Below are positions 1-45,997 of a stretch of 45,997 nt of DNA, one piece after another; position 1 is the stretch's first letter, and the number at the start of each line of letters is the position of its first letter. The stretch is from Synergistota bacterium. GTDB lineage: Bacteria > Synergistota > GBS-1. Made by a program: the position numbers and the translations under genes. A model generated the notes under the pieces. The model was given only the letters and a program-made list of their open reading frames with translations, was not told the origin of the DNA and searched no databases. Location: assembly GCA_021159885.1 (NCBI GenBank), contig JAGHDO010000013.1, forward strand, positions 1 to 45,997, in the 5' to 3' direction.

Positions 1-616
1 CACCGAGAGAGCTCAGGTGGCAAATATCGTTGAAGTGCCTTAGACAGAACTTCCCATCCTCACTTATTGTTTCAAGGATAGAGAAACTTGCATTATCTTG
101 CTTAAACCTCCAGAAATACGAAAGAGGGAGCTCAAGGAGCGCACAGAATATAACCTTGTTAACACCATCGTGCCCAGCTATCAGAATGGTTTCACTCCTA
201 TAGCGCTTTTTAAGCTCCTCAAGGAATGGGTTAACCCTATCGTATACCATTTTTAAGCTCTCGCCCTCAGGCATAACAACCTTCTCTGGTTCCCTCTTCC
301 ACATTTTATAGAGCTCACCGTAAGTCTGCTTAACCTCGCTTAAAAGAAGCCCTTCCCACCTGCCATGAGATATCTCCTTAAGCTCATCTCTCACAAATAT
401 GGGAGCACGATGTTCAAGATCAATGATTTTAGCGGTCTCAAGCGCTCTTTTTAAAGGACTCGAGTAGATGACATCTATTTTATAACTTGACAGAGCTTTA
501 GCCAGCATCTCAGCTTGTCTTTTACCCTTATCATTTAGGGGGATATCAAGCTTGCCCTGATACCTGCCTTCCTTGTTCCAATCTGTCTCCCCGTGTCTAA
601 CCACTATAATCCTCAT
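1..616 (-). CDS. Histidine phosphatase (phosphoglycerate mutase family), C-terminus cut by window edge
   Basis: Reading from 616 towards position 1, the protein begins MRIIVVRHGETDWN. RHGE is the phosphohistidine motif of the histidine phosphatase superfamily. The second conserved histidine lies in IAGHDGV, about residue 148. About 205 residues are visible without a stop, and the family is usually 200-215 aa, so only the last few are missing. Its ATG overlaps the serA stop by 4 bases (ATGA), so it is translationally coupled downstream of serA. This family includes cofactor-dependent phosphoglycerate mutases, the phosphoserine phosphatase PspA, alpha-ribazole phosphatase and general sugar phosphatases. 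Position directly after a serine-pathway dehydrogenase and aminotransferase makes a PspA-like phosphoserine phosphatase an attractive inference, but family membership alone does not fix the substrate. Confidence 0.85.
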   Translation of the reverse strand, partial: MRIIVVRHGETDWNKEGRYQGKLDIPLNDKGKRQAEMLAKALSSYKIDVIYSSPLKRALETAKIIDLEHRAPIFVRDELKEISHGRWEGLLLSEVKQTYGELYKMWKREPEKVVMPEGESLKMVYDRVNPFLEELKKRYRSETILIAGHDGVNKVIFCALLELPLSYFWRFKQDNASFSILETISEDGKFCLRHFNDICHLSSLG

Positions 617-2202
617 AGCGATATGAAATCCACCCTTTCAAAGCCATCTATGGATCTGATCTCCTCCAACACCTCAGGAGGTACCTTTTCATCAACACAG
701 AGCGTCATGACTGCTTCCCCTCTTCTCTCCTTTCTCCCAACATACATGTTAGCTATATTTATGTTTCTCTCTCCAAGTATCATTCCTATCCTACCTATCA
801 TCCCAGGTCTATCATGATGACGCGTCAGAATTATATTCCCCTTAGGCTCCACATCAACCTTAAAGCCATCTATCTCTACTATCCTGGGAATGTTCCTCCC
901 GACTAATGTTCCTGCTATTTCATAATACTCCTTTCCAACTTTAATCTCAACCTTCATGAGGTCGGTAAACTCTCCTCCGCCATCGCTTAAAGACTCGACC
1001 ACCGAAATTCCCCTCTCATTCGCCATATGCACGGCGTTTATGTAGTTAACGGGTTCTCCCAAAACCGGATCAAGAAGCCCCTTAACAAAAGAAGCAGTGA
1101 TAAGTGAGTATGGAAGCTTAGCCACATCTCCCATGTAAATGATGCGAATCTCATCAACGGGTCTCTTAATCCACTGACCGGCGAACTTCCCCATCTTTTC
1201 CGAAAGGTAAAGATAGGGCTTCAAGCAAGCATAAACTTCGGGAGGAACCGAGGGCATATTAACGGAGGATCTTACCGGTCCACCTTGAAGAGCCATCCAG
1301 ACCTGCTCAACTACCTCAAGAGCGACTTTCTGTTGGGCTTCACAGGTTGCAGAGCCTATGTGAGGCGTAGCTATAACCTGTGGGAGCTTGATTAGAGACC
1401 AATCGATCGGTGGCTCTACCTCATGAACATCAAGAGCTGCTCCTGCTATATGACCCTCTGTTATTGCCTTGTAAAGTGCGCTTCCCTTAACTACCTTCCC
1501 TCTTGAACAATTTATAAGGTAAGCTCCTCTCTTCATCATCCTCAGTTCTCTCTCTCCTATCATGTATTTTGTCTCCTCGGTCAGAGGAACGTGAAGTGTC
1601 AAGATATCAACCTGGGCGAGAAGATCCTCAAGGGAAGGAAGAAGTCTAACATTGTATTTCTCAACATCCTCCTGCCTTATATACGGATCATAACCGAGAA
1701 CTTTCATTCCAAAAGCATTAGCTCTTATAGCAACCTGTCTCCCTATCCTTCCAACACCAACTATTCCAAGAACCTTCCCATAAAGTTCAGTCCCCAAAAG
1801 CTCTCTTTTCGCCCATTTCTCACTTTTCATCAGAGAATCAGCCTTGGGAAGGTGTCTTATAAGAGCAAGCATAAGCCCCAGCGTGAGCTCAGCAGTTGAT
1901 ATCCTATAGCCATATGGAGCATTAAGCACAAGAACCCCATATCTGGTCGCAGCATCAGTATCTATATTATCCACCCCAACGCCAGCTCTACCTACAACCT
2001 TAAGCTTAGGAACTCCTCTGGAGAGAACCTCCTCGGTAACTCTGGTCGCAGTTCTAACGATAAGAGCATCAAATTTCCCGACCTTTTCAAGAAGCTCCTC
2101 AGGTGTTGGATGATTATACTCAACCTCCGCTCCCTTTTCCCTAAGCCACTCTATACCCACCTCATCGAGATCATCCGTTATCCATATCTTATACACCTTC
2201 AA
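613..2202 (-). CDS. serA: D-3-phosphoglycerate dehydrogenase with ACT domain
   Basis: A 529-aa long-form SerA, which oxidises 3-phosphoglycerate to 3-phosphohydroxypyruvate with NAD in the first step of serine synthesis. The N-terminal 300 residues are the D-isomer-specific 2-hydroxyacid dehydrogenase fold, with the NAD motif GVGRIG at 149-154. The catalytic residues are R234 (in NCSRG), E263 (in EVEPP) and H281 (in ATPHIGS). An intervening substrate-binding domain follows, then a C-terminal ACT domain from about residue 455 (RHHDRPGMIGRIG), which in this family binds serine for feedback control. The start overlaps the end of the upstream aminotransferase gene by 14 bases, and the stop overlaps the phosphatase start by 4. 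Length and motifs are standard for type 1 enzymes. Confidence 0.96.
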   Translation of the reverse strand: MKVYKIWITDDLDEVGIEWLREKGAEVEYNHPTPEELLEKVGKFDALIVRTATRVTEEVLSRGVPKLKVVGRAGVGVDNIDTDAATRYGVLVLNAPYGYRISTAELTLGLMLALIRHLPKADSLMKSEKWAKRELLGTELYGKVLGIVGVGRIGRQVAIRANAFGMKVLGYDPYIRQEDVEKYNVRLLPSLEDLLAQVDILTLHVPLTEETKYMIGERELRMMKRGAYLINCSRGKVVKGSALYKAITEGHIAGAALDVHEVEPPIDWSLIKLPQVIATPHIGSATCEAQQKVALEVVEQVWMALQGGPVRSSVNMPSVPPEVYACLKPYLYLSEKMGKFAGQWIKRPVDEIRIIYMGDVAKLPYSLITASFVKGLLDPVLGEPVNYINAVHMANERGISVVESLSDGGGEFTDLMKVEIKVGKEYYEIAGTLVGRNIPRIVEIDGFKVDVEPKGNIILTRHHDRPGMIGRIGMILGERNINIANMYVGRKERRGEAVMTLCVDEKVPPEVLEEIRSIDGFERVDFISL

Positions 2203-3274
2203 CTACCTCCTTTAAGGCATGCAGAAATGCCACCATCTCATTTTTCCCCACATATCCCATATGAGCAACCCTGAAGATCTTTCCCTTAAGGCGCCCCTGG
2301 CCTCCAGCAATCACGATATTTTTCTTAGCAAGACTTTCCTTTATATGGGAAAAACCGATTCCCTCTGGAATTTTTACCGCGCTAACCGTAGGAGAAGCAC
2401 ACTCCTCTGGGGGCAGAATTTCAAATCCCATTTCTCTGAGCCCGGTTCTCACGAACCGAGCAAGAGCATTATGCCTCTTCCAGGATTCCTCCAAACCTTC
2501 TTCGAGAAGAAAATCCAAAGCTACATCAAGCGCATAAAGGAGACTAACAGCAGGCGTATAGGGGGTCTGCATCGGCTCTTTTCTAAGATAGTCATCGGCA
2601 AGCTTGATATCCCAATAGTAGCTTGGAGAGGATATGGTCTGAGCTTTTTTTAAGGCTCTCTCGCTAATCGCCACGAACGCGAGTCCTGGCGGGGTCATAA
2701 GCGCCTTTTGCGAAGCCGTTAAAACCGCATCTATCCCCCACTCATCCATCTTAAGTGGGGCTCCTCCAAGAGAGCTAACCGCATCCACACAGATCAAGGT
2801 TTCAGGTAAAACTCTCCTTATAAGGAAAACAGCCTCCCTAAGCGGATTTAAGACGCCAGTTGATGTTTCATTGTGAGTCAAAAGAATTCCACTGTAGACA
2901 GCTGACTTAAGCTTTTTCTCAAGCGCGTTTAAGTCCCAGCCACTACCATACGGGAAATCTATAACATCAAGGTCAAGCCCCATTCTCCTAGCTATCTCAG
3001 CCCATCTTTCAGCGAAAACTCCATTAGATACCGATAATATTTTCTCTCCCTGCTTGAAAAGGTTAAAGAGAGCGCATTCAAGCACTCCTGTTCCCGTCCC
3101 CGGGAAGATATAAACGGGCCTCGATGTCATAAAAACCTTCTTAATTTTCTCCTGAATACCACTTAAAAGAGCGCCAAACTCCTTTCCTCTATGACTTATA
3201 ACGTCCCTAAACATAGATCCTCTAACCCTCTCGGGCAGAGGTGTAGGACCTGGTACAAGCAGTATATCTCTCAT
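2189..3274 (-). CDS. Class V aminotransferase, serine-pyruvate/alanine-glyoxylate type
   Basis: A 361-aa PLP enzyme beginning MRDILLVPGPTPLP, typical of the AGXT/PucG/serine-pyruvate aminotransferase group. The Schiff-base lysine is K190 in TASQKALM, preceded by the cofactor aspartate in ICVDAVSSLG (D164). The conserved early VPGPTP and C-terminal GGQGRLKGKIFRVAHMG segments are present. It lies immediately upstream of serA, overlapping it by 14 bases. No classical SerC is visible here. In several thermophiles a gene of this class sits beside serA and is thought to act as the phosphoserine aminotransferase. I infer the same role, but a serine- or alanine-glyoxylate role is equally compatible with the sequence. 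Confidence 0.88.
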   Translation of the reverse strand: MRDILLVPGPTPLPERVRGSMFRDVISHRGKEFGALLSGIQEKIKKVFMTSRPVYIFPGTGTGVLECALFNLFKQGEKILSVSNGVFAERWAEIARRMGLDLDVIDFPYGSGWDLNALEKKLKSAVYSGILLTHNETSTGVLNPLREAVFLIRRVLPETLICVDAVSSLGGAPLKMDEWGIDAVLTASQKALMTPPGLAFVAISERALKKAQTISSPSYYWDIKLADDYLRKEPMQTPYTPAVSLLYALDVALDFLLEEGLEESWKRHNALARFVRTGLREMGFEILPPEECASPTVSAVKIPEGIGFSHIKESLAKKNIVIAGGQGRLKGKIFRVAHMGYVGKNEMVAFLHALKEVVEGV

Positions 3275-3289
3275 TCCCCTCAGCCTGCC

Positions 3290-3817
3290 TTAAAGCTCAG
3301 GCTCTATAAGCCCATAGTTTCCATCTTTTCTTCTATAAACGACGCTAACCTGGTTAGTCTCAGCGTTTATAAATACGAAAAAGTCATGACCAAGAAGGTC
3401 CATCTGAAGAACCGCTTCCTCAGGAAACATAGGCTTTAAAGGAAATCTCTTAACTTTAACGATTTTGGGCTCTTCTTCAGGATGTTCCTCAACCGCTTCC
3501 TCTATAACTTCTGGTGGAATGCTCATTTTATACTTCTTAGAAAGTCTATCTTTATATCTTCTAAGCTGTTTTTCTATCTTATCGACTGCAAGATCAAGCG
3601 CTGCTTGAAAAGACTCCGCTCTCTCAACCCCTCTTAATATAACGCCATTCGCGTCCAAAGTAATTTCAACCGCAGGGGTATTACCCTCCATCTCGAGCAC
3701 AACGCTCGCATCAAGTATCCTGTCAAAGTAGCGTTTCATCTTCGACAGCTTCTTTTCGACATAGTCTTTCAGTAAATCAGGCACCTCCACGCCTCTTGCG
3801 GTAATTCTAACCTGCAT
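3290..3817 (-). CDS. hpf: Ribosome hibernation promoting factor, long form
   Basis: A 175-aa protein with an N-terminal S30AE/RaiA domain (about residues 1-100: MQVRITARGVEVPDLLKDYV, with the basic stretch VDKIEKQLRRYKDRL). A linker leads to the C-terminal long-HPF domain (about 117-175: RFPLKPMFPEEAVLQMDLLG, NAETNQVSVVYRRKDGNYGLIEP). Long-form HPF binds the 30S decoding region and dimerises 70S ribosomes into inactive 100S particles in stationary phase or stress. The ATG at 3817 follows a run of six Gs that serves as a Shine-Dalgarno sequence about nine bases upstream. It heads the minus-strand set that continues into the aminotransferase and serA after 15 bases, so it may be co-transcribed with them. 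Confidence 0.95.
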   Translation of the reverse strand: MQVRITARGVEVPDLLKDYVEKKLSKMKRYFDRILDASVVLEMEGNTPAVEITLDANGVILRGVERAESFQAALDLAVDKIEKQLRRYKDRLSKKYKMSIPPEVIEEAVEEHPEEEPKIVKVKRFPLKPMFPEEAVLQMDLLGHDFFVFINAETNQVSVVYRRKDGNYGLIEPEL

Positions 3818-3987
3818 TGGGTTAGTCCCCCCCTTTCGAAACTATAAAACTGATTGGAAGTGTATAGTAGTATATCACAGAGAACCGCCATATTTAAAGA
3901 TAACCCCTAAGGAGAGCGTTTGCTCTAAATCGGCGTTCATGATACCATAATACAAGCTTATTTGCAAAGGCATCGGGGGGAACCGCA
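3818..3987. other. Intergenic region between divergent hpf and lysO
   Basis: 170 bases that must hold both divergent promoters. It is AT rich around 3855-3895, but I see no -35/-10 pair with good spacing on either strand. A short AGAGC/GCTCT hairpin with a GTTT loop lies near 3914-3927. The GGGGGG at 3976-3981 is the ribosome binding site of the plus-strand gene. No riboswitch-like consensus is recognisable. Confidence 0.5.
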
Positions 3988-4263
3988 ATGGATATAGCTT
4001 TATTTGCTTTAACTTTGGCACTTGGAATAATTATAGGCAAAAAGAAATTAGCACCAGATTGGCTTATAAATAGAATAGACAAAGCCCTCACAGTAGTAAT
4101 ATATATTTTGATACTCCTTATAGGAATTGAAGTTGGTACCTATAAAGAAGTTTTGAAAAACATGGGAAGTATTGGTGTGAAAGCCATAGCGATAGCGCTT
4201 CTATCGATAGCGGGAAGCGCCTATTTCAGTAAGCTCATCAGCGGGAAGAGGGGAGAAGCATGA
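3988..4263 (+). CDS. Lysine exporter LysO family, N-terminal half
   Basis: A 91-aa hydrophobic protein with about three membrane segments (residues 1-17, 32-53 and 63-80). It matches the N-terminal part of LysO/YbjE (DUF340 family), which in E. coli is a single polypeptide of about 300 aa. The motif LILLIGIEVGTYKEVLKNMGSIG parallels the LFxxGxxxG stretch of the second half and of the full-length protein (longest run shown here is split by the loop). A GGGGGG ribosome site lies seven bases before the ATG. The stop overlaps the start of the second half (4260-4263, ATGA), so equimolar synthesis is likely. LysO exports lysine and the toxic analogue thialysine; the substrate here is inferred from family only. 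Confidence 0.82.
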   Translation: MDIALFALTLALGIIIGKKKLAPDWLINRIDKALTVVIYILILLIGIEVGTYKEVLKNMGSIGVKAIAIALLSIAGSAYFSKLISGKRGEA

Positions 4264-4877
4264 ATTTAAAACCTCTTTTAGTCCTTGCTATCGGCATGCT
4301 CATAGGATATTCAGGTATCATATCTAAAAGCGTGATTGAGCTTAACTCGTCAGCCATAAGGTTAACTTTATTTGCGCTCTTCATCGTCATAGGAATAGAC
4401 ATGGGTAGAGAGAAAAGGCTTTGGGAAAGCCTAAGCGAGCTTAAGGGAAGGGTTTTCGCTATAGCATTTGCTGGACTTGCAGGAAGCATACTGGGAGGCA
4501 CAATAGCTTCAATCCTCACGGGTACACCGTTTTCAACAGGAGTTGCCTCAGCTGCTGGAAGTGGATACTATAGCATCACCACTTTGATGCTAAAAGAGGT
4601 AGCGGGACCATCACAGGCCCTCGTAGGGTTCCTCTCAAATCTCTTGAGAGAGCTTATCGTCATCGTTGGTATGCCTATAATAGCGAAAATATGGGGTAAA
4701 GCGGGTTGTGTTGGAGCTGCTGGAGCAACGGCTATGGATACTGCACTTCCTTTCATAATAAAAAGCGTGGGTAAGGAAATAGGTGTGCTATCTTTTGCCT
4801 CAGGTGTTATAATAACCATACTTGTGCCTTTTTTAGTTCCAACTATTTACCGCCTTCTTTATGCCCTCGGCTGGTGA
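4260..4877 (+). CDS. Lysine exporter LysO family, C-terminal half
   Basis: A 205-aa membrane protein with about five or six helices, corresponding to the C-terminal part of LysO (DUF340). Conserved family features seen are the repeat-like LFIVIGIDMGREKRLW, AGLAGSILGG, the charged ASAAGSGYYSITT segment, and FLSNLLRELIVI near the middle. In LysO, acidic and small residues of this part line the transport path. Overlap of 4 bases with the first half shows a split-gene arrangement rather than a frameshift: both parts have complete termini, and the second starts with its own ATG. Such two-polypeptide LysO pairs are known in Thermotogae-like bacteria and archaea. Confidence 0.85.
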   Translation: MNLKPLLVLAIGMLIGYSGIISKSVIELNSSAIRLTLFALFIVIGIDMGREKRLWESLSELKGRVFAIAFAGLAGSILGGTIASILTGTPFSTGVASAAGSGYYSITTLMLKEVAGPSQALVGFLSNLLRELIVIVGMPIIAKIWGKAGCVGAAGATAMDTALPFIIKSVGKEIGVLSFASGVIITILVPFLVPTIYRLLYALGW

Positions 4878-4889
4878 AGTACTCAGCGG

Positions 4890-4918
4890 TTGAGAGTAGG
4901 AGAGAAATAAGGTATAAT
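4890..4918 (+). promoter_or_regulatory. Sigma-70 type promoter for the coiled-coil gene at 4943
   Basis: TTGAGA at 4890-4895 and a perfect TATAAT at 4913-4918 are separated by exactly 17 bases. The predicted start near 4925 lies just before the AAAGGAGG ribosome site (4928-4934). Confidence 0.75.
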
Positions 4919-4942
4919 CCCTCCTGAAAGGAGGAAAAAAGA

Positions 4943-5737
4943 ATGATAAGTGTGGCGTTCTGGAAAAAGCTTGAAGGAGTGGATCCAAAGCTGCGCGGGC
5001 TTTTTCTTTCTCTTATAGAGGAAATTGAGCATCATCGTGAAGAATCCGTTACCAAAAAGGAATTCAGGGAACTTATAGAAGCACAAAGGAGAACCGAGGA
5101 AGCTATCAATAAGCTCGCTGAAGCCCAAAAGAAAACTGAAGAAGAAATAGCTAAACTAACCAAGCGAATGGATACATTCGAAGAAAGACTCGCTAAACTC
5201 GAAGAAGCCCAAATCAAAACAGAAGAAAGACTCGCTAAACTCGAAGAAACCGTCAATAAACTCGCTGAAGCCCAAAGAAAAACCGAAGAAGAAATAGCTA
5301 AACTAACACAAAGAATGAGTGCCTTCGAGAAAAGACTTGAAAAGGTGGAAGAAAGACTCGAAGGCATATCAAATTCTGTAGGCTACTCATTAGAAAACTC
5401 TGCCTACAAAGCCCTACCAAAGCTTCTTGTAGAAAGATTCGGAATCAAGATAAAGGATAGACTCATTAGACGCTATATCTCCATTAGAACCAAGGAAGTA
5501 CAAGTAAACATTTATGGAGAAGCGAAAAAGAACGGCAGTGAGATCTTGATCTTAGGAGAATGTAAGGTTAGGCCATCGAAGAAGGAAATAGCGCGATTCG
5601 AGAAACATGCCAAGCAAATAGCAAGACATACGGGAAAAGAGGTATTTCTCATAATGGTGGCTCATGATTTCTCGCCTGTTATTGAAGAGCTGCTCAAAGA
5701 AAAGGGTATAGCGTATTTCTGGTCTTACGAGCTATGA
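4943..5737 (+). CDS. Coiled-coil protein with C-terminal PD-(D/E)XK-like nuclease domain
   Basis: A 264-aa soluble protein. Residues 1-40 are a short head. Residues 45-140 are an uninterrupted charged coiled coil of Glu/Lys/Ala/Leu heptads containing a 29-residue duplication (about 55-83 and 104-132: NKLAEAQxKTEEEIAKLTxRM). Residues 145-264 form an alpha/beta domain with a candidate PD-(D/E)XK core: E192 or E200 ahead of ILILGECKV, where E206-x-K208 fits the (D/E)XK motif, followed by a helix with a Lys-rich face. This layout matches the DUF3782-like proteins common in thermophiles and archaea, whose function is unknown. It has its own strong promoter and an optimal ribosome site. No partner nuclease, methylase or toxin lies nearby. 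Nuclease activity is inference. Confidence 0.8.
   Translation: MISVAFWKKLEGVDPKLRGLFLSLIEEIEHHREESVTKKEFRELIEAQRRTEEAINKLAEAQKKTEEEIAKLTKRMDTFEERLAKLEEAQIKTEERLAKLEETVNKLAEAQRKTEEEIAKLTQRMSAFEKRLEKVEERLEGISNSVGYSLENSAYKALPKLLVERFGIKIKDRLIRRYISIRTKEVQVNIYGEAKKNGSEILILGECKVRPSKKEIARFEKHAKQIARHTGKEVFLIMVAHDFSPVIEELLKEKGIAYFWSYEL
5105..5340 (+). repeat. In-frame tandem-like duplication inside the coiled-coil gene
   Basis: Two segments of about 87 bases (roughly 5105-5191 and 5252-5338) are nearly identical at DNA level, for example AATAARCTCGCTGAAGCCCA and GAAGAAATAGCTAAACTAAC in both. The shorter unit AAAACAGAAGAAAGACTCGC, with its variants, recurs between them. The repeats keep frame and heptad phase, which suggests recent expansion by recombination or slippage. 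Confidence 0.8.
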
Positions 5738-6114
5738 TATTAAGAAAGTTCCTTCATCTAACGGCAATAGCCACCATATTCACTCTTAACGCTCTCCCTT
5801 CGAATATCCATTTTCCCCTAAGCTATGGGACAAGAAGCTATGCTTGTCAAATACTCCCGTTAGCAAGCGGAGATATAAATGCTTTTATCTTAAAAGGATG
5901 GCTTTTTCCCGCAGGGGGATTATCGAAAACCCAAGGAGAGCTAACGATCAGGAAAATTGACTCGCAGGAAAGCGAAACAAGAACATTTCCTCTTATTCGA
6001 GAAAAGGCCTATTTAGAGATGAAACCAACTTTGGTTATTCTTCCCCCTGGAAACTACGAGCTAACCTTACGACTGGGAAGAGCTTTCCTGAGGTTCCACT
6101 ATCCCCAAGAATAA
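5734..6114 (+). CDS. Small secreted protein of unknown function
   Basis: A 126-aa protein with an N-terminal hydrophobic signal-like segment (residues 4-20, LRKFLHLTAIATIFTLNA). A predicted beta-rich remainder ends in LPPGNYELTLRLGRAFLRF, similar in feel to carbohydrate- or surface-associated beta-sandwich domains such as PEGA. No lipobox is clear. It overlaps the stop of the coiled-coil gene by 4 bases (ATGA), so the two are probably coupled. Its last 48 bases overlap, tail to tail, the CheX-like gene on the other strand. I do not recognise the family; the coding call rests on the overlap, codon use and signal peptide. Confidence 0.6.
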   Translation: MILRKFLHLTAIATIFTLNALPSNIHFPLSYGTRSYACQILPLASGDINAFILKGWLFPAGGLSKTQGELTIRKIDSQESETRTFPLIREKAYLEMKPTLVILPPGNYELTLRLGRAFLRFHYPQE

Positions 6115-6495
6115 TCCCCCGCGATCAGAGACTGCCCCCGAGCATGCGGTTATCTTTGCTTTATGCACCATAAGCTCCATGAAAGTTCCTTTCAAAACCA
6201 CCGGAGGAGGAACTACAATATCTCTTAGATCACGAGTTATATTTAGAGCGAGATTTTTCACCTCTGAAACTATCTCCCGCTCTCCCACAAGCGCTGGATC
6301 ACATTCCAGCTTTTTTGAAAGAATCCGAGATATTAAATCCCTGGAAAAGCCAAGAATAAGCTCCTTTCCACCTTTTATACCCATACAGACCACTAAATCA
6401 GGAAGATTAAGTGCCAGCCCTTCCACGCTTGAAACGTTTTCCCATCTTACCTTTCCGAACGCTTCCTCAAGCTTAGATTTAAGCTCCTCAACCAT
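6067..6495 (-). CDS. CheX/CheC-like chemotaxis phosphatase domain protein
   Basis: A 142-aa protein resembling the CheC/CheX/FliY fold. The segment GEREIVSEVKNLALNI contains the E-x-x-N signature (E75-x-x-N78 region) that in CheX dephosphorylates CheY-P. The C-terminal ELMVHKAKITACSGAVSD followed by GGLFLGIV fits the closing beta strands. Its ATG lies one base after the recN stop, and its ribosome site (GGAGGT) is inside the recN tail, so it is the last gene of the ispA-recN operon. Chemoreceptors occur elsewhere in the window, but no cheA or cheY does. A phosphatase role is inferred from the motif. The alternative is a non-catalytic CheX-fold regulator, which are common in bacteria. Confidence 0.6.
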   Translation of the reverse strand: MVEELKSKLEEAFGKVRWENVSSVEGLALNLPDLVVCMGIKGGKELILGFSRDLISRILSKKLECDPALVGEREIVSEVKNLALNITRDLRDIVVPPPVVLKGTFMELMVHKAKITACSGAVSDRGGLFLGIVEPQESSSQS

Positions 6496-6496
6496 T

Positions 6497-8119
6497 TTAA
6501 CCTCCCTCCAAAAGCTCCCTTGCGTGCCTTAAGGCAGCATCCGATGCTCTGCCGGAGAGCATTCTCGCAAGCTCTCTTATTCTTTCCTCGCCGGTCAGCA
6601 ACCTGACCCTGCTCTTAACGCTCCCTTCATCAACTACCTTATCCACAAAGTAATGATAATCTGCCTTAGAAGCTATCGAAGCAAGATGAGTAATACATAT
6701 AACTTGCCTTCCCGAAGAAAGCTTCTTTATCTCCTCCGCGAGCATTTTCCCTACCTCTCCACCGATTCCTACATCTATCTCATCGAATATGAGTGTGGGA
6801 ATCCCGTAGTTTCTTGATATAACACACTTTAAAGCAAAGCTTAATCGTGATATCTCCCCACCAGAGGCAATCTCACCTATGCTCTTCAACTTTTCACCCG
6901 AAGCAGGAGCCATAAGGAATCTCACCACATCAATACCGCGAGGGCCAAGTTCCCCCTGCTTAATATCTATCTTAAACAGGATTTCCCCCATGGCAAGCTT
7001 CCTTAAAACATCCTTAACCTCACTCTCGAGAAGCTTAGCAAGCTTCTTTCTCTCATACGAAATCTCACGGGCAAGCTCTCTAAGCCCTCTAAAAAGAAGA
7101 TTTACCTCCTCCTCAATTTCCTGGGTCCTCTCCTCGACTTCCCTTAGCTCGCTTAGTTCCTCCTTCCATGCAGAAGCCAGCTTAAGAAGATCCGAAATGT
7201 TATCTACACCATGCTTCTTTTTTAATCTCCTTATCAGAGAAAGCCTCTCCTCAACCTCATTAAGATTCCCTTCTTCAAGCCCCAGATAATCGAGCTTTCT
7301 CGAAACAGCACTCTCAAGTTCCATCAAGAACGATAGAAAGGACTCCATTTCTTTTAAAAATGGGAGCATCTCATTCTCATAGTGGGCTATCTTCGAAAGC
7401 AACCGCTTAAGCTCGCCTATCCTCTCTATGATCCCTCCTCCCCATTCCCCCCCTTCGAGAAGAGAAAGCGCCTCTCTTAAAGAGCTTGCAAGCTCCTCAA
7501 GATTAAGAAGTCTTTCTCTCCTTGCAATAAGTTTTTCCTCCTCCCCCTCTTTAAGCGATGCCGAATCTATCTCGCTTAAGAAAAAGGATATCTCCTCTCT
7601 CTTTCGCCTAAGCTCACCTAGGTTATATAATATCTCTTCAAGCTCCCGCTTCTTTGCCAGATAAGCGGAGTAAAGCTCTTCATACCTCTTAAGCGTTTCC
7701 ATAAATGCCTCTCCACCAAATTTGTCCAGAGAGCTAAGCTGATTAGATTCCTTCAGTATCCACCCATGCTCAAGCTGGCTGTGAATCTCAAACAGAGAAG
7801 AAGCCTTTTCCCTAAGGAACCCCACCGGAACCCCTCTTCCCTGATAGAACGCCCTACTTCTTCCCTCAGAATACACTTCCCGTCTTAAAATTATCTCTTC
7901 TCCGCTTTCATCCTCGAATAGTGCTTCTATCTCAGCTTTTTTAGCTCCGCTTCTAACGACCTCACCCCCCACCCTCTTTCCCAGAAGAAGAGACAAAGCC
8001 CCTACTATTATCGACTTCCCCGCACCCGTTTCACCTGTTAAAACGGTAAGATGAGGATGGAACTCTATTTCCAGCTCGTCTATTATGGCGAAATCCTTTA
8101 TCCTAAGCTCTCTAATCAC
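6497..8119 (-). CDS. recN: DNA repair protein RecN
   Basis: A 540-aa SMC-like ATPase for double-strand break repair. Walker A is GETGAGKS at residues 29-36. A long coiled-coil middle (about 150-370) follows. The C-terminal half holds the ABC signature region EIASGGEISRLSFALK and Walker B PTLIFDEIDVGIGG, then the conserved VICITHLASIASKAD. Length is close to the usual 550-570 aa. The start overlaps the nadK stop by 8 bases. In Firmicutes and Synergistota recN commonly lies at the end of an ispA-dxs-tlyA-nadK cluster, as here. Confidence 0.97.
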   Translation of the reverse strand: MIRELRIKDFAIIDELEIEFHPHLTVLTGETGAGKSIIVGALSLLLGKRVGGEVVRSGAKKAEIEALFEDESGEEIILRREVYSEGRSRAFYQGRGVPVGFLREKASSLFEIHSQLEHGWILKESNQLSSLDKFGGEAFMETLKRYEELYSAYLAKKRELEEILYNLGELRRKREEISFFLSEIDSASLKEGEEEKLIARRERLLNLEELASSLREALSLLEGGEWGGGIIERIGELKRLLSKIAHYENEMLPFLKEMESFLSFLMELESAVSRKLDYLGLEEGNLNEVEERLSLIRRLKKKHGVDNISDLLKLASAWKEELSELREVEERTQEIEEEVNLLFRGLRELAREISYERKKLAKLLESEVKDVLRKLAMGEILFKIDIKQGELGPRGIDVVRFLMAPASGEKLKSIGEIASGGEISRLSFALKCVISRNYGIPTLIFDEIDVGIGGEVGKMLAEEIKKLSSGRQVICITHLASIASKADYHYFVDKVVDEGSVKSRVRLLTGEERIRELARMLSGRASDAALRHARELLEGG

Positions 8120-8954
8120 CCGGAACCACTCCCAGCTTGAGCTTTTTCCTTAGGAGCTTAAAAAAGCTTCTACCTTTGAATGTGATTATACACGCTGAAA
8201 ATGGTGCTTTTGCTATATGTATCTCATCACCAGGGGAGAGCCTAAAACCAGCCTGCCCATCCTGAGTTAGCATTATATCCTCATGATCCGCCTCAACCTC
8301 TATTCTGACTGAGGAAGAAGAAGAAACGACTATGGGCCTGGCATAAAATGTATGCGCACATATCGGCGTTAGAACCACTGCGGGAAGACCTGGCTCAAGT
8401 ATAGGACCACCCGCAGCAAGAGAGTAAGCTGTTGATCCCGTGGGAGTAGACACTATGACTCCATCAGCAGGATAAGAAGCGAGATATTCACCATTGACAA
8501 ACACCTTAAGCGTTATTATCCTCGCGAATGCCCCCTTCATAACCACAAATTCATTGAGCGCATGTATTTTCTCCCCCTTGAATTGAGCTTCAAGCATCAT
8601 CCTTTCCTCTATCTCATACTTTCCCTCTATAACCTTAGTAAGAGCGACCTCAAGTGTGGGAATACTCTCGGAAACAAGAAAACCAAGTCTGCCCAAGTTA
8701 ATCCCCAGCATGGGAACCCCATATGGAGCCAGAAGTCTCGACGCTTTAAGAAACGTGCCATCACCACCTATAATAAGGGCAACGCTAATTGAAGAAGCAA
8801 AAGCTCTCTCTTCGAGGGAAATATCCTCCCTTTTTAAAAAAGCTCCTCCCTCTGGCAGAAGAAAGACGCTAACACCTCTTTCCTCCAGCCAAGATATTAT
8901 ACCGAGAGCTACCTCCCGCGCGGCTTCACCCTTCTGCGGATTTACTATTAACCC
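8112..8954 (-). CDS. nadK: NAD kinase; start codon not canonical
   Basis: ATP-dependent NAD kinase making NADP. Conserved elements in order are GLIVNPQKG (first strand), GGDGTFL (substrate/metal motif), NLGRLGFL, TPTGSTAYSLAAGGPI and TPICAHTFYARPIV. About 280 residues from 8954 match the normal family length. The first ATG in frame is at 8711, which lies after GGDGT and would delete an essential motif, so it cannot be the true start. Between the in-frame stop at 9018-9020 and 8711 there is no ATG, GTG or TTG. Candidates are ATA at 8948, GTA at 8945 or ATC at 8990, a -1 frameshift from tlyA in the G5 run at 8952-8956, or a sequencing indel in that run. The boundary given is where conserved coding begins, not a proven start. 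The 3' end overlaps recN. Confidence 0.88.
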   Translation of the reverse strand, partial: GLIVNPQKGEAAREVALGIISWLEERGVSVFLLPEGGAFLKREDISLEERAFASSISVALIIGGDGTFLKASRLLAPYGVPMLGINLGRLGFLVSESIPTLEVALTKVIEGKYEIEERMMLEAQFKGEKIHALNEFVVMKGAFARIITLKVFVNGEYLASYPADGVIVSTPTGSTAYSLAAGGPILEPGLPAVVLTPICAHTFYARPIVVSSSSSVRIEVEADHEDIMLTQDGQAGFRLSPGDEIHIAKAPFSACIITFKGRSFFKLLRKKLKLGVVPGD

Positions 8955-9766
8955 CCAAGCTGCTCGTGAGCTTCTTTTACAACCGATGTTATCATCTCCT
9001 CCTTTAAATGGGAATCTCTAAAACCTACATACAGCAGAAACTCTATATTACCCTTAGGGCCCTTTATAGGCGAGTAAGTGAGATCCAAGGGATTAAGCCT
9101 AAGCCTACATAAGACAAAACTCGCAAGATCCCTCACTACACTCTCATGAATCTCTGCACTTTTCACCACCCCACCCTTTGCCCACCTTCTCCCTGCCTCA
9201 AACTGGGGTTTAACGAGAATTACGCCTTCAGCATCCTCAGTAAGAAGCCCCTCAACTGCAGGAAGAATTTTCTTAACCGATATAAAAGATACATCTATGG
9301 CAAAAAAATCTATCTCATCGGGAACGAGATCGCGGGAAAGGTACCTTGCGTTGGTCCTCTCCATGAGTATCACTCGAGGATCGTTTCTTAATTTCCAGTG
9401 AAGCTGACCATACCCCACATCTACAGCGTAAACTTTGCGAGCTCCCTCCTTGAGCATGCAATCGGTAAAGCCACCAGTTGAAGCTCCGACATCAAGGCAG
9501 ATCTTTCCCTCAAGCGATATTTCGAAGTGATCCAAAGCCCTCTTGAGCTTCAATCCTCCTCTGCTCACATAAGGGCACTCACTACCTTTAACCTTTATCT
9601 CAGCGTCAGGAGGTACCTTATCCCCTGCTTTCTCTATCCTTCTCCCATTCACAAAAACTAACCCCGCCATAAGCGCCCTTTGAGCCTTCTCCCTGCTCTC
9701 GAAAAACCCTTTTAAAACGAGGAGCTTATCTATTCTTTCCTTTTTCAGAGACGAGATACTCCTCAA
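8948..9766 (-). CDS. tlyA: TlyA family rRNA 2'-O-methyltransferase (hemolysin A homologue)
   Basis: About 272 aa from a TTG at 9766, which has GAGGAG eight bases upstream and gives the family's usual beginning (KKERIDKLLVLKG). A GTG at 9775 and an ATG at 9787 are alternatives. The N-terminal S4 RNA-binding domain (ESREKAQRALMAGLVFVNG) is followed by an FtsJ-like Rossmann methyltransferase with the SAM motif DVGASTGGFTD, then AVDVGYGQLHWKLR, AIDVSFIS and LVKPQFEAG, which supply the K-D-K-E type catalytic residues. TlyA methylates 16S and/or 23S rRNA. It overlaps the end of dxs by 41 bases and ends with EQLGG and a TAA at the G5 run next to nadK. Confidence 0.94.
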   Translation of the reverse strand: MRSISSLKKERIDKLLVLKGFFESREKAQRALMAGLVFVNGRRIEKAGDKVPPDAEIKVKGSECPYVSRGGLKLKRALDHFEISLEGKICLDVGASTGGFTDCMLKEGARKVYAVDVGYGQLHWKLRNDPRVILMERTNARYLSRDLVPDEIDFFAIDVSFISVKKILPAVEGLLTEDAEGVILVKPQFEAGRRWAKGGVVKSAEIHESVVRDLASFVLCRLRLNPLDLTYSPIKGPKGNIEFLLYVGFRDSHLKEEMITSVVKEAHEQLGG

Positions 9767-11519
9767 GAAGCTCACTCCTCTCCCCATGCTCAATAAATTT
9801 ATCAGGCAGTGCAAAGATCTCAAACTCCTTAAGCTTTATTCCCTTAGAGAGAATAATCGTCGCAATCTCTTCACCTATGCCCCCCATCCTCGCCCCCTCT
9901 TCAAAGACATAAACTCTCTTAAATCTCTCAGCCTCACTGATGATTAACTCCACGTCAAGAGGCTTCGCAAACCTAAGATCAACAACCTCAAAGCCTTCAA
10001 GACTCATGGCAAACTTATAGGTAGGCCCCAGGCAAAAGGCAACGCCTCGCGCTCCCTCCCTTAGAATTTCCCCCTTGCCAATTTCTACCTTCTCCGGAGC
10101 TTTCGTCCAATCAGGCGTTTCATCCGTTTTCCCGCGCGGATACCTTACCACAAAAGGAAGTGAGGAATCTAATGCCGTATGAAGCATATTCCTCAAAAGA
10201 ACGCCATTTCTGGGACACGCTATAATAATATTTGGAACACATCTTAGGAAGACGATATCGAAAACCCCATGATGAGTAGGACCATCATCTCCCACCAAGC
10301 CCCCTCTGTCCACAGCGATAATTACAGGAAGCTTCTGAAGAGCTATGTCGTGTATAACCTGATCATAGGCTCTCTGAAGAAAAGTCGAATATATGGCAAC
10401 CACAGGTCTTAATCCTCCTCTCGCGAGACCCGCTGATAGCCCGAGCATATGCTGCTCCGCTATGCCAACGTCAAAGAATCTTGAAGGAAAAGTACGAGCA
10501 AACTCCTCAAGCCCTGTGCCCTTCTTCATAGCAGCGGTCAGGCAAACTACTCTGCCATCACGAGAAGCTAGCTCCGTAGCAGTCTTTCCAAACACATGAC
10601 TAAAGCTCTCCCCTTTCCCTCTTTCTATCTCTATCAGAAATGGAGGGGTACCGTGAAACCTCTCAGGATCACGTTCGGCAGGTTCATACCCCATACCCTT
10701 TTTGGTGAGAACGTGAACAACAACAGGCTTGTCAACTTGTTTGGTGCTTCTAAAAACCTCCTCAAGAAGTCCAATATCATGACCATCTATGGGACCCCAA
10801 TGAATCAAGCCAAGTTCCTCAAATATAGAGCCCTTAAGAAGGAGTTTTCTCACTCTTTCTTTAATCTCCTCAAGCGCGCTTTCCGCCGCTTTTCCAAACG
10901 GAAGCCCCTCAAGAAGGGAGCGTATCTCCCCCTTTAGCTCAAGCCAGCGAGAGGCAGTCCGCAAGCGGGTCAAATGAGATGCTATAGCACCTACCCTGGG
11001 CCCTATAGCCATCTCATTATCGTTAAGTATTATTACCAGCTTCCTTTTTAAGCTTCCTATATGGTTCAACGCCTCAAGTGCCATGCCAGACATTAAAGAG
11101 GCATCTCCTATGATGGAAACTACTTCACGCTTCCCAGAAATGGCAAGCCCCAGTGCCCAAGAGAGAGAAGTTCCACTATGCCCTACGATAAATCTATCTG
11201 CTGAGCTCTCAGCCGGATTAGGAAAGCCGCTAAGCCCTCCTTTTTTTCTCAAGGTGTGGAAGGCTTCCTTCCTACCCGTTAATATCTTAAACGGATAGCA
11301 CTGATGACCAACATCCCATAGAATATAGTCTTTAAATGGATCCCACACCCTCAAAAGAGCTATAGTGAGCTCCACCACTCCAAGATTCGGAGCGAGATGC
11401 CCACCATTCCTTCCCACAACTTCAACTATTAGCCTTCTTATCTCAAAGGCGAGAAGCTCAAGCTCTCCCCTGCTAAGTCTTCGTAGATCTTCGATCGTTC
11501 TCACGCTCTCCAATATCAA
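9726..11519 (-). CDS. dxs: 1-deoxy-D-xylulose-5-phosphate synthase
   Basis: A 597-aa thiamine diphosphate enzyme that condenses pyruvate and glyceraldehyde-3-phosphate at the entry of the MEP isoprenoid pathway. The conserved His residues are H41 (GGHLAPNLG) and H72 (DVGHQ). The ThDP/Mg motif is GDASLMSGM at 138-146, a variant of the usual GDGALTGGM. The catalytic glutamate is in DVGIAEQHM, and the transketolase DRxG region reads VDRGGLVGDDGPTHHG. The C-terminal transketolase domain is complete. It is slightly shorter than the common 620-640 aa. It overlaps ispA by 47 bases at its start and tlyA at its end. Confidence 0.97.
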   Translation of the reverse strand: MILESVRTIEDLRRLSRGELELLAFEIRRLIVEVVGRNGGHLAPNLGVVELTIALLRVWDPFKDYILWDVGHQCYPFKILTGRKEAFHTLRKKGGLSGFPNPAESSADRFIVGHSGTSLSWALGLAISGKREVVSIIGDASLMSGMALEALNHIGSLKRKLVIILNDNEMAIGPRVGAIASHLTRLRTASRWLELKGEIRSLLEGLPFGKAAESALEEIKERVRKLLLKGSIFEELGLIHWGPIDGHDIGLLEEVFRSTKQVDKPVVVHVLTKKGMGYEPAERDPERFHGTPPFLIEIERGKGESFSHVFGKTATELASRDGRVVCLTAAMKKGTGLEEFARTFPSRFFDVGIAEQHMLGLSAGLARGGLRPVVAIYSTFLQRAYDQVIHDIALQKLPVIIAVDRGGLVGDDGPTHHGVFDIVFLRCVPNIIIACPRNGVLLRNMLHTALDSSLPFVVRYPRGKTDETPDWTKAPEKVEIGKGEILREGARGVAFCLGPTYKFAMSLEGFEVVDLRFAKPLDVELIISEAERFKRVYVFEEGARMGGIGEEIATIILSKGIKLKEFEIFALPDKFIEHGERSELLEEYLVSEKGKNR

Positions 11520-12318
11520 CTTTCTCCATCCTCCTTTTTACCATAAGAGCGAGCTCAACGAGATCCTTACCCCCCTCTCCAAAGAGTTCCACCAGTGAAA
11601 GAGCTTCCTCAATAAGTCTTTCGGCTTCCGCCACTGAGTCAGAAATCCCATAAACCGCTGGATAAGTGAGCCTCTCCTCCTTACCGAAGTCCAATATATC
11701 ATCCACTATTTGAAAGGCAATTCCAAGTCTTTCAGCATACTCCGTAAGAAGATGAAGTTCATTTCCGGAAGCCTCTCCCACTATTGCACCACATCGCACA
11801 GAAGCCCTTATTAAAGCCATCGTTTTCTTAGCGTGAATATCTTCTATCTTCCCTTCTGTGATGTCGAGAAGCTGACCCCCAACCATACCAGCAGGTCCCG
11901 AAGAGCTCGCAATTTCAATCAAAACTCGCTTAAGTGTACTTCCGGAAAGCCACTTCCCCAATACTTCGAAAGCATATGTTAAAAGAGCATCTCCCGCAAG
12001 AAGAGCAATTCCACATCCAAACCTTTTATGCGCCGATGGTTTACCCCGCCTAAAATCATCGTTATCCATACAAGGCAAATCATCATGAATGAGAGAGTAA
12101 TTGTGAATAAGCTCTATCGCACATCCAACCGGAAGAGCCTTCGATATATCTCCCCCCACAGCTTCACATGCAGAAAGGGTTAGAAGGGGTCTGAATCTCT
12201 TACCCCCCGGGAAAACCGAATATCTCATAGCCTCAAGGAGAAGCGATGGAACAGCACTATCGCTTAACAGTTTCTCAAGAAAACCATTTATCATGGAGAG
12301 CTTTCTATCGATAGACAA
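11473..12318 (-). CDS. ispA: Polyprenyl (farnesyl/geranylgeranyl) diphosphate synthase
   Basis: A 281-aa trans-prenyltransferase that builds C15-C20 prenyl diphosphates from IPP and DMAPP. GGKRFRP is at 38-44. The first aspartate motif DDLPCMD is at 79-85, with the two-residue insertion typical of bacterial FPP/GGPP synthases. The second aspartate motif is VDDILD, and the C-terminus keeps LTYPAVYG. Chain length cannot be read with certainty. The start is a TTG at 12318, behind AAAGGAGGAG about nine bases upstream. It is the first gene of the six-gene minus-strand operon running to 6067. The C-terminus is shorter than usual and its tail overlaps dxs. Confidence 0.93.
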   Translation of the reverse strand: MSIDRKLSMINGFLEKLLSDSAVPSLLLEAMRYSVFPGGKRFRPLLTLSACEAVGGDISKALPVGCAIELIHNYSLIHDDLPCMDNDDFRRGKPSAHKRFGCGIALLAGDALLTYAFEVLGKWLSGSTLKRVLIEIASSSGPAGMVGGQLLDITEGKIEDIHAKKTMALIRASVRCGAIVGEASGNELHLLTEYAERLGIAFQIVDDILDFGKEERLTYPAVYGISDSVAEAERLIEEALSLVELFGEGGKDLVELALMVKRRMEKVDIGERENDRRSTKT

Positions 12319-12359
12319 TCGGGCTCACTCCTCCTTTCAATAGCAATAAGGGCAATATG

Positions 12360-12388
12360 ATTATAACAGTTTATGGTATACTTCTTAA
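12360..12388 (-). promoter_or_regulatory. Promoter of the ispA-dxs-tlyA-nadK-recN operon
   Basis: On the minus strand, TTAAGA (plus 12383-12388) and TATAAT (plus 12360-12365) are 17 bases apart, and the start would fall near 12353. A TATACT on the plus strand at 12377-12382 is the likely -10 of the divergent gene at 12418, without a clear -35, so the two promoters overlap. Confidence 0.6.
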
Positions 12389-12417
12389 AGAGACAAGAAT
12401 AAAGGAGGGGCATTCCA

Positions 12418-13209
12418 ATGGTAAGAATAAAGACAGCAATCTTAATCATGCTTATGCTGTCTTTAAGCATCGGTTTAGCTCATGCGATCGAAAATCCATT
12501 CCTCAAAGACGCAAAGATAAAGCTCGCTAATGCTGAGAGAATAGCGATTATTCCATTTGCAGACTATTCGCGAAATCCATTTGGAATCGGAAATAGAAGA
12601 CTTCTATTCGCAATCAGGCAGAGATTCGAATCGCTCGGAAAGCTCGTGATACCAGATGAAGATGTATGGATGATCCTAAAAAAGATGGGAGTTATTCCGA
12701 AGGAAAATGAGCGCAAACTAATCCTGGAAGAACAGCTTAGGAGCTATGGCTTTAGCAGAGAGCTTGCAGAATTCATCGAGTCTCAGGACCTAAGGTACTG
12801 GAGCAAGCCATATATCCCATCTCTAACGGAGAAGCAGATTAGAGAAATAGGAAAAGCACTTAAAGCTGATATAATAGTAAGGGGCTGTATAGTAGATTAT
12901 GGTGTAATAGATGTATCGAGTGGAAGCCCCATAAGCAACGTAATAGGGGGAATTGCTCCTCTTATGACAGCCCGCAGAATAGGAATTGCCCTCGCTGCCG
13001 GAAGCTACATACCATCTTCCGACAAGGAGGGCGTTGTTCAAATGACCATATATCTACAGGATGGAAGAACGGGAAGGCTTATATATGGCAAGTCTGTATT
13101 TGCCACCTATAAGCCTACCTTCTCGACTCTTAAAAGCAAGTTTGTGCTCCTAAGAGGAGCATTAAAGAGAGCGCTTGATGCCTTTTTTAACGACTTCTCA
13201 ATGAATTAA
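12418..13209 (+). CDS. Secreted CsgG/TolB-N-like protein of unknown function
   Basis: A 263-aa protein with a clear signal peptide (residues 1-24, ending SIGLAHA). The mature part starts with an alpha/beta module of the kind found in CsgG, FlgT-M and GNA1162-like proteins: ERIAIIPFADYSRNP, then a long helix, then LGKLVIPDEDVW, and ALKADIIVRGCIVDYG. Residues 195-215 (IGGIAPLMTARRIGIALAAG) are hydrophobic and glycine rich. The last part has strand-rich DGRTGRLIYGKSV. No lipobox cysteine is seen. A strong AAAGGAGGGG ribosome site lies upstream. Its final 12 bases overlap the convergent gene. The fold is shared with the proteins of the 29201-33794 operon, so an envelope role is likely, but the function is unknown. 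Confidence 0.75.
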   Translation: MVRIKTAILIMLMLSLSIGLAHAIENPFLKDAKIKLANAERIAIIPFADYSRNPFGIGNRRLLFAIRQRFESLGKLVIPDEDVWMILKKMGVIPKENERKLILEEQLRSYGFSRELAEFIESQDLRYWSKPYIPSLTEKQIREIGKALKADIIVRGCIVDYGVIDVSSGSPISNVIGGIAPLMTARRIGIALAAGSYIPSSDKEGVVQMTIYLQDGRTGRLIYGKSVFATYKPTFSTLKSKFVLLRGALKRALDAFFNDFSMN

Positions 13210-13734
13210 CGACTTTATACCGTTAAGATTGAAGTTATTGAGAAAAGACTCAGCCTCACTTAAAGACATGTTCTCAAAATTAAGAGCTACATAGGCTATC
13301 TGAGAGGGAACGGAAGCGGAGGATAAAACTACCCCTATAAAGCCTTTTTTCTCCTTCTTATAAATTTGAACAAATGCTTTAAATCCACGATACGTTGTTG
13401 TTTTAACTATAACCTCATCCGTCTCTTGATAAAACTGGGTAGGCAATCCTCCAAGCTGCGAAATATACCCTGCAACCGGTCCAAAAAGGCCAAATCCCAC
13501 TATCAAGGTCGCCTTTTTACTTCCCTTTGTATATTCCCTCATGGCCATTGAAAAGGTGCTTCCGTTAAGGCTCATTGTCTGCCCCACAGGTTTCTCCGCC
13601 TTCCATCCAGCTACATCCTTAAGATATGGATAAATCTTGTCATATTTGGGAACCTTCCAAGCAAGCGCATTTCCACAAACGACTAATGAGAGAATCAAGG
13701 CAAATAAAAACGCCTTTCTCAAGTTCCATCTCAC
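13198..13734 (-). CDS. Secreted protein of unknown function
   Basis: A 178-aa protein with a signal peptide (residues 1-25, ending CGNALA). The rest appears alpha/beta. It has a GQTMSLNGSTFSMAMREYTKG stretch with alternating strand pattern, glycine-rich GFGLFGPVAGYISQLGG, and EVIVKTTTYRGFKAFVQIYKKEKKG. The cysteine in the signal region (VVCGNA) could be a lipobox (V-V-C-G), so lipoprotein modification is possible. It is the last gene of the trehalose/SDR operon, its start overlapping the SDR stop by 4 bases. Its tail overlaps the convergent gene by 12 bases. I do not recognise a family. Confidence 0.65.
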   Translation of the reverse strand: MRWNLRKAFLFALILSLVVCGNALAWKVPKYDKIYPYLKDVAGWKAEKPVGQTMSLNGSTFSMAMREYTKGSKKATLIVGFGLFGPVAGYISQLGGLPTQFYQETDEVIVKTTTYRGFKAFVQIYKKEKKGFIGVVLSSASVPSQIAYVALNFENMSLSEAESFLNNFNLNGIKSLIH

Positions 13735-14501
13735 CTCCTTTCGTTAAACTCCTTCCACCGCTTATAAAGCTTGCGGTCATAAAGAGATGGGAAAAGCTTT
13801 CTTAAGAGGATATAAAACCTATATCGCGGAGGCCAGATAAGCTTTCTTTTCCCCCCAAGGTAAGCACGATAAACCGCATTTACAAACTTCACCGGGTCTT
13901 CTCTCTCTCCAAGGGGTGGATGCTTCATGGTTCCTAAAGTGTTTTCAGGAAAATCAGTCTTAATCCTACCGGCTTCTACGTTTAGAACGCTTATTCCTCT
14001 TTCTATAAGCTCTCCCCTTAAGCTTTCCATCATGGAGCTTAAAGCAGACTTGCTCGCACCATATCCTCCCATAAAGGGAACCGGAAGATAGGCGGTTATC
14101 GACGAAATGTTGATTATCCAGCTTCCTTCCCCCATATACTTTAAAGCCTCACGCGTCATTCTCCACGGGGAAAAGAAGTTTACCTCAAAGACCTTTCTCA
14201 GATCCTCCTCTCTCATTCTCTCAAAGCTCTCATATATGCCTATACCAGCGTTGTTTATAAGAACATCAATCTGTCCAAAGGCATCAAGTGCCCTCTCTAC
14301 AACAATTCTTTCGTTACCCTGAAGAGCATCATAAACGCAAGTCTCAACCTCCGCTGAGGAGAGCTTCTCTTTAAGAAGAGCAAGCTTCCTCTCAGAACGT
14401 CCAGCGATAAGGAGAGAAAAACCCTCATCCTTAAACTTCTTGCTTAGAGCTCTTCCTATGCCTCCCGTTGCTCCAGTTACGATGCAAACCCTTGGTTTCA
14501 T
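13731..14501 (-). CDS. Short-chain dehydrogenase/reductase (SDR)
   Basis: A 256-aa classical SDR. The nucleotide motif TGATGGIG starts at residue 9. NNAG follows in DVLINNAGIGIY, the catalytic serine lies in INISSITAY, and Y-x-x-x-K is in GGYGASKSAL. An arginine soon after the glycine motif (AGRSERK) suggests NADP preference. The C-terminal 40 residues are basic and hydrophobic (RFYILLRKLFPSLYDRKLYKRW), typical of the DltE/YqjQ-like subgroup that associates with membranes or lipid substrates. It overlaps both neighbours by 4 bases, so it belongs to the trehalose operon, although a role there is not evident. The substrate is unknown. Confidence 0.9.
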   Translation of the reverse strand: MKPRVCIVTGATGGIGRALSKKFKDEGFSLLIAGRSERKLALLKEKLSSAEVETCVYDALQGNERIVVERALDAFGQIDVLINNAGIGIYESFERMREEDLRKVFEVNFFSPWRMTREALKYMGEGSWIINISSITAYLPVPFMGGYGASKSALSSMMESLRGELIERGISVLNVEAGRIKTDFPENTLGTMKHPPLGEREDPVKFVNAVYRAYLGGKRKLIWPPRYRFYILLRKLFPSLYDRKLYKRWKEFNERR

Positions 14502-15721
14502 AGCATCTCATTCAAAAGGTCAAGGTAATCGACGATAAGGCGAGTTATAAGGAACCTCTTGCGAACGTACTCCTTAGCATTCCTTCCTACCTCTCTTGCC
14601 ATTTCAGGATCCTTTATTATCTCCACTATCTTCCTCGCAAAGCCATCATAATCGTAAGGATCGAGAAGAAAGCCAGTTTCTCCATCCACTATTTGAATGG
14701 GAATTCCCCCAACCTTTGAAGCAACTACTGGTTTCCCCTTCCAGAGCGCCTCTGTAACGCTCAAACCAAAACCTTCCCTAAGCGACTTTTGAACGACCAC
14801 TGCAGAAATTCTCTGAAGAATGTTAACGAGAATATTGTTTTCACTCGTGATAAGAATTACATCGCGCTTGCAATCGAGATTATTCCTGCAAATCTCATCT
14901 ACCTTTCTCCTAACCCTGTTATATATCTCTACCCCTTCCGGATCATCGAGAGCCATGCTTCCACAAAGGATAAGCCTGCAATCCACCTCTTCCTTAACCT
15001 TACTGAAAATCTCAAGAACCCCTTCAGGATCCTTCCACTTATCGAAACGTGAAACCTGAAGAATTATGGGTTTATCCATTGGAATCCTGAATTTGTTAAG
15101 ATACTTAGCCATGGTTTCCTCATTGAGATCCATATTCTTGGGAGAAAGCGGATCTATCGCTGGATGAATTATTTTTTGCTCGACGGGAAGGTCTGGGCTC
15201 TTATAATCCTCGCTCGAGACTATAACAACGTCATATCTAAGGATAAAACCCTTTAGAAAGTCCCACAGCTCCTTGTTAGGAGCTGAGAGATCCACATGGC
15301 ATCTCCAGAACCATGGTTGTTTCTTCCTATAAAATGAGATCAGAGGTAGAGGTTGTGGATCATGTATCATAACAAAATCGTGTTCGATGGTGCAATAGCT
15401 CGCAAAGTCTTGATTAGTTCTAACATAAAGTTCCTTCTTTATTTCGGTCATGTTGATATCGTCCCCTTGAAGTGCGTTATGAAACTTCTTGGTGGTATCG
15501 AAAAAGTCAGGAGATCCGGGGATTATGCGCCAATCCGCCCTTATCCCAGCATCGTTTAAGAGAGGAACGAAAGATCGTAAGATTTCAGCAACCCCGCCCC
15601 CATAGTAGGTGGAGTTTATATGAAGAAATCTCGTACCGTAAAGCTTCCTCGCCTTTCTATAGATCTCAGCTATGGCTCGATCACCAACGACTCTCCTGTA
15701 ATCAGAAAGCCTTCTATCCAT
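14498..15721 (-). CDS. treT: TreT-type trehalose glycosyltransferring synthase (GT4)
   Basis: A 407-aa GT4 glycosyltransferase. The N-terminal sequence TRFLHINSTYYGGGVAEIL, then FFDTTKKFHNALQG and MIHDPQPLPLI, is characteristic of TreT from Pyrococcus, Thermoproteus and Thermotoga-like organisms. TreT makes trehalose directly from NDP-glucose and glucose. The C-terminal donor domain has ILQVSRFDKWKDPEGVLEIF, QKSLREGFGLSVTEALWKGKPVVASKVGG and GETGFLLDP, with the E-x7-E type motif. It lies six bases after the trehalose-6-P synthase/phosphatase gene, which strengthens the assignment. Related enzymes make mannosylglucosylglycerate or sucrose-like products, so substrate choice is still inferred. 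Confidence 0.85.
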   Translation of the reverse strand: MDRRLSDYRRVVGDRAIAEIYRKARKLYGTRFLHINSTYYGGGVAEILRSFVPLLNDAGIRADWRIIPGSPDFFDTTKKFHNALQGDDINMTEIKKELYVRTNQDFASYCTIEHDFVMIHDPQPLPLISFYRKKQPWFWRCHVDLSAPNKELWDFLKGFILRYDVVIVSSEDYKSPDLPVEQKIIHPAIDPLSPKNMDLNEETMAKYLNKFRIPMDKPIILQVSRFDKWKDPEGVLEIFSKVKEEVDCRLILCGSMALDDPEGVEIYNRVRRKVDEICRNNLDCKRDVILITSENNILVNILQRISAVVVQKSLREGFGLSVTEALWKGKPVVASKVGGIPIQIVDGETGFLLDPYDYDGFARKIVEIIKDPEMAREVGRNAKEYVRKRFLITRLIVDYLDLLNEML

Positions 15722-15727
15722 CGAATA

Positions 15728-17917
15728 TCACCTTCCCGATATCAGTTTTCTCAATATTCTTCTAACTTCTGTATAAGAATCAACGTAGTACTTAGCATTC
15801 GAAGCTCCAAAACCTACCTTTATGGTATAAGCCCTCTCGGGCATCGAAAAGAACATGTCCTCATCGGTCCAGTCATCTCCCATCGCAAGGATGAAATCCC
15901 AATCGGCATTAACAAGCCACTCATTAGCAGCCCTACCCTTATTCACTCCAAGATTTCTCACCTCTATTACCCTACTGCCTTCCAAAACCACAAGGTTAAA
16001 GTTTTCGGTGAGCTGAAGAAGAGCGCTTTTAAGCTCCCTCGCTCTAAATGAAGCGAGCCTTATGTCCGCTTTTCTGTAATGCCATGCGAGGGAAAATTCC
16101 TTCTCTTCGATGAAAGTACCGGGAGTTCTATCCACGTAAAACTCCAGTATGGGTTTTATCTCGGTCTTCCAGTCGTTTCTCAAAGCCTCTATCATACGCC
16201 AGCTTCCGCCTTTTTCCTTGATCCAAGCTCCATGCTCTGCAACGAGTGAGACACCAAGCTTCCCAAACCACTTCTCGAGGGTACCCCTATCTCTTCCACT
16301 TATTATAACCACCTCGTTTTTCCGCTCCGCTGAGAGTTTCCTTAATATATCTTTAAGTCTGGAATCCGGTTTCGCCTTCTCAGGTCTATCAGCAAATGGG
16401 ACAAGGGTTCCATCATAATCGAGGAATAGAAGACGAGCTTCACCCGAGAGATAATCTTCAACCATCTTTTCGAGCACCTCATCTGAGAGCTTCCAAGACT
16501 GGTGTCTCTTTTGGAGATTTTTAGCATGAAAGAGTCTCTCCATAAAATCGTTAGCCCATCTTATAACCGTATATCTTCTTAATCTGTCCTGCATAGCACG
16601 GTTCCTTTCCCTCTGTTCGTCTTCTCCCATTTCAAGAGCGGTTTTTATCGCACTGATCACACACTCCTTATCCTCAGGGTTAACGATTATAGCCTCTCCT
16701 AACTCCTTAGAAGCCCCCGCCATTTCACTCAAGATAAGCACCCCGTGCCCATCAATCTTAGTGGCAAGATACTCCTTTGCAACCAGATTCATACCATCCC
16801 TTAAGGGAGTGATAAGCGCAATATCAGCTATGCTATAAAGGGCAACGAGACTATGAAACGGCAGAGACCTATAAAGATACCAAATTGGGACCCAGCCAAT
16901 CGTTCCAAATCTACCGTTTATCCTTCCCACAACCTCGTCAACCTGTCTTTTAAGCTCCATATAGCGTTCTACCTTAGTTCTCGAGGGCACAGCTACCAGA
17001 AGAAAGGTAACCTTTTCCCTATAAGCGGGATATCTCTCAAGGAAAGCTTCAAAGGCAGAAAGTCTCTCCAAAATCCCCTTGGTATAGTCCAAGCGATCCA
17101 TCGAGAGGACTATTATCCTATCCCCTATCTTATTCCTGAACTTTCTTATCTCTCTTTGAACCTCCCTTGTCTGAACCGCACTCGAAAATCTATGATAATC
17201 TATTCCCATAGGAAACGCATCAACCTTAACCGATCTATCCCCCGTCCATATCTGACCGAGAGTATGTTCGAGACCTAAGATTCTATGAACGCTATCTAAG
17301 AAATAAAGCGCATAATCATAGGTATGAAAGCCTACAAGATCAGACCCCAGCATTCCGCTTAAGATATCGCTTCTCCAAGGAAGAAGTCGAAAGACCTCAT
17401 AAGATGGAAAGGGTATATGGAGAAAGAAGCCTATCGTTAAATCCGGCTTCCTCTTCCTGAGCATCTTTGGAAGAAGCATGAGATGATAATCGTGAATCCA
17501 GACTATATCATTATCTTTAAGTATCTTAAGAAGCTCCTTACAAAACTCCGAGTTAACCCTCTCATAATCCCGCCACATGGAAACATCGTAAATCGCATAC
17601 TCAGGAAAATAATGAAAGAGGGGCCATATCGCCTTGTTTGAGAAGCCATAATAATATCCCTCTATATCTGCCTGAGAGAGAAAAACGGGATAACAGCCCT
17701 CCCTAAGAAGAAGCTCTCTAAGTTCCTCTCTCTTTCCTCTCTTCAGCCTATCAGAAGACACGCCAGGCCATCCCACCCAGAGACTATCACCAAAAGATTT
17801 ATAAAATGAGGATAAACCGGTGGCAAGGCCTCCTACGCTCCTTTGAAGTTGAAACTCCCCCTTCCTAATCGACACGGTATAAGGCAATCTGTTTGAAACG
17901 ATAACAAGCCTTTTCAT
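15728..17917 (-). CDS. Bifunctional trehalose-6-phosphate synthase/phosphatase
   Basis: A 729-aa fusion. Residues 1-470 are a GT20 trehalose-6-phosphate synthase (OtsA): VIVSNRLPY, SVGGLATGL, VGWPG, the acceptor site HDYHLMLLP, DRLDYTKGI and RDGMNLVAKEYLA. Residues 490-729 are a HAD-type trehalose-6-phosphatase (OtsB): LFLDYDGTLVPF with its nucleophilic aspartate, VVIISGRDR, VAEHGAW and ILAMGDDWTDEDMF. It converts UDP(or NDP)-glucose plus glucose-6-phosphate to trehalose-6-phosphate and then trehalose, a compatible solute. It heads an operon with treT, an SDR and a secreted protein. Both active sites look complete. Confidence 0.96.
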   Translation of the reverse strand: MKRLVIVSNRLPYTVSIRKGEFQLQRSVGGLATGLSSFYKSFGDSLWVGWPGVSSDRLKRGKREELRELLLREGCYPVFLSQADIEGYYYGFSNKAIWPLFHYFPEYAIYDVSMWRDYERVNSEFCKELLKILKDNDIVWIHDYHLMLLPKMLRKRKPDLTIGFFLHIPFPSYEVFRLLPWRSDILSGMLGSDLVGFHTYDYALYFLDSVHRILGLEHTLGQIWTGDRSVKVDAFPMGIDYHRFSSAVQTREVQREIRKFRNKIGDRIIVLSMDRLDYTKGILERLSAFEAFLERYPAYREKVTFLLVAVPSRTKVERYMELKRQVDEVVGRINGRFGTIGWVPIWYLYRSLPFHSLVALYSIADIALITPLRDGMNLVAKEYLATKIDGHGVLILSEMAGASKELGEAIIVNPEDKECVISAIKTALEMGEDEQRERNRAMQDRLRRYTVIRWANDFMERLFHAKNLQKRHQSWKLSDEVLEKMVEDYLSGEARLLFLDYDGTLVPFADRPEKAKPDSRLKDILRKLSAERKNEVVIISGRDRGTLEKWFGKLGVSLVAEHGAWIKEKGGSWRMIEALRNDWKTEIKPILEFYVDRTPGTFIEEKEFSLAWHYRKADIRLASFRARELKSALLQLTENFNLVVLEGSRVIEVRNLGVNKGRAANEWLVNADWDFILAMGDDWTDEDMFFSMPERAYTIKVGFGASNAKYYVDSYTEVRRILRKLISGR

Positions 17918-17942
17918 CTAATTCCCCACCTTTCTCTAAAAG

Positions 17943-17969
17943 GCTATAACAATTTATAAATACAGTCAA
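17943..17969 (-). promoter_or_regulatory. Possible promoter of the trehalose operon
   Basis: The minus strand shows TTGACT (plus 17964-17969) and TATAGC (plus 17943-17948) 15 bases apart. The -10 is preceded by TGT, an extended -10. Spacing is short, so the extended -10 may carry most of the activity. Confidence 0.4.
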
Positions 17970-17987
17970 GAGGAAATGAACTCGCTA

Positions 17988-17996
17988 TGCTATAAT
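17988..17996 (+). promoter_or_regulatory. Extended -10 promoter, apparently leaderless
   Basis: TGCTATAAT contains a perfect TATAAT at 17991-17996 with the TGN extension and no -35 match. The predicted transcription start is at about 18002-18004, on the ATG at 18003. Confidence 0.6.
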
Positions 17997-18002
17997 AGGC
18001 AT

Positions 18003-19127
18003 ATGAAGATCGCGATCGAAAAATTAAAGGAGATTAACGCTCAGGAGATTAAGCGCGCTCTTAAGAGCATAATAGACGCGCTTGGAGGAGTTGAGAGGTT
18101 CGTCTCGCCTGGGGATAAGGTGCTTATAAAGCCTAATCTTCTTTCTCCCTCAAAGATAGAGGAGGCAAGAATAACAGATCCCCGACTTATAGAAGCAATG
18201 GTTCAGCTCATACACCCGATAGCCTCCGAGATTTGGATAGGGGATAGCTCTGGTGTTTCAACGAGGAGTGCCACACGCGAAACGATGAAAAGCGCTAAAC
18301 TGGATGAACTTCCCAATCTATACCCCAAGGTAAAGCTAAGAAACTTCGATGAGGAGGAAAAAAGAATCACTAAGATAAGCCTCGGAAAAAGAGGAGAGAC
18401 CCAAGTCGCTCTAGCAGAAGCGGTATTCCAAGCCGATAAGGTCATAAATCTGCCGAAGCTTAAAACGCATAACTTTACGATTATGACGTGCGCAGTAAAA
18501 AATACATTTGGGTGTCTTCCCGGGAGCCAAAAAGCGAGAATACACGCGGAAGCCAAGGATCCAATAAGCTTCTCACATGCTCTTATAGATATTCACTTAG
18601 AGGTTAAGCCTACTCTATCCATAGTTGATGCCACCCTTTCGATGGAAGGAGAGGGACCCGCTTGGGGAAAGCCCATTGAAACCGGGCTTATCTTCGGGGG
18701 AGAGAGCGCCTTCGCGGTTGACATGGTGGCTGCTAAAATCATGGGATTAAGACCGGAAAAGGTGCCAACCATAAAGGTCGCCCAGGAAAGAGGATTGAAC
18801 CCCAGCGAGATAGAAATTGAGGGAGAGAGCTTAAGCAACATTAGCTTTAACTTTAAGACACCGAGAAGCGTCCTGTTTATAAGAACCCTACCTTCATTCA
18901 TATGGAGAAGCTTTACTCCGAGGGTCAGAATGAATCAAGAAAAGTGTATCAAATGTGGAATATGTGCCAGTAATTGTCCTGCTAAGGCTATAGCGCTTGA
19001 TCCCTTTCCCCAGGTCGATGACTCAAGATGCATTCTGTGCTTTTGCTGTCATGAGCTCTGTCCCGTTGGAGCGGTGTATATTCAGGAAAGACTATTATCC
19101 AAAATTTTACTGCGTGGGGTGATCTAA
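18003..19127 (+). CDS. DUF362 protein with C-terminal 2x[4Fe-4S] ferredoxin domain
   Basis: About 374 aa. The N-terminal 300 residues are a DUF362 domain (KVLIKPNLLSPS, EIWIGDSSGVSTR, ADKVINLPKLKTHNFTIMTCAVKNTFGCLPG, and a late SIVDATLSMEGEGP). The C-terminal domain has two CxxCxxCxxxCP sets (CIKCGICASNCP and CILCFCCHELCP), so it binds two [4Fe-4S] clusters. DUF362 proteins are widespread in anaerobes; biochemical function is mostly undefined. The ATG at 18003 is chosen because the DUF362 sequence begins MKIAIEKL and a -10 box at 17991-17996 lies inside the only upstream alternative (ATG 17976). The next gene follows after one base. Why it precedes phospholipid genes is unclear. Confidence 0.88.
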   Translation: MKIAIEKLKEINAQEIKRALKSIIDALGGVERFVSPGDKVLIKPNLLSPSKIEEARITDPRLIEAMVQLIHPIASEIWIGDSSGVSTRSATRETMKSAKLDELPNLYPKVKLRNFDEEEKRITKISLGKRGETQVALAEAVFQADKVINLPKLKTHNFTIMTCAVKNTFGCLPGSQKARIHAEAKDPISFSHALIDIHLEVKPTLSIVDATLSMEGEGPAWGKPIETGLIFGGESAFAVDMVAAKIMGLRPEKVPTIKVAQERGLNPSEIEIEGESLSNISFNFKTPRSVLFIRTLPSFIWRSFTPRVRMNQEKCIKCGICASNCPAKAIALDPFPQVDDSRCILCFCCHELCPVGAVYIQERLLSKILLRGVI

Positions 19128-19128
19128 G

Positions 19129-19665
19129 CTGAACTTAGCTCTTAAGTTAACCTTTCTGAGAATGCTTCTCGCCATTCCGTTTATGGCATCCTGCTTATTG
19201 GAAAAGAGCGAGCTAAAGGTCATCTCTATCCTGATATTTGCGATAGCTTCCTTGACCGACTATTTAGATGGTAGGATAGCACGGGCTTATGGAATAGTCA
19301 CGGATGCGGGAAAGATACTCGACCCCATAGCGGACAAAATTCTTATTACCTCCGCCTTTGTTAGTTTCGTACAAATAGACAAGATACCCGCATGGATAGC
19401 CGTAGTCATTATAGCCCGAGAGTTTCTGGTAACAGGCTTAAGAATAATAGCTGCGAAGCGAAGCTTGGTTATAGCGGCAAGCCCATTCGGCAAGGCAAAG
19501 ATGGTTCTCCAAACCATTACGGTTTTCATAATACTCGGAGGATTAGGAGAAGCTATAGACCTTCTCTTTATATGGGCAACCGCCATAATTACCATACTCT
19601 CTGGAGCTGATTATTTCATAAAGAATAGAGCCATTTTGAAGGAAGCCCTCAAGGAGGGAGGATAA
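19129..19665 (+). CDS. pgsA: Phosphatidylglycerophosphate synthase, probable CTG start
   Basis: A membrane CDP-alcohol phosphatidyltransferase making phosphatidylglycerophosphate from CDP-diacylglycerol and glycerol-3-phosphate. The family motif is complete: D-G-x2-A-R-x8-G-x3-D-x3-D in DYLDGRIARAYG through KILDPIADK. About four or five membrane helices follow. The first ATG (19162) would remove the conserved N-terminal segment NLALKLTFLR, which PgsA proteins need (normally MNLPNKLTLLR). In frame upstream there is only a CTG at 19129, preceded by GGGGTGATC, a good ribosome site nine bases away, and a stop at 19120-19122. With CTG the protein is 178 aa, the normal length. plsY starts five bases after its stop. 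Confidence 0.9.
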   Translation: MNLALKLTFLRMLLAIPFMASCLLEKSELKVISILIFAIASLTDYLDGRIARAYGIVTDAGKILDPIADKILITSAFVSFVQIDKIPAWIAVVIIAREFLVTGLRIIAAKRSLVIAASPFGKAKMVLQTITVFIILGGLGEAIDLLFIWATAIITILSGADYFIKNRAILKEALKEGG

Positions 19666-19670
19666 GCATT

Positions 19671-20279
19671 ATGAGCGCGCTCCTTCTGGTAGTAATAGGT
19701 TTCCTTTGCGGTTCCTTTCCAACGGGGTATGTATATGCAAAGCTCACCGCAGGTATAGACATAAGAAAGTATGGAAGCGGAAATATAGGCATGGCAAACT
19801 TAAGGAGAACCTTAGGAAGAAAAGCCGGGTTGATAACGCTTGCTGGAGATCTGGCTAAGGGAGCAATACCCTATTTAATAGCATTGAAGTTAACCAGTTC
19901 ATACTCTATAGCCTTATCCTCCGGCTTTGCAGCGATATGTGGACATATATGGACACCCTTTTTAGGGTTTAAGGGAGGAAAGGGAATAGCAACAACCTTT
20001 GGCGTTCTCGCAGCGGCGTGTTTACCCGTGGCTTTACTTTCGGCATTCGTTTGGTATCTCATAGTTAAGATAACGAGGTATTCCTCATTAGGATCCCTAT
20101 GTGGCGTGGGCTCAAGTATAGCTTGGGCTTACGCAGTGCCTTTCTCTCCGAAGCTCCTTCCTTACTTTTCCATGATAGCTTTTTTGCTCTCTATTTATAC
20201 ACACAGAGCAAACATAAAAAGGCTTCTTAGGGGGGAGGAGCTAACTATAGATGGCAAACCAAAGGTTAGAAAAGCTTAA
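19671..20279 (+). CDS. plsY: Glycerol-3-phosphate acyltransferase PlsY
   Basis: A 202-aa integral membrane acyltransferase that moves an acyl group from acyl-phosphate to glycerol-3-phosphate, the first step of phospholipid synthesis. Three PlsY motifs are visible: GSFPTGYVYAKL, YGSGNIGMANLRRTLG, and GHIWTPFLGFKGGKGIATTFG. A further one near the end (SLGSLCGVGSSIAWAY) fits the fourth loop. The ribosome site GGAGGGAGGAT lies before the ATG. It is directly after pgsA, so two phospholipid steps are encoded together. The stop lies 29 bases inside the next gene. Confidence 0.96.
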   Translation: MSALLLVVIGFLCGSFPTGYVYAKLTAGIDIRKYGSGNIGMANLRRTLGRKAGLITLAGDLAKGAIPYLIALKLTSSYSIALSSGFAAICGHIWTPFLGFKGGKGIATTFGVLAAACLPVALLSAFVWYLIVKITRYSSLGSLCGVGSSIAWAYAVPFSPKLLPYFSMIAFLLSIYTHRANIKRLLRGEELTIDGKPKVRKA

Positions 20280-21114
20280 ATCGCTTATCTCTCCCTGCAA
20301 GATCTGCCCTCTTAAATGCGGAGTGAACAGAAGCAAGGGAGAGGCGGGGTTTTGCAAGGTAGCAACGCTCAAACCGATGATAAGCAGTTACGGTCCCCAC
20401 TTCGGTGAGGAAAGCTTCTTGGTAGGTAGGGGTGGCTCCGGAACGATATTCTTCACATACTGCAACTTAAGATGTGTCTTCTGCCAAAATTATGATATAA
20501 GCCAGCTTGGATCAGGTAGGGAAATAGAAGTAGAAGATCTCGTTAAGATAATGCTTATACTTCAAAAAGCCGGTTGTCATAACATAAATCTTGTGACCCC
20601 AACCCCACATGTCTATTCCATAGCACAAGCTATAGAAATCGCCCGAGAAAAAGGGCTTGAGATTCCCATAGTCTATAACACGGGGGGATACGACTCCGTT
20701 GAAACGCTTAGGGCTCTAAAAGGCCTTATAGATATATACATGCCCGATTTCAAGTATGGTAGATCAGATCTTGGTGAGATGTACTCCAAGGTGAAAAACT
20801 ATACAGAAATCGCTCTGGGGGCTATTGATGAGATGCTATCTCAAGTAGGGCATCTGGAAATGGACCCCCGTGGGGTAGCCATCAAGGGCGTCTTTATAAG
20901 ACATCTCATTCTACCCAACGATAGTGCCGCATCGTTCGAAGCTCTTAAAATCCTTGCAGAAAACTTTCCCAGAATAGCGGTAAACATAATGGATCAGTAT
21001 TACCCAACTTATCTCGCAAGAAGCTACCCCTACATATCAAGAAGAATAAACGGAAGAGAATGGAGAGAGGTTTATAACTTCGCTAAGAGCCTTAATATAA
21101 GAATAGTAAGCTAA
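20251..21114 (+). CDS. Radical SAM protein, PflX-like (pyruvate formate-lyase activating enzyme homologue)
   Basis: A 287-aa radical SAM protein. The [4Fe-4S] motif CxxxCxxC is C71-NLR-C75-VF-C78. An N-terminal extension carries further cysteines (C16, C19, C23, C35: CKICPLKCG and GFC), the hallmark of the PflX/COG1313 group, which are homologues of glycyl-radical activases without an assigned substrate. SAM-binding features such as GRGGSGTIFF and NTGGYDS are present. The start overlaps plsY by 29 bases with a GGAGGAG ribosome site inside plsY. The last 23 bases overlap the convergent feoB. No glycyl-radical enzyme is in the window, so the target protein is unknown. Confidence 0.87.
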   Translation: MANQRLEKLKSLISPCKICPLKCGVNRSKGEAGFCKVATLKPMISSYGPHFGEESFLVGRGGSGTIFFTYCNLRCVFCQNYDISQLGSGREIEVEDLVKIMLILQKAGCHNINLVTPTPHVYSIAQAIEIAREKGLEIPIVYNTGGYDSVETLRALKGLIDIYMPDFKYGRSDLGEMYSKVKNYTEIALGAIDEMLSQVGHLEMDPRGVAIKGVFIRHLILPNDSAASFEALKILAENFPRIAVNIMDQYYPTYLARSYPYISRRINGREWREVYNFAKSLNIRIVS

Positions 21115-23023
21115 CGCCTCTCACGATCATGGCTAAGATATAAGCCAAGACAGTAGTAAGCAAAACCACAAAGAGGGCTTTTCGCGTACCTATTTCCTTG
21201 AGAAGAGCTCCGAGCGTGGAGACGCACGGAAAGTAAAATACCACAAACACGGTAAATACAAGCATTTGAACCGCGCTTAGAATAGCGAGATTTCCACCGA
21301 GAGCCTGCTTTAGCATGAGCAGAGAGAGCTCCTTGCGCATTATACCGAAGATGAGGGTAACGCCCACCTGAGACGGAAGCCCCAAAGTTCCCGTTATAAA
21401 CGAGAGAAAAGAGTTAAGCTTAGACTCAAGCCCATAGTATGTTAGAAGCGACAGGGCTATGCTTCCTCCTATAAGAAGAGGCCAAGCTATGACTATGAAT
21501 TCTCGTAAGCGAAGCCAAGTTTTAGCCAAGACCGTCCTCAAGGTAGGAAGACGATATGGCGGGACTTCCATTATAAGCCCCTCACAGTATCCCGGCAAAA
21601 GCCTTGAAAAGATCCATCCTACAAGACCGATCATAAATAAGTTTAAAGCGTATATAAAGAAAGCCCAACCTCCACCGAGATAAAAACCAACGAGCCCCAT
21701 TATTATGGTCATTCGAGCAGCACACGGAACCATAACCGCCAGAATGGATGCCACAAACCTATCTCGTGGGCTATCGAGAATCCTCACTGCCATTACCGCG
21801 GGAACATTGCAACCGTAGCCGAGAACCAGCGGTAAAACCGCCTTACCGTGGAGACCTATTCTGTGCATAAGCGCATCCATTAAAAAAGCGATTCTCGGAA
21901 GATAGCCAAGGTCCTCAAGGAAAGATAATCCCAGAAGAAAAGGTAAAAGATAGGGAAGAACTATTGCAAGACCGCCGGTGAATCCATCATACACGCCCTT
22001 AAAAATGAAAAAGGAAAGCCCCTTGGCACGGAACGTCGTTGAAATCCCGTTAAAAATAGATTCGAAAAGGCTTAACAGGGGTTCCTCAAGAAGCGCTCCG
22101 AACCTAAATACCAAGGAAAAGAACGCATAAAGGGTTAGAAAAAGAAAGGGATAGCCTATATACGGATTAAGGAGTATCGCATCTATTCTATCCCTGAAGG
22201 AGGGCTTCACTCTACGAACACGCGATACCTCCTCAAAAATAGAAAAGGCAAGCGAGTGCCTTTGTGAGGCTATTATCTCCTCAGGCGTTCTCTCATGCCC
22301 CTCGAAGAGCTTTTTTCTTACATCCTCCACAAAACCCTTAAGATCTGGAGAATATCTATAAACCATGGATGATATCTCCTCATCCTGCTCTATAAGCTTG
22401 AGAGCTATAAATCTCGAGGGAAACTTCCCAACGATCTCTATTTTCTTTAGCCTATCCTCAAGGCTGATAATATACCTTTCCACGCCCCTACAGAACTTTG
22501 GGGGAGATGTCTTAACGCCCTCCTCCACCGCCTTTAAGGCCGTCTCAAAGAGCTCCTTCACACCCTTACCTCTCTTGGCAATTGCCGGAACCACCGGAAC
22601 ACCAAGTATCTCAGAGAGCTTATCCACATCTATAACTATTCCCTTTTCAAGCGCTTCATCCATCATGTTTAAGCAAACTATCATAGGTAGCTCAAGTTCC
22701 ATAAGCTCTATCGTAAATTCTAAGCTCCTTGAAAGAAGAGAGGCATCTATTACGTTAATATAAAGGTCTGCACCGGTTCGCAGTATAAACCTGCGTGATT
22801 CCCTTTCCGCCTCATCCGTGGGAGAAAGCGAATAGATCCCAGGCAAATCTATAAGCTCAAAGACTCTGTTGCCAAATCGAACATCGCTTATAGTATAAGA
22901 AACCGTTGTACCGGGAAAGTTAGATGTCACAGACCTGTACCCCGCTACCTGATTAAATATCGTGCTCTTCCCACAATTAGGTTGACCTACAAGAGCTATC
23001 CTCAGCTTATCCTTTCCACCCAA
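21092..23023 (-). CDS. feoB: Ferrous iron transport protein B
   Basis: A 643-aa Fe(II) transporter. The N-terminal G domain has G1 GQPNCGKS (13-20), the G3 region DLPGIYSLSP, G4 CLNMMDEA and G5-like PAIAKRGKG. A helical GDI-like stretch follows, then the membrane domain from about residue 270 with the two Gate motifs: YGCNVPAV, and the VPCAARMTI segment with its cysteine. It is shorter than E. coli FeoB (773) but close to Thermotoga-type proteins. It overlaps feoA by 22 bases. Its 3' end overlaps the radical SAM gene. Acquisition of Fe(II) suits an anaerobe with several Fe-S proteins nearby. Confidence 0.97.
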   Translation of the reverse strand: MGGKDKLRIALVGQPNCGKSTIFNQVAGYRSVTSNFPGTTVSYTISDVRFGNRVFELIDLPGIYSLSPTDEAERESRRFILRTGADLYINVIDASLLSRSLEFTIELMELELPMIVCLNMMDEALEKGIVIDVDKLSEILGVPVVPAIAKRGKGVKELFETALKAVEEGVKTSPPKFCRGVERYIISLEDRLKKIEIVGKFPSRFIALKLIEQDEEISSMVYRYSPDLKGFVEDVRKKLFEGHERTPEEIIASQRHSLAFSIFEEVSRVRRVKPSFRDRIDAILLNPYIGYPFLFLTLYAFFSLVFRFGALLEEPLLSLFESIFNGISTTFRAKGLSFFIFKGVYDGFTGGLAIVLPYLLPFLLGLSFLEDLGYLPRIAFLMDALMHRIGLHGKAVLPLVLGYGCNVPAVMAVRILDSPRDRFVASILAVMVPCAARMTIIMGLVGFYLGGGWAFFIYALNLFMIGLVGWIFSRLLPGYCEGLIMEVPPYRLPTLRTVLAKTWLRLREFIVIAWPLLIGGSIALSLLTYYGLESKLNSFLSFITGTLGLPSQVGVTLIFGIMRKELSLLMLKQALGGNLAILSAVQMLVFTVFVVFYFPCVSTLGALLKEIGTRKALFVVLLTTVLAYILAMIVRGVSLLFLY

Positions 23024-23241
23024 ATTCTTGAAGCAACTCCTTTCCCAAGGGCAACTCTCGTGTTGTTAACCTCTATCATTATGGGCCCGCCAAAGAAAGC
23101 GCTTTTAGAAACGCGAACCTCTATGCCCGGCATAACGCCGAGCTGAATCAATCTCATCCTAAACCCTCTTCCTCCCATTATGCTAACTACCCTGCCTCTT
23201 TCCCCTTCACGAAGTCTATCGAGAGAAATGACGTCTTTCAT
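23002..23241 (-). CDS. feoA: Ferrous iron transport protein A (FeoA)
   Basis: A small SH3-like protein of 79 aa from ATG 23241, chosen because GTGAGGATAAG precedes it and FeoA usually starts about here (ISLDRLREGERGRV). A longer reading from ATG 23262 lacks a ribosome site. Family features are IMGGRGFRMRLIQLGVMPGIEV and PIMIEVNNTRVALGKGVASRIWVE. FeoA interacts with FeoB and modulates it. Its stop overlaps the feoB start by 22 bases, so feoAB is one unit. No FeoC and no clear Fur box are seen. Confidence 0.93.
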   Translation of the reverse strand: MKDVISLDRLREGERGRVVSIMGGRGFRMRLIQLGVMPGIEVRVSKSAFFGGPIMIEVNNTRVALGKGVASRIWVERIS

Positions 23242-23306
23242 CTTATCCTCACCCTCGCTCATAAACAAAGAGCGCAAAATGCTTTCCAAAAATCTTAGCT
23301 TCGTTT

Positions 23307-23315
23307 ATTATAGCA
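23307..23315 (-). promoter_or_regulatory. Extended -10 promoter for feoAB
   Basis: The minus strand reads TGCTATAAT (plus 23307-23315), a perfect -10 with TGN extension and no -35 match. It gives a leader of about 60 bases before feoA. It sits within 20 bases of the divergent promoter at 23323-23331. Confidence 0.6.
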
Positions 23316-23322
23316 CAGAAGG

Positions 23323-23331
23323 TGATATAAT
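23323..23331 (+). promoter_or_regulatory. Extended -10 promoter of the methionine synthase operon, apparently leaderless
   Basis: TGATATAAT with perfect TATAAT at 23326-23331; the ATG at 23339 is seven bases downstream, about where transcription would begin. No ribosome binding site precedes that ATG. Confidence 0.6.
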
Positions 23332-23338
23332 AAGATGC

Positions 23339-23956
23339 ATGAGCTTTGATATATTCCTGAGAAATATCCCCATTAGGATTAAAACTGACGAAGTAAGGAG
23401 GTATCTCGGAGAATACAGGGGAATAACGGTTGTCCCAGAGAGAATCAACGCGATAATAAAGAAGCTATCAGCCATAAGCAGAGCGTTCATTAATGCGTCA
23501 GCATCATCGAGAGCATTTAAGATAGCACTTTGGAGTGAAGACGGAGTTGAAACCGAAGCGATGTCTCTCCCAGGTAGGGATATATCCAAGCTTCTTAAGG
23601 AAGCAAGCGAGGTGATATTCTGCGCAACGACCATCGGAAGCAGATTAGAAAAGAAAATAAACGAGCTCCTTGAAGAGAAAAGAACGCTCGAAGCCATGAT
23701 CTTAGATGCTATAGGTTCAACCGCTGCAGATACCGCCATGGACTACCTCAACAATCTACTTAAGGCCGAAGCCACAAGAAGGAGGCTAACGTTAACCAGA
23801 AGATACAGCCCGGGATACGGAGATCTTCCCTTAAGCATTCAAGGAAATCTTCTCCGAGCTTCTGGTGGAGATAAGCTGGGGATAAAAGTTTCTCCCTCCT
23901 ATACGTTGATACCGAAAAAATCCGTTACTGCCGTTATAGGAGTGATGAAGATATGA
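23339..23956 (+). CDS. Methionine synthase activation (reactivation) domain protein
   Basis: A 205-aa stand-alone version of the C-terminal activation domain of cobalamin-dependent MetH, which binds S-adenosylmethionine and supports reductive methylation of inactive cob(II)alamin. Seen are IPIRIKTDEVRRYLG at the N-terminus, FCATTIGSRLEKKINEL, ILDAIGSTAADTAMDYL and the signature RRYSPGYGDLPLSIQ with its R-x-S-P-G-Y core. The ATG at 23339 follows the -10 box and gives the family start; an open frame further upstream overlaps feoA and is not coding. It overlaps metH by 4 bases. T. maritima has the same split. Confidence 0.9.
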   Translation: MSFDIFLRNIPIRIKTDEVRRYLGEYRGITVVPERINAIIKKLSAISRAFINASASSRAFKIALWSEDGVETEAMSLPGRDISKLLKEASEVIFCATTIGSRLEKKINELLEEKRTLEAMILDAIGSTAADTAMDYLNNLLKAEATRRRLTLTRRYSPGYGDLPLSIQGNLLRASGGDKLGIKVSPSYTLIPKKSVTAVIGVMKI

Positions 23957-26367
23957 AACTGAATCTTGACAGGATAATGATACTTGACGGAGCTATAGGA
24001 ACGGAAATCTACAAAAGGGGACTTGATCCAACTGCCATACCCGAGGAGCTTAATTTGACGAACCCTGAAATAGTTAAAGATGTCCATGCCTCTTATGTAG
24101 ACGCAGGCGCCGATATAATAACCACAAATACATTTGGAGGCAACAGAATAAAGCTACAGAGCAAGGGCTTAGAGAAAAAGCTATACGAGATAAACAAGAA
24201 AGGAGCGGAAATAGCCAAGGAAGCATCTCAGGGAAAGGCTTTAGTTGCAGGCTCAATAGGCCCCTTAGGCAGGATGATAGAACCTCTTGGGGAACTATCG
24301 TTCGAGGAAGCGGTGGAAATCTTTAAGGAGCAGGGCAGGGCTCTCTTAGATGGAGGCGCCGATCTCTTTCTTGTCGAGACGGCCATAGACATAATGGAGG
24401 TCAAAGCAGCGATATTGGGATTAAGAGAGATAAGCGAAAAAACACCTATAATATGCTCCTTAACCTTTACTGAAGGTAGTTCAACGGTAACTGGAACATC
24501 CCCATCTACGGGAGCGGTCACACTAAACTCCTGGAAGGTAGACATTCTCGGTGCCAACTGCGGTAATGATCCCTTCGTCTTTCCCGAGATAATAGGGGAA
24601 ATGGCAGAATACACGGAGACCCCTATAATAGCTTATCCAAACGCGGGTCCCCCAGATAGATGGGATGAGGTCCCTCCAGAGAGATTCCTCGAGCTCGCCA
24701 TTGATATATATAAAAGAGGAGCAAATATCCTTGGAGGATGCTGTGGCACGACTCCACTCCATATAAGGTTTCTATCGAGAGAGCTAAAGGGAAGAAAACC
24801 TGCTAAAAGACAGAAAAGGATAGGGATATTTTTCACAAGCAGATCCAAGCTTCTTACCTGCGATGGAAGCAGAACCATAATCATCGGAGAGAGAATCAAT
24901 CCTACCAGTAGAAAAAAGCTCGCCAACGAACTTAAGGAAGGCAAACTCGAAACCCTGAAGAAAGATGCGATAGAGCAGGAGATAGCGGGAGCAGATCTCA
25001 TTGACCTCAATGTAGGAGTAGCGGATGTAAATAGAAGAGAGCTTATGAAAAAAGCTACCATAGAGCTTCTAAAGATATTAAACGCCCCTATATCTTTTGA
25101 TAGCGATGATCCTGAGGTAATAGAAGCCGGCTTAAGATTCTATCCCGGTAAGGCTCTTCTTAACTCAACGACTGCCAAGAAAGAATCCCTCAGAAGAACA
25201 CTGCCAATTGCTAGAAAATATGGAGCTTCAATCATAGGACTTACGATAACGGAAGAAGGAATTCCAGAAACGATTACCGAAAGGCTTAAAGCGGCATACA
25301 GAATAATAGAGGAAGCTTCAAGCTATGGAATTCCCAAGGAAGAGGTAATAATAGACCCACTCACGCTTCCCGCAGGAAGTGCCAATCCGTCTATTACCTT
25401 AGAGGTCATAAGAAGACTATCGCAAGATGGAATAAGAACGGTTCTTGGCATATCTAACATATCTCACGGACTACCCTCAAGAGCGATCATAAATGCTTCC
25501 TTTCTCTCCATGGCCATAAATGCGGGACTCTCCTTCGCTATAATAAACCCCCTAAGAAATGAACTTATGGGAGCCATACTTGCATCCGATTTCCTCATCG
25601 GGAGAGATAAAAGGGGAGAAAGATTTATAAGCTTCTTTTCGCTGACAAAAGAAGAACCGAAGACGAAAGAGCAGGAGCTCACCCTAAAAGATCTCGTGAT
25701 TAGAGGAGAAGCGGAAAGGGCTTCAAGAGAAGCAGAAAGGCTAATAAGAGAAAGAATCCAACCGTTTTCCCTAATAGAGGATCATGTAATACCTGCTTTG
25801 GAAGAGGTAGGAGATAGATACGAAAAGAAGATATTTTTCCTCCCACAGCTTATCGCATCTGCAGAGGCTGCGCAAGCAGTATTCGAGGTAGTCAGAAAAA
25901 ACTCACCAAAGGCTGAGAAGAAAAAAGGCAGAATTTTAATGGCAACGGTAGAAGGAGATCTACATGACCTTGGAAAAAAGATAGTTGGACTCGTCCTTGA
26001 AAGCTTCGGTTATGAGATAATAGATTTGGGAAAGGATGTTCCGGCAGATAGGGTTCTAAAAGAAACCATCAGATTCAAGCCAGACATCGTTGGTTTGAGC
26101 TGTCTTATGACTACCATGCTTGAAAATATGAAGAAAACAGTAAGGCTCCTTAAGGAAAATCTTCCCGAAGTGAGAGTAATGCTTGGTGGAGCGGCAGTTA
26201 ACGCGAACTTCGCGAGAAGATGTGGAGCTGATGCCTTCTCCCGTGACCCATTTCAGGCAGTTGAACTCGCAAAGAGGTGGATAGATAATGAAAAAGGAAA
26301 GAGAATTCACGATTTACAGGGGAACGCCCATGCACGCGGCATTCCCAGACGTGGAAACGGCGCCTAA
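23953..26367 (+). CDS. metH: Cobalamin-dependent methionine synthase MetH lacking the activation domain
   Basis: An 804-aa protein with three of the four MetH modules. Residues 1-290 are the homocysteine methyltransferase barrel with its zinc cysteines in ANCGND and GGCCGTTP. Residues about 305-560 are the pterin (methyltetrahydrofolate) barrel starting IIIGERINPTSRK. Residues about 570-790 are the B12 cap and binding domain with D669-x-H671-x-x-G674 (GDLHDLGKKI), where H671 would be the cobalt ligand. The missing fourth domain is the preceding gene. The last 30 or so residues (after AVELAKRWID) look non-conserved because they are read across the start of the next gene, an overlap of 80 bases. 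Confidence 0.95.
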   Translation: MKLNLDRIMILDGAIGTEIYKRGLDPTAIPEELNLTNPEIVKDVHASYVDAGADIITTNTFGGNRIKLQSKGLEKKLYEINKKGAEIAKEASQGKALVAGSIGPLGRMIEPLGELSFEEAVEIFKEQGRALLDGGADLFLVETAIDIMEVKAAILGLREISEKTPIICSLTFTEGSSTVTGTSPSTGAVTLNSWKVDILGANCGNDPFVFPEIIGEMAEYTETPIIAYPNAGPPDRWDEVPPERFLELAIDIYKRGANILGGCCGTTPLHIRFLSRELKGRKPAKRQKRIGIFFTSRSKLLTCDGSRTIIIGERINPTSRKKLANELKEGKLETLKKDAIEQEIAGADLIDLNVGVADVNRRELMKKATIELLKILNAPISFDSDDPEVIEAGLRFYPGKALLNSTTAKKESLRRTLPIARKYGASIIGLTITEEGIPETITERLKAAYRIIEEASSYGIPKEEVIIDPLTLPAGSANPSITLEVIRRLSQDGIRTVLGISNISHGLPSRAIINASFLSMAINAGLSFAIINPLRNELMGAILASDFLIGRDKRGERFISFFSLTKEEPKTKEQELTLKDLVIRGEAERASREAERLIRERIQPFSLIEDHVIPALEEVGDRYEKKIFFLPQLIASAEAAQAVFEVVRKNSPKAEKKKGRILMATVEGDLHDLGKKIVGLVLESFGYEIIDLGKDVPADRVLKETIRFKPDIVGLSCLMTTMLENMKKTVRLLKENLPEVRVMLGGAAVNANFARRCGADAFSRDPFQAVELAKRWIDNEKGKRIHDLQGNAHARGIPRRGNGA

Positions 26368-27430
26368 TGGAGATATTCTCGTCGTTTTCAGGCTTGGGAG
26401 ATCCCATGTGTATGGTAGAGATGGAAGAATACTTCTATCACGAAGCCGAGATAAGGGAAAAAGCTGGCAAACTAAGGAAATCATCCACACTCCAGAAAGA
26501 TTCGTGCGATACGAGGGAAGCTATGAGCTAGTCTCAGATGACAGAGACCCCTCCTTAGCAACGCTTTCAAATGGAGAAATTCTTCTCAACTGGTTTCACT
26601 GGGGAGATGGGGACAGAGACTCCCCAACAAGCTCAATATATATATCAAAAAGCAGAGATAGCGGAGAAAGCTGGAGCAAGCCCAAAATGATTTTCTTCAA
26701 CGCTGCCACATCAGATGCGGTGCTTGAAATTGAGAGAGGCGTTCTGCTTCTCCCTGCTTACGGATCCTTAGGAGATGAATTCTCATCGAGCTTTCTTCTT
26801 AGAAGCGAGGATTATGGTGAAACCTGGCACGAAAAAGTTATAATAATAGCAAGAGGGAGGGATTTCGGTTTTGACTTCTACGAGCCCGCGATAACGAAGC
26901 TCAGAGAAGGAGAGCTTCTCTGCGTTTTAAGAACGAGTGTGGGATTTTTATACGAGAGTCGCTCCAGAGACGGTGGAAAAACATGGGAAAAACCAAATCC
27001 CCTTCCCTTTTATGGACACTGTCCCGATCTCCTAACGCTAAAGGATGGTAGAGTAATTCTAACTTTCAGGGATATAGAGCTATATGAGAAAGAAAAATGG
27101 TTTTGGGAAAAGCTTCTTTACAATCTTGGCTTAAGGGACATTGCACCGATATCACCGCTTCCGTATACGAGAACCCTCCCGGAAGCGGTAGCCATGGTAG
27201 AAGCCCTCCCTCCAGAATATTCTTTCACTAAGGAAGGCAAAATAATCGTATATGAACCACGGGGTTATAAAACTGAAAGTGGAGATTTATTACTTGGGGA
27301 TGCTGGATATCCAAGTGCGATTGAGATTGATGAAGGTAGAGTAATGATCGTTTTCTATGAAGCTCCTTATGGATATGGAGGAAGATACGCTCCGTGGAGC
27401 GAGATCATGGGAGCTATAATAAAGCTTTAA
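26288..27430 (+). CDS. Asp-box (BNR) sialidase-like beta-propeller protein, no signal peptide
   Basis: A 380-aa six-bladed propeller protein of the sialidase superfamily. Four Asp boxes (S-x-D-x-G-x-[ST]-W) are visible: SRDKGKSW, SRDSGESW, SEDYGETW and SRDGGKTW. The N-terminal TIYRGTPMHAAFPDVETAPNGDILVVFR fits the first blade with a candidate catalytic arginine (split motif), and RDPSLATLSNGEILLNW the second. No signal peptide or anchor is present, so it is probably cytoplasmic. The start is the ATG at 26288 because AAGAGGTGGAT lies eight bases before it; an ATG at 26330 is possible. It overlaps metH by 80 bases. No sialic acid genes are nearby. The enzyme activity is uncertain. Confidence 0.82.
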   Translation: MKKEREFTIYRGTPMHAAFPDVETAPNGDILVVFRLGRSHVYGRDGRILLSRSRDKGKSWQTKEIIHTPERFVRYEGSYELVSDDRDPSLATLSNGEILLNWFHWGDGDRDSPTSSIYISKSRDSGESWSKPKMIFFNAATSDAVLEIERGVLLLPAYGSLGDEFSSSFLLRSEDYGETWHEKVIIIARGRDFGFDFYEPAITKLREGELLCVLRTSVGFLYESRSRDGGKTWEKPNPLPFYGHCPDLLTLKDGRVILTFRDIELYEKEKWFWEKLLYNLGLRDIAPISPLPYTRTLPEAVAMVEALPPEYSFTKEGKIIVYEPRGYKTESGDLLLGDAGYPSAIEIDEGRVMIVFYEAPYGYGGRYAPWSEIMGAIIKL

Positions 27431-27453
27431 AGGTCATCAGGGGGTGGTTCTCA

Positions 27454-28197
27454 ATGAAGCTCGAGGATGTCCTAAAAAGCGAGGAAATCGTTGAAACGCT
27501 CGAAGCTTTTTCAAAAAGCCTTGAGATATCGGTCTGGCTTTCCGATCCCCAGATAGAGGAGGTGAATAAGATCTCCCCCGTCTGGGGTGAAAAACCGGGT
27601 AAGAAGGAGCTCACCAGGGCTGGAATGCTTAAGGCAGAGTGCAAACCTGGTAGAATCGAAATGAGAAGAAAAGCGGTCGCTCAAAGAAAGCCGATAATTG
27701 AGCTTTGTCCCCTTCAGCTTTATGTATTCACCGCCCCAATATTCATCGGCGATGAACTAATAGGTTTCTTCGAAGGGGACGGCGCTAAGGCGAGACCCAT
27801 GGACGAAGAATGGAGAAAGATAGTTCAAGAAAAACAGAAGAAATATGGGTTTGATATTAAGCTTATAGAGGAGTGCGTAGGCGAAAAAACGAGGATAAAA
27901 TCCAAGGAAGAGCTCGCCGGCATGATAGATGTCGTCGTAAGCAGCATCAAGCTCTATCTTGAGCTAATGAAAAAGCAAGAAGAGTTTATAAAACACCTAA
28001 TAGAAATAAGCAGGGATATAACGAAAACCGCCAAAAACATTCAGACACTTGGTATAAACGCCGCGATAGAGTCAGCAAGGTTAGGAGAAAAAGGCGCTGG
28101 TTTTGCGGTAGTAGCATCTGAGATCAAGAAAGTAGGAGATCTCGTTTCACAGCAAGCAAAGAGGTTAAAGGAACATATAGACGAGCTTATGTTATAA
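27454..28197 (+). CDS. Soluble PocR-type sensor fused to a short chemoreceptor signalling tip
   Basis: About 247 aa from ATG 27454 (GGGGGTGG ribosome site). Residues 5-150 resemble the PocR sensory domain: [22 protein letters not shown], then [20 protein letters not shown], and [27 protein letters not shown], with the two cysteines typical of the family. Residues 180-247 are a chemoreceptor hairpin tip ([31 protein letters not shown]), but the returning helix stops soon after it. There is no membrane segment. It could be a small cytoplasmic receptor or an adaptor that pairs with the next protein. The ligand is unknown; PocR domains often bind small organic metabolites. Confidence 0.78.
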
Positions 28198-28198
28198 T
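28190..28198 (+). promoter_or_regulatory. Extended -10 promoter upstream of the Rossmann-chemoreceptor gene
   Basis: TGTTATAAT with TATAAT at 28193-28198, across the stop codon of the previous gene. The predicted start is near 28205, followed by a GGGGGGG ribosome site. It would allow separate expression of the gene at 28218. Confidence 0.5.
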
Positions 28199-28217
28199 TT
28201 CATGGGGGGGATGCCTC

Positions 28218-29084
28218 ATGGAAAACGGCGTGGTTTTCGTCGGAGGAGGGCACGGGGCGCTAAGCCTCCTTAAGCACTTCCTCAAGCTTAACCTAAAAAT
28301 CGCGGGGGTCATGGATATAAAGGAAGATGCTCCCGCCATGCTTGAGGCGAGAAAGCATGGAATATTCACAACGACGAGTTTAGATGAGCTTCTTTCCCGT
28401 CCCTTAGATCTCATAATAGAGGTAACCGGCAGAGAAGACGTGGCTGAAGAGATAGAAAGGAAAAAACCTAAGAAAGTTAGTTTGCTTCGCGCGAAGGATG
28501 CCGAATTTATCTACGATATAATAGAGCGTGAGGAGAAAGGAAAAGCCTTACTTTTAGAACAGATATCCCGACTTCAGGAAACCAAAGATAAGATAGAAAA
28601 TACGCTTCCCTCATTGAATGAGCTCTCAGAAACGTTCTTCAAGGGATCAGACCAGATCAAAGGCCTCTCAGGTTCGTTAGCAAGCAGAATAGAATCACTC
28701 GTAAGTGAGGCAGAAAAGCTTAACGAAGTAACTCGATCAATCCAAAACATAGCGAAGCAAACTAAGATGCTCGGGCTGAACGCCTCCATTGAGGCAGCCC
28801 GAGCGGGGGAGCGTGGAAAAGGGTTCGCAGTCGTTGCAAGTGAGGTAAGCAAGCTCGCCGATCAAACATCAGACTCCGTTAAGGAAATAGGCGAAACCCT
28901 TGGCCAGCTTAAAGAAATGATAAACATGCTCCGCTCCCCTATAGAAGACATGACTGACACTATGGAAAAATGGATTGGTTTAACGGATAAGCTACATCAA
29001 ACCGTAGGTAATTTAAATGAAGCTATAAGAGAGCTTCTTGAGATCCAGCAAAAACTCACAAGATTAGCCGAAAAAGGTTGCTAA
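28218..29084 (+). CDS. Soluble chemoreceptor-like protein with N-terminal Rossmann NAD-binding-like domain
   Basis: A 288-aa protein. Residues 1-100 are a Rossmann-like domain: [17 protein letters not shown] (GxGxxG-like), [42 protein letters not shown]. This resembles the NAD-binding part of homoserine dehydrogenase-type proteins and of N-terminal sensors in some sigma-54 activators. Residues 115-288 are chemoreceptor coiled coil with the tip [38 protein letters not shown]. There is no membrane segment. The call is a cytoplasmic receptor reading a nucleotide or redox state; the ligand is inference. It is 20 bases after the PocR receptor gene and precedes tRNA-Pro. Confidence 0.8.
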
Positions 29085-29106
29085 AAGAAAAAGTGCATGA
29101 TAAAAT
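29078..29106 (+). promoter_or_regulatory. Promoter for tRNA-Pro
   Basis: TTGCTA at 29078-29083, 17-base spacer, TAAAAT at 29101-29106 preceded by TGA. The predicted start near 29113 is just before the tRNA at 29117. Confidence 0.6.
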
Positions 29107-29116
29107 AACTTCCAGT

Positions 29117-29194
29117 CGGGGCGTAGCGCAGACTGGTTAGCGCGCCTGCTTCGGGAGCAGGAGGCCACCGGTTCAAATCCGGTCGCCCCGACCA
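29117..29194 (+). tRNA. tRNA-Pro, anticodon CGG, CCA encoded
   Basis: Cloverleaf read by eye: acceptor CGGGGCG (29117-29123) pairs with CGCCCCG (29184-29190), discriminator A and encoded CCA follow. The D arm is GCGC/GCGC. The anticodon stem CCTGC/GCAGG encloses loop TTCGGGA, so the anticodon is CGG (proline, codon CCG). The T arm is ACCGG/CCGGT with loop TTCAAAT. Total 78 bases. It lies six bases from the end of the convergent gene. Confidence 0.97.
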
Positions 29195-29200
29195 TTCTCT

Positions 29201-29962
29201 CTAATAACAGTTTACATAGATTACGTTTCCTTGAACGGAAGCAACGCTTATCGGAAGTCCCGCGCTTCTTAACGCACGCGCTATGCTTCTTAAATCTCCA
29301 GAATAGAGAAACTCTATTATCGCTTGTCCCCCTCCATATGATACTATTCTCACCTTTTTTGCCCTCGGAAAGCCAAGCACCCTCTCATATACGCTATTAA
29401 CGATGCCATAGTCAGAGACTCCTCTTAAGACTATTTTCACTATCCCCCGAAAGGCTCCCGCGTATTCCCCACCTGTTAGATAAGCCCCAGCCTTAGAGGC
29501 AGCCTTAAGAAGAGCCTTTCTTTTTGCCTCGCTTGGTGTATAGCCTATAGCCTTAGCGGAAAATGCTTTGCTTAGTAAAAAGCGGGCATTTCGGGTTCTA
29601 TAAGCCTGTATAGAAAGAGAAGCAGTAGCGGTATAAAGTCCAAACTCGTTCTCGCGAGCTCCGCCAATTATAGCCTTCCCCTTAACCAAGTAGGCTATTC
29701 TATAAAGTCTCCCCAGCTTCATGATAGCTTCCGCCTTACCCTGAAGCGCTAAAATCGCAGCACGACTTCTCCTTATTCTATCAAGCTGAGCCCTATCAAC
29801 GACATTATAGCCGGCATTTATAAGCTTTTCCATAACCTTAGCTTCGGCAAGAGGATTATTAAACATCACTGCAACTCTTCCTCCATGAGGAAGAGTTGCA
29901 AGGGCAACCCCTCCGAAGTAGAGGATCAGAATAAGGGTTAGGGCTAATCTTCTTAGCATCAA
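29201..29962 (-). CDS. Secreted FlgT-like protein lacking the N-terminal domain (envelope operon gene 5)
   Basis: A 253-aa protein with a signal peptide (1-22, ending GGVALA). Its layout parallels residues 125-383 of the FlgT-like protein encoded at 31788-32939. An alpha/beta part (MEKLINAGYNVVDRAQLDRIRRSR, then LYRIAYLVKGKAI) is followed by TASLSIQAYRTRNARFLLSKAF, a helix with SEAKRKALLKAASKAGAYL, and a C-terminal beta-alpha-beta repeat domain (IVKIVLRGVSDYG through SVASVQGNVIYVNCY). It is the final gene of the five-gene operon, its start overlapping the CsgG-like gene by 4 bases. The function is not known; a periplasmic or outer membrane-associated role is inferred. Confidence 0.78.
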   Translation of the reverse strand: MMLRRLALTLILILYFGGVALATLPHGGRVAVMFNNPLAEAKVMEKLINAGYNVVDRAQLDRIRRSRAAILALQGKAEAIMKLGRLYRIAYLVKGKAIIGGARENEFGLYTATASLSIQAYRTRNARFLLSKAFSAKAIGYTPSEAKRKALLKAASKAGAYLTGGEYAGAFRGIVKIVLRGVSDYGIVNSVYERVLGFPRAKKVRIVSYGGGQAIIEFLYSGDLRSIARALRSAGLPISVASVQGNVIYVNCY

Positions 29963-31332
29963 AGGGCACCTGCCTTCGCAAGCTTCTCTCTTATGGGCTT
30001 ATAATTCGGATTTATCTTCAAGCCACGCCTCCACCACTTTATAGCCTCGCTCCTTCTTCCTATCTCGTAATATATCCTGCCTATCCAATAACACGCAACA
30101 TAGTTTCCCTTGTACATCTCATATGCAAGCTTATAGTTCCTTATTGCAAGCGAGTATCTTCTTTTTCTGTAGTTATAATACCCTGCCTTATGCAGTCTTA
30201 TCAGATTATTCTTCAGAGATTCGCCTATAGGATAAAGCTTTATAACCTGAATGGTAGTAGAGGTATTCATTATTGACTCCGTCGGCGTAGAAGGCGGTGG
30301 TGGAGGTGGCGGTGGAGAGGACGTTCCTGCTCCTCCAGATGGAGGAGGTGGTGGAGGTGGCGGAGTGGAAGGCGTTGAGGAAGCACCTGCAAGTATTCTG
30401 GGCCTTATCTTTATCCTGCCTATAGAGGATTTATCGAAAATGGGCTCTACCTTATCCCCCCTGATAACTCCCTTGCCCTTAACTATCCTCGCTATTGAAT
30501 AACGAGGATGGACCTCCTGAACCTGAAGTATGGCTATATAATACTTTTCCACGCCGAGAAGCTCTCCCTTAACGCCGTATATGGGCTCCCCCTCAACATA
30601 GACAGCGAAATAATCCCCAGGCGAAACCCCAGCATTAGATTCACCCGCATCAAGATAGACATACCCTGCCTCTCTCTTTATAACGTGATAGATCATTTTC
30701 CCGCCGCGAGCTCTCAAAGCCCTTATCTTCTTAACTATCTTCTCTATGCATTGACGTGTTGCAGCAGCAAGGAGTCCTTCCGCTTCGCTCTGGCCGTAGA
30801 TCACTCCTCCAAAGGCGAGACCACCGACGCTGTGAGTTGCTCTTCCCGTTTCCTTTGCAACGAGCACTATCTCACCCGTTTCAACATTGATCATCCTGAC
30901 ATCGAGAGTAACAAACGCCTCCGCCTCCCCAAAAGCTATACCTCCGACGTTAGGAACAGGCAGAACCCCTCCTCTCTTTTTCAACGTAAATTGCGTTATG
31001 CTACCAGTTATTATCGCCTCAACGCCGAGAAGCTTTCCCAAACGTGCCGCTGTAGCCTCATCGACCAACCCCGACGCAGCCAACCTGTGTTCCCTCGCTA
31101 TAGCCTCCAAGCGACTTCTTTCCACTATGGAAAACATTTGAGTTTTCCATAGCTCCGTTATAAACATATCAGTAATGGCACGTCTAACCGCTTCAACCTT
31201 TGGCCTCTCAGGTCCACTAACATTGTTCCTAAAGTCTATAACCGCAACTCTCATCCTACCGGCTAAGGCGAGAGCTGAAACCGAGCAGAAAAGCACCCCC
31301 ATGATTACAATCAGCAAGACTACTTTCCTCAT
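29959..31332 (-). CDS. CsgG-like secreted protein with proline-rich linker and TPR (envelope operon gene 4)
   Basis: A 457-aa protein with a signal peptide (1-24). Residues 27-210 are a CsgG-like domain: RVAVIDFRNN, AITDMFITELWKTQMFSIVERSRLEAI, LGKLLGVEAIITGSIT, DVRMINVETGEIV. Residues about 212-305 resemble the FlgT C-terminal beta domain (EAGYVYLDAGESNAGVSPGDYFAVY). Residues 315-355 are a low-complexity linker with two runs of eight prolines. Residues 375-457 form about two TPR helix pairs (YRKRRYSLAIRNYKLAYEMY, WIGRIYYEIGRRSEAIKWWRRG). There is no lipobox cysteine, unlike true CsgG. A channel or scaffold role in the envelope is inference. Confidence 0.82.
   Translation of the reverse strand: MRKVVLLIVIMGVLFCSVSALALAGRMRVAVIDFRNNVSGPERPKVEAVRRAITDMFITELWKTQMFSIVERSRLEAIAREHRLAASGLVDEATAARLGKLLGVEAIITGSITQFTLKKRGGVLPVPNVGGIAFGEAEAFVTLDVRMINVETGEIVLVAKETGRATHSVGGLAFGGVIYGQSEAEGLLAAATRQCIEKIVKKIRALRARGGKMIYHVIKREAGYVYLDAGESNAGVSPGDYFAVYVEGEPIYGVKGELLGVEKYYIAILQVQEVHPRYSIARIVKGKGVIRGDKVEPIFDKSSIGRIKIRPRILAGASSTPSTPPPPPPPPSGGAGTSSPPPPPPPPSTPTESIMNTSTTIQVIKLYPIGESLKNNLIRLHKAGYYNYRKRRYSLAIRNYKLAYEMYKGNYVACYWIGRIYYEIGRRSEAIKWWRRGLKINPNYKPIREKLAKAGAL
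30290..30367 (-). repeat. Low-complexity polyproline-coding tract
   Basis: Two runs of (GGN)-type sequence on the plus strand encode two stretches of eight consecutive prolines each on the minus strand, separated by a Ser/Gly/Ala/Thr segment. Proline runs of this length normally need EF-P for translation. Confidence 0.85.
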
Positions 31333-31350
31333 TGCCCAAATCGACCTCCT

Positions 31351-31791
31351 TTACTGAATCTCCACACTATACTCTAAAAGCTCTTTGAGGGGAATCTTAA
31401 GAACTATCTTATAGGTTCTTCCATCAAAGCTTTCATTCACGACATATCCCCCACCAACTATTCCCTTTATCTTAACCGTCGTATAGTTCTTGGGAATGGG
31501 ATAATTAAGCTGATATAAAAGAAGAAGCGCATTTCTTTCCGCATCTATAAGCGCCGCTCTTCTCGCCAGAAGCTTAGCTTGCGCTTTACTCTCATAGCTT
31601 TTAGGGATCTTTCCCATCCCCTCTACTATAACTGCCCTCTCTTCCCAGTCTATCTTCCCCCAAGGAAATCCCTCAAGGGCTATGTTGTTTTTATTGGCCT
31701 TTTTAAGCAAAGATATGTCAACCTTATAGGGGATACCAAAGACCGGGGAGAGAAGGCAAAATATCAAAAGAACTGCTAAAGCTATCCTCAC
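31351..31791 (-). CDS. LPP20-like secreted protein (envelope operon gene 3)
   Basis: A 146-aa protein with a signal peptide (1-19, ending SPVFG). The mature part has the LPP20 family pattern: EERAVIVEGMGKIP, then the helix AQAKLLARRAALIDAERNALLLL, then TTVKIKGIVGGGYVVNES and TYKIVLKIPLKEL. The family pairs two beta strands around a long LA-R-A helix that also occurs in FlgT N-terminal domains. It starts 4 bases inside the upstream FlgT-like gene and is followed after 18 bases by the CsgG-like gene. No lipobox is visible, although many family members are lipoproteins. Confidence 0.78.
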   Translation of the reverse strand: MRIALAVLLIFCLLSPVFGIPYKVDISLLKKANKNNIALEGFPWGKIDWEERAVIVEGMGKIPKSYESKAQAKLLARRAALIDAERNALLLLYQLNYPIPKNYTTVKIKGIVGGGYVVNESFDGRTYKIVLKIPLKELLEYSVEIQ

Positions 31792-32939
31792 TTTGCTCCT
31801 CCTCCCTTAAACCTACAAACTATCTTATTCGCGGAAAAGTCCGTTATCTCTAAGCCAAGCCCCTCTAATCTTACCGCAAGATCCTCAGCATTTCCCTCAA
31901 AATTAACGTCAAGGGTCAGATTGCCCTCATGAAAACTTCTTTGGTAAACACCAACCACGCCCTTAAAATTTCCTATCTTCCTTTTCAGCATCATGGCACC
32001 TGTGAACTTTAATCCCTCTATCCTGACCTGAATGGTTCTACCCGGGATCCCTCTCCCGGTCTGCCCGAGCATCGCATAAGCCACCTCATAGACAAGCTTT
32101 TTAGCAGCTCGAGACGCGGCTATCTTAAGCGCCTTCATCGCCGCATCATTCACGCTTAATCCCACCTTCCTCACGGAGGGTATCGCTATCCCAAGCACCT
32201 TACCCGTCTGCGTTATAACCGCCTTTATCTGAAGTTGAGCTTGAACTCCGTAAAGCTTTTGCCCCGAGATAACCTGTGATGTGTAAGGGACCGCCATCGC
32301 TCTACCAAAGATCACGACATCCGCATCATGCCTTTTAGCAAGCTCGATTAGCTTCGTCCGATCCCCCCTCAGGCTCGCTTCAGTTGCCTCCCTTCTCCTA
32401 TTAGCATCTATCTGTTTGGGGTCAACAACGTGATAGCCAGCGTTCTGAAATATGCTCAAGATAGTAGACTCACTGACCGAAAGAAACGGCGTTTTACCCG
32501 CTATATTCTCATCTATGCAGACCATAAGAACAGGATTTCCCAGGGTGTCTATCACCACGGGTCCGAGAACGTCGTTTAGCTTCCTTAAAGCAACCGTTGC
32601 GCGCATCTTCACCTTAATCACGCCATCTTCTTCCCATCTTTTTAAGATCTTATAGCTCGTTATAAGCCCCTTTGACTGCGCCATAACTTTATCCCTTATA
32701 ACTTGAAAGTTTTCCATCTCAGTTATACCGTGAATCAGAACACCAAGTCCTTTCTCTATAGCGTTTCTAAAGGCGTCCCTTTTCGCCTCATCAAACGCCC
32801 TCTCCTTATCCCCTCCTATTATGGCTCCGGCTCCCTCAACCTCAACCGTTGTGGCGCTTCCCGCTGCGAGTGCGGGAAGCGCCATGTATCCAACTATAGT
32901 CGAAATCAGAAGAAAAATAAACGCAGTCTTAAAGCGCAT
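31788..32939 (-). CDS. FlgT-like secreted protein (envelope operon gene 2)
   Basis: A 383-aa protein with a signal peptide (1-25, ending ALPALAA). Residues 30-120 form a FlgT-N-like domain (VEVEGAGAIIGGDKERAFDEA, KRDAFRNAIEKGLGVLI, VIKVKMRATVALRKL). Residues 135-300 form an alpha/beta domain like FlgT-M/CsgG (GNPVLMVCIDENI, ILSIFQNAGYHVVD, AKRHDADVVIFGRAM). Residues 305-383 form a beta-alpha-beta repeat (IQVRIEGLKFTGAMMLKRKIG, GNLTLDVNFEGNAEDLAVRL). In Vibrio, FlgT builds the flagellar H-ring, but no flagellar genes are near, so I avoid that name. It overlaps the LPP20-like gene by 4 bases. Confidence 0.8.
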   Translation of the reverse strand: MRFKTAFIFLLISTIVGYMALPALAAGSATTVEVEGAGAIIGGDKERAFDEAKRDAFRNAIEKGLGVLIHGITEMENFQVIRDKVMAQSKGLITSYKILKRWEEDGVIKVKMRATVALRKLNDVLGPVVIDTLGNPVLMVCIDENIAGKTPFLSVSESTILSIFQNAGYHVVDPKQIDANRRREATEASLRGDRTKLIELAKRHDADVVIFGRAMAVPYTSQVISGQKLYGVQAQLQIKAVITQTGKVLGIAIPSVRKVGLSVNDAAMKALKIAASRAAKKLVYEVAYAMLGQTGRGIPGRTIQVRIEGLKFTGAMMLKRKIGNFKGVVGVYQRSFHEGNLTLDVNFEGNAEDLAVRLEGLGLEITDFSANKIVCRFKGGGAK

Positions 32940-32945
32940 TACCGA

Positions 32946-33794
32946 TCACCGCTTAACCACTATTACCCTACATGCCGCTCTGAAATCATAGTTATTATGT
33001 CTTATAGCATCCGCATCTCTCTTGGATATAACGACGTCCACGTTATTTGGAGAAACCGTCTTTACCGCTTTCGCAACGAGGGGCTTGGGGCCTACCCTCG
33101 GATCACCCTTAGCCCAATTTATGTTGGTTTGATAGGCAGCCATTCCGCTTGCCATAAACCTCTCCCTATCCACATATTTGAGGGAATAAACCTCTCTACC
33201 ATTTGGATCGAGTATTCTGAAGGTAGTAGCAGGAATAAGGGGAACATATCGCGCATCTAAAACCAAGCCCGTGTAATTAGCCCTCCTCGGAGGAGGAGAA
33301 ACCCTTCTTCTCTTTACTCCTTTCATGTCTGCTACTATTCTTCTTATCTTCTTAAGATATATTCTTCCCCAAACGGTATAGATCTCTCCATCCCATTTCT
33401 CTCTAACTATCTCTATTCCCTTTATCCACCCGTGAACCTCGCTTCTGACCACATCGCTTTTAACCATGAAATTCTCCATCAAGGTTTCACTGTCTATTCT
33501 CACGCCCTTAATCGCCTCAAGCATATTCCTTTGAAGATCGAGAATAGCCCCTCTCTTAGCGAGAAGCTTTCCCTGAGCCTTGTTAACCGCCGTCGTGGGA
33601 GGAACCGCGGATCCGGAAGCCTCAATGTAATCATCAGTCCAATTTATAGATCCATGAGCCGTTTCCTCCACAACTTTCCCCACTTGGCTTGGCAGGTTAG
33701 CCGTGGGCTGCGATGACTGCGCGAAGGCACCTATCGTTATAATACCTACGCCCAGACATATAATCAACCAGCCTGCGATTTTCTTCAAATCCAT
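32946..33794 (-). CDS. LPP20-like secreted protein with extra C-terminal domain (envelope operon gene 1)
   Basis: A 282-aa protein with a signal peptide (1-26, ending GAFAQ). Residues 50-160 have the LPP20-like pattern (DDYIEASGSAVPP, then AQGKLLAKRGAILDLQRNMLEAI, then KWDGEIYTVWGRIYL). After a basic linker (GVKRRRVSPPPRR), residues 180-282 form a second domain: TGLVLDARYVPLIPATTFRI, NGREVYSLKYVDRERF, KPLVAKAVKTVSPNNVDVVIS and RAACRVIVVKR. This architecture occurs in envelope proteins of several diderm phyla with no defined function. It is the first gene of the operon, with an AGAGGAGGT ribosome site. Confidence 0.78.
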   Translation of the reverse strand: MDLKKIAGWLIICLGVGIITIGAFAQSSQPTANLPSQVGKVVEETAHGSINWTDDYIEASGSAVPPTTAVNKAQGKLLAKRGAILDLQRNMLEAIKGVRIDSETLMENFMVKSDVVRSEVHGWIKGIEIVREKWDGEIYTVWGRIYLKKIRRIVADMKGVKRRRVSPPPRRANYTGLVLDARYVPLIPATTFRILDPNGREVYSLKYVDRERFMASGMAAYQTNINWAKGDPRVGPKPLVAKAVKTVSPNNVDVVISKRDADAIRHNNYDFRAACRVIVVKR

Positions 33795-33827
33795 GATCCT
33801 CTACCTCCTCTCAGTTTTATAAAATCA

Positions 33828-33836
33828 ATTTTATCA
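33828..33836 (-). promoter_or_regulatory. Possible extended -10 promoter of the envelope operon
   Basis: The minus strand reads TGATAAAAT (plus 33828-33836) just at the tatD stop, about 35 bases before the first ATG of the operon. No good -35 is visible. Confidence 0.4.
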
Positions 33837-34613
33837 CATTCCGCCAAGTTTGAAAAACTTATTCGCGTTTTCATAAGTAATCTTAGCGAGCTCAGCCTCA
33901 TCAACCCTCCTAACGCGTGCGATCTCCCTAAGAACGTGGATAAGATAAGCTGGCTCATTTCTCCTTCCTCTATACGGCTTGGGAGCGAGATACGGCGCAT
34001 CAGTCTCTATAAGTAGCTTGTCTTCGGGAACAAGGCGCGATGCCTCCCTTAAATCAACCGCCTTCGGAAAGGTTACTATTCCAGCGAAGGATATGTAAAG
34101 ACCAAGGCTTAAACTTCTCTCTAAGAACTTTGTTCCGCCGGAGTAGCAGTGCAGAACCCCTCCCCTCTGGGGCAAACCAACATCCCTTATGATAGAAAGA
34201 GCATCCTCGTATGCATCTCGCAGATGAATTATAACCGGAACGTTGAGCTCCTTAGCAAGGCAAAGCTGTCTCTCAAAGACCGATCTTTGAACATCCCTCG
34301 GAGAGTTATCATAATAGTAGTCAAGACCTATCTCCCCAAGAGCAACGGTCTTTGGTTGAGATATAAGTCTCTTAAGAAGCTGGATATGTTCCTCTTCTCT
34401 AAAAAACTTGGAGTCGTGGGGATGAAAACCACATGCTGCATATGCTCCATCCAGCTCCTCCGCTATCTTAACTGCCCTTTCGCTCGATGACGCATCCCAG
34501 CCAACCACTACCATCCTGCAAACGCCCACATCCTTAGCACGCTTATAAGTCTCCCTCCAATCATCTTTAAAATGCCTGATGTTCAAATGACAATGAGTAT
34601 CAAACAGTTTCAT
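33834..34613 (-). CDS. tatD: TatD family metal-dependent deoxyribonuclease/hydrolase
   Basis: A 259-aa TIM-barrel hydrolase. Metal ligands are in LFDTHCHLN (H6, H8). Other motifs are ALGEIGLDYYYD, VIIHLRDAYEDAL, GGVLHCYSGG and LLIETDAPYLAP. This is the YcfH/YabD-type group, commonly next to metG as here (three bases separate the two genes). TatD proteins act as Mg-dependent 3'-5' exonucleases on DNA or RNA in E. coli; the exact substrate here is unproven. It is the last gene of the PAP2-metG operon. Confidence 0.94.
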   Translation of the reverse strand: MKLFDTHCHLNIRHFKDDWRETYKRAKDVGVCRMVVVGWDASSSERAVKIAEELDGAYAACGFHPHDSKFFREEEHIQLLKRLISQPKTVALGEIGLDYYYDNSPRDVQRSVFERQLCLAKELNVPVIIHLRDAYEDALSIIRDVGLPQRGGVLHCYSGGTKFLERSLSLGLYISFAGIVTFPKAVDLREASRLVPEDKLLIETDAPYLAPKPYRGRRNEPAYLIHVLREIARVRRVDEAELAKITYENANKFFKLGGM

Positions 34614-34616
34614 CCA

Positions 34617-36506
34617 CTAAGTCACCTTACTCCCGGGATCAACTTCCCTATCTGGCTTCAATATAATAGGCTTACCATCTCTATCGGTAGCGGCAAGTAA
34701 CATACCTTGAGATATGATTCCTCTTATCTTTGCCGGCTCAAGGTTGGCTATGACTACGATTTCCCTTCCGATGATCTCTTCAGGGGAATAGACCTCGGCT
34801 ATTCCCGCAACGATAGTCCTTCTTTCATCACCAATATCTATCTCGAGCTTAAGAAGCTTATCGGTCTTGGGAACTCTCTCCGCCGAGATAACCTTCGCTA
34901 TACGCAGATCCATTTTTCTGAATTCATCTATGCTTATCATCTTCCTCTCCTCCTTTTTCTCAGAAGCTTTCCTTTCCGGTCTAAGCTCCACCCGGGGGAA
35001 GAGAACCTCATCAGGTTTTACCCTCACCCCAACGGGATACCTTCCCCAGACCATCTCGGAAAAGCCCGCTTCCTCAGGCGTTCCAGCTAAACCAAGTTGC
35101 TTCCAAGCCTTGGCTCCGCTCTCAGGCATAAATGGCGTTATCATTAAAGTTAAAAACCTTAACCCTTCAAGAAGCGTATAAAGAACGCTTGATAGCCTCT
35201 TCTTTTTGCCCTCTCTTCCCAAAATCCAGGGGTATGTCTCATCTATATATTTATTCAAGCGCGATGAGAAGGCAAAGATTTCCTTTAATGCTCTATCATA
35301 AGCAAAGTCGTCCATATAGGTAGAGGCTCTATTGAAAACCTCAACACCCAAGCTCGCCACCTCTTTATCTATGGGGTCTTCCTCGAAAGGCTCGGGAGCG
35401 ATTCCGTCAAAATACTTCTTCACCATAACAAGCGTTCTATTAAGCAGATTTCCGTAATTATCCGCAAGCTCACCGTTTATCCTTCCTACGAGCGCCTCAT
35501 AGGAAAAGTCTCCATCAAGCCCAAATGGAACCTCTCTTAAGAGGAAGTATCTGAAGGCATCAGATCCATATCTTGCAACGACCTCATTCGGATCAACCAC
35601 ATTGCCCTTAGACTTAGACATTTTCTCTCCTTCAACGGTCCACCAGCCATGTGCGAAAACCAGCTTCGGAGGATTAACCCCCAAAGACATAAGCATAGCA
35701 GGCCATATTATAGCGTGGAACCTTATTATATCTTTTCCCACGAGATGATGAACGACGGGCCAGTATTTATTAAACTTCTCCTCATCCTGAGAGAAACCTG
35801 CAACCGTGAGGTAGTTTATCAAGGCATCGAACCAAACGTAAATAACATGCTTTGGATCTCCAGGAAACGGTATACCCCACTTAACCGTAGTTCTTGTAAC
35901 GCTTATGTCCTTTAACCCTCTCCTTATAAAACTATAAACCTCGTTAAATCGAGACTCCGGCTTAACGCAGTCTGGATGCTCGTCCATGAATTTAAGCAGC
36001 TTATCTTGATGCTTAGAGAGCCTGAAAAAGTATGTCTCTTCGCTGACCCTTTCTACCCCTCTTCCGCAGTCAGGGCATCTTCTACCCGGAAGAAGCTGAG
36101 ATTCGCTCCAAAAGCTTTCACAGAAGACACAATACCAACCCTCGTAAGTCCCCTTGTATATATCGCCAGCATCGATAAGCCTCTTGAAAACCTCAACAAC
36201 GACCTTTTCATGCCTCTCCTCCGTAGTGCGTATAAAATCGTCGTTGCTTATATCAAGCTTCCTCCAAAGCTCCTTAAAGTTCTCAACCACTCTATCAGCA
36301 AGCTCCTTAGGATGAAGCCCCATCTTCTCAGCGGTTCTTTTTATCTTCTGACCGTGCTCATCTGTACCCGTGCAGAATAGAACATCGTATCCCTCCATTC
36401 TTTTCCAGCGAGCCATGACATCCGCAGCTATGGTCGTATAAGCATGTCCTATGTGAGGAACATCGTTAACATAATATATTGGCGTAGTTATGTAAAAGCT
36501 CTTCAA
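34617..36506 (-). CDS. metG: Methionyl-tRNA synthetase with C-terminal tRNA-binding domain
   Basis: A 629-aa class I synthetase. The HIGH motif is H18-I-G-H21 (VPHIGHAY). A zinc knuckle lies in CVFCESFW through RRCPDCGRG. KMSKS is in EGEKMSKSKGNVVDP. The anticodon-binding helical domain follows. A C-terminal Arc1p-like tRNA-binding OB domain begins near residue 520 (ISIDEFRKMDLRIAKVISAE) and ends with ISQGMLLAATDRDG. It charges tRNA-Met. It overlaps rsmI by 4 bases at its start. Confidence 0.97.
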   Translation of the reverse strand: MKSFYITTPIYYVNDVPHIGHAYTTIAADVMARWKRMEGYDVLFCTGTDEHGQKIKRTAEKMGLHPKELADRVVENFKELWRKLDISNDDFIRTTEERHEKVVVEVFKRLIDAGDIYKGTYEGWYCVFCESFWSESQLLPGRRCPDCGRGVERVSEETYFFRLSKHQDKLLKFMDEHPDCVKPESRFNEVYSFIRRGLKDISVTRTTVKWGIPFPGDPKHVIYVWFDALINYLTVAGFSQDEEKFNKYWPVVHHLVGKDIIRFHAIIWPAMLMSLGVNPPKLVFAHGWWTVEGEKMSKSKGNVVDPNEVVARYGSDAFRYFLLREVPFGLDGDFSYEALVGRINGELADNYGNLLNRTLVMVKKYFDGIAPEPFEEDPIDKEVASLGVEVFNRASTYMDDFAYDRALKEIFAFSSRLNKYIDETYPWILGREGKKKRLSSVLYTLLEGLRFLTLMITPFMPESGAKAWKQLGLAGTPEEAGFSEMVWGRYPVGVRVKPDEVLFPRVELRPERKASEKKEERKMISIDEFRKMDLRIAKVISAERVPKTDKLLKLEIDIGDERRTIVAGIAEVYSPEEIIGREIVVIANLEPAKIRGIISQGMLLAATDRDGKPIILKPDREVDPGSKVT

Positions 36507-37336
36507 ACCTCATCCCCTCCCTTCACCCTTATAACCATCTGATAGATTTTTCTCCTGGATATTCCAGTCTCAAAGTGAATCCTCTCAGCTATGTCCTTAG
36601 CGCTTAAGCCTACATGTATAAGCCCCCTTATCCTCTCTAAGAGAAGACTCTCATCGTATTCTTCACTATCTCCGCTCTTTCCCTCCACTACTACAACCAT
36701 TTCTCCCCTTAAGGTATCAGCTCTTTTCACGATCTCAGATACCTTCCCTCGAACGACTTCCTCATGAAGTTTGCTTATCTCACGAACCAGGCACACTCTC
36801 CTATTTCCAAGTATATCAAGTATATCATAGAGAGCTTCCGTTATCCTGTGTGGAGCTTCATAAAAAACGAGAGTAAACGGAAAATCGCGAATTAGTGCAA
36901 GAGCTTTTCTTCTCTTGCCCCGCTGAGAGGGAAGAAAACCATAAAACAGAAAAGGATGCGGGTCAAAAGCGGAAAGAAGAAGGGCAGGAACGAAAGCAGT
37001 AGGGCCCGGAAGAACCTCAACACGATATCCACATTTAACACACTCCCTTATAGCCTCAACCCCCATATCAGATATCCCTGGCGTGCCTGCATCGCTAACA
37101 AGCGAAACGCTCTTACCCTCTGAGAGAAAGGAAAGAAGAAAGGGTAGTCTCTTTCGCCAGTTATGCTTGTTATAGCTATAAAGCTTTTTTCCTCTTATAT
37201 CGTATCTCTCAAGAAGTACCATCGTTCTTCTCGTATCCTCGGCGAATATGGCATCAGATTCTCTCAATATTCGAAGAACTCTCAGGGTTATATCCTCGAG
37301 GTTACCTATAGGAGTGGGACATATATAAAGAGGCAT
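36503..37336 (-). CDS. rsmI: 16S rRNA (cytidine-1402-2'-O)-methyltransferase
   Basis: A 277-aa tetrapyrrole-methylase-fold enzyme. Family motifs are CPTPIGNLEDITLRVLRIL, FAEDTRRT, SLVSDAGTPGISDMG, LPGPTAFVPALLLSAF and PFTLVFYEAPHRI. It methylates the ribose of C1402 in the ribosomal P site of 16S rRNA. The C-terminal helix-turn-helix-like tail (GLSAKDIAERIHFETGISRRKIYQMVI) is as usual. It sits between the TrmN6-like gene (two bases) and metG. Confidence 0.96.
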   Translation of the reverse strand: MPLYICPTPIGNLEDITLRVLRILRESDAIFAEDTRRTMVLLERYDIRGKKLYSYNKHNWRKRLPFLLSFLSEGKSVSLVSDAGTPGISDMGVEAIRECVKCGYRVEVLPGPTAFVPALLLSAFDPHPFLFYGFLPSQRGKRRKALALIRDFPFTLVFYEAPHRITEALYDILDILGNRRVCLVREISKLHEEVVRGKVSEIVKRADTLRGEMVVVVEGKSGDSEEYDESLLLERIRGLIHVGLSAKDIAERIHFETGISRRKIYQMVIRVKGGDEV

Positions 37337-37338
37337 AC

Positions 37339-38067
37339 TTATATCTCACCCATATATACCTTCTTGAGCTCCTCAGTATAGCTTCCATCCTCGTTGTAGA
37401 GGACGAGAGGAGCGAGAACACTAAGCGATGGAGAACCATCTCTAACTCCCTTAACCAGTATGAACTCAGCCTCGGACGCCGCACGGGAGTGCACGAATCT
37501 TAACTCCTTCGGTTCCAGCTTTAACCTCCTCATATTAAACATCAGATCCGCAAGCCTAAAGGGTCTATAGATAAGATAGAGTCTCCCTCCCGTCGAAAGC
37601 AAATACTTGGAAGCTCTCAGGAACTCCTCCAAGGTGCATCCCTCCTCAGTATAAGCCAACGATCGCATCTCATCCGATGGTAGTCTTCCGCTCCTTAAGG
37701 GAATGTAAGGCGGGTTTCCAAGAACCACATTGAAAGAACCAGCGGGAAACAGCTCCCCTATCCTTCTTATGTCCCCCTTAACTATATCTATCCTGTCCGA
37801 AAAACCATTGATTTCAACATTCTTAAGAGCGATATTATAAAGCTCTTCTTGAAGCTCAACCCCTACAAATTTAAGGTGAGGCACTCTTAAAGCCAGAAGA
37901 AGCAAAACTATCCCCGCTCCAGTTCCAAGCTCGATGACCCTATCCTTAGGTTTCAAAGTAAGGAAATGAGCGAGAAGAAGAGCATCAACACCAAATCGCG
38001 GTCCGCAAGCTGGCTGATATAGCTTGAGTCTGCCTCTTAAGATCTCATCAAGCGTAAGCTCACTCAC
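37339..38067 (-). CDS. TrmN6-like N6-adenine tRNA methyltransferase
   Basis: A 242-aa Rossmann methyltransferase. The SAM-binding motif is VIELGTGAGIVLLLLA, the acidic residue lies in FVGVELQEEL, and the catalytic motif NPPY is in VVLGNPPYIPL. NPPY enzymes methylate exocyclic amines. The fit is best with the YfiC/TrmN6 group that modifies A37 of tRNA1-Val. Its ends overlap the secreted-protein gene by 4 bases, and rsmI follows after two bases, so three RNA-linked genes (with metG) are together. Confidence 0.9.
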   Translation of the reverse strand: MSELTLDEILRGRLKLYQPACGPRFGVDALLLAHFLTLKPKDRVIELGTGAGIVLLLLALRVPHLKFVGVELQEELYNIALKNVEINGFSDRIDIVKGDIRRIGELFPAGSFNVVLGNPPYIPLRSGRLPSDEMRSLAYTEEGCTLEEFLRASKYLLSTGGRLYLIYRPFRLADLMFNMRRLKLEPKELRFVHSRAASEAEFILVKGVRDGSPSLSVLAPLVLYNEDGSYTEELKKVYMGEI

Positions 38068-38648
38068 CGCTTTCTCGCCTCGCGTATTTTCTCCTTAAGA
38101 GAGACTATAATTCCCCTTATAAGCTCTCTTCTACTGCTTAACTCAAGCATTGAAAGCTTTTCCTTTAGAAGTGATTCAATCGATGAAACGGGAACTCCAT
38201 ACTTCTTAACAGCAACGTTAACCAGCCAAGAAACCCTCTTAAAAGCAGGTGCTCCAAGATCCCTTATTATAAATCTCTTTACGATCTCACCTGCCCCTTC
38301 AACCGTGAAACCAAGCCATAGAAATCTGCCAAATCCCTCAAGCAGGAGCTTAACCTCCCTACCAGAAAGCCTCCATAGAAGAGAAGCCTTTATCACAGAT
38401 TTAAGAGACTCCTCAAGCTTCTGAGGAGAAAGCTTCATATCCTCGGTAAGTTTGAGAGCTTCTTTCACTCCCCTGTTTACCCCATCAAAGAAAGATTTCT
38501 TGGCACCTTGAGACAAAGTAGAGAGATTTAAAAGCAACTCTTTGGTATACTCCATAACTCTATCGTAGACGGAGCCCTCATCAAAAGCGAGAGAGAAACC
38601 AGATAGGAAAAAGGCGAGTAAAACCGCACCCAGTATCGCTCTTCTCAC
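38064..38648 (-). CDS. Secreted helical protein of unknown function
   Basis: A 194-aa protein with a signal peptide (1-21, ending GFSLA). The mature part is predicted almost wholly helical and is rich in Leu, Lys and Glu (VMEYTKELLLNLSTLSQGAKK, REVKLLLEGFGRFLWLGF, LSMLELSSRRELIRGIIVSL). It overlaps the PAP2 gene and the TrmN6-like gene by 4 bases each. I do not recognise a family. Confidence 0.7.
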   Translation of the reverse strand: MRRAILGAVLLAFFLSGFSLAFDEGSVYDRVMEYTKELLLNLSTLSQGAKKSFFDGVNRGVKEALKLTEDMKLSPQKLEESLKSVIKASLLWRLSGREVKLLLEGFGRFLWLGFTVEGAGEIVKRFIIRDLGAPAFKRVSWLVNVAVKKYGVPVSSIESLLKEKLSMLELSSRRELIRGIIVSLKEKIREARKR

Positions 38649-39304
38649 CTTCCCACCTCCTTAAAATACCCTTTGACTATCACATATCCAAAAATCGCGG
38701 AAAAAAGAGCATCTGAAAGAAAATGATTTCCGGTTTCCAGTCTATTATAAACCACCGTGCCCATCGCAAATGGAAAGAGGAATCGATAGACTCCACCAAA
38801 GCGCATTAAAAGCCACGCAAACAAGACGGAAGCAACAAGCACGTGTCCAGATGGAAAGCTCTGATAATCGTTACTGAAAAAGGAAGCTGGAAAGTTAAAG
38901 AAGGAGTACACACCTACCTCCATATAAGGACGCGCTCTTCCAAAAAGGAGCTTAAGTAGGTCTCCAAAAAGCGCAGCCAGAACAATGAGAGATATCGCTT
39001 CCCCCACAAGCTTTTCAACCCTATCAAATCGACTAAGCAAAGCCAGGTAAAAGATCGATACAAGAAATGGTAGAACTATATCCGCATCTCCCAGTACGTT
39101 TCCCAACTTCGAGAGATAGAAAGAAAGCTTACCCCCTTCTTCCAAATGAAGAAGCGGATCCGTAAGAAGCGAAAGCAAAGAAAACCCCGCTATTTTTAAC
39201 CCTACCGGGTTAAAAATAGCACGGAATACAAACCTTAAGCTTCCTCTCTTCCATTCTCTATAAAGAATTCCTATAAGTAGTAAAGCAAAAAAAGTTTTAT
39301 ACAT
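38645..39304 (-). CDS. PAP2 family membrane phosphatase
   Basis: A 219-aa membrane protein with about six helices. The PAP2 catalytic motifs are present: KLLFGRARP, QSFPSGHVLVAS and YNRLETGNHFLSD, the latter replacing the usual S-R with N-R. These enzymes dephosphorylate lipid phosphates such as undecaprenyl pyrophosphate or phosphatidylglycerophosphate; the substrate here is undetermined. The start ATG at 39304 has no clear ribosome site and lies right after the HU terminator hairpin. The first part of the gene also holds a 14-bp perfect hairpin (39189-39220). It is the first gene of the minus-strand operon running to tatD. Confidence 0.88.
   Translation of the reverse strand: MYKTFFALLLIGILYREWKRGSLRFVFRAIFNPVGLKIAGFSLLSLLTDPLLHLEEGGKLSFYLSKLGNVLGDADIVLPFLVSIFYLALLSRFDRVEKLVGEAISLIVLAALFGDLLKLLFGRARPYMEVGVYSFFNFPASFFSNDYQSFPSGHVLVASVLFAWLLMRFGGVYRFLFPFAMGTVVYNRLETGNHFLSDALFSAIFGYVIVKGYFKEVGR
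39189..39220. repeat. Perfect 14-bp inverted repeat inside the PAP2 gene
   Basis: GCTATTTTTAACCC and GGGTTAAAAATAGC flank the 4-base loop TACC, about 85-115 bases into the coding region. There is no following T run on either strand. Confidence 0.8.
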
Positions 39305-39316
39305 CTATCAGAAGGA

Positions 39317-39345
39317 AATAGGGGGAGCCATGGGCTCCCCCTATT
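39317..39345 (-). terminator. Hairpin terminator downstream of hup
   Basis: AATAGGGGGAGCC and GGCTCCCCCTATT form a 13-bp stem with a 3-base loop. On the minus strand it is followed by TTTCCTTC, a weak T run. It ends the HU transcript and precedes the PAP2 start by 13 bases. Confidence 0.75.
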
Positions 39346-39369
39346 CAAAAGAATCAAAAATGAAAAAGG

Positions 39370-39651
39370 CTACTTGCTCCCCATAACTCTCGTTTTGAGC
39401 TCCTTGCCAACCCTGAATACGGGAACCTTTCTTGGCGGTATCTTTATCTCTTCACCGGTCCGAGGATTCCTGCCAACTCTCTCCGCCCTCTGCTTAACCT
39501 CGAATATTCCGAAACCCGCTATTTGAACTTTTTCTCCTTTAGTAAGCGCGTCCATAATAGTCTCAAAGACCGCATTAACGACCAAAGCGGTATCTTTCTT
39601 GGTCATGCCCGTTTTCTCCGCTACCTGCCTGACGAGCTCTGCTTTGGTCAA
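39370..39651 (-). CDS. hup: DNA-binding protein HU
   Basis: A 93-aa HU-family protein from TTG 39651 (MTKAELVRQVAEKTGMTKK). This start is preferred to the GTG at 39660 because it matches the normal HU N-terminus and leaves GGGGGTGA at a good distance, whereas the GTG touches the G run. The beta arm motif is FGIFEVKQRAERVGRNPRTGEEI, then KIPPRKVPVFRVGKELK. HU bends and compacts DNA. The gene is monocistronic, with its own promoter and a hairpin terminator. Confidence 0.96.
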   Translation of the reverse strand: MTKAELVRQVAEKTGMTKKDTALVVNAVFETIMDALTKGEKVQIAGFGIFEVKQRAERVGRNPRTGEEIKIPPRKVPVFRVGKELKTRVMGSK

Positions 39652-39679
39652 AACCTTCACCCCCCAAGGTTTTTTTCAT

Positions 39680-39708
39680 ATTATAAGCAAAAACTCCCTT
39701 GATATCAA
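39680..39708 (-). promoter_or_regulatory. Strong sigma-70 type promoter of hup
   Basis: The minus strand shows TTGATA (plus 39703-39708), a 17-base spacer and a perfect TATAAT (plus 39680-39685). The predicted start is near 39673, with the G-rich ribosome site following. Confidence 0.8.
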
Positions 39709-39746
39709 TAGCTTTCGCGTTATATCATGAAAAACCAAGAAAAAAA

Positions 39747-39755
39747 TGATATAAT
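39747..39755 (+). promoter_or_regulatory. Extended -10 promoter of the Dps-like ferritin gene
   Basis: TGATATAAT with TATAAT at 39750-39755, followed by the strong ribosome site AGGAGGTGA at 39765. No -35 match. Confidence 0.6.
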
Positions 39756-39779
39756 TTTTAATCAAGGAGGTGAGGCAGA

Positions 39780-40277
39780 ATGGGAACCAAAGGTAGAGAA
39801 ATAGTTGGAATGGACCTCAGCGAGCTAATAGAGCTTCTTAACAAAGCTTTCGCAGATGAATGGCTCGCCTATTATCAGTATTGGATAGGCGCAAAGATAG
39901 TCAAGGGCCCCATGAAGGAAGCTGTCATAGCCGAGCTTACTCAACACGCGGGAGACGAGCTAAGACACGCAGGCATGCTTGCCAATAGAATAATCCAGCT
40001 TGGCGGAACCCCCATAGTGAAACCAGAGGATTGGTACAAGAAGACCAATTGTGGATATGACGCTCCAGAAGACCCATATGTCAAGAAAATACTTGAGCAA
40101 AACATTAAGGGAGAAAGGTGCGCCATAGATGTTTACAGGCGACTGCTTGAGATAACTAAGGATAAGGATCCCGTAACTTACAATATAGCTTTACAGATAC
40201 TTCAGGATGAGGTAGAACACGAAGAGGATCTACAGACTCTGCTAGAAGATATGGAAGAAATGCTTAAGAGAGTATAG
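39780..40277 (+). CDS. Ferritin-like protein, Dps-like (DPSL/thioferritin type)
   Basis: A 165-aa four-helix ferritin-like protein. Di-iron ligands are seen in ADEWLAYYQYW, DELRHAGM (E and H), IKGERCAIDVY (E) and DEVEHEEDL (E and H). Two cysteines, in KKTNCGYDAPEDP and GERCAID, flank the third helix start. A cysteine pair near the di-iron site is the known signature of thioferritin/DPSL proteins from Pyrococcus, Sulfolobus and anaerobic bacteria. These form dodecamers that store iron and consume peroxide. I infer an oxidative stress and iron role. A shared terminator follows. The gene is divergent from hup. Confidence 0.85.
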   Translation: MGTKGREIVGMDLSELIELLNKAFADEWLAYYQYWIGAKIVKGPMKEAVIAELTQHAGDELRHAGMLANRIIQLGGTPIVKPEDWYKKTNCGYDAPEDPYVKKILEQNIKGERCAIDVYRRLLEITKDKDPVTYNIALQILQDEVEHEEDLQTLLEDMEEMLKRV

Positions 40278-40281
40278 CCCC

Positions 40282-40315
40282 AAAAAGGACCGGCTTTTAA
40301 AAGCCGGTCCTTTTT
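40282..40315. terminator. Bidirectional terminator between the ferritin-like and SBP genes
   Basis: A perfect 34-base palindrome, AAAAAGGACCGGCTTTT with its reverse complement, without a separate loop. The centre TTAA region would form the loop. It gives a T5 run on both strands and lies between the two convergent stops (40277 and 40318). Confidence 0.9.
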
Positions 40316-40317
40316 AC

Positions 40318-41511
40318 CTATCTACCATAACTCCGCAGGGTTTCTATCTTCCCGTTCCTCTCTCCAAGTATCCATACTCTATGCAAAGCCTGATGATCTT
40401 CGGGCGAGAATATAGCCCTGATTCCACCTAAATCAACATTTAGGTTCTGAAAAACCTTAAGAAGAGCATCCCTTGAGGGTTTTCCAAATTCACGGAGGGC
40501 TTTCCTAAGCCCCGCTATGAGAACCTTGCCCGCCATATACCCCTCGAGGCTTATTGGAGAGATTCTCACGCTTCCTATATTCTTTCTATACTCGGCTACG
40601 ATAGAAAGGCTTTCATCATAGGGAGATGGAACACATGATACCCCATAAACTCGGTTTGATGCACAGCGAAGCCTTTTCATTATCTCAACGGGATTTGCGA
40701 AGGATATAACGCCAAACCTCATGTCTGCTCTCGTAAAGCATGTGTACCTTATAAAGTTCAGCGCCTGATAAAAGGTTCCTATATAGAGAACCGCATCGGG
40801 ATTCAAATCAGCTATGTAGAAAGCCTCAGCCATAACCTCAGGGCTATTTCTTCCATAAATCGCTTCACCTACAAGCTTTAATCCCGTAATTTTCAAACCC
40901 TCTCTAACCCCACCAAGACCAGCCCTGCCAAAGGAATCATCCTGATAGAATACCGCTACTTTTTTAAGACCCATATCTTTAAAGAATTTGCATAAAGCAA
41001 CCATCTCCTCAACATAAGAAGCTCTCAAGCAAAAAGCCACTTTGCTTTTTCTAAGAAAAGAAGCCCCAGAGTAAGGAAACAGGAAGGGGACTCCTTTTTT
41101 CTCCGCCAATGGAAGCGCAACTTTGGAGGTAGGCGTCCCCGTAAAGCAAACGAGAGCAAGCACCTTATCGTTATCAAGCAGTTTAATCGTGTTTATTCTA
41201 CACTTGCCAGGCTCATAACCATCATCGTAAGCTATGAGCTTTATGTTATATCCCTCGATGCCTCCTCTTGCATTAACCAGATTTATATATGCTTTTAATC
41301 CTCCGACATATTCCTTACCAAGATACGAAGAGATCCCCTTAAGAGCACAGGAGGTCCCAAGCTTTATGACTCTTTCTGCATATGCAGAAGCTACAGAGCT
41401 CGTTGAAGAAGTTGTCACCTCTGTCCCTACATTCTGTGCAAGAGAAAATCCAACAAAAATAAGCCAATTAAGATTCAGAAGCAGGAGCGATACCAAGAGT
41501 TTCCTTTTCAC
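40318..41511 (-). CDS. Branched-chain amino acid type (LivJ-like) substrate-binding protein, orphan
   Basis: A 397-aa periplasmic binding protein of the type I Leu/Ile/Val family. There is a signal peptide (1-26, ending FSLAQ), a Ser/Thr-rich linker, then [40 protein letters not shown] (split signature of the family), [36 protein letters not shown] and [16 protein letters not shown]. The start is GTG 41511 with a full GGAGGTGA six bases before it, inside the end of the chemoreceptor gene (44-base overlap). No ABC permease or ATPase is nearby, so it may deliver ligand to the chemoreceptor rather than to a transporter. Confidence 0.9.
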
Positions 41512-43873
41512 CCTTTTTCACCTCCCCTACCTTAAACTCCTTAAGAGCAACCTCAAGCTCTCTTATCACAGAGGCTAAAGCATCCATCTTGAAGGAAAGC
41601 TCCTCAAAGCTCTTAAAGAACTCCCTTACCTCATCAAGACGGGAAGCTCCCTCAGACGAAACGCTCTCTACCTTCTCCATAACATCAGAAAAGGCCGATG
41701 TTATGCTCTCCAAGTTGATCTGGACTCTCTCTGCAAGGGAGCTCACCTTTTCGAGCGCTGAGGAAACTTCAGAGATTTTAAGAGAAACCTCCTCGAAAGC
41801 TGACTCTATTTCATCGAATGCTTCCCTATTCCTATCTATCGCTCCCTGAACATCTCTAAAAGATGCAACTACCTCCTCTACCTTTTCACCCATGCTTCTT
41901 AAAAGATCTCCAATATCTTGGGTTGCTTTCTCGCTCTGCTCCGCGAGCTTTCTAACCTCTTCAGCTACAACAGCAAAACCTCTTCCTGCTTCCCCAGCAC
42001 GAGCAGCCTCTATCGCAGCATTCAACGCAAGCAGATTAGTTTGATCAGCTATAGAAGCTATGGTCTGGACTATCTCATTTATGCTTTGAGAAAACTCAAC
42101 GAGCGCTCTGATCTCACCTGCTAAGCGCTCACCCCGAGCATTAGCCTCGTTGACCGCTCCTCTCCCCTCCTCAACCTTTCTCTTGACAAGCTCCGCACTT
42201 CTCATAACAGCCCTAACTGACTCAAGGCTACCTTCGACTTCCTTTTGAGTATCCTGAGAGAGTCTTCTTATATCCTCGGCGGAGGCAGAAACCTCCTGAA
42301 CATGAGATACGAGTCCTGAGATCCCCTCAAACAAGTTCTCAAGGGAGGAAACTATACTCTCAAGCTTCTGATGAGCTTTCCTCAGAGAAACCGCATACTC
42401 CTCAACCTCCACGCTCGAGCTCGAAGCGACGCCAATTGCCCTCGCAATTGCCTCTCTTATATCACGTGCAAGCTTATTAAACGCCTCAAATGCTTCCGAA
42501 AAATCATTGGAGATTGCCGGTAAGCTAATAGTAAGCTCCTTTCCTGCCGCCTTAAGAAGAGCATTCGAAAGAAGCTTAACCAACTTGGACAGAGTTCTCC
42601 AGTAAAGAAATGCAAGGAGAAAAACCGCTATAGTAGTTATAATAGCCACAGCTATAGCCCTCTTTCTAACCGCAATCAGGGGCTTTAAGACCTCATCCTC
42701 GGGACGATATGCAGCCACAAAGATCTTTCTATCAGGGAGCCATCTATAGCAAAGGAAGCAACGCTTCCCCTCAACGGTAAACTCACCACACCCACCTTTA
42801 CCGCTTAAGTTCGATACGGAAACTCCCTTTCTAATGATACTCCTCCCTTCAGAATCAAGGAGCTCTGCCTTCCCTCTCTCTCCCACAACTATCGAGAGGG
42901 TGTACTTATAAAGCTTGCGCATTATCTCCCTATCTATCTCAGCTCTTATATCTTCAAGATTCCTCTTAGAACGTATTAGATATCCCACATCCGTGCCCTT
43001 ATAAGCCCTGCCCACGAAAAGATGCCCTTTCTTCTCACCGAGATTTCCCGAAAGATCACCAATCTTAACTCCGCTGGGAAGAGAATCTGTGTGGAAAACG
43101 AGTATCTCCATATCCCTCTCATGCTTTTTAGAAAGGGACCGAAGTTTCTCCTCGAAGGCATACCAAGTGAATATCTCATTTTCAGCAACTCCCGCCACGC
43201 CTACAACGTGACCATCCTCATCAAACAGAGGACCCGCAAAGATCAGATAATCGCGATCCCCCACTTTCATCCTACCAAAAGCCATTCTTCTCTCCTCAAC
43301 TACTTTCCTGTAAAGAGACTCTGGAAGAAGAACTCCATACGCTTTCTTGCCATTTAAGAACATGGTCGTCGATATAACCTTCGCCTTCCCCTTATCAACG
43401 ATAAATATCATCGCTTCCCCTCGTTTAAATCTAAGCCTGAGAGTCTCTGGTATCTCATCATTTTCGTTTATCTCGTAGAAATCGCCCAGCATCAGACTAC
43501 TACCATCCTTATAAAGCGAACCATTAAGATATATGTACTTGTCAATGATATCGAAAAAAGAAAGCAACCGCTCCTTCAGGCTATATTCAGTGGAGTGATA
43601 GGTCTCCGCATAAAACAGGTCAAGGTTAGCTTTAACTCGTTGAAGATCCTTGGCTATGCTCTCCTTCCTGGTTAAAAGTAGTTTCCTACCCTCATCATCG
43701 AGGCTCCTTATTTCCATTTCTATCTGTTTCACGTAATTCGACAGAAACGCTTTTTCCCCTTCTTGAAGCTCCCCTCTCATGACATTCATCGACGTAAAAT
43801 AAAGAAAACCGAATGGCAAGATAAAAGACAAAAATATGGATAAAGCCACTCCTATTCTCAATACATAGCGCAT
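41468..43873 (-). CDS. Transmembrane methyl-accepting chemotaxis protein
   Basis: An 801-aa chemoreceptor. TM1 is at about 7-28, and a sensor domain of about 360 residues outside the membrane contains a Cache-like part ([40 protein letters not shown]). TM2 is at about 404-424 ([20 protein letters not shown]), followed by a HAMP-like linker. The long coiled coil has the tip [41 protein letters not shown]. The C-terminal tail lacks a CheR pentapeptide (it ends APASES). It is the first gene of a two-gene unit with the binding protein. GGAGGGAT precedes the ATG. The ligand is unknown. Confidence 0.95.
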
Positions 43874-43911
43874 CTTCTATCCCTCCTTTCTTGTCATCAT
43901 TTCCAGAAAAC

Positions 43912-43940
43912 TTGCTCTAATGAACACAGTTCATTATAAT
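43912..43940 (+). promoter_or_regulatory. Promoter of the rhodanese gene with palindromic operator in the spacer
   Basis: TTGCTC at 43912-43917, a 17-base spacer and a perfect TATAAT at 43935-43940. The spacer is filled by the 19-bp palindrome TAATGAACACAGTTCATTA (43918-43936), with 8-bp arms around ACA. Binding there would block RNA polymerase. The divergent chemoreceptor gene could be controlled by the same site. Confidence 0.7.
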
Positions 43941-43985
43941 AATATCAGGACATTGAACTATATTTCAAGAGGAAGTGATCTCAAA

Positions 43986-44501
43986 TTGAAGCGGTTTCGT
44001 TCGCTAAGCTTGATTATAATTGCTTTAATCGTTTTACTCTCTATAACACCAGCCTTAGCGTATAAAAAGGCGAGCGATTTTGTAAAAGAGGCAAAAAAGG
44101 TCATAACAGAGATATCGCCTGAGGAAGCATACTCCTACCTCAATAAGAAAGGGTATGCTTTCTTGGATGTTAGGGAACCAAGCGAATATAAGAAGGAGCA
44201 CATCCCGGGAGCAAAGAACTTACCGAGAGGCTTACTCGAGTTTAAAATAGGAAGAATGTTCCCCGAAAGAGAGGCTCAAATTATAATCGTATACTGCAAA
44301 TCCGGAGCAAGGGGAGCCCTCTCCACCAAGGTATTACAGGAAATGGGATACAAAGCTATAAATCTAAAAGGTGGTATCGCTGCTTGGAAGAAGGCGGGGC
44401 TCCCAACGGAGAAGTATAAAAAGTCCCTCGCCCATGGGAAGGGCGAGGGACTTTTTATCACCCTTACTGCGGACGAGGCACACCGGACTCCTTGTAGATA
44501 A
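43986..44501 (+). CDS. Secreted or membrane-anchored rhodanese-domain protein
   Basis: About 171 aa from TTG 43986, behind GAGGAAGTGATC. The ATG at 43920 is rejected because it lies upstream of the -10 box. A signal or anchor segment (LSLIIIALIVLLSITPALA) precedes a single rhodanese domain: EISPEEAYSYLNKKGYAFLDVREPSEY, then HIPGAKNLPRG, catalytic cysteine in VYCKSGARG (CxxGxR loop), NLKGGIAAWKKAGLP. It would move sulfane sulfur in the periplasm or act as a redox or sensor protein. The last 28 or so residues are non-conserved and cover a terminator hairpin (44418-44456). The tail overlaps the TRAP gene by 38 bases. The start is inferred. Confidence 0.85.
   Translation: MKRFRSLSLIIIALIVLLSITPALAYKKASDFVKEAKKVITEISPEEAYSYLNKKGYAFLDVREPSEYKKEHIPGAKNLPRGLLEFKIGRMFPEREAQIIIVYCKSGARGALSTKVLQEMGYKAINLKGGIAAWKKAGLPTEKYKKSLAHGKGEGLFITLTADEAHRTPCR
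44418..44456. terminator. Strong terminator hairpin lying inside the rhodanese coding region
   Basis: AAAAAGTCCCTCGCCC and GGGCGAGGGACTTTTT form a perfect 16-bp stem with a 7-base loop and T5 tails on both strands. For the minus-strand TRAP gene it follows the stop directly (44464). For the plus strand it lies upstream of the rhodanese stop codon (44499). Confidence 0.92.
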
Positions 44502-45513
44502 GGTCCATAAGCTCCTTTCCAACAAGCTTTTCCATCCTAGGCCAGACTATCTTTCTAACATAATTGGCTATCTTGTTCATCTGATCCTCATTGAAGGTAA
44601 TGATCGTCCACCCATATTCCTTCTTAAGCTTCTGGCGGTATTCCTCATCAAGCTGCTTAGCTTTAGCCCACTGAATCTTGGACTCCTCGTGAGCAGCTTC
44701 CATTATGATCTTCTGATCCTCGGGAGAGAGCTTATCCCATATTCCCTTGTTAATGACGAACCACCAGGTTTCACAATAGTCGTTATACTGAATCCATACC
44801 TTCTGTACATCACGGAACTGCCATCCCTGGAACGGAGGTCCTCCCATCTGACCGTCAACCACACCCATCTGAAGGGCAGTGTAAACCTCAGAATAAGGTA
44901 TGGGAGTCGGAATGTATCCCAGAGCCTCATAGGTCCATTCACACGGCTTTATGGGCATGACGCGAACCTTCATGCCCTTCTTGACCTTAGGATCAGCATA
45001 ACCTTTGGGAAGCGACTTCAAGGAAAGACCCGCCATCCCAACGGGAATTATATCGAGAGCCTTAATGTTATGCTTCTCCCACAGCTTCTGAATAATCTTG
45101 TAAGCCCATCCACTCGGGCTATAAACCTTGGTTGCCTCATCAAAGTTCGTGAATATGTACGGGAAGTAGTAAGCTAAGTTGAGTTTGGGGTCAAAATTGG
45201 CGTTAGCCATCTGAAGCGCTACCTCAACGGTTCCTCGCATAACCATCTCAAAGATCTCCGTCCAGTCGCCCAATACTCCACCAGAGTAAACATCAATCTT
45301 AATTTTACCGTGAGTCCTCTCGTATATCTTTTTCGCGAATTCCCTTGCTCTAAGATCGAAGTCGCTTCCTACGGGATGAATTTCAGACATTCTCCAGTGG
45401 TACTTCGGCTCAGCAGCAACCCCGTGTTGGACGAAAACCGCAACGCTGATAAGAAGCATCAGACATACAACTATCCCCGCTACCACCCTCTTGTTACCCA
45501 CTTTTCCTTTCAC
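44464..45513 (-). CDS. TRAP transporter solute-binding protein DctP
   Basis: A 349-aa periplasmic binding protein of the TRAP DctP family. It has a signal peptide (about 1-34, ending HGVAA), then WRMSEIHPVGSDFDLRAREF, IKIDVYSGGVLGDWTEIFEM, VRVMPIKPCEWTYEALG (the arginine that usually binds the substrate carboxylate is in KVRVMP), and PIPYSEVYTALQMGVVDGQMGG. The start is written as GTG 45513. The GTG at 45501 has GGGGGGTGA at better spacing and may be the true start (345 aa). It lies downstream of the permease gene. The substrate is an organic acid, unidentified. Confidence 0.93.
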   Translation of the reverse strand: MKGKVGNKRVVAGIVVCLMLLISVAVFVQHGVAAEPKYHWRMSEIHPVGSDFDLRAREFAKKIYERTHGKIKIDVYSGGVLGDWTEIFEMVMRGTVEVALQMANANFDPKLNLAYYFPYIFTNFDEATKVYSPSGWAYKIIQKLWEKHNIKALDIIPVGMAGLSLKSLPKGYADPKVKKGMKVRVMPIKPCEWTYEALGYIPTPIPYSEVYTALQMGVVDGQMGGPPFQGWQFRDVQKVWIQYNDYCETWWFVINKGIWDKLSPEDQKIIMEAAHEESKIQWAKAKQLDEEYRQKLKKEYGWTIITFNEDQMNKIANYVRKIVWPRMEKLVGKELMDLIYKESGVPRPQ

Positions 45514-45559
45514 CCCCCATTTTTACTTGCTTTCTTTCCCCCTGACGCGCCTGCCTCCT

Positions 45560-45997
45560 TCACCTGATCCCCAGAATTAAACGAGGAAGAAACATGGACA
45601 AGGAGGGGAAGTAAGTGGTCAATATTATCACGGGAACGTTTCCGAAAAGCATGAAGACCAGTGCCGGCTTTATATACTGATCGAAGGAAACCTTCCCCAC
45701 ACGTCCTCCGAGATAGAGGATTGGCGCCGTCGGCGGAGTCACATTACCTAACCCGAGATTGGTACCCAGAATAGCAGCAAAATGCACGGGATGAACCCCT
45801 ATCCGCACCGCTAACGGAAGAAGCAGAGGAGCAACAAGCATCGTCCCGCTTAAATCATCCATAAGCATACCGATTATTATCAGAAAAACGTTTATCATAA
45901 GCAATATAACATACTTATTGTGAGATATGGAAAGCAAGAAGTTAGCTATCTTCATGGGCACCTGCTCCATCGTATAAAGCCTGCCAAGTATTGTGAC
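45560..45997 (-). CDS. TRAP transporter large permease (DctM), N-terminus beyond the window
   Basis: The C-terminal 145 residues of a DctM-type membrane subunit, open to the window edge. Seen are KYVILLMINVFLIIIGMLMDD, VAPLLLPLAVRIGVHPVHFA, the family segment TNLGLGNVTPPTAPILYLGG and the last helix LVFMLFGNVPVIIL. DctM forms the sodium-coupled transport path for ligand delivered by DctP. The 46-base gap to dctP holds a ribosome site but no promoter. The small subunit DctQ is presumably further upstream, outside the window. Confidence 0.93.
   Translation of the reverse strand, partial: VTILGRLYTMEQVPMKIANFLLSISHNKYVILLMINVFLIIIGMLMDDLSGTMLVAPLLLPLAVRIGVHPVHFAAILGTNLGLGNVTPPTAPILYLGGRVGKVSFDQYIKPALVFMLFGNVPVIILTTYFPSLSMFLPRLILGIR

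Follow-up and report, generated by a model that had tools for sequence, protein, structure and literature searches.

The window, that is the whole stretch of DNA that was analysed, comprises 45,997 nucleotides from a Synergistota bacterium of the GBS-1 lineage. Five co-directional open reading frames were confirmed in it from position 33794 to position 29201. All of them lie on the minus strand, so that gene 1 stands at the high-coordinate end:

Gene 1, 32946..33794, minus strand: 282 aa, signal peptide, FlgP-type SHS2 domain, linker and C-terminal domain.
Gene 2, 31788..32939, minus strand: 383 aa, signal peptide, FlgT_N/SHS2 domain, CsgG-like alpha/beta domain and C-terminal ferredoxin-like domain.
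Gene 3, 31351..31791, minus strand: 146 aa, GTG start, signal peptide and one SHS2/FlgP-type domain.
Gene 4, 29959..31332, minus strand: 457 aa, signal peptide, CsgG domain, beta domain, Pro-rich linker and TPR.
Gene 5, 29201..29962, minus strand: 253 aa, TTG start, signal peptide, CsgG-like alpha/beta domain and C-terminal domain.

The junctions from gene 1 to gene 5 measure 6, -4, 18 and -4 nt. An earlier note on this DNA had called the genes mostly overlapping, which was slightly generous, since two of the four junctions overlap and the other two are gaps. A Sec-type hydrophobic signal peptide was recognised by eye at the start of all five proteins, in agreement with the envelope location proposed before. 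Lipobox-like motifs were found neither in the five window proteins nor among the homologues of genes 1 (0/15), 3 and 4, and they are only scattered among the homologues of genes 2 and 5. The operon is preceded in the same direction by genes for a TatD-type hydrolase and a methionyl-tRNA synthetase (both named by eye), and its 3' end abuts a convergent tRNA-Pro. The open reading frame at 12418-13209 was considered as a sixth member and not supported (best profile comparison 8.6%). PHROGs gave no match.

Profile-profile comparison revealed that a small number of modules recur in the five proteins. The SHS2/FlgP-type domain occurs in genes 1 and 3 and in the N-terminal part of gene 2, the N-terminal domain of gene 1 matching gene 3 with 98.8% probability and that of gene 2 with 96.8%. 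A CsgG-like alpha/beta domain is present in genes 2, 4 and 5: the middle parts of genes 2 and 5 match with 98.9% probability, and the middle part of gene 5 matches the CsgG domain of gene 4 with 92% (E 5.6e-7). The direct comparison of genes 2 and 4 is weak (10%), so that their relation depends on gene 5 as a link. The C-terminal domains of genes 2 and 5 are homologous as well (97%). Unrelated domain pairs gave 0-3.6%. Two of the relations were also found by direct BLASTP, namely genes 1 and 3 (28%, about 1e-8) and genes 2 and 5 (29%, about 1e-8). Judged by these comparisons, the recurrence of the predicted modules exceeds chance. Open reading frames, signal peptides and profiles thus agree with the earlier description of five consecutive signal-peptide genes with recurring modules, and gene 5, which has no SHS2 domain, indeed resembles gene 2 without its N-terminal domain.

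The closest relatives of genes 1-3 are FlgP and FlgT, which form part of flagellar rings; the FlgP proteins of Campylobacter and Vibrio are lipoproteins. In gene 1, the SHS2 domain spans about aa 40-150 and the C-terminal domain about aa 165-282. The gene 1 profile matched FlgP of Campylobacter (C. jejuni; 9hmf_C) with an E-value of 7e-15, aligned through the insert of the domain; its E-values for further FlgP chains, Vibrio FlgP (8z5n, 2e-3) among them, ranged from 1e-5 to 2e-3. For the gene 3 profile the match to 9hmf_C had an E-value of 1.3e-7, the alignment having a gap of 9 residues within the insert. In the FlgP family, ring formation correlates with this insert, which separates the SHS2 helix from the second strand (PMC12222027). 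The length of the insert is constant in gene 1, with 39-40 residues in 15 of 15 homologues and at most one gap column against FlgP; it amounts to 40-41 residues in 13 of the 18 gene 2 homologues, those in which the motif was cleanly found, and is shorter in gene 3 than in gene 1. The second part of gene 1 (aa 164-280) matched domain 2 of Treponema Tp0624 (5jir) at 1e-3. A fold search with the AlphaFold model of gene 1 (Foldseek) ranked Tp0624 (5.5e-5), FlgP (2.1e-4) and HP1454 (1.6e-2) first; as the model is poor (pLDDT 53, the structure of the insert not being resolved in it), these matches were taken as support only. The LPP20 label formerly given to genes 1 and 3 is right as a fold class. 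Literal membership of the LPP20 family was rejected, because Pfam LPP20 matched only one of the 15 gene 1 homologues (E 0.17) and none of the 12 gene 3 homologues, whereas FlgP is a real sequence relative.

The gene 2 protein of the window has no Pfam match itself. Pfam FlgT_N was found in 13 of 18 gene 2 homologues (best 3.7e-9), and the gene 2 profile matched FlgP at 9.5e-4, which agrees with the proposed FlgT-N plus alpha/beta architecture. FlgT_M and FlgT_C had no Pfam match in these 18 members; in their place, FlgT_N is followed by the CsgG-like and then the ferredoxin-like domain. The C-terminus (aa 301-380) was predicted by AlphaFold to fold as beta-alpha-beta-beta-alpha-beta with pLDDT 70-83, the only usable domain of a model that was built from a four-row alignment and has an overall pLDDT of 42. 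The fold search with this model gave no significant matches.

The NCBIfam LipL46 model matched 16 of the 18 gene 2 homologues (best 5e-20), and the gene 2 protein of the window scored far below the cut-off of that family (40 of 400 bits). Together with the resemblance of gene 1 to domains 1-2 of Tp0624 in both profile and fold searches, this could mean that the five products are general envelope-maintenance proteins, comparable to LipL46 and Tp0624 of spirochaetes, that tie the outer membrane to peptidoglycan and have only an indirect link to the flagellum. We consider this unlikely. The OmpA-like domain of Tp0624 is missing from gene 1, whose match to the FlgP profile is far stronger than that to Tp0624, and spirochaetes are flagellated too, so that the resemblance does not separate the two hypotheses.

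Gene 4 has the architecture of CsgG, linker and TPR that was described before, with strong matches to Pfam CsgG (4.3e-33) and TPR_2 (7e-8) on either side of the Pro-rich linker. CsgG was found in all 14 gene 4 homologues, FlgT_C weakly in five of them (best 5e-3), and the homologues are also similar to LpoB and TolB_N. The gene 4 profile matched solved CsgG structures at 1.6e-8. The domain that follows CsgG is a beta domain weakly like FlgT_C and TsaP (TsaP match 4.6e-5). Compared with E. coli CsgG, gene 4 is short of a piece of five residues within the N-terminal region of the alignment. Among gene 5 homologues, a weak CsgG match was found in 4 of 16. Curlin repeats (PF07012) were detected in none of the 188 Synergistota genomes (0/188), and the E. 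coli control was positive. A curli or curli-like system was thereby ruled out; independence from curli, as claimed earlier, is also borne out by the lack of a lipobox and of the 5-residue CsgG piece in gene 4.

The earlier note had further proposed a complex distinct from flagella, since neither csgA, csgB nor any flagellar gene was seen. This holds within the window only; elsewhere in the genome flagellar genes do occur. The genome (1.77 Mb, 97% complete) encodes rod proteins, FlgA, FlgH, FlgI (L103), hook, MotA, MotB and FliP (L104), and by its gene content it is flagellated, FlgH and FlgI accounting for the L- and P-rings. Across the phylum, FlgI was found in 126 of 188 genomes, gene 1 in 70 (67 of them strong matches), gene 2 in 84, gene 4 in 129 and gene 5 in 97. 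Gene 1 and FlgI occurred together in 61 genomes, gene 1 without FlgI in 6, FlgI without gene 1 in 65 and neither in 56 (Fisher p 4e-8), which means that gene 1 is missing from about half of the FlgI-positive genomes. Five of the six genomes with gene 1 and without FlgI carry the C-domains of flagellar rod/hook proteins (axial genes; a check made on chosen genomes only), and flagellar genes were found in 66 of the 67 gene-1 genomes. Counted by genus, 26 of the 41 flagellated genera have gene 1, as against 1 of the 22 aflagellate ones (p = 0.004 on permutation within families, genus and family labels standing in for a species tree); genes 2 and 5 gave similar permutation values. Within one family (f6), all seven genomes of the flagellated genus g22 carry gene 1, whereas the genus g26, which is aflagellate, has genes 4 and 5 without genes 1 and 2. 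Exceptions were seen in genome G186 (89% complete), which has genes 1, 2 and 5 and no FlgI, rod/hook C-domain or FliP, and in G074, which has a gene 2 fragment and no flagellar genes. Genes 1 and 2 are therefore almost confined to flagellated genomes, a co-occurrence that does not prove participation in the motor. Secretin, considered as a rival partner, was present in 177 of 188 genomes and, being near-universal, is uninformative.

Genes 4 and 5 were also found in two other aflagellate genomes (G139 and G145). This survival without flagella, together with the strong CsgG homology of gene 4, would fit a flagellum-independent envelope complex, in which the CsgG-type ring of gene 4 and its SHS2- and CsgG-like partners form an outer-membrane pore or secretion apparatus; nor was a tie to flagellar loci seen among the families flanking the operon. 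It is nevertheless an improbable explanation for the operon. Genes 1 and 2 track flagella and are related to proteins of flagellar rings, the phylum has no curlin, no recurrent neighbour offers itself as a candidate substrate, and the pore itself is putative in view of the missing lipobox and of the five residues absent from gene 4. The secretion apparatus suggested earlier has no positive evidence in its favour. The claim of distinctness from flagella rested on the window alone and is not supported, given the flagellated genome, the FlgP/FlgT homology and the distribution of genes 1 and 2. Genes 4 and 5, which both occur without flagella, may have a non-flagellar role. The secretion or non-flagellar inference is thus largely replaced by a flagellar outer-ring reading.

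The gene order in other diderm genomes, which the earlier note had expected to be conserved, is kept in close relatives and rearranged across the phylum. Three close relatives have the order g1-g2-g3-g4-g5 (one of them is identical in sequence to the GBS-1 record L102), and in L081 a gene 1 homologue placed by BLAST lies upstream of g2-g3-g4-g5. Elsewhere in the phylum the order is g1-g2-g3-g5-g4(-g4), or the set is split, with g2-g3, g5-g4-g4 or g4-g5 alone; flagellated Thermanaerovibrio has only the gene 4-5 pair. Outside the family of the window, no flanking gene family recurs beyond a few loci, so that conserved neighbours were discarded as a functional clue, and among the flanking families no flagellar genes adjoining the operon were seen (in both cases with partly annotated flanks). 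Since the flanks are not recurrent, the cluster appears to stand by itself rather than to belong to a larger conserved operon.

The split sets raise the question whether the locus holds two modules, genes 1-3 encoding flagellar rings and genes 4-5 a general envelope ring, with coupled expression. The separability of the genes in other genomes and the retention of only genes 4 and 5 in aflagellate relatives make this a real possibility, although we regard it as falling somewhat short of probable. Where all five genes are present, they usually form one tight cluster, and the two domains common to genes 2 and 5, as well as the CsgG-like domain common to genes 5 and 4, suggest one assembly. The two-module reading is a sub-case of the best explanation with respect to genes 1-3 and a rival to it with respect to genes 4-5.

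That best explanation, based on homology and gene content, is that the five genes probably encode FlgP/FlgT-type outer-ring parts of Synergistota, placed around the L/P-ring region of the flagellar motor; we hold it with reasonable but limited confidence. Speaking against it are the flanks, in which no flagellar genes were seen, the FlgI-positive genomes that lack gene 1 (Thermanaerovibrio among them), the exceptions G186 and G074, and the missing conserved lipobox. The simplest view of genes 1-3 is that they encode outer ring proteins of FlgP/FlgT type. For genes 4 and 5, the domains in common with gene 2, the clustering and the survival without flagella would fit a CsgG-type envelope ring on which the flagellar part is mounted where flagella exist; in some relatives they probably also act independently of the flagellum. 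The products would form periplasmic rings near the outer membrane that decorate the L/P-ring region, and would correspond in Synergistota to the H-ring of Vibrio (FlgO, FlgP, FlgT) and to the basal disk that FlgP forms in Campylobacter. Gene 1, which keeps a ring-forming insert of FlgP length, would polymerise into the main ring or disk, FlgT-like gene 2 would seat or assemble it, and gene 3 would be a smaller SHS2 partner. Gene 4 with its CsgG domain and TPR may serve as an oligomeric ring or collar in the place of FlgO, with gene 5 as its CsgG-like partner. The disk could brace the motor and the outer membrane against torque. More tentatively, and on balance rather doubtfully, the Synergistota may have built a motor outer ring separately, with FlgP/FlgT-type disks carried by a CsgG-family ring; in that case the CsgG pair of aflagellate relatives would be either an ancestral envelope ring that gave rise to the motor part by recruitment or a remnant left after that part was lost.

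A FlgP/FlgT-type set with CsgG-type proteins would give a testable list of motor parts for a phylum with cultured flagellated members, and the operon is an example of the way in which parts may be common to flagellar and CsgG-type rings. Domain 1 of Tp0624 was reportedly described in 2016 as trigger-factor-like; the SHS2 plus domain-2 architecture in common with gene 1 suggests that it belongs to the FlgP fold class. In the cited literature, flagellar outer-ring parts come from Proteobacteria and Campylobacterota, plus FlgP of Acetonema longum. No report on FlgP in Synergistota, or on FlgO with CsgG, was found in a literature search of incomplete coverage.

Comparison with known systems revealed partial likeness to each of them. 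Gene 1 corresponds with its SHS2 and C-terminal domains to domains 1 and 2 of Treponema pallidum Tp0624, differing by the lack of the OmpA-like third domain, and the N-terminal and middle parts of gene 2 resemble Leptospira LipL46, from which gene 2 differs by its low score and the lack of a conserved lipobox. Gene 4 shares the CsgG domain with the curli channel; unlike the channel, it carries a fused beta domain and TPR and has neither the lipobox nor the five N-terminal-region residues, in a phylum without curlin. The basal disk of Campylobacter is approached by gene 1, which aligns with FlgP over both the SHS2 domain and the ring-forming insert, whereas the Tp0624-like C-terminal domain is extra and a conserved lipobox is missing. 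FlgO/FlgP disks have been described (PMC5758724), and the H-ring of Vibrio is formed by the products of flgT, flgO and flgP, whose locus tags are adjacent (PMC6375700). As in the H-ring, FlgP-type SHS2 and FlgT_N proteins are encoded together in the operon, and their host is likewise a flagellated diderm that has L- and P-rings, into whose periplasm they are predicted to be exported. Unlike the Vibrio set, the operon has five genes with two FlgP-like proteins, a CsgG plus TPR protein and a second CsgG-like protein (gene 5), its proteins have no conserved lipobox, and no FlgO is recognisable by Pfam, no match to that family being listed among the members of genes 1-5. On the best reading, the operon probably specifies a variant of the known outer rings of the flagellar motor, of FlgP/FlgT type, in which a CsgG-type protein takes the position of Vibrio FlgO.

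Two genes for chemoreceptor-like signalling proteins lie beside the five-gene operon, adjoining each other, and both products carry an MCP-type C-terminal motif:
27394-28197, plus strand, chemoreceptor-like signalling protein
28218-29084, plus strand, chemoreceptor-like signalling protein
The flanking-gene comparison showed that at least the gene at 28218-29084 also adjoins the operon in close relatives. In one of the two proteins a PocR-like sensory N-terminus was recognized by eye.

Within the operon, the start of gene 5 contains an inverted repeat:
29869-29901, minus strand, hairpin of 15 pairs with a 3-base loop
Its local fold z is -3.1, and the 15-pair length is not kept in either of the two loci compared (L062 and L063).

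Elsewhere in the window, a further secreted protein appeared TolB_N/CsgG-like by eye:
12418-13209, plus strand, secreted protein, 'IAIIPFADYSRNP'
No Pfam family matched this ORF, and profile comparison with genes 2, 4 and 5 revealed nothing convincing.

Among the surveyed Synergistota genomes, G186 carries genes 1, 2 and 5 (contig C23), and none of the flagellar markers FlgI, rod/hook C-domain and FliP was found in it. This combination may mean that the assembly is incomplete, that flagella were lost recently or that these genes serve a role outside the flagellum.

The fold search with the predicted model of gene 1 aligned Treponema Tp0624 (PDB 5jir) over 271 columns, with FlgP alongside, and suggests that domain 1 of Tp0624, compared with trigger factor in the 2016 structure paper, is an SHS2/FlgP-type domain.
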